DNA of 34,776 nt, taken from IMG/VR virus record IMGVR_UViG_3300036985_001284, positions 1 to 34,776 of that record. The stretch is one strand, 5' to 3'. Under the pieces are notes generated by a model. The model was not told where the DNA came from and searched no databases. It worked only from the letters and a program-made list of their open reading frames with translations. How positions within the stretch are numbered: the stretch's first letter is position 1; every line of letters starts with the position of its first letter. Positions 1 to 34,776 of the stretch are shown in pieces. The DNA is from a virus. Both the position numbers and the translations under genes were made by a program.

Positions 1-127
1 CCTGTGGCACCAGTGCCTAGGGTTAGGGCGGTCTCGCCTGCGCCAATGAGCTGCTGGCCTATGCCTGGTTCCTGCTGGAGTGGCGCGGCCTGTGCTTGAG
101 CGGCGGGGGTGGTTTCCTCTGATTTGG
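1..127. repeat. Terminal direct repeat, left copy (circular-closure overlap)
   Basis: These 127 bases are identical to the last 127 bases of the window (34650-34776). The repeat lies inside a protein-coding gene that reads through it in frame. An exact 127-base end overlap is what a de Bruijn assembler leaves on a circular contig when the k-mer is 127. The repeat is therefore most likely an assembly signature of a circular or circularly permuted genome, not a biological terminal repeat. Confidence 0.95.
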
Positions 128-224
128 CGAGTTGATAGGCCTGGGCTACGGTGTCAAACTCGGGCGTGCCTTTTTTGGCTGCGTTGGTGACAATCCATTC
201 GGCGTATTGGTCTGCGGTTGCCAT
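1..224 (-). CDS. Ejection protein, P22 gp16 position: N-terminal part of a gene that crosses the circular junction
   Basis: The ATG at 224 directly abuts the TAA of the upstream gene (225-227). The frame runs off the left edge and continues, through the 127-base overlap, into the gene ending at 32951. The complete product is 640 aa (1,923 nt on the circle). The N-terminus begins MATADQYAEWIVTNAAKK and is hydrophilic. It is followed by a glycine/alanine-rich hydrophobic stretch at about residues 60-87, which could insert in a membrane. Third after the 270- and 473-residue proteins, it matches the order and size of P22 ejection proteins gp7, gp20 and gp16 (609 aa). The ejection role is inferred from synteny and composition. 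A start at a TTG codon at 34612 would miss 87 residues. Confidence 0.8.
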   Translation of the reverse strand, partial: MATADQYAEWIVTNAAKKGTPEFDTVAQAYQLAKSEETTPAAQAQAAPLQQEPGIGQQLIGAGETALTLGTGAT

Positions 225-1646
225 TTAGCGACCTCCGCTCAAAATAGCGTCTGCGGCGCTGCGGATGTTGACCGTGGGCGCTGGTGCTGGGGTGCGCGGC
301 GTGGGGATTTGTTCCACCAGTGAGGTTTGTTTTGGTGGCCCTGCTTTTTTGGACACGTCGGTGACGATGCGCTGAGAAAAGTCGTTGAAGGTTTCGCCGG
401 GTTTGGCTGCGTAGTCCCCGGCAATGAATGTGTTTTTGGCGCGGGTAAGGGTGCCATTGTTGTTGGCGAGCCAGTCGGTTTTGGCGTTGTTTATGGAAGC
501 GTCGATGTTTTGCATTTTTGCCATGCCGCGCAAGAACTGGGCCACGTTCTTTGAATCGGATGTGTCTTTTGGAAAGCCTTTTAAGGCCATCTCAATGTCT
601 TTGTCTGTGGCTGGGCCTGGCGGTAGTGATTTGATGGCGGCTTGATTGCGCAGGCGTGTGTATTCTTGGCGCAAAGAAGTGTCGTAGCCCTCGATGCCTA
701 GGGTTGATTTGGCAAATTCACCGAGCCGTGAAGCTGCACCGTAACCGCCGAGGCCTTCGATGCGTTGGGCGAGGTCGTTCATTTGGTCTGCGGCCTGCTT
801 GGAGGTGCTGGCAATGACGGCGGTTTCGTTGATTAGTTTGCGGGTGTCGGCTGGGATGGTGCCGAGCTTTTCGTTAATGCTTGCAAACTTTTCGGCTACG
901 GTGGCGGCGGTGGTTTGCTTGTCTAGGGCGAGGCGCTGGGAGCGGTCACCGATTTGGCTTTGCAGGTTTTTGATGTCCCAGTTGCTTTTGTTCAAACCGG
1001 CTTGAGCTAGTTTCTCTGCAAACTGGGCTTCTACTGCTGATTTTTCGGCTTCGGATTTGGCTTTTCCCACGGCTGAAGGCTGGAGTTCCTGCGCTCTGCG
1101 TTCGCCGCCTAGTTTGATTGCGCTTTCGATGATCTTGTCGCCGCCGGGGATTTGCGACATTGTGAAGCCGAAAAAGTCTTGAGTTGCTTTTGGGTCTTCT
1201 TTGGTGACGTTGCGCCAGGTTTCTAAAAACTTTGCACCGGTCTCGTCGCCGCTATTGCGTTTGGCTTCAATTTGTTGTTCCAGCAATTGAATAGCAATGT
1301 CGGGTTTTCCTGCTTGGAGGGCAGAAAAGACTGAACCCGTTTGACTGAGGGCGGTTTTTTGTTTGTCAACGTCGAGCATTTCAAAAGATTTGCGCACTGC
1401 TTCGCCCTGATCTTTTGGGAGCATCATTGAAAGGTTGGCGTAATCGGCTGCGGTAGCGCCGGGGCTTCTGACTTTCTGAAAAGCGGTTTGAATGTTTTTC
1501 TTTTGCTCTAAGGCTTGCTGGGCGTCGAGTTGCTTTTGTTGCAACTCTTGGCGTGCTGTCTCTGTGGTCATGCCCAACTGGTAGCCTTTGAGGGCCTCTG
1601 TGAAGGGCTGGGCGACGTTGATGGAGTAGTCGGGGAGGGTTGCCAT
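225..1646 (-). CDS. Ejection protein, P22 gp20 position (473 aa)
   Basis: This 473-residue protein is almost the size of P22 gp20 (471 aa) and lies between the 270-aa and 640-aa proteins, as gp20 lies between gp7 and gp16. It is rich in Gln, Ala and Lys, with long predicted helices. One coiled-coil-prone stretch follows ETARQELQQKQLDAQQ at about residues 28-50, and more helix is seen at 190-300. There is no signal peptide or clear membrane segment. The C-terminus is Pro/Ala-rich. By analogy it would be packaged in the virion and leave with the DNA to form the channel across the envelope. The start ATG at 1646 follows the upstream stop at 1648 immediately, so translation is probably coupled. 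Function is inferred from order and size. Confidence 0.7.
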   Translation of the reverse strand: MATLPDYSINVAQPFTEALKGYQLGMTTETARQELQQKQLDAQQALEQKKNIQTAFQKVRSPGATAADYANLSMMLPKDQGEAVRKSFEMLDVDKQKTALSQTGSVFSALQAGKPDIAIQLLEQQIEAKRNSGDETGAKFLETWRNVTKEDPKATQDFFGFTMSQIPGGDKIIESAIKLGGERRAQELQPSAVGKAKSEAEKSAVEAQFAEKLAQAGLNKSNWDIKNLQSQIGDRSQRLALDKQTTAATVAEKFASINEKLGTIPADTRKLINETAVIASTSKQAADQMNDLAQRIEGLGGYGAASRLGEFAKSTLGIEGYDTSLRQEYTRLRNQAAIKSLPPGPATDKDIEMALKGFPKDTSDSKNVAQFLRGMAKMQNIDASINNAKTDWLANNNGTLTRAKNTFIAGDYAAKPGETFNDFSQRIVTDVSKKAGPPKQTSLVEQIPTPRTPAPAPTVNIRSAADAILSGGR

Positions 1647-1647
1647 G

Positions 1648-2460
1648 TTAGAAGCTGCCTAGTTGTTCAAGGGGTGGGGTGACGGGCATGGCGGCTTGAC
1701 GTCCGAAGTATTGACCGGCGACGTTTCCAAGACCCGAAATGGTGTTTCCAAAGGCTTGAGCCTGGCCAAGTCCACCGGCGGCCTGGGCTGCACCTTGTTG
1801 GCCCAGAAGGTTGCCAATATTCGCGCCGGTTGTCATGCCTGCTGTACCTACGCCTGCGGCTGAAGACTGGCCTAGTTGGGCAAGATTCTGAGCTGTTGTA
1901 AGGCCTGAAGATGCTAGATTTTGCGCTGTGTTTCCTCCAAGTGAAGTAAGCCCACCTAGGCGGCTGTATTGCTGCTCAATAAGACTGGAAAGCAAAGCAG
2001 GACGGAACTGGCCTAGGGCGGCTTGGATGTTGCCACCGCGAAGGCCACCGGTTGCCGATGCGCGTTGCAATAGTGCTTCTTCGCCTTGCTGGGCCATGGC
2101 TTTGTAGGTCTCTCCGCCGGTGATGCGTGCGATGGCGGCGCGTTCTGCCTCTGGGCCTTGCAATCCTAGAAAAGCCTGTTGTTGCTCTAAAGCTGGTGCA
2201 CCTGCCTGCGCATATTGCTGAAGTGTTGGCAATGCGCCTGCACCTGCTTGCTGATAGGGGGCCATTCCAGCAATGCCGCCAGCGCCTGCTGCAACGTAAG
2301 GAGCAAGAAGTTTCTGAACTGCGTCAAACTGGCGGCGCTGTTCGTCAATGCCTTGTTGCGCTGATGCGCTTTGGGCTTCGGCTGCACCGCCTGCGGCGCG
2401 TGAGGCCATTGTGCCAGTTACTAATGTGGCACCGGCCACGGCGACTAGTCCCCATGTCAT
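1648..2460 (-). CDS. Ejection/DNA-transfer protein, P22 gp7 position (270 aa)
   Basis: The protein is Ala/Gly/Gln-rich. It has an N-terminal hydrophobic segment (MTWGLVAVAGATLVTGTMAS, residues 1-20) that looks like an uncleaved membrane-active helix or signal. Next comes a helical region of the 'Q..D...LLAPY..AG' kind (about 40-60). A long Gly/Gln/Ala-rich low-complexity tail follows, with repeated LAxxGLxTAQNL-like units at about 180-215. This architecture is familiar from phage proteins annotated as DNA transfer protein p32 or gp7-like. P22 gp7 is 229 aa and is processed. The ATG overlaps the stop of the upstream cupin gene (ATGA). It is probably packaged in the capsid and ejected with DNA; the role is inferred. 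Confidence 0.7.
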   Translation of the reverse strand: MTWGLVAVAGATLVTGTMASRAAGGAAEAQSASAQQGIDEQRRQFDAVQKLLAPYVAAGAGGIAGMAPYQQAGAGALPTLQQYAQAGAPALEQQQAFLGLQGPEAERAAIARITGGETYKAMAQQGEEALLQRASATGGLRGGNIQAALGQFRPALLSSLIEQQYSRLGGLTSLGGNTAQNLASSGLTTAQNLAQLGQSSAAGVGTAGMTTGANIGNLLGQQGAAQAAGGLGQAQAFGNTISGLGNVAGQYFGRQAAMPVTPPLEQLGSF

Positions 2461-2915
2461 GTTAGGTTCTCCTTTTGGTTTGGAGCAGAGAGATTGAGGG
2501 TTTCAAAGTCAATGTGATCTGCTTCTATTACGGTTAAGTCCTGCGAGTCGTTTTTGTTGACGTGGACGGTGACGAATTGGGTGTCTTCGATGGCTAGGAC
2601 AATGCGCTTCACGCCAGCTGGGGAGATTGAAATGTGCCCGGCTTCGACGATAAAGCGGCCAAATTCGCTAATGACTTCGGCCTTGCCTTTGAGGACAAGG
2701 AGAAAATGCTCATGTTTGTGGATTTTCCCCACCATGAGCATTCCCTGGGGAACGGTTAATTCTCGGAGGTACATGCCGGGAGCGAAAAAATGCGTCGGGT
2801 CTGGCTGCTTGGATTCAATGGCGAGCATTGATTGTTGCAGTCTTTGAATTTTCTCACGCGTGGGTAGTTCGCCGTGATGGGCTTGAACTGCGTGATTTTC
2901 AATAACGACCGGCAT
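2457..2915 (-). CDS. Cupin-like small protein in the virion operon (152 aa)
   Basis: I chose the ATG at 2915 because an AGGAGA Shine-Dalgarno sits 6 bases upstream; a start at 2936 would add 7 residues. The middle of the protein reads like a single-domain cupin jelly roll. A His-rich strand (HKHEHFLLV, about 73-81) leads into KGKAEVISEFGRFIVEAGHISISPAG, quoted here as KGKAEVISEFG then FIVEAGHISISPAG, and then the AIEDTQFVTVHVN strand. The conserved His pattern suggests possible metal binding, but a structural use of the jelly roll in the virion is equally possible. In P22 this slot, between the needle and gp7, holds gp14. The gene overlaps the ejection-protein gene by ATGA. The fold call is moderate; the function is unknown. 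Confidence 0.55.
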   Translation of the reverse strand: MPVVIENHAVQAHHGELPTREKIQRLQQSMLAIESKQPDPTHFFAPGMYLRELTVPQGMLMVGKIHKHEHFLLVLKGKAEVISEFGRFIVEAGHISISPAGVKRIVLAIEDTQFVTVHVNKNDSQDLTVIEADHIDFETLNLSAPNQKENLT

Positions 2916-2934
2916 TTTGTCTCCTGTATAGGGC

Positions 2935-2967
2935 AAGCCGCTGGTGGCTTTGGTAACTCAGCGGCTT
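2935..2967 (-). other. 9-bp inverted repeat in the late-operon gap
   Basis: AAGCCGCTG at 2935-2943 and CAGCGGCTT at 2959-2967 are perfect reverse complements with a 15-base loop. The element lies between the stop of the Cys-rich gene (2993) and the Shine-Dalgarno of the cupin gene. There is no T-tract on the minus-strand side, so it does not look like an intrinsic terminator. It may stabilise or separate neighbouring message segments. Confidence 0.5.
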
Positions 2968-2992
2968 GATTTTCGCATAAATTCGCATTTGG

Positions 2993-3391
2993 TCAATCCA
3001 TCTCTGCTTCGCGTTCTTCCCATGCTTGGCATGAGCGCAAATCGTGGCAGATGAAATTGAGCTTTTTGCAGTAGCCCCTGAAGCCTGCGCCGGTGTCCCA
3101 TTCGTTTTGAGGGATGCGCTCCATGTTGGCCTGGGTCATGGTGCTGTTGTCGTAATACTCGCAGTTTGAGCAGCGGCGGCGGCGGGCTTCTTTTTCGTCG
3201 ACCTGCATGGCCTTGCCTAGAGCAACCCAATAAACTTTGTTCGCGCCGGGTTCGTTGCTTGGTGTTTCTGGGCCGAGAAGCCAGTCGTCAATGGCGGTCT
3301 GGGTGTTCTTCTTGTTCTCGGAGATACTGATGAATTCCTCGCCCATGGGGAGGCCTGCGAAGCCTTTGGGGATGACTAGAAAGTTTTTCAT
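2993..3391 (-). CDS. Small cysteine-rich phage protein (132 aa), probable zinc-binding
   Basis: The C-terminal half carries a Cys cluster: RRRCSNCEYYDN at about 73-84, then RGYCKKLNFICHDLRSCQAW at about 104-123. This gives CxxC plus three more Cys and a His, which fits a small zinc-binding knuckle or an Fe-S site. I recognise this pattern (RRRC.NCEY ... GYC.K..FICH..RSCQAWE) from many podovirus tail-region genes of unknown function. The N-terminal half has no recognisable domain. It sits in the tail/virion operon between a 111-aa beta-rich protein and the cupin. There is no signal peptide. The role is unknown; it could be a structural accessory or assembly factor. Confidence 0.6.
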   Translation of the reverse strand: MKNFLVIPKGFAGLPMGEEFISISENKKNTQTAIDDWLLGPETPSNEPGANKVYWVALGKAMQVDEKEARRRRCSNCEYYDNSTMTQANMERIPQNEWDTGAGFRGYCKKLNFICHDLRSCQAWEEREAEMD

Positions 3392-3405
3392 GGGGTAGTG
3401 TCCTG

Positions 3406-3741
3406 TTAGGTGATCTCGCGGCCTGAGGCCCTGATGGTCAATGCGGTGGCGGTGCCGGCAATGGTTGAGATGAAGCCACCGGCTTCGAGTGCTTGGCCCA
3501 CCAGTTCTGGGAATGTATAGGTCTCGTCGGGGGCAATGCTGCGGGTGTCCACGATTAAGTTGGACGCGCCTGCGGTGCCGCCGCTGGTGACTAGGTTCAC
3601 GCTGATGGTGACGTTGGCCGCGGTGGTGTTGGTGGCGGTGAATTTGTCGATCAAGGCCTTGGCGTTGGTGGCGGTGTATTGGGTGGTTTGGCTGTTTTCG
3701 GCTTGTTTGGCCGGAATGAGCACTTTCACGGTGACGGTCAT
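3406..3741 (-). CDS. Small beta-rich virion-operon protein (111 aa)
   Basis: The start is the ATG at 3741 (MTVTVKVLIPAKQAE). The sequence is Thr/Ala-rich with alternating polar and hydrophobic residues, as in an all-beta protein, and has no Cys or membrane segment. The string TNTTAANVTISVNLVTSGG looks like a beta hairpin of a small virion protein. It lies 12 bases after the stop of the 439-aa needle-position protein (stop at 3754) in the tail operon. A minor virion or decoration protein is plausible, but no specific family is recognised. Confidence 0.55.
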   Translation of the reverse strand: MTVTVKVLIPAKQAENSQTTQYTATNAKALIDKFTATNTTAANVTISVNLVTSGGTAGASNLIVDTRSIAPDETYTFPELVGQALEAGGFISTIAGTATALTIRASGREIT

Positions 3742-3753
3742 GGCGGTGGTTCC

Positions 3754-5073
3754 TTATTGTTCGGTTTGGGTGACGGCGAGAATGACTGCTGGTGCAGCGG
3801 GTGCAAATGCGGTGGCTGCTACGGTTGAGATGCTTACGTTTGTGTTATCTGAGGCGTACATAACTTCAATGAATTCGTTGGCAAGCAATGAGGCAATCAC
3901 GTTTAGAGTGACGACTAGGTATCCATTATTAAGCGTGATAGATGCAACTCGCGCTGAATTTGGCAAATCAGTGGTTCCATTTTTTCGGAGCCATACCCAA
4001 ATTGATTTCTGAGAGCTATTGCCCGAGGTGATTTGCACGGAAACGGCGAGATTGTATAAGCCTGCCTGATTAACGTAAACCTGAGATGTGGTGGCTCCGA
4101 CATAGACGCCGTTGGCAATTTGGGTCGTATTGAAAAGCAGGGGATAGGCGGTGTTTATTGCGGCTGGCGTTTGGCTATTTGTCTTGGTGAACTCTCCGTA
4201 GTAGAGCTGTTGCTGAATGGTGGGGCGCACGAAAATAATGCCGTCGGTGGTGCCGACTTGGAGCACGGCGGCGACGGGGATAACGTTGTTGGGCGCGGTG
4301 GGCTTGATGTTGGTGAATGCGCCTGCGACGGTGGGGCTGGCATAAAGAACGTCGCCTAGGGTGAATGCACTGGTGTTGACGTCACGGACGAAGCCGAAAA
4401 CGGTGCAGTAGCCTTTGTTCCCGGTGTCGGGGAGGTCGTGGGTCATGACGCCGACGATGTAGAGCGAGGGTGTGGAGCCATTGGCTAGGTAAGGGGAGAC
4501 TGAGAGGGCGCTGTCGGGTACGGCCCCTGTAAAACCCACCACGGTGCCGTTGGGTATGGTGGAGCCGGTGAAGTTGGCTACGCGTGCGTAGGTCTCTAAT
4601 CCAATCTGCTGCACCACGTCATATTCCATGCCGACTTCAACGGTTTGGTCTGTCTCGTTCCATGCCATGCGCCGGATGCGGGAGGCGTGGGGGGCTATGC
4701 CGTTGAAGTCTAGGTAATCGGTAACAACTGAATTGTTATTCTGAATGACGGGCGCGGCTGGGAGTAGTTCAAAGGCCTGTAGTCTTTTGACCACTTCGGA
4801 GAGTGAATCTAAAGCTGTCTGAACTTTGGCATTGATGGCGGCGTCGTCAACGGCGGTGTCCTGGGCGAGTGAAGCGATAAGGGCTAGGGCTTCGTTGGCG
4901 CTGGCCTGGGCGCTGCCTGCGGCAAGGCTGACCTCGTTGACTACGTCGGGGGCTATTTGATCGACGACGGCAAAGAGCAACTCGAATTGCCTGATCTGTT
5001 GTTGGTCGGTTAAGAAGGCCGCGAGCTGATCGCGGGTTAGGCTGAGTTTGCGTGAGTAGGGTGCGGTGGCCAT
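3754..5073 (-). CDS. Needle-position virion protein with a C-terminal C1q/TNF-like region (439 aa)
   Basis: It lies directly after the gp10-like gene, where P22 encodes its tail needle gp26. Residues 1-100 are helical and Ala/Gln/Leu-rich (LTRDQLAAFLTDQQQI, then ASANEALALIASL), compatible with a trimeric coiled coil. The middle is beta-rich. The last ~150 residues (AYPLLFNTTQIANGVYV ... VYVNQAGLYNLAVSVQI ... KSIWVWLRKNGT) show the strand pattern of C1q/TNF-like jelly rolls common in phage fibres. Some P22-like needles (phage Sf6) end in a TNF-like knob, so a needle, plug or fibre role fits. At 439 aa it is longer than P22 gp26 (233 aa). The role is inferred; the virion location is well supported by context. 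Confidence 0.6.
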   Translation of the reverse strand: MATAPYSRKLSLTRDQLAAFLTDQQQIRQFELLFAVVDQIAPDVVNEVSLAAGSAQASANEALALIASLAQDTAVDDAAINAKVQTALDSLSEVVKRLQAFELLPAAPVIQNNNSVVTDYLDFNGIAPHASRIRRMAWNETDQTVEVGMEYDVVQQIGLETYARVANFTGSTIPNGTVVGFTGAVPDSALSVSPYLANGSTPSLYIVGVMTHDLPDTGNKGYCTVFGFVRDVNTSAFTLGDVLYASPTVAGAFTNIKPTAPNNVIPVAAVLQVGTTDGIIFVRPTIQQQLYYGEFTKTNSQTPAAINTAYPLLFNTTQIANGVYVGATTSQVYVNQAGLYNLAVSVQITSGNSSQKSIWVWLRKNGTTDLPNSARVASITLNNGYLVVTLNVIASLLANEFIEVMYASDNTNVSISTVAATAFAPAAPAVILAVTQTEQ

Positions 5074-5075
5074 GG

Positions 5076-6482
5076 TTAAAACGCCAGTGCTTCGATTTGG
5101 GCTTCTAGGCGTGCGAAGGAGATGTGGGCGTCGCTGGAGCCTTGGAAACGCTGAATGCGCCAGTTACGCATATGGCCTTGCTGAAACCATGAGAGGCGCT
5201 TTAAGGTGTTGCCGGTCGTGCCCACTGAGATGCTACGGGGCTGGCTCCATGATTTACCGTCGAGGCTGTAGCTGGTACTGATCTTTGGGTTGGTGCCGAG
5301 GGCTACGCTGCCGGTTAAGCTGACCAGTTCCAGCTCATTGAAAATTGCGCCTTTGCTTTCGTTGTAAACGATGGTGGTGCCGAATTCCCAGCGCACTTGC
5401 TGGCCCCAATGGTGGCCGGTGTCTTGGACCAAGTAGCCGATGGCGCTTGATTGTGGATCTCCGATGAGCCATTTGTCGTAGGCCCACACCAGATTACGGG
5501 CGCGGTATTGCGCAAAGCCCACCACAGTGGTGGTTAGGGTAAACCATACCTGTTCGCCCAATGCCTCGGATGCGGAGGCGTCATAAACGATGGTGCGGTC
5601 TGGAAGGTGAACGTAAAGGTGCTGGCTGGCTTTGTCGTTACGGGCTTCGAGTTTGACCAACGCGAGTTGGGCGGTGGTGTAGTTCAAGAGCAAATTGTCT
5701 ATTTCCTGCGTGCTGACCTTTTGCGTGGTGGCGGCGGCTCCGAGGTAAATGGCTGGGGCTTCGTTTAAGCCGCTTCCTAAGAAGGCGATGCGGTCAACGT
5801 AGACGCAGCAAGCGTGGGTGCCGATGACGCCTTTTTGAAGCTGGGCACCGTCGATACGGGCGAAGGGGAAAAATTCGCCTCCGGTGTTGTTGAAAACCTC
5901 GATGGTGTTGCGGTTGAGTGCGTAAACCTCGTTGCGGAGTTTAAGCAAGGCCACGACTGGGTCAGGGTCCACCTCTGAGCTGCCGTATTTAAGGGGGTTT
6001 ACCTGCGTGGGGTCGGATAGTTCGGTGACGACTAGGTTTGCGCCGTCGGTGGTCATGAAGTAGCCGTCGACCCACACCATATCGAGGACGATGCCTAGGT
6101 CTGGGTCGGTTACCTGCGTGAGGGTGCCGTTCCAGTAGTAAAGCCTGGTTCCGCTGACGATGGCAAGGCGGTCAAAGCTGTAGTCAAAGGTGACTAGGTT
6201 ATTGACCGGGCCACCGACGTCTCCTAGGGTGGTGACGGTGCCGTTACTGTTGACTGTCACCAGCTTGGTGCCCATAACGCGGTAACAAATCCCATTCCAG
6301 TTGATTCCGCCGCGGTCGATGCCGGGGCCGGTTCCGTTGGCCACGATGCCGTCGCCGGGTCGTAGAAAGCCATTACTGATGCCTGACTTTTTAGGCACGG
6401 GCACCATGTTGACGGGGTAGGCGGTGCGTAGTTCTGGCGTGCCGTCGGTGTAGATGCCGTTAAGGATTGCAATTTGTGCCAT
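5076..6482 (-). CDS. P22 gp10-like packaged-DNA stabilization protein (tail hub)
   Basis: The 468-residue product begins MAQIAILNGIYTDGTPELRT and AYPVNMVPVPKKSGISNGFL, the recognisable start of the P22 gp10 family (472 aa). Repeated beta-propeller-like strands follow (LYYWNGTLTQVTDPDLG; GYFMTTDGANLVVTELSDP). In P22, gp10 hexamers assemble below gp4 and help close the portal after packaging. The gene order coat, gp4-like, 151-aa protein, gp10-like supports the call. The start ATG at 6482 is 3 bases after the stop of the previous gene, so translation is probably coupled. Confidence 0.85.
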   Translation of the reverse strand: MAQIAILNGIYTDGTPELRTAYPVNMVPVPKKSGISNGFLRPGDGIVANGTGPGIDRGGINWNGICYRVMGTKLVTVNSNGTVTTLGDVGGPVNNLVTFDYSFDRLAIVSGTRLYYWNGTLTQVTDPDLGIVLDMVWVDGYFMTTDGANLVVTELSDPTQVNPLKYGSSEVDPDPVVALLKLRNEVYALNRNTIEVFNNTGGEFFPFARIDGAQLQKGVIGTHACCVYVDRIAFLGSGLNEAPAIYLGAAATTQKVSTQEIDNLLLNYTTAQLALVKLEARNDKASQHLYVHLPDRTIVYDASASEALGEQVWFTLTTTVVGFAQYRARNLVWAYDKWLIGDPQSSAIGYLVQDTGHHWGQQVRWEFGTTIVYNESKGAIFNELELVSLTGSVALGTNPKISTSYSLDGKSWSQPRSISVGTTGNTLKRLSWFQQGHMRNWRIQRFQGSSDAHISFARLEAQIEALAF

Positions 6483-6485
6483 GGT

Positions 6486-6941
6486 TTACCCAATGCGATA
6501 CCAGCTATTGGTGGCCTGGTAGAAGCGCACTCTAAAAAAGTCTTGAGCTGATAGGGCGCTGGGTACGCCGTAGAGGTTTGCAGCGCCATTGGCGGCGAGC
6601 GTGAAGGCGGTGATTTGCTGGGTGGTGGTGATAAGCACCTCGGTACCGTCGGGCGTGCCGGTGTTCAGTGGCAGGGTGATTGTGCCGGTGGCGAGCGTTC
6701 CGGCTGGTTGGATGACCATCCATTGTTGGGCGCTTACGGGCGTGGGCACGGCGACGTTGAAGCCGGTGCCTGGCGTGAATAAGTTTGTCGCCACGGTGGG
6801 CGATGCAAAGGTGGTTTGAAAGTATTGCAGGAGCTGGGTGACGGACATCCTGCGGGCGTCGCCGTTGTTGGGGACGTAGACGGGGATTTGATCGCCGCCG
6901 GATACTTGGCTTAGGCCGGAGAGTTGATTGATGGTTGCCAT
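6486..6941 (-). CDS. Tail-operon protein with fibre-like N-terminus (151 aa)
   Basis: The N-terminus, MATINQLSGLSQVSGGDQIP followed by VYVPNNGDARRMSVTQLLQY, is a signature I recognise in podovirus tail regions (S..GD..PVY....GDAR..S...LL.Y.Q). It often precedes a small beta-rich domain; here the rest (about 55-151) is Thr/Ala-rich and beta-like. No enzyme motif is visible. It sits between the gp4-like and gp10-like connector proteins, so a virion role at the head-tail junction or a fibre attachment role is likely. The exact function is not known. Confidence 0.6.
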   Translation of the reverse strand: MATINQLSGLSQVSGGDQIPVYVPNNGDARRMSVTQLLQYFQTTFASPTVATNLFTPGTGFNVAVPTPVSAQQWMVIQPAGTLATGTITLPLNTGTPDGTEVLITTTQQITAFTLAANGAANLYGVPSALSAQDFFRVRFYQATNSWYRIG

Positions 6942-6955
6942 GATGCGGGGTGTCC

Positions 6956-7438
6956 TTAGTTAAATTCTAGTTGGCTGTCGCCGCCGACTTGCACGCTGGT
7001 GGTGGGCTGGCGTAAGAATGGGTTGTCGTAGACGCGCCATGGTTTGTTGCCTGCACCGCTGGGCATGGAGCCTGGCATTTGTTGCTGGTTGGGCATAGCG
7101 GCGATGGACAAGAGCGTGTTGTACGATTCTTTGGCCGTGGTTTTGGTGTCGGGCATAACCTGCTTGCCGTAGCTGGGCGCGAGCTTGATCGCCAAATTGG
7201 TGTAAATGGCTTCTATGGAGCTGTCGGGGACGTTGGTTTGCTCGTCTAGGTCGCTGTCCTGGGGGTTGCTGGGTAGCGGGTAGGCGAGGCGAATGCCTAG
7301 GGCGTTCCATGCGGCCATCATGGTGTCGAGGCGCTGAAGGGCTGACTGGAGTTGCTCGGGCGTGAGGTCGAAGACGTAGGAGGCGAGGCCAATTTCCTCG
7401 AAGGCTTGAGTGACGAATTGGCGCTTGGTCCATCCCAT
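6956..7438 (-). CDS. P22 gp4-like head-tail connector / tail accessory factor
   Basis: The 160-residue size is close to P22 gp4 (166 aa). It begins MGWTKRQFVTQAFEEIGLAS and has the helical core YVFDLTPEQLQSALQRLDTM, then the conserved MAAWNALGIRLAYPLP block, as seen in this connector family. Gp4 binds beneath the portal ring after packaging and recruits gp10. Position, between the coat and gp10-like genes, agrees. The C-terminal ~50 residues (after KESYNTLLS) look flexible and rich in Pro, Gly and Gln. P22 gp4 also has a muramidase activity; I see no catalytic signature to judge that here. Confidence 0.85.
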   Translation of the reverse strand: MGWTKRQFVTQAFEEIGLASYVFDLTPEQLQSALQRLDTMMAAWNALGIRLAYPLPSNPQDSDLDEQTNVPDSSIEAIYTNLAIKLAPSYGKQVMPDTKTTAKESYNTLLSIAAMPNQQQMPGSMPSGAGNKPWRVYDNPFLRQPTTSVQVGGDSQLEFN

Positions 7439-7440
7439 GT

Positions 7441-7716
7441 TTATTCTCCAGTGAGTTGTTCTTGAATCAATTGTCCCAGCTTTTTGTCGCGGGTGCGACC
7501 ATCGAATTTGATGCCAAGTTGGGCGGCTTTGGTTTCTAGCTCTGCGCGGGTTGGCGGTGCGTTGTCTGATGGTGCTGGGGAGGCTTGAATGGTAGCTTGC
7601 GCGGCCTGTTCGCGCAATAGGCGGTGGTTGATGCCGTCCAAGGGTTTGGAGGGTTTACGCTTCTTTGTTGGCTTTTTGTCTTTTGCGTATTTTGGCATCA
7701 AGATAATTTCTTTCAT
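7441..7716 (-). CDS. Small basic protein with a C-terminal HeH/LEM-like motif (about 91 aa)
   Basis: The N-terminus is strongly basic (AKDKKPTKKRKPSKPL). The C-terminus, PTRAELETKAAQLGIKFDG then RTRDKKLGQLIQEQL, is the helix-extended-loop-helix (HeH/LEM, SAP-like) motif common in small phage proteins encoded after the coat gene. An ATG at 7716 overlaps the upstream TGA (TGATG), so coupling favours it; another ATG at 7698 would give 85 aa. It may bind nucleic acid or other head proteins. The function is not established. Confidence 0.6.
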   Translation of the reverse strand: MKEIILMPKYAKDKKPTKKRKPSKPLDGINHRLLREQAAQATIQASPAPSDNAPPTRAELETKAAQLGIKFDGRTRDKKLGQLIQEQLTGE

Positions 7717-7883
7717 CACTTGGCTTTCTTTGGGGCTTTGCCTGGCTTGCCTGCTTTGAGTGCGGCTGTGCGTGCGGTGCTGAGTGCTACGGCAATGGCT
7801 TGCTTTTGTGGCATGCCGGATTTCACTTCTTTGGAAATGTTTTTTCCGATGGTCTTGGCTGAGTAGCCTTTTGCGAGTGGCAT
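7716..7883 (-). CDS. Small basic protein after the coat terminator (55 aa)
   Basis: The ATG at 7883 is preferred because an AGGAGATCACC ribosome-binding site stands just upstream; an upstream start at 7931 would read through the terminator hairpin. The product begins MPLAKGYSAKTIGKNISKEV, continues with GMPQKQAIAVALSTARTAA and has a Lys-rich tail. This 'KG.S..TI..NI..E...G....QA.AIA....R.A' pattern is a familiar short phage protein of unknown function. It is the first gene behind the strong terminator, so it is probably expressed at a much lower level than coat. Confidence 0.65.
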   Translation of the reverse strand: MPLAKGYSAKTIGKNISKEVKSGMPQKQAIAVALSTARTAALKAGKPGKAPKKAK

Positions 7884-7899
7884 GGGTGATCTCCTATTT

Positions 7900-7924
7900 A
7901 AAAAAAGGGGGGCCGAAGCCCCCC
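7900..7924 (-). terminator. Strong Rho-independent terminator after the coat gene
   Basis: Read on the minus strand, the sequence is GGGGGGC, loop TTCG, GCCCCCC, then seven T residues (stem 7907-7924, T-tract 7900-7906). The UUCG loop closed by C-G is exceptionally stable. It begins 15 bases after the coat stop codon region (7940) and before the next gene's Shine-Dalgarno, so it should cap coat-rich transcripts and let a fraction through to the tail genes. Confidence 0.92.
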
Positions 7925-7939
7925 GATTCATTTACCAGA

Positions 7940-9229
7940 TTACTGGTTGAACAACAGGATGCCGGACATCTCTGGGTTTTTGTTGACCACGCCGAACAGG
8001 GTGTCCATGCGGTATTTGATGGTCATGCTGTCGATGTCGTAGAACTTTTGCATCACCAACTCAATGCCTTGGTCGGTGCTTGCGCGCATGACTGCGACAC
8101 CAGCGTCCGAGGGCACTGCGTAGCGTCCGGGCAAGATTTCCAAGGAGTCACGTTGCCAGAACACGTTCACAGCTGCGGTATTGACGTTCAGGAAGGTGAT
8201 GGCGGCTGCGTCTGCTGCGATGGCCACTTCGACGTTTTTGTACTGCAACTGAGCGTCGGTTGGGGCCACGCCCTGAGCGCCGATGATCGGGGGAGTAATC
8301 ACTAAGCTGGTGCCGCCGACGGGGACGCTCACGACACGGAATGTCTTGAGTTGGCCGGTGGATTGCTTGGTGATGTGGTGCACGGCGTAGACTTCAGCGA
8401 TTGTGAAGGCGTCGCCAGCTTTGACGCTTGCCGAGGTGGTCACGGTGACGGTTTGGAAGCGGTTGTCAACGTTGATCTGGCCGCCGACGGATGTCGATGT
8501 GGCTTGAGGAACGTAGTTTGCTTGTGTGCCTGCACCGCTGGTGTCGATACGGATACCAGCGCCGCCAGCGGCTGCTGTCAGACGGTTGGCGTAGTCCATT
8601 TTGTAGGTCTCGAAGCCGGCGACCGTACCAACGTATGAACGCTCGTAGGCTTTGTCTGACTTGGAGTTACCGAATGAACGTGTGGCAGCGGCCAAGTTAC
8701 CGGCGAGGCCGTTGTAGTCGCGGCTGGAGAGAGCGATGAAACGGTCGTAATCGGGTACGCCTTGCTCGTTCAGGATGGCGTCGCACAGGGCGATGTCGTC
8801 GTAGTCACCGGCAGCGGCAGCAATTGGCACGACCAAAGAACCGAGGCCAGCGGCTGAGTTCATGATGGCGATATTGATGTCGGATGCGAGTTTCTGTTTG
8901 GCGCTGTCACCGAGGCGGCCTTCTTGCAGGGCGTCGCGGAGTTCCAAAGTTGTCATTTCCCATGGCACTGTCTTGCTGAAGCCGAGAGTGGCGGGGACTG
9001 CTAACTGGGTCATGCCTTGGTAAGAACCGGCAATAGTGACGCCTGGCGTGCTGTCGATGGACTGCGCGATGTAAGGCTGTGGACGCCAAATGGTGTTGTT
9101 TGAACGCTCCATTTGTGTTTGGTCTGTGTTGTAGACCGAAACGTGGCGGGAGAGCACCAGTGCGTCTTGGAAGCCTTCGAGGAGGTCTTCAAAGGCGACA
9201 CGTTCTTCTTTGCTAAATGCGTTTGACAT
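7940..9229 (-). CDS. Major capsid (coat) protein, P22 gp5-like
   Basis: The 429-residue protein matches P22 coat length (430 aa) and has the family block MERSNNTIWRPQPYIAQS at about 41-58, equivalent to the QRSSNTIW region in P22. The downstream helix TTLELRDALQEGRLGDSAKQ and DINIAIMNSAAGLGSLVV also match the HK97-fold P22 coat family. An AGGAAA ribosome site precedes the ATG at 9229. It follows the scaffold gene, as expected, and is followed by the terminator at 7900-7924. Confidence 0.9.
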   Translation of the reverse strand: MSNAFSKEERVAFEDLLEGFQDALVLSRHVSVYNTDQTQMERSNNTIWRPQPYIAQSIDSTPGVTIAGSYQGMTQLAVPATLGFSKTVPWEMTTLELRDALQEGRLGDSAKQKLASDINIAIMNSAAGLGSLVVPIAAAAGDYDDIALCDAILNEQGVPDYDRFIALSSRDYNGLAGNLAAATRSFGNSKSDKAYERSYVGTVAGFETYKMDYANRLTAAAGGAGIRIDTSGAGTQANYVPQATSTSVGGQINVDNRFQTVTVTTSASVKAGDAFTIAEVYAVHHITKQSTGQLKTFRVVSVPVGGTSLVITPPIIGAQGVAPTDAQLQYKNVEVAIAADAAAITFLNVNTAAVNVFWQRDSLEILPGRYAVPSDAGVAVMRASTDQGIELVMQKFYDIDSMTIKYRMDTLFGVVNKNPEMSGILLFNQ

Positions 9230-9249
9230 GATTTATTTCCTGAAAATGA

Positions 9250-10107
9250 TTATTTTGAGACTGCGCGTTTCTGTGCTTTGTACTGAATGACTTTCGTCAT
9301 GTTGCCAGTGCGGGCAGCGTCTTCGCGGAGCCGCTCTAAGGTTGAGTCCACCGCGCCGGATGAGCGGCCAGTGCCTGTGATTACTCGCTCGGGCGGTGGG
9401 GCTGCTTTGCGGTTGGTAACTTTCAAGTCTTTCTCCAGTTTGGCGACCGCAAATGCAAACTTTACGGGGTCTTTGATCTCGGATAGCTCTTTTGCCTTCT
9501 TGGGGTTCTTGCCAAGTGCGTAAACCACGAGGGCCGGGTTATCGGCACCTTGGAGCATGACACCTTGCTGGGTGACGCTGAATAATTCCTGGGCGATGGC
9601 CTCGGCATCATCAAAGTCTTTAACTTTCAGCTCGGCTTTCGCTTTGCTGTAGCCGTCCAGTTTGGATTGCCAGGCTTTTTGCTGATTCATAACTTCAGCT
9701 TCTTGCTTGGCGTTGACGTCGTCGGCTGTTCGCTTGCGCTCGAACCAATTGGTCAATGCTGTCTCGAATTGATCGGCGTCGTAGTCGTGATCTTCTAAGG
9801 TGGGCTTTTTCCCCAGCACGACCGGTTTGTTCTCGGTGGTGGCGGTGGTGTGTAGCTTTCCCTGAAGTTCGCGGTTCTGGCGCTGAAGTTCGCGGTTCGT
9901 TTTACGCAATTCGCGTACCCATTCGGGCGCGTGAGCTGGTTCCTCGGGAGGTGGTGCGTCCTCGCCAATGCTTACGATCACGTCGTCGTTGTCGCTTTCG
10001 TTGGACTGGTCGGCTGAGTTTGCGCTGGGCGCGTCTTCGGCTTGGATTTTGTCCTGAACGATTACGTCTTCGTCTTGGCTATCGTTTGCTTCTACCTTTT
10101 GATTCAT
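9250..10107 (-). CDS. Scaffolding protein
   Basis: This 285-residue protein lies directly before coat, as the P22 scaffold (303 aa) does. Residues 1-60 are very acidic (SQDEDVIVQDKIQAEDAP; NESDNDDVIVSIGEDAP). Residues about 65-87 form a coiled-coil-prone helix (ELRKTNRELQRQNRELQG). The C-terminus is short and basic (QYKAQKRAVSK), like the positively charged coat-binding tail of P22 scaffold. Scaffold proteins direct procapsid assembly and leave before or during packaging. No protease fusion is visible. Position, acidity, helical content and basic tail together make the call strong. Confidence 0.8.
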   Translation of the reverse strand: MNQKVEANDSQDEDVIVQDKIQAEDAPSANSADQSNESDNDDVIVSIGEDAPPPEEPAHAPEWVRELRKTNRELQRQNRELQGKLHTTATTENKPVVLGKKPTLEDHDYDADQFETALTNWFERKRTADDVNAKQEAEVMNQQKAWQSKLDGYSKAKAELKVKDFDDAEAIAQELFSVTQQGVMLQGADNPALVVYALGKNPKKAKELSEIKDPVKFAFAVAKLEKDLKVTNRKAAPPPERVITGTGRSSGAVDSTLERLREDAARTGNMTKVIQYKAQKRAVSK

Positions 10108-10134
10108 CGTTGACCCTGTCGAACTCGCCCATAG

Positions 10135-10158
10135 AAACGGCTGGGCGGGGTGCCGTTT
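10135..10158 (-). other. 7-bp inverted repeat between the HExxH gene and scaffold
   Basis: AAACGGC at 10135-10141 pairs with GCCGTTT at 10152-10158 around a 10-base loop, in the 96-base gap before the scaffold gene. No T-tract follows on the minus strand, so it is not a convincing terminator. It could be an RNA-processing or stability element. Nothing else was seen in the gap. Confidence 0.35.
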
Positions 10159-10203
10159 AGCGCATTGTCGCTCTTTTTAACTCAATTCACAACTGTGATG
10201 ATG

Positions 10204-10467
10204 CTAATCATTTTCTGCGCGACGGGCTTCGATCTCCATGGGGTTGTTTCGGTAGCCGTAGCGGGCGTTGTTCCAAAGGTAAATTGCATAGAATTTCACA
10301 AACCCCATGCGCTGGTATTGGGTCCAGTGGGCGAGTTCGTGCTTTCGCAAGCGGTCTTCGTTGATGCGCTCTGTGAGGATGTAGATGCCGAATGGGGGCA
10401 GGGTTATGCCCCCGTACTTGAAGGTACGGAGGAACCATTGGACCAGGTGCTTGGCTGGTTTAATCAA
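10204..10467 (-). CDS. Mini-protein with HExxH zinc-peptidase-like motif (87 aa)
   Basis: The core is RKHELAHWTQYQRMG at about residues 41-55: an HELAH (HExxH) zinc-binding motif. A downstream acidic NPMEIEARRAE (about 75-85) could give a third ligand. This H-E-L-x-H-x-x-Q ... P-x-E-x-E-A layout is a small phage/bacterial family that I recognise but whose activity is unproven. The only possible start I see is a TTG at 10467, overlapping the portal stop, so coupled initiation is assumed. The gene lies between portal and scaffold, where many tailed phages carry the prohead protease. A protease role is a hypothesis; a degenerate structural metal site is the alternative. Confidence 0.6.
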   Translation of the reverse strand: MIKPAKHLVQWFLRTFKYGGITLPPFGIYILTERINEDRLRKHELAHWTQYQRMGFVKFYAIYLWNNARYGYRNNPMEIEARRAEND

Positions 10468-12503
10468 GGTAACTGGCCCTGCGGTGCTATGACTTCCATC
10501 ATCTTGAGGGCGTGGTCTTGAGAATCCATGTCGACCTCGGATAAGGTTTTCATGGTTTGGGCGCGTTTGAGTTCGGCGGCTGCTACGGTTTCCACGGTGT
10601 CGGCGCGGGCTTTGGCGGCTTTGGCTGTGGCTTCCTCTGCTGCGGCTTGGAGGTACACCGCGTTCGGGTCTTGAGGCTTGCCTTGCATTTCGGCCATCAT
10701 TTCTTCTTGCTCTGCGTCGGTGGGTTTGAGCACGCCCATGCGCAAGAGTTTCTTTCTAAAGTAGGCGTTTGCGTCGCTGATGCCTTCGCCTTCCATGTTC
10801 ATCATGGCCATGGCGGTGATGACCTGGGCGGTCTCTGGGTCTTGAGTGATCTGAAGCATTCCAGTGAGGGCGCGCACGGTTGCTTGCTTCTTGCTGCTGC
10901 TGGATGGCCCCACGTCTGCGATGACGTCGAATGTGGCGCTGCTCATGTCGTTTTCCATGACGATTTCGCCGGTCTCTTGGTCGATGGTGGGTTGCATTAA
11001 CTCGACGACGCCGGAGTCGCCGGATGGGGCGACGGTCTTCATTTTGCGCTTGTCTTCGGTGTAAATGTCACGGGCCATCGAGAGCCAAATCTCGCCGCAG
11101 CGCTTCATGCCCTTGGCGAAGTTGCTCATGTATATGAAGGATTGACCGTCGACGCGGGTTTGAATCATCTCGACGGCTTTGCCTGACATACCGCTGACCA
11201 TTTGGTCTGCGCCTTGCTGGTTGCCGAGGATGTCCTGCATGTCGGTCTCGGTGATCTGCAAGAGCGCGGCCATGGCGGGCGGGATTTGTGGGCTTTTGGT
11301 GTAAGCCACCGGGCCGCTGATGGCTTGGTTGCCGTTTTGGTCGGTGATGGGGTTAATGAGCAGGTACGGGTAGTCTTTGAGATTGTCCTCTGCCCACATG
11401 ACCTGATGCCCGGCGACTTGCTCTGGCATAAGGATGGGCTTTTCTACGCTTGAGAGGGCGCTGATTTCTCCGAGCTTGGAAAGCTGCATATTCTTGAGGC
11501 GCTGGGCGTCTTTGGCAAGCCTGACGTGCCCCATGCAGCGTTCCACGTTGTCAACGAACCAGCGTTTGCCGTAGACGACCACGATTGGGATGCACTTACC
11601 GGCGATGTAGCCAGCGTCTTCCAGGACACGGCCACCGCTTAGAACGTATTTGCGCACGCGTTTGCGCTTGACTTTCTTTTGGCGTACTTCGCGGGAACCG
11701 ATGGCGGCTAGGGTTTCCTCTAGGCTTTCGTCGTTGGTGAAGTCGGCCTGTGTGTAGCGTTCCTCGGTGCCATCGATGGCCGCAAAGATGCGGATGGTCT
11801 CGGTCTTTTCCTCGACTTTGTAATACTCTGCGACGTAAACCACGTCCGGGGTGCACCAGTCAAATTCTGATTGGTGAATGATTTTTGGCCAGTCGGTGGG
11901 GTTGTCGTTGTAGGTTTCGGTGTAAGCCTGGCGGGTCATGCTGGTGACGACGTAGCAATATTTGGCGTCTGATTTGTCCTGGCGCTTGGCACCGAGGTCA
12001 AAAAACACTGAGCTGTCGGCGTCGAAGATGGGTTCGATGCGGATCCGCTGGCGGTCGTCTTCGTCGTTTTCCTCGTCTTCGTAGACGGTGCGCAGGCGCC
12101 ATGCACCGATGCCGCCGCCTACGGCTTCCTCGAATGCGTTGTCGTAGGCTTCGTCGGCGACGGATGCCTGTTCGTCTGCCCGGTAGAGGCCGTCGCAGAC
12201 TTCGGCGAGCTTGTCGTTTTCGGCACCGTCTTTGCTTACGAAGTCCACCGTGATGCGGTTATTGCGGTATTCGTTGACGACGCGGATGACGGCCAACATG
12301 ATTTTGTTGACCTCGAATTTTGGTTTGTTCTCGTACTGATCCCAAAGTGGGCCTTCCCACTGGGCACCGGCTAGGCTGTAGAAACGCCGGTCTTGGAGGC
12401 ATTGCAGGCGCTCGTCTCGCAGGGCGCTTTGGACGTCATCAAACTGGGTGATGGCTTCGGAGTGGATGTTGGCGAGGCGTTGGTCGGTGGATAGGCGGGC
12501 CAT
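10464..12503 (-). CDS. Portal protein, P22 gp1-like
   Basis: From the ATG at 12503 (good AAGGA site 9 bases upstream) the product is 679 residues; P22 portal is 725 aa. An upstream in-frame ATG at 12539 would add 12 residues but lacks a ribosome site. It contains the family blocks DRRFYSLAGAQWEGPLWDQY, then FEVNKIMLAVIRVVNEYRNN (about residues 50-85) and a C-terminal Ala/Glu-rich helical barrel-like region (YLQAAAEEATAKAAKARADT). Dodecameric portals form the DNA entry channel and bind terminase and gp4. It sits between the large terminase and the scaffold region, as expected. Confidence 0.9.
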   Translation of the reverse strand: MARLSTDQRLANIHSEAITQFDDVQSALRDERLQCLQDRRFYSLAGAQWEGPLWDQYENKPKFEVNKIMLAVIRVVNEYRNNRITVDFVSKDGAENDKLAEVCDGLYRADEQASVADEAYDNAFEEAVGGGIGAWRLRTVYEDEENDEDDRQRIRIEPIFDADSSVFFDLGAKRQDKSDAKYCYVVTSMTRQAYTETYNDNPTDWPKIIHQSEFDWCTPDVVYVAEYYKVEEKTETIRIFAAIDGTEERYTQADFTNDESLEETLAAIGSREVRQKKVKRKRVRKYVLSGGRVLEDAGYIAGKCIPIVVVYGKRWFVDNVERCMGHVRLAKDAQRLKNMQLSKLGEISALSSVEKPILMPEQVAGHQVMWAEDNLKDYPYLLINPITDQNGNQAISGPVAYTKSPQIPPAMAALLQITETDMQDILGNQQGADQMVSGMSGKAVEMIQTRVDGQSFIYMSNFAKGMKRCGEIWLSMARDIYTEDKRKMKTVAPSGDSGVVELMQPTIDQETGEIVMENDMSSATFDVIADVGPSSSSKKQATVRALTGMLQITQDPETAQVITAMAMMNMEGEGISDANAYFRKKLLRMGVLKPTDAEQEEMMAEMQGKPQDPNAVYLQAAAEEATAKAAKARADTVETVAAAELKRAQTMKTLSEVDMDSQDHALKMMEVIAPQGQLP

Positions 12504-12542
12504 GTGTTTAGTTCCTTGGGGTTTGCGCGATTGTCGCATTGA

Positions 12543-13769
12543 CTACCATTTGTGCATAGTAGCTATTGGGGTGAAGGCGGCGGGTTTGGCTGCACCGGAG
12601 CGCCGGACGGCTTCACAGGCATAGCGTAGGGCGTCGATGACGTGATTCTTTTTGTCCTCTAGCACGGGCAGTATCTTGCCGGTTAGCGGATCGGTCTTGT
12701 AGCTGTAAAGGGTGAGTTCGTCGATGGTGTGGAGGCAGCGGGGGTGCACCACGATGTCGTAGTTCTTTAAAAACTCGATGCCTTCTTCGACGGATTTGGG
12801 GCCTTTGACCGCGGTCATGATCTTTGGAAAGCCGTTCTTTCTCATGTGGCTGATGGTCTCGGGCCTGGCGGAGTCGGCGACGATGGGCCACTTTTCGGCC
12901 TCGGGCACTTGCATGAATAGTTCGGGGGTGTTGACGATCTCGCAGCCCACCATGTAGGCTTCGTAGTCGATGTAAAGCGTTCGCCCGATGATGTGGCAGC
13001 GCACCAAGGTTGTCGGGTCAACCGAGAAGCCCCAGTCAGCGCCGAAGCGGTGAATGGCGTCACGGGGGGCGTCGAAGTCGTCGACACGCCAGTTTTTGAA
13101 TACGCGTGAGACGCTGTTGGTAAGGTAACCGCCCATCCAGACGTGCTGGTATTTGTCGGGGTCACGGCGGAGGTCGTACTGCATTTCATCCCTGAGCACG
13201 TCGGGGAACCACGGGTTGTCGGTGAAGTTGACCTTTAAAACGGTGGCGTCTTTGGGTGGTGTTGCGCCGCGTAGAAGGATGTCGACCGGGTCGCTGGACT
13301 GGCGCGGGTTCCAAGTAAACCAGAGCTCGGAGTCGGGTTTCCTGATTGTGGGCCGGAGCAGGTCCAAGCTGGTCTGGCTTAAAGACTGGGCTTCCTCTAC
13401 CCACGCGCAGTCGTAGCCTTCTAGCGACTTAATGCTGTCGGCGGTATGGTTCTGCATACCTTGGAAAATAATGGCTCCATCGCCCTTCTTGGACTTGATA
13501 ACGGCGTCCTGGACTTCAAAGTAAGCACCGGCGTTCATGCCTTGGATTTTGGTCTCCAGTAAACGCTTGACGGACTGGCTGAGTGATTTCTGAATCTCGC
13601 GCACGCAGACGCTTCGCCGCTTTTGGTCGATGATGTGGGCTTCGATCATCAACTCTGCAAAGAGGTGCGACTTTCCTGAGCCACGCCCACCCCATGCGCC
13701 CTTATAGCGGCTGGGTTCCATCAGGGGAATGGCCCAGGCTGGGGTTTGGAGTTGCAGGACTTTACTCAT
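12543..13769 (-). CDS. Terminase large subunit
   Basis: The 408-residue packaging motor has Walker A GGRGSGKS at 27-34 and Walker B with catalytic Glu CAWVEEA at 121-127. The coupling-like WFTWNPRQSSDP follows near 152. The C-terminal RNase H-fold nuclease shows acidic residues in FGADWGFSVDP, IVADSARPETI and KNHVIDALRYA. It is shorter than P22 TerL (499 aa) and looks like a PBSX/Terminase_3-type enzyme, so the packaging module is not purely P22-like. Whether it cuts headful or at cos sites cannot be decided; a circular contig fits headful packaging. Confidence 0.92.
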   Translation of the reverse strand: MSKVLQLQTPAWAIPLMEPSRYKGAWGGRGSGKSHLFAELMIEAHIIDQKRRSVCVREIQKSLSQSVKRLLETKIQGMNAGAYFEVQDAVIKSKKGDGAIIFQGMQNHTADSIKSLEGYDCAWVEEAQSLSQTSLDLLRPTIRKPDSELWFTWNPRQSSDPVDILLRGATPPKDATVLKVNFTDNPWFPDVLRDEMQYDLRRDPDKYQHVWMGGYLTNSVSRVFKNWRVDDFDAPRDAIHRFGADWGFSVDPTTLVRCHIIGRTLYIDYEAYMVGCEIVNTPELFMQVPEAEKWPIVADSARPETISHMRKNGFPKIMTAVKGPKSVEEGIEFLKNYDIVVHPRCLHTIDELTLYSYKTDPLTGKILPVLEDKKNHVIDALRYACEAVRRSGAAKPAAFTPIATMHKW

Positions 13770-14202
13770 GCTTGACGATGACGCGCTCGATCTTCGTAAA
13801 CTCTAGGGGGGCACCGTCAGCGCCGGTGATTTCGTGTTTTTGAGTTTCTGCCCAGCGCATTTGGGTTTTGCTCCACCAAATCATGGCCGTGGTGTCGCCG
13901 CCCATGGCTTTTTGGAATAGGGTTTTCCCTACCTGCCCGTTTGCTTTGGCCTTGCCTGATACCAGCTCGGTTGCGAAGTGTGCGCGTAGGGTATCAACGT
14001 GGATGCCATCGCGCACCAGTGCGCCTATCTGATCGATTGGGAGGCCGTAGCCTGACAACGCCTCGACCTGTTTACGCTCTGAATCGGTGGGGACAAAAGC
14101 TGGGCGACCAGCGCCTGGTTGAGCGCCACCAGTGCCAGGTCGAGCACCACCGTGCTTTTTTACAGGGGGTTTTTCTTCAAGTTTGGGTTTTTTATTGGTC
14201 AT
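13762..14202 (-). CDS. Terminase small subunit
   Basis: A 146-residue protein from the ATG at 14202; the longer frame opens only with TTG at 14229. The N-terminus is basic, with a tandem GGARPGTGGAQPGAGRP-type motif at about 17-33. This is a DNA-minor-groove-like element often seen at the start of phage small terminases. An HTH-like segment follows (YGLPIDQIGALVRDGIHVDT, about 61-80), then a helical oligomerisation part (KTLFQKAMGGDTTAMIWW). The gene overlaps terminase large and the upstream ABC-GNAT gene by 8-11 bases. It selects pac/cos DNA for packaging. Confidence 0.85.
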   Translation of the reverse strand: MTNKKPKLEEKPPVKKHGGARPGTGGAQPGAGRPAFVPTDSERKQVEALSGYGLPIDQIGALVRDGIHVDTLRAHFATELVSGKAKANGQVGKTLFQKAMGGDTTAMIWWSKTQMRWAETQKHEITGADGAPLEFTKIERVIVKHE

Positions 14203-15289
14203 GGCTTGATTTTGCTCCAATGTATTCAAATGATGCCGTAAGCCTGTTGATGCTGGTATTTTTCCTGTTTGTGATTTTGGAATAAGCAGGCGGTGGGCTT
14301 ACGCGGCCTGGTGGCCTAGTCATGCGCCACTTCAACGATTTTGCCCGGTAATGAATCATGGCGGGATGGCTTGTCACGCTTGTAAATCGCTTGACTTCGC
14401 CCAGCAATATATCGCCAACGTGTTCGGAAAGTTTGTTTCCAAGACCAATGCCCTGAAAATCAGGCAGCACAACCGTTCGATGTTCTTTCCAAACGTCTTT
14501 AACCTTTGGATGTGGGAAAGGCAAGATTGCAGTCATCGCGGCTGGTTGGCCTTCAATGGTCGCAAGATACACCCTTGCCGCCCTGTTTAAGTCGGCGCTT
14601 AAATAGTGATGACCTTTGAATATTTGCCAGATGGAATGATGCACTTGTTGAATCTGGACTTCAATTGATGGTCGCCGAAGTAACCTCCGAGAGAATTCCA
14701 TTGTGGATACGTCGTAAACCCAATCTGGTTCAAGCCATTCTGCAACATCGTAATGACACGTAACCGCCACAAATTGACGCTTCATTTTGCGCACGTACTT
14801 TTGCACGGCATAACTTCCAACCTTTGCAACGGTACGATCCACCAATGATGTGAACTCATCAAAAATCAAAGCGCCTTTTGTTTCAAGGATTGCACGGGCC
14901 AGGTCTGCCCTAAATTTTTGACCGTTGCTAAGGCAGTGATAAGGCAGCAACCAAGCAGGCGGGCTTGCAAATCCTACATGACTGAGTGAATCCGTGATAA
15001 TTTTAATATCCAAAGATTCATCAAAATCGTTCAAAAATGACGATTTACCCCATGCGTGCGATTCAAAAAATGTTGCATCATTAAAAGCACGCTTGGCAAT
15101 TGTTGTTTTGCCAGCGCCGGACGAGCCAACAATTAACCCAACATTCCAATCCAATCCTTCAATTGGCAAATCAACATCCCATGATTTAACCAAACGACTT
15201 GATGCTGGGACATCAAACATCCCGACCACTTTTTCGGTGCGAAATGTGGGCAAATATTCGGTTTCGATTACATGGTTAAAACGCGGCAT
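14192..15289 (-). CDS. Soluble ABC-type ATPase fused to a GNAT (Mom-like) acyltransferase domain (365 aa)
   Basis: Residues about 20-205 form an ABC ATPase: Walker A GSSGAGKT (55-62), signature LSNGQ (120-124), Walker B ALIFDE (140-145) and H-loop TCH (177-179). There are no membrane segments, so this is not a transporter. Residues about 210-325 form a GNAT-type domain: GHHYLS (226-231), YLATIEGQPAAMTAI, and an acetyl-CoA-loop-like PDFQGIGLGNKL (276-287). The C-terminus ends in TASFEYIG. The GHHYL...G.....F layout and position of the GNAT strands recall phage Mu Mom, which modifies adenine in DNA. The gene overlaps ParB-like upstream by 22 bases and terminase small downstream by 11. It is visibly more AT-rich than the flanking terminase genes, suggesting separate acquisition. 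Modification activity is inferred only. Confidence 0.8.
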   Translation of the reverse strand: MPRFNHVIETEYLPTFRTEKVVGMFDVPASSRLVKSWDVDLPIEGLDWNVGLIVGSSGAGKTTIAKRAFNDATFFESHAWGKSSFLNDFDESLDIKIITDSLSHVGFASPPAWLLPYHCLSNGQKFRADLARAILETKGALIFDEFTSLVDRTVAKVGSYAVQKYVRKMKRQFVAVTCHYDVAEWLEPDWVYDVSTMEFSRRLLRRPSIEVQIQQVHHSIWQIFKGHHYLSADLNRAARVYLATIEGQPAAMTAILPFPHPKVKDVWKEHRTVVLPDFQGIGLGNKLSEHVGDILLGEVKRFTSVTSHPAMIHYRAKSLKWRMTRPPGRVSPPPAYSKITNRKNTSINRLTASFEYIGAKSSHDQ

Positions 15290-15831
15290 TTCAGTCCTTG
15301 TTTGGTCAGCATTTCATAAACGCGTTCTTGTTCTGATTCATCTTGACAAGTCACGGAAACTTCAAAAGCAGAATTAACCGCCTGTTCTTCGGGTTCAATG
15401 TCCAGCGCATCATCGCCAAACATGGCCGCTGTCAGTTCATCGCCAGTGAAACCCGTCAATTCAAGATCAAATCCTGAAACGTCCAATTCAGCCAATTCAA
15501 GCCGCAACATTTCATCATCCCACCCAGCATTCAGCGCCAACTTGTTATCCGCAATGATGTAGGCCCGTTTCTTGGCATCGCTCCAACCTTTGGCCACCAT
15601 GACAGGGACTTCGGTCATCTTGAGACGCTGGGCGGCAAGGGTGCGCCCGTGGCCTGCAATGATGCTTCCTGCCTCGTCAACGAGCACCGGGGTAGTCCAG
15701 CCCCATTCTTTGATTGAGGCGGCTATTTGGCCGATTTGCTCGTCCGAGTGGGTGCGGCTGTTACGGGCGTAAGGAATGAGGCGGGTGATGTCCCACTTTT
15801 CCACTTTGTCGGCTGGGTTGATGGTCGCCAT
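15268..15831 (-). CDS. ParB/sulfiredoxin-fold protein (187 aa)
   Basis: The ATG at 15829-15831 (MATINPADKVEKWDI) is preferred. The longer frame to 15996 reads a His/Gln-rich stretch that is really another gene in a different frame. Residues about 12-105 form a ParB N-terminal-like domain: WDITRLIPYARNSRTHSDEQ, then the nucleotide-site-like SIIAGHGRTLAAQRL (56-70), with GHGR in place of the GERR of chromosomal ParB. This variant is typical of phage ParB proteins, some with nuclease or NTPase activity. The C-terminal piece (SAFEVSVTCQDESEQERVYE ... GLKCRVLTM) forms a small extra alpha/beta unit. The overlap with the ABC-GNAT gene points to joint action. Confidence 0.82.
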   Translation of the reverse strand: MATINPADKVEKWDITRLIPYARNSRTHSDEQIGQIAASIKEWGWTTPVLVDEAGSIIAGHGRTLAAQRLKMTEVPVMVAKGWSDAKKRAYIIADNKLALNAGWDDEMLRLELAELDVSGFDLELTGFTGDELTAAMFGDDALDIEPEEQAVNSAFEVSVTCQDESEQERVYEMLTKQGLKCRVLTM

Positions 15832-15833
15832 GT

Positions 15834-15959
15834 TTAAAACCCTGAGCTGCTGCTGGTGGTGCAAGTGATGCTGTTGTCCCAGTTCCGGACGCACCGGGTG
15901 GTGGTCTGAGCCTGGGCAAAGGTGGCGGTGAGTGCGAGGATAAGGATTAGGGTTTTCAT
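15834..15959 (-). CDS. Tiny secreted peptide with signal sequence (41 aa)
   Basis: An ATG at 15957-15959 opens a 41-codon frame ending in TAA at 15834-15836, three bases before the ParB-like ATG. The product starts MKTLILILALTATFAQAQ, a textbook Sec signal peptide with an AQA cleavage site. The remaining ~23 residues (TTTRCVRNWDNSITCTT, then SSSSGF) contain two cysteines that could form a disulfide in the periplasm. There is no lipobox, so it is not a lipoprotein. No strong Shine-Dalgarno is seen. Possible roles are a periplasmic effector, superinfection exclusion or lysis accessory; none is demonstrated. Confidence 0.6.
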   Translation of the reverse strand: MKTLILILALTATFAQAQTTTRCVRNWDNSITCTTSSSSGF

Positions 15960-15985
15960 AATGTTTAGTTTGTGTAATTTTGTGT

Positions 15986-16279
15986 TCATTGTGCATTGTC
16001 TTCTTTTTCTAAGCGGTTCGCCACCAATGTTGGATAGCCGCCAAGGTCAACCCAGTTGTCGGCATAGTTTGGATCGCCATTCAGGATGCGTGCGATTTTG
16101 TGAGCGATCATTTCCAAGGCTTCGCGCTGGTCAGACACCAGCCGTTCCCAGCCGGGGTGATTGCGCATGTCGTCCTTGATGGTTTGGCTGATGTTGGCGT
16201 GGCCTTCGAAAGTGCCGTAGCGGGCTTCACGGCCTGCGAGCATTTCATTGATGTTGGTGATTTTGTTTTCTGTTGTCAT
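15986..16279 (-). CDS. DUF6378-type phage protein (97 aa)
   Basis: The ATG at 16279 starts the recognisable product MTTENKITNINEMLAGREAR then YGTFEGHANISQTIKDDM. The longer frame to 16399 runs into the repeat-rich noncoding region. The family motif REARYG.F..HA.I.Q.IK is followed by REALEMIAHKIARILNGDPN and ADNWVDLGGYPTLVANRLE (about 57-92). This helical family is widespread in phages near replication genes and is of unknown function. It lies immediately beside the candidate origin. There is no catalytic signature or membrane segment. Confidence 0.75.
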   Translation of the reverse strand: MTTENKITNINEMLAGREARYGTFEGHANISQTIKDDMRNHPGWERLVSDQREALEMIAHKIARILNGDPNYADNWVDLGGYPTLVANRLEKEDNAQ

Positions 16280-16291
16280 TTTGAATTGCCC

Positions 16292-16491
16292 TGTGGATAA
16301 CTTTTTGAGTGAATGATTGGGTTGGTTGGTATCGCTTTTCGCTGTATTGGTTGGTAACAAGTAACTCTTTCTAAAGAAAGAGTTACGATTAGTTACCAAA
16401 AACCACTACTTTTGCCCTCGGTAACAGTTACGTTTTTTTACGCTACGGTTACCAGTTACCAAATTGTTGCATGTGGATAACTTGTGTATAA
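16292..16491. other. Candidate phage replication origin: DnaA boxes plus GTTAC repeats
   Basis: This 200-base noncoding stretch carries three consensus DnaA boxes on the minus strand: TTATCCACA (16292-16300), TTATCCACA (16472-16480) and TTATACACA (16483-16491). Between them lie eight copies of GTTAC in either orientation (16353-16460), including GGTTACC-AGTTACC in tandem, plus a 12-bp palindrome. The region contains AT-rich patches and sits between DUF6378 and the 76-aa gene, close to the primase-helicase. Clustered DnaA boxes with iteron-like repeats are typical of bidirectional origins that use host DnaA. Promoter or operator function of the repeats is also possible. Confidence 0.65.
16361..16386. 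repeat. 12-bp perfect inverted repeat with 2-base spacer
   Basis: GTAACTCTTTCT at 16361-16372 and AGAAAGAGTTAC at 16375-16386 are exact reverse complements around AA. They are nested within an outer pair, TTGGTAAC (16351-16358) and GTTACCAA (16392-16399). It lies inside the candidate origin. It could be a dimeric-protein operator, an origin hairpin or an initiator site; no T-tract is present. Confidence 0.85.
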
Positions 16492-16494
16492 CTT

Positions 16495-16725
16495 TCATGA
16501 AACCCTCCAAATTCTGATTCCGTTTTTTTCTTTTCTGGAAATCATGGTTTTGCTGTTTCTGGAAAAATAGCGTTTTGCGGCTTGGGTTGAATTGCTGTCA
16601 TGTGTAGTGTTTTCAAAGAAAATACTGTCTCCAACTTCCATTTTTTGGAATGGGTATTTCCTCATTCCAGAGTTTTTACCCACTTCAAAATCTGGCGTTG
16701 GTACTGATGAATCAATGGTAATCAT
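16495..16725 (-). CDS. Small conserved phage protein (76 aa), possibly regulatory
   Basis: The ATG at 16723-16725 has a good AAAGGAA site upstream. The protein begins MITIDSSVPTPDFEVGKNSG. Its core is RKYPFQKMEVGDSIFFENTT and its end is ISRKEKNGIRIWRVS. The pattern 'KYPF..M..GDS.F.......A...Y..R......R....G.R.WR' is a small family often found in phage early regions; I believe it is DUF7303-like. It has an alpha/beta, nucleic-acid-binding look but no proven function. It lies between the primase-helicase and the candidate origin, so a link to replication control is reasonable. Confidence 0.7.
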   Translation of the reverse strand: MITIDSSVPTPDFEVGKNSGMRKYPFQKMEVGDSIFFENTTHDSNSTQAAKRYFSRNSKTMISRKEKNGIRIWRVS

Positions 16726-16762
16726 GGGTAATTCCTTTTGTTGTTGAAGTTCCCATGTTACC

Positions 16763-18781
16763 TTAATTTTGATTCTTCCTGAGCAGCATTGCGCTGGCCT
16801 GAATGGTGTCGATAACAATCCAGCCGTGTTCGAAGGATTCGATAATTTGAGCGGTTAGGAGGTCTGCAATGAGCTTGCCGGGGACGCTTGGTTTGATGTA
16901 TTGTTTGGCTGATGCTTCGCTTAAAGCGAGCTTGTTGACTAAATAATCGGTCATGGCGGATCGGCTAATGTAGGGCATTCCGTTGCGCTCTTCGGCGTTG
17001 GAGGCCCACCATGCGTTCTCAAAGGTTTTGCGGTGGCTGTCTACCTTGCTGTCTTTTTTGTCTGCTTTGGCGGGTGCTTGAGCCTCGATAATCACGGCGC
17101 TGGTGACGGGTTTGTCGTCTTCATCGAACCAGCCTGGAATGGCTACTTGGTGAAGTTCAACGAATACGGTCTCTGCCATCTCTGCGTCTTTGCTCTTTCT
17201 TTGCACGATTTCCATGGGCTTGGTGTCTTTGCCTGGCACGATGCTGATCTCAATATCCAATGCCCCGCGCCAAGCGCTTGAGCCACGGGCGCGGTGTTGG
17301 GCTTCTTCGCTTACGCCGGTGTGGTGCACCAAAATAACGGAGCAGTTGAATTCCATCATTAAGGCGTTGCAGGCATCTAGCATGGTCTTGGCGTCCTGGG
17401 CGCTGTTTTCGTCGCCTGATAGAAAGCGGTGCAAGGTGTCCACCACGATAACGCTGGGGCTGATGTTGCTCTGCTTTATGGCGGAGGTAACGCGCTGGTA
17501 GCCTTCGGTGGTGTTGAGGTCGCAACCGTCTCGAGAGAGCCACATTGAGAGTTTCCCGGCCTGATTGTGGTGCTTCCAAGCGGCGACCCTGCCGCGTAGC
17601 CCGTGGTGACCTTCGCCCGCTAGGTAAACCACGTTGCCGGTTTTGACTTTGTGGCCTATCCAATCGGGGGTGCCGCTGGCCATGCGAAGGCACCAGTCTA
17701 GGACTACGAAGGTTTTGCCGCCCCCTGATGGGCCGTGGACCATGATTAAGGCTTGCTCTTGGAGCCAGCCTTTGACGAGCCAAGCGATGGGGCTAGGTTG
17801 GGCGCAGAAGTCATCTGCGGGGATGAGCCAGTCATTCTTTGGAGGGATGAGCAGGGCGGCTAGGTTATGGCCTGCCTGGGCGTAGTCGTTGGCGTCCCCT
17901 GGGAGCGGTGGCATAACTACGCGAACGCCATATTTGGCGCTGGCCTGATCTGCGTAGCGTTGGCCTACGCCTGAGGCGTCATTGTCTGCGACTAAAACAA
18001 TGTCCTGGGTGGGGCTGTACATTTCGCGCAGGCTGGCGGTGACGGGTACCAAGTTGCTCGCGCTGTAGGCGACTACGCAGGGGCGGTTGGTGGTCTCATG
18101 AATGGTTGCGGCGGTGGCAAAGCCTTCGGCAACATAAAGCGTGCCGGATTCGTCCATGGTTCCGATCATCCAGAATTTGCCGCCGGTCTGACCGCCTGAG
18201 TGGTAGAGCTTGCCGCCGTCGTGGGTGATGTACTGCAAACTGGCCAAGGTTCCGTCTTGGTCGTAAAGTGGGACTACCAAGCGGCCATCGCCGGTTGCTC
18301 TAGCGCCGTGGACGCCAATACCCTTTTTGGCTAGGTAGGGGTGATCCTGCAATGCGGCCTGTGCGCCGGTCCAAATCTTTTCTACTGTGGCGGATGCTGC
18401 TTCATGTTTGCGCTCTAGTTCCGCGTCGCGTAGGGTTTTGGCTTCGGTCATGCGCCTGGCGTGGGCCATTTCCTCGGTTTGGGTGAGTTTTCGCCCGACG
18501 TCTGCCCGGAATGTTTGTTCCATCCCCATGCGCCAGCAACCAAAGCGGCCTGCTGGGATGCCGTCCCCAAAAATCAGATACCAGCCGGGCTTATCGCCGT
18601 GGCCTGGTGCACCTTTTGTGCCTGATTTGAAGCGGTGAATCTTGCCGTCCATGTGGATGTCGTCGGGCGGTTCCAAACCTGAGTTGGCCATGGCTTCGCG
18701 GAGTTGGGTCTCCGGGCTTGAGATTAGCTTTTCTGGTGGCGGTGCCCAAGGCCCGCCGAGGATGTTAGATAGATTCGCCAT
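16763..18781 (-). CDS. TOPRIM primase / RepA-like replicative helicase (672 aa)
   Basis: Residues about 165-300 contain a TOPRIM domain, with YVAEGFATAATI (216-227) and the acidic LVADNDASG (263-271). Residues about 330-560 form a RecA/AAA_25 hexameric-helicase-like domain with Walker A GPSGGGKT (350-357), Walker B VIVVDT (444-449) and the sensor-like VILVHHTG (482-489). This is the architecture of bifunctional phage and plasmid primase-helicases. The C-terminus (about 590-672) carries a helical wing-like region. The start ATG at 18781 overlaps the HTH gene. Together with host polymerase and DnaA it would drive theta-type replication from the origin nearby. Confidence 0.9.
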   Translation of the reverse strand: MANLSNILGGPWAPPPEKLISSPETQLREAMANSGLEPPDDIHMDGKIHRFKSGTKGAPGHGDKPGWYLIFGDGIPAGRFGCWRMGMEQTFRADVGRKLTQTEEMAHARRMTEAKTLRDAELERKHEAASATVEKIWTGAQAALQDHPYLAKKGIGVHGARATGDGRLVVPLYDQDGTLASLQYITHDGGKLYHSGGQTGGKFWMIGTMDESGTLYVAEGFATAATIHETTNRPCVVAYSASNLVPVTASLREMYSPTQDIVLVADNDASGVGQRYADQASAKYGVRVVMPPLPGDANDYAQAGHNLAALLIPPKNDWLIPADDFCAQPSPIAWLVKGWLQEQALIMVHGPSGGGKTFVVLDWCLRMASGTPDWIGHKVKTGNVVYLAGEGHHGLRGRVAAWKHHNQAGKLSMWLSRDGCDLNTTEGYQRVTSAIKQSNISPSVIVVDTLHRFLSGDENSAQDAKTMLDACNALMMEFNCSVILVHHTGVSEEAQHRARGSSAWRGALDIEISIVPGKDTKPMEIVQRKSKDAEMAETVFVELHQVAIPGWFDEDDKPVTSAVIIEAQAPAKADKKDSKVDSHRKTFENAWWASNAEERNGMPYISRSAMTDYLVNKLALSEASAKQYIKPSVPGKLIADLLTAQIIESFEHGWIVIDTIQASAMLLRKNQN

Positions 18782-18959
18782 GGGTGGTGTTACGGCTGGT
18801 TAAGTAGGCGCTGAGGGCGAGCATTACTTTGTAAGTGGGATTGGCGTTTTCATTGTCTCTGATCTGAGCAATGGTGTTGTAGTGCAGGCCGGTGGCCTCT
18901 GCTACTTTGCCGGGGCTTCGGTCTTCTAGGGCTTGGCGGATTGCGTAGAGGGTCATCAT
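18765..18959 (-). CDS. Small Cro-like helix-turn-helix protein (64 aa)
   Basis: The protein is MMTLYAIRQALEDRSPGKVA followed by EATGLHYNTIAQIRDNENAN and a short tail. The helix-turn-helix is KVAEATGLHYNTIAQIRD, about residues 18-35, a XRE/Cro-type recognition pattern, though the domain is short. An AAAGGAA site stands before the ATG at 18959. It is the first gene of the minus-strand arm and abuts the divergent promoter region, so it is well placed to control the early/late choice. No CI partner was found, so it probably acts alone or against a host regulator. Confidence 0.75.
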   Translation of the reverse strand: MMTLYAIRQALEDRSPGKVAEATGLHYNTIAQIRDNENANPTYKVMLALSAYLTSRNTTHGESI

Positions 18960-19085
18960 GGTTTTGGTTCCTTTTGTGAAAATAAATTGTTTTGATGTGT
19001 GTATCTTACCTTACTTTGTGTGTTAAAGTCTAGCCATGCCCCGAACTGATACCCAGACGGGGGCATAAAAAAGGATGAATTGAAG
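18960..19085. promoter_or_regulatory. Divergent promoter/operator region
   Basis: This 126-base gap separates the two arms. On the minus strand TAGACT, an 18-base spacer and TAAGAT could form a promoter for the HTH gene. On the plus strand an extended -10 (TG-T-TAAAGT, 19021-19029) without a clear -35 lies just before a hairpin. The repeated TTACCTTACTTT element (19006-19017) could be an operator for the HTH protein. Position is strong evidence; individual boxes are weak. Confidence 0.5.
19036..19066 (+). other. 5'-leader stem-loop before the Sak4-like gene
   Basis: ATGCCCC at 19036-19042 and GGGGCAT at 19060-19066 form a 7-bp GC-rich stem with a 17-base loop, directly followed by AAAAAAGGA, the ribosome site of the next gene. 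There is no T-tract, so it is not a terminator. If transcription starts near 19036, the hairpin would sit at the 5' end of the early mRNA, where it would protect it or modulate translation. Confidence 0.5.
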
Positions 19086-19763
19086 ATGGCAATTAATTTA
19101 AAAAACACGGGCGGCTTGTCTGCCAATGGTGTGAAGCTGCTTGTCTACGGGCAAGCTGGGGCGGGTAAAACTTCCCTGATTAAGACGCTGCCGACGCCGT
19201 TGGTATTGTCTGCCGAGGGTGGGCTGCTGTCCATCCAAGATGCTGACCTGCCATATATTGAGGTCACCAGCATGGCTTCTTTAATGGAGGCTTACCAGTG
19301 GCTGACTGAGAGCGACGAGGCGAAGCACTTTGAATCAATCGCGCTGGATTCGATCAGTGAGATTGGCGAGGTGGTGCTGAACGCTGAAAAGAAGGCGACG
19401 AAAGACCCACGGGCGGCATACGGTGCGATGCAGGAGCAAATGAGCGATTTGATTCGGGCATTCCGTGATCTGCCTGGTAAGCACGTTTACATGACGGCGA
19501 AGTGTGAAAAGTCGCAGGACGAAGCTGGGCGCATTCTTTACGCGCCTTCTATGCCGGGGAATAAGACCGGCCAGGCGCTGCCTTACTTCTTTGATGAGGT
19601 GCTGGCCTTGAGGGTTGAGAAAGACGCGGAGGGCGTGACTCAGCGGGCTTTGATGTGTGATTCTGATGGCCTTTGGCTGGCGAAAGACCGGAGCGGCAAG
19701 CTGGCGCCATGGGAGTCGCCGGATTTGGGTGCCATCATTGCAAAGATTGGAGCACGGTCATGA
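19086..19763 (+). CDS. Sak4-like RecA-fold ATPase (single-strand annealing helper)
   Basis: The ATG at 19086 is favoured over a TTG at 19080 because AAGGA lies 10 bases upstream. The 225-residue product has Walker A YGQAGAGKT (21-29), LVLSAEGGLLSIQD (39-52) and Walker B SIALDSISE (84-92). This is the compact RecA-like core of the phage Sak4/AAA_24 family, which promotes annealing together with an SSB. Here the DUF669 SSB-like gene lies two genes downstream and the DUF7173-type gene between them, the usual trio. It opens the early operon. Confidence 0.85.
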   Translation: MAINLKNTGGLSANGVKLLVYGQAGAGKTSLIKTLPTPLVLSAEGGLLSIQDADLPYIEVTSMASLMEAYQWLTESDEAKHFESIALDSISEIGEVVLNAEKKATKDPRAAYGAMQEQMSDLIRAFRDLPGKHVYMTAKCEKSQDEAGRILYAPSMPGNKTGQALPYFFDEVLALRVEKDAEGVTQRALMCDSDGLWLAKDRSGKLAPWESPDLGAIIAKIGARS

Positions 19764-20134
19764 GTCTTGCACGCCAATGGCTCGACGCCAAAGATGTCGA
19801 AACCCGGTCGATTCGCCTGCGCCGTGACATTGAGGATGAAATGGTGGCGCTTTACAAAATCTCGAATCAAGCCGAAGGCACGCAGAATGAGACTGAGGGG
19901 GCTTACAAAATCAAGATTGTGAACCGTATCAGTCGCAAGGTGGATTCGGACAAGGTGCAGGAGTTGGCCGCTGAATTTGGGCTGACTGAGCACTTGGCAA
20001 AGTTGTTCCGCTGGACGCCTGAAATAAATGCTTCGGCATGGAAGGCGGCTGACGAAACTATCACGCGTCCTTTGATGGACGCAATCACGGCGACCCCTGG
20101 ACGCCCTTCTTTTTCAATCAATATTTCGGAGTAA
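19760..20134 (+). CDS. DUF7173-type phage protein (124 aa)
   Basis: The start is the ATG at 19760, overlapping the Sak4 stop as ATGA. The sequence MSLARQWLDAKDVETRSIRL then RRDIEDEMVALYKI, with later VNRISRKVDSDKVQELAAEF and a PGRPSFSINI tail, is a family commonly encoded between Sak4-like and DUF669 genes. It is helical and hydrophilic, with no enzyme motif. By context it is an accessory of the annealing/recombination module. Confidence 0.75.
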   Translation: MSLARQWLDAKDVETRSIRLRRDIEDEMVALYKISNQAEGTQNETEGAYKIKIVNRISRKVDSDKVQELAAEFGLTEHLAKLFRWTPEINASAWKAADETITRPLMDAITATPGRPSFSINISE

Positions 20135-20141
20135 TTACATC

Positions 20142-20630
20142 ATGGCTTTTTTAGAACAATCATTCTCGGTGGCTGATCTGCCAGTTTCAACCAACAACTT
20201 TGAGCCGTTGCCCGCTGGTTGGTACACGGCGAGCATTGCCGGTGCTGAGATTAAAAACACGAAGGCCGGTACTGGCCAATACATTGCGGTGAAGTACACG
20301 ATCACCGGGCCGTCGTTCCAGGGGCGTGTGGTGTTTGGTAACCTGAATATTAAAAACCCCAATGTGAAGGCCGAGGAAATTGGACGTCAGCAACTGGGCG
20401 AGATTATGCGAGCGATTGGACTGGCAAAGGTGACGGACACGGACCAACTAATCGGCGGCAATATCTCGATCAAGCTGGAGGTGAAGCGTTCCGAGGAATA
20501 CGGGGACAGTAACGAGATTAAACAATTCAAGGCAATGTCTGGGGCTGGTGGCGCAATGCCGGTGCCTTCTGCGGCTGGTGTTGCTGCTGCTGCACCGACA
20601 CGCGCTGCACCACCGTGGGGCAAGAAGTAA
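20142..20630 (+). CDS. DUF669 / single-stranded-DNA-binding-like protein (162 aa)
   Basis: The protein has an OB-fold-like strand series: PAGWYTASIAGAEIKNTKAG, IAVKYTITGPSFQGRVVFG and ISIKLEVKRSEEYGDSNEIK. A flexible Ala/Pro-rich tail ends in PPWGKK. This is the DUF669 family, which often replaces SSB beside Sak4 or Redbeta-type recombinases. It lacks the acidic SSB tip, but the PPW near the end may be a protein-interaction motif. It probably coats ssDNA for annealing. Confidence 0.8.
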   Translation: MAFLEQSFSVADLPVSTNNFEPLPAGWYTASIAGAEIKNTKAGTGQYIAVKYTITGPSFQGRVVFGNLNIKNPNVKAEEIGRQQLGEIMRAIGLAKVTDTDQLIGGNISIKLEVKRSEEYGDSNEIKQFKAMSGAGGAMPVPSAAGVAAAAPTRAAPPWGKK

Positions 20631-20653
20631 TTTAGTTTTTGGGGGGAAAGCGG

Positions 20654-20716
20654 ATGCTGGCGCTGGGGGTTCCCGGCGATGCAAACAGTGCAGCGAGTAC
20701 CCCACCTTTTTTTTGA
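20654..20716 (+). promoter_or_regulatory. Leader peptide with terminator-like hairpin and T8 before the nuclease gene
   Basis: A 20-codon frame (MLALGVPGDANSASTPPFF) starts 3 bases after a GGGGGGAAAGCGG purine tract and ends inside a run of eight T (20707-20714). The same DNA can form a long-range hairpin pairing TGGGG(G)T with ACCCCA just before the T-run. This looks like an attenuator or weak terminator with a leader ORF, tuning the downstream nuclease. The stem is short and imperfect, so the call is tentative. Confidence 0.4.
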
Positions 20717-20723
20717 GAACGCC

Positions 20724-21749
20724 ATGAACATACCTGAACAAACAAACACGATTCAAGCCCTGATTGACCAAGTGCACGAGGGACGCAAGGAGTTGCCACG
20801 GGGCCACCTTGGTGCTTCGATGCTGGGCGACCCGTGCGACCGTAAGCTGTGGCTGTCCTTTCGCTGGGCGGTGCAGGAGAAATTCAAGGGACGCATATTG
20901 CGCCTGTTTCGCCGTGGGCACATGGAGGAGGTCACGATTGTGAGTGACCTGCGGGCGATTGGGATTGACATTCGGAGTACGACAGGCGAGCAGAGCCGGG
21001 TTGACTTTGGTAGTCACGTTTCGGGGAGCTTGGACGGGATTATTGAAAGCGGCGTGCCTGATGCGCCGAAGTCTCGCCATGTGGCGGAGTTCAAGACACA
21101 CGCAAAGAAGTCGTTTGATGATGTGGAAAAGAACGGGGTCCAGAAGTCAAAGCCGCTGCATTATGTGCAAATGCAGGTTTACATGAAGGGCACGCGGATT
21201 GATCGGGCACTTTACCTGGCGGTGTGCAAGGATGATGACCGGATTTACACCGAGCGGGTGAAGTACGACAAGGAGGTGGCGGATAAGGCGATTGAGCGGG
21301 CGCACCGGATAACGCTGTCTGACCGTATGCCGGAGCCATTGAGCACGCGCGCGGACTGGTTCGAATGCAAGTTTTGCAGTGCCCATGAGTTTTGCCACAA
21401 AACGCAAACCACGAAGCACGTGAACTGCCGCACCTGTGCGCACGCTACACCGCTGAGTGATTCGACGTGGCACTGTGCGCGGTGGGACGATGTGATTCCG
21501 TTGGATTCCCAGCATACCGGCTGCGATAACCACGTCCTGCACCCTGACCTGGTGCCGTGGAAGCGCCTGGACGGGCCTGACCAGTGGACGGCTATCTACG
21601 AAGTGGACGGGCAGAAAATAGCCAATGGCGCACCGGCTGAGGGTGTCTACGGTAGCACTGAGCTGCTGGCTAATGTGGCGGCTTGCACCAGTGGCGACCC
21701 GTTGATTGCCGAGGCGCGTAAAGTTTGGGATGGGCGGGTGGTGGGATGA
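20724..21749 (+). CDS. Cas4/RecB-like PD-(D/E)XK nuclease with Fe-S-type cysteines (341 aa)
   Basis: The ATG at 20724 (MNIPEQTNTIQALIDQ) follows the leader; a start at 20679 would add 15 residues but lacks a ribosome site. Catalytic signature: GSLDG (Asp104), AEFKT (Glu122-x-Lys124) and YVQMQVYM (Gln149). C38 plus CKFCSAHEFC (C215, C218, C224; C-x2-C-x5-C) matches the four-Cys 4Fe-4S arrangement of Cas4/AddB nucleases. A second Cys set (C235, C238, C251, C267) may bind zinc. It likely acts as the exonuclease that makes ssDNA for the Sak4/SSB pair. Confidence 0.85.
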   Translation: MNIPEQTNTIQALIDQVHEGRKELPRGHLGASMLGDPCDRKLWLSFRWAVQEKFKGRILRLFRRGHMEEVTIVSDLRAIGIDIRSTTGEQSRVDFGSHVSGSLDGIIESGVPDAPKSRHVAEFKTHAKKSFDDVEKNGVQKSKPLHYVQMQVYMKGTRIDRALYLAVCKDDDRIYTERVKYDKEVADKAIERAHRITLSDRMPEPLSTRADWFECKFCSAHEFCHKTQTTKHVNCRTCAHATPLSDSTWHCARWDDVIPLDSQHTGCDNHVLHPDLVPWKRLDGPDQWTAIYEVDGQKIANGAPAEGVYGSTELLANVAACTSGDPLIAEARKVWDGRVVG

Positions 21750-21931
21750 TGCACCGCCTGGACGCCACCGTGTTTGTGTACCGCAATATTGAGACTAGGG
21801 AGGTGAAGGCGCGTTACGTTGAAGGTGCACAGGAGCTTGATAAAAACCCTGATTTTGTTCATGTTGCGACCTTGGAGCCGAGGATGTGGATTGAATACTA
21901 TTTTGATTTGGTGACTAAAAATGCTGCGTGA
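21746..21931 (+). CDS. Small hypothetical protein (61 aa)
   Basis: The start is the ATG at 21746, overlapping the nuclease stop; the long frame would need a TTG at 21725. The sequence is MMHRLDATVFVYRNIETREV, then KARYVEGAQELDKNPDFVHV and ATLEPRMWIEYYFDLV. A short alpha/beta protein with no motif I recognise. Tight overlap suggests that it is co-translated with the nuclease and may assist it. Confidence 0.55.
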   Translation: MMHRLDATVFVYRNIETREVKARYVEGAQELDKNPDFVHVATLEPRMWIEYYFDLVTKNAA

Positions 21932-21940
21932 TGTTATGAT
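21911..21940 (+). promoter_or_regulatory. Candidate promoter for the endonuclease VII-type gene
   Basis: GTGACT (21911-21916), an 18-base spacer and an extended -10, TGTTATGAT (21932-21940), lie 26 bases before the next ATG. The same nine bases recur as the -10 element at 27339-27347. The -35 is weak, but the AT-rich gap and identical extended -10 support an internal early promoter. Confidence 0.45.
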
Positions 21941-21966
21941 GAATCATTATTTAATGTGAGTGCATC

Positions 21967-22602
21967 ATGGCAAAGAAACACGAATTTCACCCAGAGTTTT
22001 CAAAACTTGCAGCCACTGGCATTCGTGCCAGGGAGCTTGGACAGACGCTGTATTTCACCGGCAAAAGATGCTTGAAGAATCATCTGTCGCCACGATACGC
22101 ATCGTCTGGTAACTGCGTTGAGTGCATCGCCAATGCCCGTGGCAAGGCCGCAATAAATTCAAGCGGGAGATCAAGCAAACGATCTGCTGTGAATCATGTT
22201 GCAGCACTGGCCGCAATAGACGCCGGGGCTTTGGAATATCTGTCAGATGCTGCTTGCCCACATGGGCATTACCGTCGATATGTAACTACAAACAACTGCA
22301 TTGATTGCGATGTTGAGTCACGAGCAAAGCGAGTAGAAAAAGCGCGATGGACTCGAATGAAAAAAAAATATGGTCTGTCTGAATTGGATGTTTCACAAAT
22401 GATGAATAAGCAAAATTGCCAATGTGTCATTTGCAACATTAATTTAATGAGTGGTTATCACGTTGACCACTGCCATTCAACAGGAAAAGTAAGAGGGCTA
22501 CTTTGTCAAAAATGCAATCAAGCAATTGGATTGCTGAGAGAAAGTGAATCGTTATTTTTTAAAGCTGCTAAATACATTAGGGAACACAATGAAACTGCGT
22601 GA
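21967..22602 (+). CDS. Endonuclease VII-type (HNH/His-Me finger) nuclease with two extra zinc-binding repeats
   Basis: The C-terminal ~70 residues match the recombination endonuclease VII family of T4: C153-x2-C156, YHVDHCHSTGKVRGLLCQKC (catalytic His/Asp at 165-170; C180-x2-C183) and NQAIGLLRES. The N-terminal ~120 residues contain two similar units: C35-x3-H39 ... C50-x2-C53 and C97-x3-H101 ... C111-x2-C114. These could bind zinc and DNA. T4 endoVII resolves branched DNA before packaging; a resolvase or homing-like role is likely here. It is more AT-rich than its neighbours and has its own candidate promoter, which hints at transfer. Confidence 0.82.
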   Translation: MAKKHEFHPEFSKLAATGIRARELGQTLYFTGKRCLKNHLSPRYASSGNCVECIANARGKAAINSSGRSSKRSAVNHVAALAAIDAGALEYLSDAACPHGHYRRYVTTNNCIDCDVESRAKRVEKARWTRMKKKYGLSELDVSQMMNKQNCQCVICNINLMSGYHVDHCHSTGKVRGLLCQKCNQAIGLLRESESLFFKAAKYIREHNETA

Positions 22603-24184
22603 ATATCAGAGCCGAGCATTGGAAATGCTTTATGCGTGGTTTGAAAAGAATGCGACCGGTCACCCTGTTTTGAACATGCCGGGCGGGTCTGGAAAGTCTG
22701 TGGTGATTGCATCACTGGCAAAGGATGCTTTGCAGAACTGGCCGGACACGCGCATTTTGATGCTGGTGCATTCGAAGGAATTGATTTTGCAAAACGCCGA
22801 CAAGCTGCGCAAACTTTGGCCTGGTGCACCACTTGGAATTTACAGTGCAAGCGTAGGGAGGCGTGAGCTTGAGGAACCGATTACTTATGCTGGCATTGGG
22901 TCTGTTGCAAAGCGTGCAAAACAGATTGGCCATATTGATTTATGCATCATTGATGAAGTTCATGCGGTGTCAACGGCTGAGAGTGGAAATTATCGCAAAT
23001 TGATTGCTGACTTGTTGGAGATTAATCCGGCCATGCGAATCGTTGGTTTGAGCGCCAGTCCGTACAGGCTTGGACAAGGTTTAATAACTGAAGGGCCGAC
23101 TGCGATTTTTTCTGAAATTCTGGAGCCTGTAAGTATTGAGGAACTGGTTTTTAAAAACCACCTTGTTCCGCTGCGCTCAAAAGTCACCAGGCACAAGCTG
23201 GACACGGATGGGCTGCACAAGCGCCAGGGTGAGTATGTTGCATCTGAGATGGAGGCGAAATTTAATACCGACGATCACAATAGCGCCGTTGTCAAAGAAA
23301 TAATTGACAAGGCAAGCAGCCGGGCGCATTGGTTGATTTTTTGCTCTGGTGTTGCTCATTCCGAGGCGGTGGCTGAATGCTTACGCAGTGCTGGCATTGA
23401 GGCTGAATCTTTGGACGCAACGCATAACAAGTCGGAGCGTGAGCGTAAGTTGTCAGAATTTGAATCAGGCAAATTGCGTGCTTTGTGCAACGTGGGAATT
23501 TTAACGACGGGCTACGATTTTCCTGCGCTGGATTGCATTGCATTCCTGCGGTCTACGATGTCACCAGGTCTTTACTTGCAAATGGCCGTGCGGGGCATGA
23601 GAACAAATCCTGAAAAGGTTGATTGCCTAGTGCTGGACTTCGCTGGCGTGGTGGAGATGCACGGGCCTATCACGGCGGTGCAACCACCGAAGAAGGGGAG
23701 CCTGGGCGATGGGGAAGCGCCGATTAAAGTTTGCGAGGCCTGCGGGGAGCTGTGCCCGATATCAATTCAAATATGCCCGGCCTGTGGTGCTGCGTTTCCT
23801 GAGCCGGTGGCGAAGTCGATGGCGCTGCGTAATGATGACATCATGGGGCTGGAAGGTAAGGACATGGAGGTGACGCATTGGATGTGGCGTAAGCACTTGA
23901 GTCGGGCGAGTGGCAAAGAGATGCTGGCCTGCACCTACTACGGGGGCTTGAGTGATGCGCCGATAACCGAATATTTGGCGGTGGCGCATGATGGGTATGC
24001 TGGTGATAAGTCGATGCGCCTGCTTTGCTCGATGGCGTCCAGCGCAAAAGTGCCGATGCAGTTGACGCCTGATGTGGAGTTGATGGATGTTGCAGACCTG
24101 ATGAACTTAGGCGCGCCACCGGCGGGCATTGAGTACAAAAAAGATGGTAAATTTTTTAGAGTTTTAAAAAGGACATGGACATGA
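22589..24184 (+). CDS. DEAH-type SF2 helicase with C-terminal zinc ribbon (531 aa)
   Basis: The ATG at 22589 (MKLREYQSRALEMLYAWF) overlaps the end of the nuclease gene. Walker A MPGGSGKS (30-37), motif II IIDEVH (120-125) and motif VI-like YLQMAVRGMRTN give an SF2 helicase of the UvsW/RAD25 kind. A four-Cys ribbon follows (CEACGELCPISIQICPACGA). The overlap with an endoVII-type gene recalls T4, where UvsW and endonuclease VII both process branched recombination intermediates. It likely unwinds replication or recombination forks. Confidence 0.87.
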   Translation: MKLREYQSRALEMLYAWFEKNATGHPVLNMPGGSGKSVVIASLAKDALQNWPDTRILMLVHSKELILQNADKLRKLWPGAPLGIYSASVGRRELEEPITYAGIGSVAKRAKQIGHIDLCIIDEVHAVSTAESGNYRKLIADLLEINPAMRIVGLSASPYRLGQGLITEGPTAIFSEILEPVSIEELVFKNHLVPLRSKVTRHKLDTDGLHKRQGEYVASEMEAKFNTDDHNSAVVKEIIDKASSRAHWLIFCSGVAHSEAVAECLRSAGIEAESLDATHNKSERERKLSEFESGKLRALCNVGILTTGYDFPALDCIAFLRSTMSPGLYLQMAVRGMRTNPEKVDCLVLDFAGVVEMHGPITAVQPPKKGSLGDGEAPIKVCEACGELCPISIQICPACGAAFPEPVAKSMALRNDDIMGLEGKDMEVTHWMWRKHLSRASGKEMLACTYYGGLSDAPITEYLAVAHDGYAGDKSMRLLCSMASSAKVPMQLTPDVELMDVADLMNLGAPPAGIEYKKDGKFFRVLKRTWT

Positions 24185-24366
24185 AACAAAGACACCCAGA
24201 GCCAGCGGCTGTAACGCTCTACAAGGCTGGGCCACCGCGATGCTGCCACACCTGTGAGCATTACGGGAATGATGGCCTATGCGTCACCTTTTTTATGGAG
24301 CCGCCAGCAGAGTTTGCCGAGGCTTTAAACCTTTGTCCAAGTTGGGAAATTGAATGTCCATTCTAA
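24181..24366 (+). CDS. Small Cys-rich protein (61 aa)
   Basis: The ATG at 24181 overlaps the helicase stop (ATGA) and has AAAGGA 7 bases upstream; an ATG at 24175 is too close to that site. The sequence contains RCCHTCEHYGNDGLCVTFF and NLCPSWEIECPF. The CxxC-x7-C and later Cys pair look like a compact zinc site. The family of small 'CHTCEH...C' phage proteins is familiar but functionally unknown. Confidence 0.6.
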   Translation: MKQRHPEPAAVTLYKAGPPRCCHTCEHYGNDGLCVTFFMEPPAEFAEALNLCPSWEIECPF

Positions 24367-24671
24367 AAGTGCGCCCAATTGGGCAAAGAATCCGCCAGTG
24401 TCTGAGTGTCCTGAGTGATGAAGGCGTTCCGATGACCTCGCGGGAGGTGTGGGGGCGGCTTGATGGGGTGAGTATTGAGAATGCCAGCAAGTATTGCCTG
24501 CGCTCGGTTGAGCTGGGCTTGATGACCGTAAACCGTGATGGGCGGCATAACACCTTTGTGTGCGCGGCTGGTTGGCGTGATGCGTTGGAGCGCCGCGCTC
24601 GCGTAGTGGAGCCTAAGAAGGTTTTGCCACTCCACAAAATGATTAATAGCGTTTGGAGCTTGGGGTTATGA
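24354..24671 (+). CDS. Winged-helix-like DNA-binding protein (105 aa)
   Basis: It begins MSILKVRPIGQRIRQCLSVL. Residues about 20-65 (SDEGVPMTSREVWGRLDGVS then IENASKYCLRSVELGLMTVN) read like a winged helix-turn-helix, with a short wing around NRDGRHNTF. The start overlaps the upstream gene by 13 bases and its stop overlaps the VRR-NUC start. It is likely a phage regulator or a DNA-binding partner of the adjacent nuclease. Confidence 0.6.
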   Translation: MSILKVRPIGQRIRQCLSVLSDEGVPMTSREVWGRLDGVSIENASKYCLRSVELGLMTVNRDGRHNTFVCAAGWRDALERRARVVEPKKVLPLHKMINSVWSLGL

Positions 24672-25024
24672 AAATTGAAGTACCAACTGAACACCACGAA
24701 CAAGCCATGACGGTGCAATGGTTCCGCCGGTCATGGCCTGGGGTGATTATTTTTGCCATCCCGAACGGTGGGGCGCGGGATATTCGCACGGCCACCAAGT
24801 TAAAAATTGAAGGTGTGGTGCGGGGCGTGCCTGATTTGTTCATCCCTGAGTGGCGGCTGTGGGTTGAGATGAAGCGCACGAAGGGTGGAAGTGTTAGCCC
24901 TGAGCAGAAAAGTTTTATAAAGTATCTGGAAAGTGTTAATTATGCTGTTATAGTTGCAACAGGTGCTGAAAATGCAAAGTTGCAAATAGGCGCTTTTTTT
25001 AACCAACTGGAGAAAATGGAATGA
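24668..25024 (+). CDS. VRR-NUC domain nuclease (118 aa)
   Basis: The ATG at 24668 overlaps the previous stop. The VRR-NUC fold residues are visible: IPNGGARDIRTATKLKIEGV, RGVPDLFIP (Asp56), WVEMKR (Glu67 and Lys69) and SPEQKSFIKYL (Gln80). This is the stand-alone phage version of the PD-(D/E)XK-like VRR-NUC family, which cleaves branched or structured DNA. It likely works with the endoVII-type enzyme and helicase upstream. Confidence 0.85.
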   Translation: MKIEVPTEHHEQAMTVQWFRRSWPGVIIFAIPNGGARDIRTATKLKIEGVVRGVPDLFIPEWRLWVEMKRTKGGSVSPEQKSFIKYLESVNYAVIVATGAENAKLQIGAFFNQLEKME

Positions 25025-25164
25025 CAAAAGAAATTAAAGACAAGGGCATCACGATTCGCGTGCCTGCAAGCGTCCTGGTGCTTTTGAAGGCTGAAGCGGC
25101 GGCGAACACGCGCACGATGGCGGCTCATGTGCTGCACATTTTGAAACAGAATTTAGGCAAATAA
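25021..25164 (+). CDS. Ribbon-helix-helix DNA-binding protein (47 aa)
   Basis: A short frame (ATG 25021 overlapping the VRR-NUC stop as ATGA) gives MTKEIKDKGITIRVPASVLV then LLKAEAAANTRTMAAHVLHI and LKQNLGK. The GITIRVP beta strand followed by two helices is an Arc/CopG-type RHH fold. Such dimers bind operators. It sits within the early operon and may regulate an early or host promoter. The overlap and clean fold support it despite its size. Confidence 0.72.
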   Translation: MTKEIKDKGITIRVPASVLVLLKAEAAANTRTMAAHVLHILKQNLGK

Positions 25165-25165
25165 G

Positions 25166-25354
25166 ATGCTTGCCAAACTTCTTGAAATGTTCCGACAGCC
25201 TAGTGCTGAGATTCTTGCAACTCGTGAGCTTGAGGAAGCCCATCGTAGTCTGCTAGATGCCTGTTCCAGCATGGAATATGCGAAGCGCATGGCTGAGTAC
25301 CACAATGACCGAATCAAGCGCCTGAAGGCTTATTTGTATGGAGAGCTGAAATGA
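25166..25354 (+). CDS. Small coiled-coil protein (62 aa)
   Basis: The ATG at 25166 lies one base after the RHH gene's stop. The sequence, MLAKLLEMFRQPSAEILATR then ELEEAHRSLLDACSSMEYAK and RMAEYHNDRIKRLKAYLYG, is helical with heptad-like spacing. The 'EL.EA.RSLL.A.S..EYA..M..YH..RI.RL' pattern is a small protein found in many betaproteobacterial phages. The function is unknown. It overlaps the next gene as ATGA. Confidence 0.65.
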   Translation: MLAKLLEMFRQPSAEILATRELEEAHRSLLDACSSMEYAKRMAEYHNDRIKRLKAYLYGELK

Positions 25355-25647
25355 CCAAGCCCATCGATAAAACTGCCCGGACGGTGGCGGAGCGCACGCG
25401 CACGGTGCTGCGGGAAAACTTGAATAGTTCGGCGCACGCGCTGTCTCCGCTGACTGATAAAAACCCCAAGCGGTATGTGAGCGGTGGCGCGGTGTTGCTT
25501 GCTAAAAAGCCCGGCCAGGCTATGCCTGCAAGTGACAATATTTTTAAACGTGGGACGTACTCGGTGGGCGATGGTGAGCGTATGCAATCCGGTCGGCCTG
25601 GTGCTGATGATCACTTGCAAATCAAGTCGCGTGGGTTTTCGGTATGA
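25351..25647 (+). CDS. Basic small hypothetical protein (98 aa)
   Basis: It starts MTKPIDKTARTVAERTRTVL at 25351 with an ATGA overlap. It is basic and hydrophilic, with repeated Thr/Arg and SGGAVLLAKKPGQAMPASDN in the middle. No fold is recognised. Its stop overlaps the next ATG, so it belongs to the same translationally coupled chain of early genes. Confidence 0.6.
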   Translation: MTKPIDKTARTVAERTRTVLRENLNSSAHALSPLTDKNPKRYVSGGAVLLAKKPGQAMPASDNIFKRGTYSVGDGERMQSGRPGADDHLQIKSRGFSV

Positions 25648-25787
25648 AGCTGTTTATTGAAATTATGGAATGGTTAATGGCTGGCGTTGCTGTAGTGGCG
25701 GCGCTGGTGGCCATGTCTGCGGTGCTAGGTGGCGTGCTTGGCTTTTGCTTTGCTACTGCTAGGTTTTACTTTTTACTTTGGGGTTGA
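25644..25787 (+). CDS. Small single-span membrane protein (47 aa)
   Basis: The ATG at 25644 overlaps the preceding stop (ATGA). The product is MKLFIEIMEWLMAGVAVVAA, then LVAMSAVLGGVLGFCFATAR and FYFLLWG: a hydrophobic segment from about 11 to 36 that spans the membrane. The stop at 25785-25787 sits one base before the next ATG. It may be a membrane-acting early protein or a small holin-like effector. The function is unknown. Confidence 0.6.
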   Translation: MKLFIEIMEWLMAGVAVVAALVAMSAVLGGVLGFCFATARFYFLLWG

Positions 25788-25788
25788 G

Positions 25789-26124
25789 ATGAACTACACA
25801 CCAGAAACAAAATGGATCGGGGGCGCTTACCCTGGCGCTATGCCGCCGCAATTGCACCACTATGTGGATGTTGAGAAGCGCATCCGTGAACGCAAACCTC
25901 GGACCACACAATTTCAACCAAGCCCAACGGTGGATTTAATCCTTTCCATTGTCAGGGCAAGCGGCCCCATTAGCCTTGCCAAACTTAAAGCAATGACTGG
26001 GAAATGCGAACCGACAATTTACGCCAAGCTAGGTCGATTGATGAAGAAGTCGCTGATTACGCAAGAGTTGCGCAAGAACACGCACAACCACCAAAGTTCA
26101 CTTTTCTACTCAGGGGTCCAATGA
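25789..26124 (+). CDS. Winged-helix (MarR-like) DNA-binding protein (111 aa)
   Basis: The ATG at 25789 follows the previous stop by one base; the longer frame to 25729 reads the membrane gene out of frame. Residues about 47-95 form a wHTH: TVDLILSIVRASGPISLAKL, KAMTGKCEPTIYAKLGRLMK then SLITQELRKN. It resembles a small MarR/LexA-like DNA-binding domain with a flexible N-terminus. It may be an early regulator. Its stop overlaps the next gene. Confidence 0.65.
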   Translation: MNYTPETKWIGGAYPGAMPPQLHHYVDVEKRIRERKPRTTQFQPSPTVDLILSIVRASGPISLAKLKAMTGKCEPTIYAKLGRLMKKSLITQELRKNTHNHQSSLFYSGVQ

Positions 26125-26408
26125 CTAAAGAACGCGAAGCACTACGCATGGCGCTTGAGGCGCTGGAGAAGATGGAATCATACGAGGCAATGGATGCCGC
26201 CATCACCGCCATCAAAAAAGCATTGGCACAGCCAGAGCAGGAGCCGCTTACAGAATGGCTGGTTTGCCCGAAGTGCAGTTACAAAAGCCCATACAGCCCC
26301 ATCAAAGCAAGGACACTTGCAGAAGATGCGGAGCGAATTACAAAACAGGCAAGGGTAGCATTAGCACAGCCAAGAACTTTCGACGACTACGGAAACAAAA
26401 TAGTATGA
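26121..26408 (+). CDS. Small helical phage protein (95 aa), possibly frameshifted zinc-ribbon
   Basis: The ATG at 26121 overlaps the preceding stop. The N-terminal part, MTKEREALRMALEALEKMES then YEAMDAAITAIKKALAQPEQ, is a repeat-like helical stretch recognised in many Burkholderiales phage proteins. It then reads EWLVCPKCSYKSPYSPIKAR. The -1 frame of the same DNA (around 26310-26360) reads DTCRRCGANYKTGKG, which would complete a CxxC...CxxC ribbon. A frameshift, natural or from sequencing, may have split an ancestral ribbon. Confidence 0.55.
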   Translation: MTKEREALRMALEALEKMESYEAMDAAITAIKKALAQPEQEPLTEWLVCPKCSYKSPYSPIKARTLAEDAERITKQARVALAQPRTFDDYGNKIV

Positions 26409-26656
26409 AATTTGAAATGAAACTGGAAGTTGTGAGACGCAAAGGGTCTTATGGCAAGAAACTAATAGCCCCCTACATCAACGGCTGGAATGTCTGGGAC
26501 ATAGCAGAGAAGCATTGGACTGAGGACGTTCAGAAAGCAATTGAAAATGCGTATCGACTGGGACGGAACCAAACCATAAACCAAATCAAAAGAGAGATGG
26601 ATGTGCCCTATATGGGACTTATAGGTGACTGGGGTGACGTGAAGGACGAGCGATGA
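26405..26656 (+). CDS. Small conserved phage protein (83 aa)
   Basis: The ATG at 26405 overlaps the previous stop (ATGA). The sequence is MKFEMKLEVVRRKGSYGKKL then IAPYINGWNVWDIAEKHWTE and DVQKAIENAYRLGRNQTINQ, an alpha/beta, mixed-charge protein without a recognised enzyme motif. Its stop overlaps the next gene. It may be part of the host-takeover gene set; the function is unknown. Confidence 0.55.
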   Translation: MKFEMKLEVVRRKGSYGKKLIAPYINGWNVWDIAEKHWTEDVQKAIENAYRLGRNQTINQIKREMDVPYMGLIGDWGDVKDER

Positions 26657-26856
26657 CAACTGAACACAAGATCACAGCCGATGGCGCTGCTGCTGTGGCA
26701 CCGGACTGCCACTGGATACCGATTGGGCCTGACACGCCACGAGGTGCCAGCATGTGGCTGATTAACCAGCGTGCAGGAGTCGCGCAGAAGGGGCACTACG
26801 ACCCGGCTGACAAGTTCTTCACGCACTGGTTTCCCTTACCTACATTTAAAAAATGA
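26653..26856 (+). CDS. Small conserved phage protein (67 aa)
   Basis: MTTEHKITADGAAAVAPDCH then WIPIGPDTPRGASMWLINQR and FFTHWFPLPTFKK. The 'DCHWIPI......G....WLIN..AGVA..G.Y.P.DKFFTHW.PLPTF' pattern is widespread in phages of Proteobacteria and resembles the DUF551-like family. The function is unknown. The start overlaps the previous stop as ATGA. Confidence 0.7.
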   Translation: MTTEHKITADGAAAVAPDCHWIPIGPDTPRGASMWLINQRAGVAQKGHYDPADKFFTHWFPLPTFKK

Positions 26857-27311
26857 GAATGAAAACTTACTCGATGCTGGACGCCATGCTTGCCAGCCCC
26901 ACAGAGCCGATGAGTGAAAAGCAGCGCCGCCACCAGTTGACGCGGATGTGGAGCGGCCTTGCTGCATTGGAGTCAGCGCCACACCCGACCTGTGATGATT
27001 GGGCGGTGTGCAGTGACGCGGTGAACTTGATGGAGACCTTGATTATCAGCGGCAAGGTGGAGGACAGCGGGAATTTGCTGATGGATGCCATAAGCGCATT
27101 GGCGCAGGCTGGACAGCGTAGCTTTGCGGGTAAACCTATCCGCTTAGATGGCGCTGGTATGCAGGCGGTGCGGGCTATCCTGGAGGATTACGCGATGGTG
27201 CTTGAGTCGCTGCCCGCTAGGACCATGATTCACTGCCACCGCTTGACTGAGCAAAGGCTGCAAAGCATTCTGAGAGGTCGAAAGATGGCCCATGATGTAG
27301 TTGTTTCGTAA
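26853..27311 (+). CDS. Conserved phage protein (152 aa)
   Basis: It starts MRMKTYSMLDAMLASPTEPM and contains the family blocks MWSGLAALESAPHPTCDDWA, VCSDAVNLMETLIISGKVED, RLDGAGMQAVRAILEDYAMV then SLPARTMIHCHRLTEQRL. This helical protein is a known conserved betaproteobacterial phage protein of unknown role. It is the last member of the coupled early chain; the start ATG at 26853 overlaps the previous stop. Confidence 0.65.
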   Translation: MRMKTYSMLDAMLASPTEPMSEKQRRHQLTRMWSGLAALESAPHPTCDDWAVCSDAVNLMETLIISGKVEDSGNLLMDAISALAQAGQRSFAGKPIRLDGAGMQAVRAILEDYAMVLESLPARTMIHCHRLTEQRLQSILRGRKMAHDVVVS

Positions 27312-27319
27312 AATAAAGT

Positions 27320-27360
27320 TTGTTGATGTATTTTTATGTGTTATGATTGAGACATCAACA
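27320..27360 (+). promoter_or_regulatory. Promoter flanked by a 9-bp inverted repeat (candidate operator)
   Basis: TTGTTG (27320-27325), a 16-base spacer and extended -10 TGTTATGAT (27339-27347) form a plausible sigma-70 promoter. The perfect inverted repeat TGTTGATGT (27321-27329) and ACATCAACA (27352-27360) overlaps the -35 and covers the start site. That geometry would let a dimer occlude RNA polymerase. The RHH (25021) or wHTH (25789) proteins could be ligands. Confidence 0.65.
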
Positions 27361-27374
27361 ACAAGGAATACAAA

Positions 27375-27593
27375 ATGACAACTCATACTTTTCAAGCGGA
27401 AACATTCACCAAAGGCTGGGGTTCTGGCTATGCAGAAAAATCAAATTCCGCCAAAGCAACTGAGGCTTGGAAACACGCAGCCCAACTGGATATTTTAACT
27501 ACAAATTATCGTGCCAAAGGTAATTTTACAATGGCTAAAGTTTGCCGCGAACGTGCTTTAGGTGCTGCAAATCGTGCCATTCGTTATGCTTAA
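27375..27593 (+). CDS. Small hypothetical protein (72 aa) under the operator-promoter
   Basis: The start ATG at 27375 has AAGGA 7 bases upstream. The product reads MTTHTFQAETFTKGWGSGYA then EKSNSAKATEAWKHAAQLDI and NYRAKGNFTMAKVCRERALG. It is hydrophilic and helical, with an Ala/Arg-rich C-terminus. It is the first gene of the separately promoted block; no family is recognised. Confidence 0.6.
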   Translation: MTTHTFQAETFTKGWGSGYAEKSNSAKATEAWKHAAQLDILTTNYRAKGNFTMAKVCRERALGAANRAIRYA

Positions 27594-27747
27594 TCCATTC
27601 ATCCTAAGCGCCCTTCGGGGCGTAACCACAGAGCATGATTTGCTTGATTGCCTTCAGGCGCTGGCAAATCACTTTCCCCAAAATGAAAAGATTGGTGATG
27701 CCTTGCTTGATTGCATCCTGGTGCTGGATGACCACCTAAACAACTAA
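27586..27747 (+). CDS. Small hypothetical protein (53 aa)
   Basis: The ATG at 27586 overlaps the previous gene's stop by eight bases. The product is MLNPFILSALRGVTTEHDLL then DCLQALANHFPQNEKIGDAL and LDCILVLDDHLNN, helical and acidic. A CGCCC-TTCG-GGGCG hairpin (27609-27622) lies within its coding region. Without a T-tract it is not a clear terminator. The family is unknown. Confidence 0.5.
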   Translation: MLNPFILSALRGVTTEHDLLDCLQALANHFPQNEKIGDALLDCILVLDDHLNN

Positions 27748-27760
27748 ACAGGTTAGCCTG

Positions 27761-27904
27761 ATGCCCGTTGCAACGGGTATTGGAGTGCCCTGCGTAAGCA
27801 TCACTGAGCCTGGCAAACAGGCCGTCACGATTTCTACTTTCCTCGGTGACGCTAATCAGTTGGAAACAGTGTTTTGTTATTTGCGCTTTTGGGCGAATGC
27901 CTAA
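27761..27904 (+). CDS. Possible small ORF (47 aa)
   Basis: This short open frame begins MPVATGIGVPCVSITEPGKQ and ends CYLRFWANA. Its ribosome site is weak. It is the only open stretch between 27748 and 27934. The perfect palindrome CCCGTTGCAACGGG (27764-27777) overlaps its start and may be a regulatory site instead. Coding is uncertain. Confidence 0.3.
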   Translation: MPVATGIGVPCVSITEPGKQAVTISTFLGDANQLETVFCYLRFWANA

Positions 27905-27934
27905 AAGGAATTTAATTTACAAGAGAGAGACTCC

Positions 27935-28027
27935 ATGAAAACAATAATCAACCTTTTATTTACGCTGACTTGTATGGCTGGTACGGTCGCTCTAATGCTG
28001 GCCTACTTTGACGTTTTGGCTAAGTAA
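27935..28027 (+). CDS. Tiny membrane protein (30 aa)
   Basis: A purine-rich AAGAGAGAGA ribosome site precedes the ATG at 27935. The product reads MKTIINLLFTLTCMAGTVAL then MLAYFDVLAK, one transmembrane segment and almost nothing else. Its last 36 bases overlap the 3' end of the convergent holin gene. It could be a small membrane effector or an accessory of lysis. The strong ribosome site supports translation. Confidence 0.45.
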   Translation: MKTIINLLFTLTCMAGTVALMLAYFDVLAK

Positions 28028-28522
28028 TTCATTCTTTACGGCGCTGCCATTGGTGGTGCCGTACCAGTAGCTTAAAACAAGCATGGCTACGGCGTCCATT
28101 AGGCCTAGGACGCGCCCGACGATGATCTCGGGGGTCTTGTCTGGGTAGCCGTAAAAAAGCACTGCAACCTCGGTTCCGAGCGTGAAGACTAGAAGCACCA
28201 GCGAGAGCCAGAAAAGCATTTTCTGAGTTCCGCCTGAGACATTGGCCTGGCGTGCTGAATCTCGATCTTTAAAGCTGAGTTCGGCGTACCTGAAGCCACG
28301 CTCTTTCTCGTTGTTCTGGTACTCCAATTCAAGCTGGCGAAGTTTGCCGATTTGATCGGGTGTCATTTGGCCGGTTTGAATAATCTCGCTGATTTTGTCC
28401 TTGGTGGCGCTGGATAGCCCTAACAATTCCCCAACGGATGCCACGGCGACTGCCCCTAGGGGGCCGAACATGGCTGCGGCAACCGTTGGGGCCACTGACT
28501 TGAGGGTGGCGAGCCAGTCCAT
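27992..28522 (-). CDS. Three-TM holin (GTA/phage holin_3TM-like, 176 aa)
   Basis: The ATG at 28522 is favoured because it overlaps the lysozyme stop (TAATG) and starts MDWLATLKSVAPTVAAAMFG, the usual beginning of this holin family. Hydrophobic segments are about 9-35, 100-125 and 135-158 (KMLFWLSLVLLVFTLG; GRVLGLMDAVAMLVLSYW), and the tail is basic. Holins form the inner-membrane hole that releases the endolysin; the adjacent lysozyme fits. The 3' end overlaps the convergent tiny gene. Confidence 0.75.
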   Translation of the reverse strand: MDWLATLKSVAPTVAAAMFGPLGAVAVASVGELLGLSSATKDKISEIIQTGQMTPDQIGKLRQLELEYQNNEKERGFRYAELSFKDRDSARQANVSGGTQKMLFWLSLVLLVFTLGTEVAVLFYGYPDKTPEIIVGRVLGLMDAVAMLVLSYWYGTTNGSAVKNELLSQNVKVGQH

Positions 28523-28947
28523 TACTGCCAGACCCCTGTTCGCATTTGCTTTGCTAGGCGTTCGCACCGGGCCGGTGTCTGGGTGTGCCACTTGCTGAGA
28601 ATCATGTTCTCTGCGGCTTTGTCGTAGTTGCCACCTTGGACTAGGGATAAAGTGGTTTTGAAGGCTAGAAGGCCCTCTGTGCCCATTTGAAACGCCATGT
28701 TAATGAGGACGTTAAGCCTGATCTGGTCTAAGTCTTTGACCCAGGGTAGGGCTTTGAAGACTTCGGCGGTTTTGCGCTGGATGTCGTTGTTGAGCAAGTA
28801 GGCCGATTCGTCTGGTGTGATGCCACCGCCTTTGCGCTTGTCGATAAGCCTGCCAACACCAATGGTGAAATAGCCTAGGCTGTCTGGGTAGACGGTGAGG
28901 ACTTCGCCCTCGTCGCGCCGGAGCTGTTCGTTAAGGCTTGTAACCAT
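28522..28947 (-). CDS. T4-type lysozyme (endolysin, GH24; 141 aa)
   Basis: From the ATG at 28947 the protein begins MVTSLNEQLRRDEGEVLTVY then PDSLGYFTIGVGRLID. It has the catalytic triad E13, D22 and T28 with the same 9 and 6 spacing as E11, D20 and T26 in T4 lysozyme. The later INMAFQMGTEGLLAFKTTLS, MILSKWHTQTPARCERLAKQ and MRTGVWQ match the same family. No signal peptide is present, so it needs the holin to reach the peptidoglycan. Confidence 0.9.
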   Translation of the reverse strand: MVTSLNEQLRRDEGEVLTVYPDSLGYFTIGVGRLIDKRKGGGITPDESAYLLNNDIQRKTAEVFKALPWVKDLDQIRLNVLINMAFQMGTEGLLAFKTTLSLVQGGNYDKAAENMILSKWHTQTPARCERLAKQMRTGVWQ

Positions 28948-29191
28948 GATTTGTAGCCCATCCGAGAATGATGTAACCAAGACCGACGACGCCAGCCCAA
29001 ATTAGACTGAGTAGGGTTTTCTCGATCACGGTTTTTCTAAATTCTATTCGTTGGGCTTCCACTTGAATTGCCAGACGAACCCACCGCTGCTCTTCTTCTG
29101 ATAGACCGGCGTCGGTACTTCGGATTCGGATTGCTGCTGCTATTTCTGCGGCAAATTCGGCGCGTTCGTCTGGTGTCATGATGTAGGTCAA
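28931..29191 (-). CDS. Lysis-region tail-anchored membrane protein (86 aa)
   Basis: The N-terminal ~50 residues are charged and helical (PDERAEFAAEIAAAIRIRST then LSEEEQRWVRLAIQVEAQRI). They are followed by a single hydrophobic span near residues 60-80 (LLSLIWAGVVGLGYIILGWA). This is a conserved small phage protein next to the endolysin and may be an accessory holin/antiholin. The start is uncertain: ATG at 29191 or 29179, neither with a clear ribosome site. The 3' end overlaps the lysozyme start. Confidence 0.6.
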   Translation of the reverse strand: MTYIMTPDERAEFAAEIAAAIRIRSTDAGLSEEEQRWVRLAIQVEAQRIEFRKTVIEKTLLSLIWAGVVGLGYIILGWATNHGYKP

Positions 29192-29219
29192 TTGTTGAAT
29201 TTTGTCATTATCACAGACG

Positions 29220-29456
29220 TTAAAGCATTGCGCAAAAATATCCGAGTAAACCGCCGAATGTGGTGGCTAAAAAATCAAGTAGTTCAAACTTGCCCTTGGA
29301 AAGGAGCCAGTCCACGATCAATTCTTTGAGCGCCCCGATAGCGATGGCGACCACCAGCCCCATGACCGGGCCGGACAAAGCGGCCACGATTGCGAAGATA
29401 AGCACGCCATAAATGACGTGATTAGCCTTGTCTTGCTGGAGCTGGGGTAAGCCCAT
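29220..29456 (-). CDS. Two-TM small membrane protein (78 aa)
   Basis: MGLPQLQQDKANHVIYGVLI starts it, with a hydrophobic stretch through LIFAIVAALSGPVMGLVVAI and a second near the C-terminus (FLATTFGGLLGYFCAML). The DK..H...G feature near the N-terminus recurs in small phage membrane proteins of the lysis/virion region. It may be a second holin or a membrane adaptor. Its ATG overlaps the upstream stop (TAATG). Confidence 0.6.
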   Translation of the reverse strand: MGLPQLQQDKANHVIYGVLIFAIVAALSGPVMGLVVAIAIGALKELIVDWLLSKGKFELLDFLATTFGGLLGYFCAML

Positions 29457-29809
29457 TACAGACCTTGGCCTGGCGTGATGTAAACCGTAGTGCCTGCGGA
29501 GGCCAAGCCGCTGAAGAAGGTGCCTGGCGCGAAGCGGAGGATTTCCACTGCACCGGCAACGAGCACGATGGCGGCTGAAGGTGTCCCGGCTACTGGTGCG
29601 ACTGCGTTGGCCGTGGCTTCGGCTGCACTGCCGCCGGTGCCCAAGAATACCGTTGCCGTGCCTGCGTTGATGAATCGGTACTGGCCTGCGTTCTGTGGGT
29701 CAAACTTGGCGTACACAGGCGCTTGGATGCCTGCTGGCGCTGCTACTGCGGCGGCGACTACGATGGTTTTGCCTAGGGGGGTGAAGGCGATTTGTGAGTT
29801 GTTTGACAT
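29456..29809 (-). CDS. Small beta-rich virion-type protein (117 aa)
   Basis: The ATG at 29809 is used; four upstream residues are unlikely. The product reads MSNNSQIAFTPLGKTIVVAA, with GQYRFINAGTATVFLGTGGS and a VAGAVEILRFAPGTFFSGLA strand, a Gly/Ala-rich all-beta protein. It follows the tailspike genes and may be a decoration or minor fibre protein. No family is certain. Confidence 0.5.
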   Translation of the reverse strand: MSNNSQIAFTPLGKTIVVAAAVAAPAGIQAPVYAKFDPQNAGQYRFINAGTATVFLGTGGSAAEATANAVAPVAGTPSAAIVLVAGAVEILRFAPGTFFSGLASAGTTVYITPGQGL

Positions 29810-29811
29810 TG

Positions 29812-30060
29812 TTATACCCATTTTGCAGATTTGGCTGCTTGATAAACTTCGATCACGCCAGAAGTGTGCGTTGCAGAACAGATAGCTTGCACGCGGGCAT
29901 CTTCCTTGCTGTAGTCATCGCCGGGGGCAACGACATAGCGGTGAAAGTTGCTACTGATCTGTTTACCATCTTCCATGATGGCGGTCTTTGTACGTACTTG
30001 CACACAGCCGCTTTCAACCACTTCGATGCGGTCAACAATCATTACTTTTTCGAGAGCCAT
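29812..30060 (-). CDS. Small phage protein beside the tailspike genes (82 aa)
   Basis: MALEKVMIVDRIEVVESGCV then QVRTKTAIMEDGKQISSNFH and RYVVAPGDDYSKEDARVQAI. This MAL.KV...DRIEVV...QVR..T...EDG..IS..FHR.V..PG.D.S family is found near phage tail-fibre genes. It starts with the same MALxKV as the adjacent 556-aa tailspike. A chaperone or fibre-attachment function is possible; it is unproven. Confidence 0.65.
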   Translation of the reverse strand: MALEKVMIVDRIEVVESGCVQVRTKTAIMEDGKQISSNFHRYVVAPGDDYSKEDARVQAICSATHTSGVIEVYQAAKSAKWV

Positions 30061-30108
30061 TTTGATACTCCAATCAAAACCAAATTCCAGTGATCCGCAC
30101 TGGCACGG

Positions 30109-31779
30109 TTAAATGATGTATGAAATTACACCAACAAGTTGACCTGTCGCTGTGATAGCAGCGTATCCAAGTGCGGTGTTACTTGAACCAATTACTTTGA
30201 AACCAACGGCGTTGGCTATTGCCACAGTTCCTGTGTAGATCGGAACAATGCCAAAGTTGTCAACATCTGCAACAAACGGCAAACCACCAATCTTCACATC
30301 GCCAGTGCCACTTGCGGCTGACCATGCGACTTGAAAGGTAACGGTGACTGCATTGCCTTCACGGGAATACGCACCGTCTTGCTGGGTGTACGCGGTCGTT
30401 CCCGCTGTTGTTGCACCAAAAACAATGGGAGTCCATGCGCCTTTTTCAGACGCTGGAATAATTTGAGTTGGCACAGTGCAAGTGACAAACTCGCACAACG
30501 CATCGAAGCGCACAGTTCCGCCAAAGCCACCAATGGCAGACGGCCAAGTGTTTCCGACATTGGCGGAAATAAATTTGCAGTTCTGGAAAGTAACAAGATC
30601 ACCGGCCAAGTTGGAAGACATCCAAACCATTGCATTGCCAGTAATGCTCGGGTATACGCCCGAGTTGGGTGTTACGACTGCGCCTTGGAACACGCAGTTT
30701 GATGCAATAACGTCAACGCCTTGGAAAGTACCAAACTGAAACGCACCAAATAAACCACCGTAGGCGTTTGAGTTGATGATGCAATCATTAAACGTCAATG
30801 TGCGTGGACGCTGATTACCGATTATTCCAACACTACCACCAGCAAGAATGCCTGTGCTGATAAGGTTGTTGACAGTGATCTTGTAAAAACTTTCCTCAAC
30901 AAAAAACGCGCTAAACCCCGCTGAAGCAATGTAGCACTTGTTATGAATGTTTGTATATGTAGCGCAAACAATTCCACGACCAGTGCTTAAACCACCAGCA
31001 TCGTTACCTTCAATGGTGATGTTGCTCATTACCAAGTTATCGGAAAACGTAGCTGCACCGGGGTTGTTGACACCAGAAAACAAAATGTTATTGAACGTAC
31101 ACGCAAAAGAGCTACGGATAACCGCTTGATACGCTTCGGTGTTTGCAAAAATGTTCAGGTCATTAACAGTGCAGTGAATGGCAAGACCGGGGGTGTAAAA
31201 AACTCCGCTTTGTGTCGTCAGATAAGAGGACTGCAAAGGCTGTTGAAGTGTTACGACATTGCCTGCAATAGACGCAACTTGCACAAACTCAAAGTCTGAC
31301 GGGATGTAATTGGTCGACGTAGACGATGATGTCGGATTTCCCGCGACAAACAAATACATTCCAGCAACAATGCCTGTTACGCTTGCTAAGGTAATGCTTA
31401 TGCTGCCCTTGCTAGGAGCTACGGTTAACGTGTACTGAGTAGTGGCTGGGTAAGAAGGGGAGAACGATGGGTCGTTCGGCCAAGGGGTGGGGACTGCTGC
31501 CGTTCCAATTCCAGTTCCAGAAATAATAGTTTGCCCCACACCAAGATATTGAACGGTTGCACCGTTGCCATGAACAGTGTAGGTGCCGTGAATTTCAACT
31601 CTGGCATTCTTGTAAAACTTGGGGCTCATCCAGAGCGATGCTCCAGTTTCCGAGCAGTAATTGCAGGCCAAGGCCATTGCAGGCCCATCGTCTGTTGCGC
31701 CATCGCCGACACAACCAAATTCTTCAGGGGTGACTTGATAACCCTGAATCATTGAACCAGAAACTTTTGTGAGTGCCAT
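30109..31779 (-). CDS. Tailspike-type receptor-binding protein (556 aa)
   Basis: The N-terminus, MALTKVSGSMIQGYQVTPEE then FGCVGDGATDDGPAMALACN, is the typical start of a pectate-lyase-like beta-helix tailspike (FG..GDG.TDD..A...AC). The 100-430 region is a beta-helix repeat rich in Asn, Gly and Ser (NTEAYQAVIRSSFACTFNNI). The C-terminal ~110 residues (KGAWTPIVFGA ... GTGDVKIGGLPF) are shared with the neighbouring 208-aa protein. A polysaccharide-binding or depolymerase activity is likely; the catalytic residues cannot be assigned from sequence alone. Confidence 0.75.
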   Translation of the reverse strand: MALTKVSGSMIQGYQVTPEEFGCVGDGATDDGPAMALACNYCSETGASLWMSPKFYKNARVEIHGTYTVHGNGATVQYLGVGQTIISGTGIGTAAVPTPWPNDPSFSPSYPATTQYTLTVAPSKGSISITLASVTGIVAGMYLFVAGNPTSSSTSTNYIPSDFEFVQVASIAGNVVTLQQPLQSSYLTTQSGVFYTPGLAIHCTVNDLNIFANTEAYQAVIRSSFACTFNNILFSGVNNPGAATFSDNLVMSNITIEGNDAGGLSTGRGIVCATYTNIHNKCYIASAGFSAFFVEESFYKITVNNLISTGILAGGSVGIIGNQRPRTLTFNDCIINSNAYGGLFGAFQFGTFQGVDVIASNCVFQGAVVTPNSGVYPSITGNAMVWMSSNLAGDLVTFQNCKFISANVGNTWPSAIGGFGGTVRFDALCEFVTCTVPTQIIPASEKGAWTPIVFGATTAGTTAYTQQDGAYSREGNAVTVTFQVAWSAASGTGDVKIGGLPFVADVDNFGIVPIYTGTVAIANAVGFKVIGSSNTALGYAAITATGQLVGVISYII

Positions 31780-31788
31780 TTTGAATCC

Positions 31789-32415
31789 TTAAACGATGAA
31801 TTGCAGCGTGATTGAGTACGCTTGAACAGCCGACACTTTCAAATCGGAAACAGTGTGCGCAGACCAAACTGCATTTGAGCCTGTTCCAAGCATGGTCAAT
31901 GTTGCAGCGCCTTGATCGGGCATTGCGTAAAGCGTTGTCTGTGGAAATGTTACGTTGTACGTCAGTGCAGCGGCAGAGCCTTGATTGATGCTTGCTGGAG
32001 TAAATGGCAGCGAGATTTTTACATCACCGCTTCCGCCCAATACGGTGTTGAACTGCACGTACAGTTGGCACGTTACAAGGCGCCCAACTTTCGTATATCG
32101 ACCTGATTGAGTTTGGTAACCAATAATTGGGTTTGAGGTGGACGCTGTAATAACAGGAGTCCAAGTACCTTCTTCGTAGTCGTTCAGCAACTCGCTTGTG
32201 CCTGTGCCAGGTGCGGCAGAAAAATCAATGCCTTTACCGTTGCTGACAATCAAGTTGCCTGTGGATAAGGACACATCACCTGAAAGCGTAGGCGATGCGG
32301 ACAATACGACATTGCCTGTTCCGGTTTTAGTCGTAACGCCTGTGCCACCATTCAAAACTGGTAAGACGCCTGTGATCTGACTGGCGTTGACGATGTTAGT
32401 AACTGTTTTTAACAT
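31789..32415 (-). CDS. Tail-fibre-type receptor-binding protein (208 aa)
   Basis: The N-terminal half has collagen/fibre-like repeats (GVLPVLNGGTGVTTKTGTGN; SASPTLSGDVSLSTGNLIV) that are common in phage short fibres. The C-terminal domain (EEGTWTPVITASTSNPIIG, YQTQSGRYTKVGRLVTCQLY, GGSGDVKISLPFTPASINQG) matches the C-terminal domain of the downstream tailspike. It sits between the head-binding adaptor and the tailspike. It may be a second receptor-binding module on the same adaptor. Confidence 0.65.
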   Translation of the reverse strand: MLKTVTNIVNASQITGVLPVLNGGTGVTTKTGTGNVVLSASPTLSGDVSLSTGNLIVSNGKGIDFSAAPGTGTSELLNDYEEGTWTPVITASTSNPIIGYQTQSGRYTKVGRLVTCQLYVQFNTVLGGSGDVKISLPFTPASINQGSAAALTYNVTFPQTTLYAMPDQGAATLTMLGTGSNAVWSAHTVSDLKVSAVQAYSITLQFIV

Positions 32416-32425
32416 TTTGTAATCC

Positions 32426-32917
32426 TTAAATCAGAAACTCAATCACTGAGGTGACTGGTGGCGCTTCTGAGAATGTGACGTTTCCACCAGCAAGCGTGTA
32501 GCTGCTTTTGTTTTGGTAGACGCCGTTGATGTAAATGAGGCTGGGCACGAAGGGAACGGCGAAGATTGTCTCTGTCCCGTCTCCGGTGGCGTTAATGAAC
32601 AAGTTACCCGCCGAGCCTGGGAAGGCATTTCCATTCAACGAGGTGTAGAGCGTGTTTCCGTTCTTGTTCATTACTCGGATGCTGTAATCCTGAGTAACGA
32701 AGAAACGCGCCGGTGTTCCGCTGTTGGATGGGTAGCCGTTGAGTGTGCGAATGGGCTGCGCGGCTGGGATGGTTAGGGCGGCGTCCCAGTAGACGTTGAT
32801 GGGGTTTGTCTGGGGGTCTAGGTTGACCGTGCCGAGCCAGACGAAACCGCTTTCTAGGGGTTGTCCGTCGATGTCGGTAAATATCGGGAACGGTTGATTG
32901 ACTTCAAGTGCTGACAT
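32426..32917 (-). CDS. Stand-alone P22-tailspike head-binding adaptor (163 aa)
   Basis: Residues 1-110 match the P22 tailspike head-binding domain: EVNQPFPIFTDIDGQPLESG, FVWLGTVNLDPQTNPINVYW, then IRTLNGYPSNSGTPARFFV. P22 gp9 carries this domain fused to its 666-residue spike. Here it is followed only by a ~55-residue beta extension (GNLFINATGDGTETIFAVPF) and stops. It therefore probably attaches to the tail hub (gp4/gp10) and holds the separately encoded fibres or spike that follow. The split architecture is clear in sequence; the docking is inferred. Confidence 0.82.
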   Translation of the reverse strand: MSALEVNQPFPIFTDIDGQPLESGFVWLGTVNLDPQTNPINVYWDAALTIPAAQPIRTLNGYPSNSGTPARFFVTQDYSIRVMNKNGNTLYTSLNGNAFPGSAGNLFINATGDGTETIFAVPFVPSLIYINGVYQNKSSYTLAGGNVTFSEAPPVTSVIEFLI

Positions 32918-32950
32918 TGTGTTTAGTCCTTGGTGATGGGTAATTGTCGT

Positions 32951-34776
32951 TTATGGCTGGGCGATTGGCAAGGCGTTGAGGGCTTCGTTAATTTTGGCTT
33001 TGGTGCGGCCTTCTTTGCGCATCTTGACGAGCTGAGTGATGCCGGACGCTATTGGGAGTGGGAGGCCAGTTAATGCGCCTGTAGCGCCTGCTTCGGCCAT
33101 GGCTGCTAATAGGGTGCCTGCGGTGCCTGAGCTGTTGATTAGCGTTCCTGGTGGCACGGTGGTGACGTATTTCACTACGTCGTTGAGGTCACGCACAATG
33201 GCGGCGTTCTTTTTCCCGAGGATGACGTCTAGGCGTCCGTTGGCGTCTAGGGCGCGGATAGTTTGATTGAGTTTCGCGGGGCTGACTAGGGGGCGGTCGT
33301 TGCTGTCCATGCCCATGCCTTTGGTGGCTTCGTCACGGAGGTGGCGAACGGTAGCTCCTTGTAGTTCTTTCCATGCTTGCTGGCCATCTTTTCCGCTGGT
33401 AACCAAGACGCGCTTTAAGAAGGTGATTTCTTCGGGTGAAGCGCCAAGCACGGATTTTCTAAAGACCTGATCGGCTGCGACTAGGGGGTCTTCCATGCCT
33501 TTTCTGTTTTTGATAAGCCGAGCGACTACGGCGCGGTTCTCAAATTTACGGGCTTGCTCGGTGCGGATGGCGCGGGCCTTTTTGTAAAGGTCACCGCCTA
33601 GGTTTTCGGTCTCGCCGTCGAAGACGCGGCGAAGGGTGCCGCCGTGAAATTGATCTGCACCTTCGAAGCCTGCGCGTTGAAAGGTTTGGCGTAGGCTTTC
33701 GGCTTGCTTGAGGGTGACGGGCTGGGCGATTAGGTTGCCTGCTTCGTCGGGTAAGGCGGCACCGATGGCGATGGCTTTGGCGCGTGCGGCTTTGAGGACT
33801 GGGGCTAGGTCGCCTTCGGGGATGTTCTCATTGATGTAGTCGACTACGTTTTTCAGGGTGACATTGTTTTCGAGTTCACCGGCGTTTTCGGCTGCTTTGT
33901 AGGCGGCGCGGGTTTTGTTCTTGGCGGCTGTTAGGCCCTCGGTCAATGTTTTAACGACTGCACCGCCGGTGCTTGAGAGGTCGGATAGCTGGGCGTCGGT
34001 CATGTCCACCAAGGCGTCGAAGTTCTGCAAGGCTTGTAGGTTGTTTTCTTCGGCGCGTTGGCGAAGGGGGCCACCAAGGGATGACTTGAGTTGTTCTTTT
34101 TCAAACTCTAGTTGCTGGGCTTCCCTGCTTGCTGCGCCTCTGGTTAATTTAATGGGGACGGGTAAACCTTCGGCGGAGGTGACGCGGCGTAAGGCCTCGG
34201 GGGTGGCGGCTGCACCAGCGGCTACACGAGCGCCGGTAGTGGCTGGTGTGACTGGTGGAGCCTCCATGCCTAAAGTCTCGCGCATGGCGGTTGTAGCGGC
34301 CTGCATGGGCCTTGCTATTGCTTGGCCTGCCCTGCCTGCTGCTTGTTGGGCGGCGGCTGTACCGCGTTGGGCGGTGACTTGAGCGAGGGGGGCGACGTTG
34401 CGCACGGCTTGCATTGCTTGGCCTGGGGCCGCGAGCATGGGCATGACGGGCGGGAGTGCGCTTAGGGCTTGGCCTACGGCTTGAACTTGCTCTTGTCCTG
34501 CCTGGGTGCGGGGCTGGTAGGTGAGCGCCTGAGCGCCTTCTATGGCGGATTTCTCGACGGCTCGGACGGCTTCGGGTGTGCCGAATTGTCCTGAGAGGAT
34601 TTGCTGGGCCAATCCGGTGCCTGCACCTACGATGCCACCGACGAGGCCACCTGTGGCACCAGTGCCTAGGGTTAGGGCGGTCTCGCCTGCGCCAATGAGC
34701 TGCTGGCCTATGCCTGGTTCCTGCTGGAGTGGCGCGGCCTGTGCTTGAGCGGCGGGGGTGGTTTCCTCTGATTTGG
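32951..34776 (-). CDS. Ejection protein, P22 gp16 position: main part of the 640-aa gene crossing the junction
   Basis: This is the downstream 3' portion of the gene that starts at 224 on the other side of the junction. From the right edge it runs leftwards to the stop at 32951. The product is Ala/Gln/Arg-rich and mostly helical, with a central charged region (GAASREAQQLEFEKEQLKSS; DAQLSDLSSTGGAVVKTLTE) and a hydrophobic Gly/Ala stretch near the C-terminus (GTLLAAMAEAGATGALTGLP). P22 gp16 is 609 aa and is ejected with DNA. In this slot, with gp7- and gp20-size neighbours, it is the likely counterpart. The activity is unknown. Confidence 0.75.
   Translation of the reverse strand, partial: KSEETTPAAQAQAAPLQQEPGIGQQLIGAGETALTLGTGATGGLVGGIVGAGTGLAQQILSGQFGTPEAVRAVEKSAIEGAQALTYQPRTQAGQEQVQAVGQALSALPPVMPMLAAPGQAMQAVRNVAPLAQVTAQRGTAAAQQAAGRAGQAIARPMQAATTAMRETLGMEAPPVTPATTGARVAAGAAATPEALRRVTSAEGLPVPIKLTRGAASREAQQLEFEKEQLKSSLGGPLRQRAEENNLQALQNFDALVDMTDAQLSDLSSTGGAVVKTLTEGLTAAKNKTRAAYKAAENAGELENNVTLKNVVDYINENIPEGDLAPVLKAARAKAIAIGAALPDEAGNLIAQPVTLKQAESLRQTFQRAGFEGADQFHGGTLRRVFDGETENLGGDLYKKARAIRTEQARKFENRAVVARLIKNRKGMEDPLVAADQVFRKSVLGASPEEITFLKRVLVTSGKDGQQAWKELQGATVRHLRDEATKGMGMDSNDRPLVSPAKLNQTIRALDANGRLDVILGKKNAAIVRDLNDVVKYVTTVPPGTLINSSGTAGTLLAAMAEAGATGALTGLPLPIASGITQLVKMRKEGRTKAKINEALNALPIAQP
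34650..34776. repeat. Terminal direct repeat, right copy
   Basis: This is identical to positions 1-127. Removing one copy leaves about 34,649 bp of unique sequence and restores one continuous 640-codon gene across the join. The exact 127-base length points to the assembler's k-mer and not to a natural redundancy. Confidence 0.95.

Follow-up and report, generated by a model that had tools for sequence, protein, structure and literature searches.

A ParB-like protein and an ABC ATPase-GNAT fusion in an exchangeable slot beside phage terminase genes: a probable DNA-modification module

What is the function of a ParB-like protein and an ABC ATPase-GNAT fusion that are encoded directly beside the terminase genes of a phage? 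The question is raised by a locus in the window, the whole 34,776-nucleotide stretch of viral DNA analysed here, where ParB, ABC-GNAT, the small terminase (TerS) and the large terminase (TerL) follow one another on the minus strand. A sequence-only reading had put forward a Mom-like ParB/ABC-GNAT complex that modifies DNA. In a comparative setting, the locus consists of a ParB-like body that is conserved and, after it, a C-terminal tail and an effector that are exchanged, the effector here being the ABC ATPase-GNAT fusion. The comparison suggests that the pair most likely decorates the DNA of its own phage with a small chemical group, which would shield it from bacterial enzymes. The features referred to below are as follows.

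15268..15831, minus strand: ParB/Srx-superfamily protein, 187 aa, with AGHGR at residues 59-63 (PF02195, 27.7 bits against a cut-off of 26.3)
15464..15831, minus strand: ParB body, residues 1-122, the constant part at cassette exchange (blastn homology to relative L055 ends at 15464, 91.7% identity)
15268..15384, minus strand: ParB C-terminal tail, about residues 150-187, cassette-specific and presumed to be a docking element (tail HMM)
15295..15299, minus strand: AAGGA within parB, a putative Shine-Dalgarno-like element as read from the sequence, 10-6 nt ahead of the ABC-GNAT ATG
15268..15289, minus strand: 22-nt overlap of parB and the ABC-GNAT gene (of equal length in 127 of 180 adjacent pairs)
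14192..15289, minus strand: ABC ATPase-GNAT fusion, 365 aa (Pfam; phrog_11143, 7e-100; AlphaFold pLDDT 92.0, pTM 0.84)
14678..15289, minus strand: ABC ATPase half, residues 1-204 (Walker A/B, signature and H-loop conserved)
14207..14677, minus strand: GNAT half, residues 205-361, pI 10.4 (invariant residues; model pLDDT 92.1)
14191..15463, unstranded: exchangeable cassette of 1273 bp, comprising the end of parB with the tail and ABC-GNAT (replaced in L055; GC 45.3%)
13762..14202, minus strand: small terminase TerS, ATG at 14202 with an alternative TTG start at 14229, the downstream flank of the slot (phrog_309, 1.3e-12)
12543..13769, minus strand: large terminase TerL (PF04466, 100 bits)

Both gene overlaps claimed in the earlier reading, of 22 nt between ParB and ABC-GNAT and of 11 nt between ABC-GNAT and TerS (counted from the TerS ATG), are present, and the former recurs beyond chance, being retained down to 40% ABC identity. 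The AT-richness noted for the fusion gene relative to the terminase genes is likewise borne out, with the cassette standing against 55-57% GC for TerS, TerL and the ParB body; the shift falls inside parB itself, from 55.7% in the body (residues 1-122) to 45.4% in the remainder. In Pfam searches of the window, ParB_N, ABC_tran and Acetyltransf_1 all scored above their cut-offs.

Because the very same slot, between ParB and the terminase, is occupied in related phages by known DNA-modifying enzymes, we favour a role in DNA modification, and we consider it probable that the ParB/ABC-GNAT pair forms a module whose enzyme is exchangeable and which modifies phage DNA after replication. The slot was surveyed in 83 contigs, made up of the best 80 relatives of ParB (chosen by ParB alone), the GenBank phages L042 and L043, and L001, which entered the set through the ABC-GNAT search and not the ParB search; representative slot enzymes were identified by Pfam and PHROGs and the remainder by similarity to these representatives. 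A terminase lies on the contig in 78 of the 83, and all 78, which are mutually related and hence not independent, hold exactly one class of modification enzyme: TAGT in 31, an N6/N4-methyltransferase in 28, Mom in seven, a C5-methyltransferase in six, ABC-GNAT in five and TET/JBP in one. Four of the five ABC-GNAT slots came from the ParB search itself and the fifth from the ABC-GNAT search. Among the five contigs without a terminase, four also have a slot enzyme of these classes and the fifth breaks off within the slot, and no contig among the 83 was found to hold two modification classes. Extra enzymes accompany the TAGT in 2 of 31 slots (a His-phosphatase/cytidylyltransferase) and the C5-methyltransferase in 3 of 6 (a SAM-dependent enzyme).

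Cassette exchange takes place at this slot across several phage lineages, and comparisons between near relatives locate its boundaries. By blastn, L055 is identical to the window at 92.6% of positions over 11364-14190, 91.7% over 15464-16258 and 94.7% over 17052-20561, and in place of the window's 14191-15463 it has a His-phosphatase/cytidylyltransferase and a TAGT. One boundary lies just past the ABC-GNAT stop codon and the other inside parB at codon 122, where the change in GC coincides with the end of homology. A similar swap is seen in Streptococcus phages, in which Javan141 encodes ParB, ABC and GNAT, and Javan128, 447 and 486 a ParB-methyltransferase; their ParB nucleotide identity of 94-97% ends at about codon 118. 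In Gordonia phages, Sisko has ABC-GNAT between ParB and the terminase, and MakoManhole has in the same slot a weak Tet_JBP match, an ADDT (amino acid:DNA transferase) and a P-loop nucleotide kinase, Ploopntkinase3.

Several of these loci contain genes of interest in their own right. Beside the slot TAGT of L055 (5755-6708), L057 and L095, a His-phosphatase is fused to a cytidylyltransferase-like domain, which possibly supplies an activated sugar to TAGT, and a gene resembling SAM-dependent methyltransferases (phrog_4752; L089:2862-3530, also in L101 and L116) goes with the C5-cytosine methyltransferase cassette. The slot Mom proteins (PF25680) of environmental phages fall into two subfamilies, one in L058, L062 and L070 and the other in L073, L081, L091 and L107, and in the second of these the ParB C-terminus ends in a zinc-ribbon-like motif, CPHCGKEFD. 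In Javan128, a gene with an S-adenosylmethionine synthetase N-terminal domain (L282:5666-6445) follows the ParB-methyltransferase, and in Sisko the gene after ABC-GNAT (L125:1814-2464), annotated as a tRNA-methyltransferase, matches Formyl_trans_N (PF00551, 40 bits) and not a methyltransferase.

The protein encoded upstream of the slot belongs to the ParB/Srx superfamily by its ParB_N domain, and in PHROGs it matches phrog_620 (1e-55) and the ParB half of the ParB-methyltransferase phrog_498 (4e-52). The phrog_498 fusions resemble the present pair in joining the same ParB body, beside the terminase, to a DNA-modifying enzyme, but in them the methyltransferase is fused to ParB, which has no tail, whereas here ABC-GNAT is a separate protein and presumably docks on the tail. 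At the level of sequence, this tail tracks the enzyme and not the ParB body. An HMM of the last 38 residues of ParB, trained on the ParBs of L001-L037 only, matches all 144 ABC-GNAT-adjacent ParBs outside the training set and none of 91 ParBs from loci without ABC-GNAT; eight further matches, classed as non-adjacent, all come from loci in which ABC-GNAT lies slightly further away. The ParB of L055 is 88% identical in its body and lacks the tail, and that of Javan141, at 37% identity, has it. The gene overlap alone does not explain the tail, because it covers only some seven tail codons and the tail persists in loci where the overlap is absent. We infer that the tail is a docking element for ABC-GNAT.

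The motifs ascribed to the fusion in the earlier reading were found at the residues given, both in the ABC motor (Walker A GSSGAGKT at 55-62, signature LSNGQ at 120-124, Walker B ALIFDE at 140-145, which includes the catalytic Glu, and H-loop H179) and in the GNAT half (GHHYLS at 226-231, and the acyl-CoA loop Q/R-x-x-G-x-G/A as QGIGLG at 279-284). Pfam assigns the two halves to ABC_tran (30.5 bits, cut-off 25) and Acetyltransf_1 (PF00583, 25.0 bits, cut-off 20.7), and in PHROGs the whole fusion falls within phrog_11143, a family of unknown function. The predicted ATP-site and acyl-CoA-loop residues of the effector are conserved: in an alignment of 74 sequences, G60, K61, S121, G123, D144, E145 and H179 of the ABC half and H228, Y229, R271, Q279, G280 and W321 of the GNAT half are invariant. 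AlphaFold gives a confident two-domain model, with an ordinary soluble ABC domain and a domain of GNAT fold; VIA-align matches the former to an ABC nucleotide-binding domain (Z 15.7, 176 residues, rmsd 2.8) and the latter, which is very basic, to a GNAT (Z 14.5, 138 residues, rmsd 3.7). A PADLOC match to mad3 (E 1.8e-10) spans only residues 105-195, around the ABC signature and Walker B, and was judged to be generic ABC similarity; a literature search on mad3 gave no useful paper.

The best matches of the ABC half are mostly nucleotide-binding domains of transporters, and several GenBank annotations make of the protein a transporter component ('iron siderophore transporter'). The fusion to a GNAT, the conserved ParB and terminase neighbours and the lack of any recognised permease among the recurrent neighbours classified speak against this, and the transporter reading, rejected on gene context, is almost certainly wrong.

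A more serious alternative arises from the GNAT half, whose model is closest to protein N-acetyltransferases of the RimI, Naa50 and NatA type (Z 13-14). The GNAT might accordingly acetylate a host or phage protein, such as RNA polymerase, a nucleoid protein or the terminase, with ParB and the ABC domain merely bringing it to DNA, and a phage GNAT, Rac, is described in PMC7824862 as acting on host RNA polymerase. Nonetheless, nearness in fold to a large and generic group of GNATs tells little of the substrate, and since in other phages DNA methyltransferases, Mom, TAGT, TET/JBP and ADDT enzymes take the place of this gene one for one, a protein target appears improbable. The resemblance to protein N-acetyltransferases, together with the existence of family members without a detectable ParB neighbour, does count against the reading as DNA modification.

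An RNA substrate, or action as a toxin, would be a further option, since whole-model Foldseek matches include TmcA (tRNA-Met cytidine acetyltransferase, 2zpa), at E 4.5e-7 and over 440-446 alignment columns that run across both domains. TmcA is like the fusion in combining a P-loop ATPase and a GNAT in one chain, and these N4-acetylate cytosine, but its ATPase is of the helicase and not the ABC type and its substrate is tRNA. Because the rmsd of 13.9-15.3 A reveals no shared domain arrangement, the match was taken as one of architecture only. Moreover, Pfam detects ABC_tran and GNAT in the fusion but neither a helicase nor a tRNA-binding domain, DNA enzymes occupy the slot, and ParB is the partner; action on RNA, for instance as a tRNA acyltransferase of the TmcA type, is thus very unlikely.

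The likeness to Mom proposed from sequence fared less well than the motifs. Mu Mom (PF25680, PDB 8bv8) belongs to the GNAT superfamily, and Mom proteins occupy the same genomic slot in related phages, so that ABC-GNAT might be conceived as a divergent Mom producing N6-methylcarbamoyl-adenine. The GHHYLS motif, which had been compared with Mom, reduces to two residues, a His-Tyr pair early in the GNAT domain, which both families keep invariant. The fusion gives no hit to Pfam Mom at E<=1, against 142-253 bits for the positive controls (Mu Mom, at 253, and the true Mom proteins of the slot), and hhalign against Mu Mom and seven slot Mom proteins was negative for both the full-length protein and the GNAT half (probability 0.1, E 0.45). 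In the structure comparison of the GNAT model, 8bv8 is not among the best 50 matches, an absence that is compatible with Mom. Mom, in addition, has no ABC domain or partner, and we regard a divergent Mom as a very poor candidate. Of the complex originally proposed, the DNA-modifying unit is supported by the slot enzymes and the ParB tail, and the Mom-like character is not, the profiles being negative.

Hence, we return to DNA modification by a distinct GNAT effector, for which the following course of events can be envisaged. ParB, whose neighbours here are ABC-GNAT and terminase genes, would act as a DNA- or NTP-dependent platform and not as a plasmid-partition protein; its tail would dock ABC-GNAT, and the 22-nt overlap might couple the synthesis of the two proteins. 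ATP-driven dimerisation of the ABC domains may then clamp or scan DNA, and the basic GNAT domain would use an acyl-CoA to acylate the exocyclic amine of one of the canonical bases, candidates being adenine N6 and cytosine N4, with the acylated phage genome presumably protected from restriction. No base-precursor enzyme was found among the ten further window proteins scanned, and this, together with the features of the GNAT, makes modification of a canonical exocyclic amine the simplest idea.

The family is widespread: the phage collection has 54 records of it, IMG/VR at least 598 stretches, and the genomes of bacteria and archaea 427. In a survey of 202 loci, of which 195 have enough upstream sequence and some share a contig, so that counts are not fully independent, ParB lies directly upstream of ABC-GNAT in 180 of the 195, in agreement with the co-occurrence that the sequence-only reading had suggested surveying. 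In Javan141 and in the Lactococcus phage P335, ABC and GNAT are separate genes and the 22-nt ParB/ABC overlap is retained.

Genes seen repeatedly around ABC-GNAT are those for ParB, for terminase-like and portal-like proteins, and for ASCH proteins. Eighteen loci spanning several phyla (L037, L126, L136, L141, L148, L149, L155, L157, L158, L159, L161, L162, L167, L172, L201, L244, L248 and L268) have ASCH-like genes close to ABC-GNAT, often directly downstream and convergent, and none was found in ParB-slot loci without ABC-GNAT; of ten checked, five score above the Pfam cut-off, two below it and three have no Pfam match. This proximity is unlikely to be due to chance, uncorrected for kinship as it is, because ten host genomes of 5-12 Mb contain only 0-3 ASCH genes each. 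ASCH domains have been predicted to read modified bases (PMC7641849), and the ASCH protein YqfB hydrolyses N4-acylcytosines via Lys21, Thr24 and Glu74 (PMC6972931). Compared by eye, the neighbours have KxxExR against the KxxTxR of YqfB, keeping Lys and Arg and placing Glu at the position of the Thr24 nucleophile; they are therefore likelier to be readers than erasers, and YqfB-like erasure was judged unlikely. A more specific proposal is doubtful: here the module would be a DNA counterpart of TmcA, using ATP-gated acyl transfer to turn cytosine in phage DNA into its N4-acylated form (or to make another acyl-base), with ParB serving as the platform for exchangeable modification enzymes and ASCH proteins reading the acyl mark.

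The core of this interpretation is not new, because acylation of a DNA base by proteins combining GNAT and ABC ATPase domains was predicted earlier, with a homologous example, as seen in excerpts of Iyer et al. 2021 (PMC7824862, citing Iyer et al. 2013, NAR gkt573). That example, QAX98348.1 (gene 2 of AsFcp_2), shares the architecture of the fusion and is homologous to it, with 39.1% identity over 86% of the fusion (E 1e-58), and phage pT24, also named in these excerpts, shows 36% identity over 97%. The earlier statement that the pair has no established function hence holds for experiment and not for prediction. Unlike the present account, the excerpts make no mention of the ParB partner, the tail or the exchangeable terminase slot. 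For a Mu-like cryoconite phage with ParB in a variable terminase region, the excerpted text of Bellas et al. 2020 (PMC7468147) describes some variants whose region holds DNA methyltransferases and another in which an acetyltransferase is found there, but this text mentions neither the ABC-GNAT family nor a tail on ParB. Serratia phage eta was also considered and found not relevant. Across such excerpts of the related literature, with the 2013 source paper outside the comparison, we found no description of the tail on ParB, of where exactly the cassette begins and ends, of its replacement by Mom, TAGT, TET/JBP or ADDT systems, or of the link between this family and ASCH, and the cognate tail, the exchangeable slot and the recurrent ASCH neighbour are apparently new.

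More generally, the analysis turns a widespread and uncharacterised family, often annotated as a transporter, into a testable DNA-modification system, for which near-identical phages differing in their cassette provide a ready-made natural experiment and the ParB tail a rule predicting which ParB serves which enzyme. If confirmed, the system would add an ATP-dependent acylation chemistry to the known phage DNA modifications, and a docking rule by which such modifications might be recognised in genomes.

Some members depart from the common arrangement. ParB was not detected next door in the large-phage members pT24 and AsFcp or in the Planctomycetia member L190, where ABC-GNAT (L190:4962-6092) stands among metabolic-looking neighbours and is possibly a chromosomal copy outside a phage. 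In Tenacibaculum phage pT24 (L044:3971-5143), the ABC-GNAT frame is broken by a single in-frame stop at 4733-4735 and is annotated as two genes, both halves of which otherwise align.
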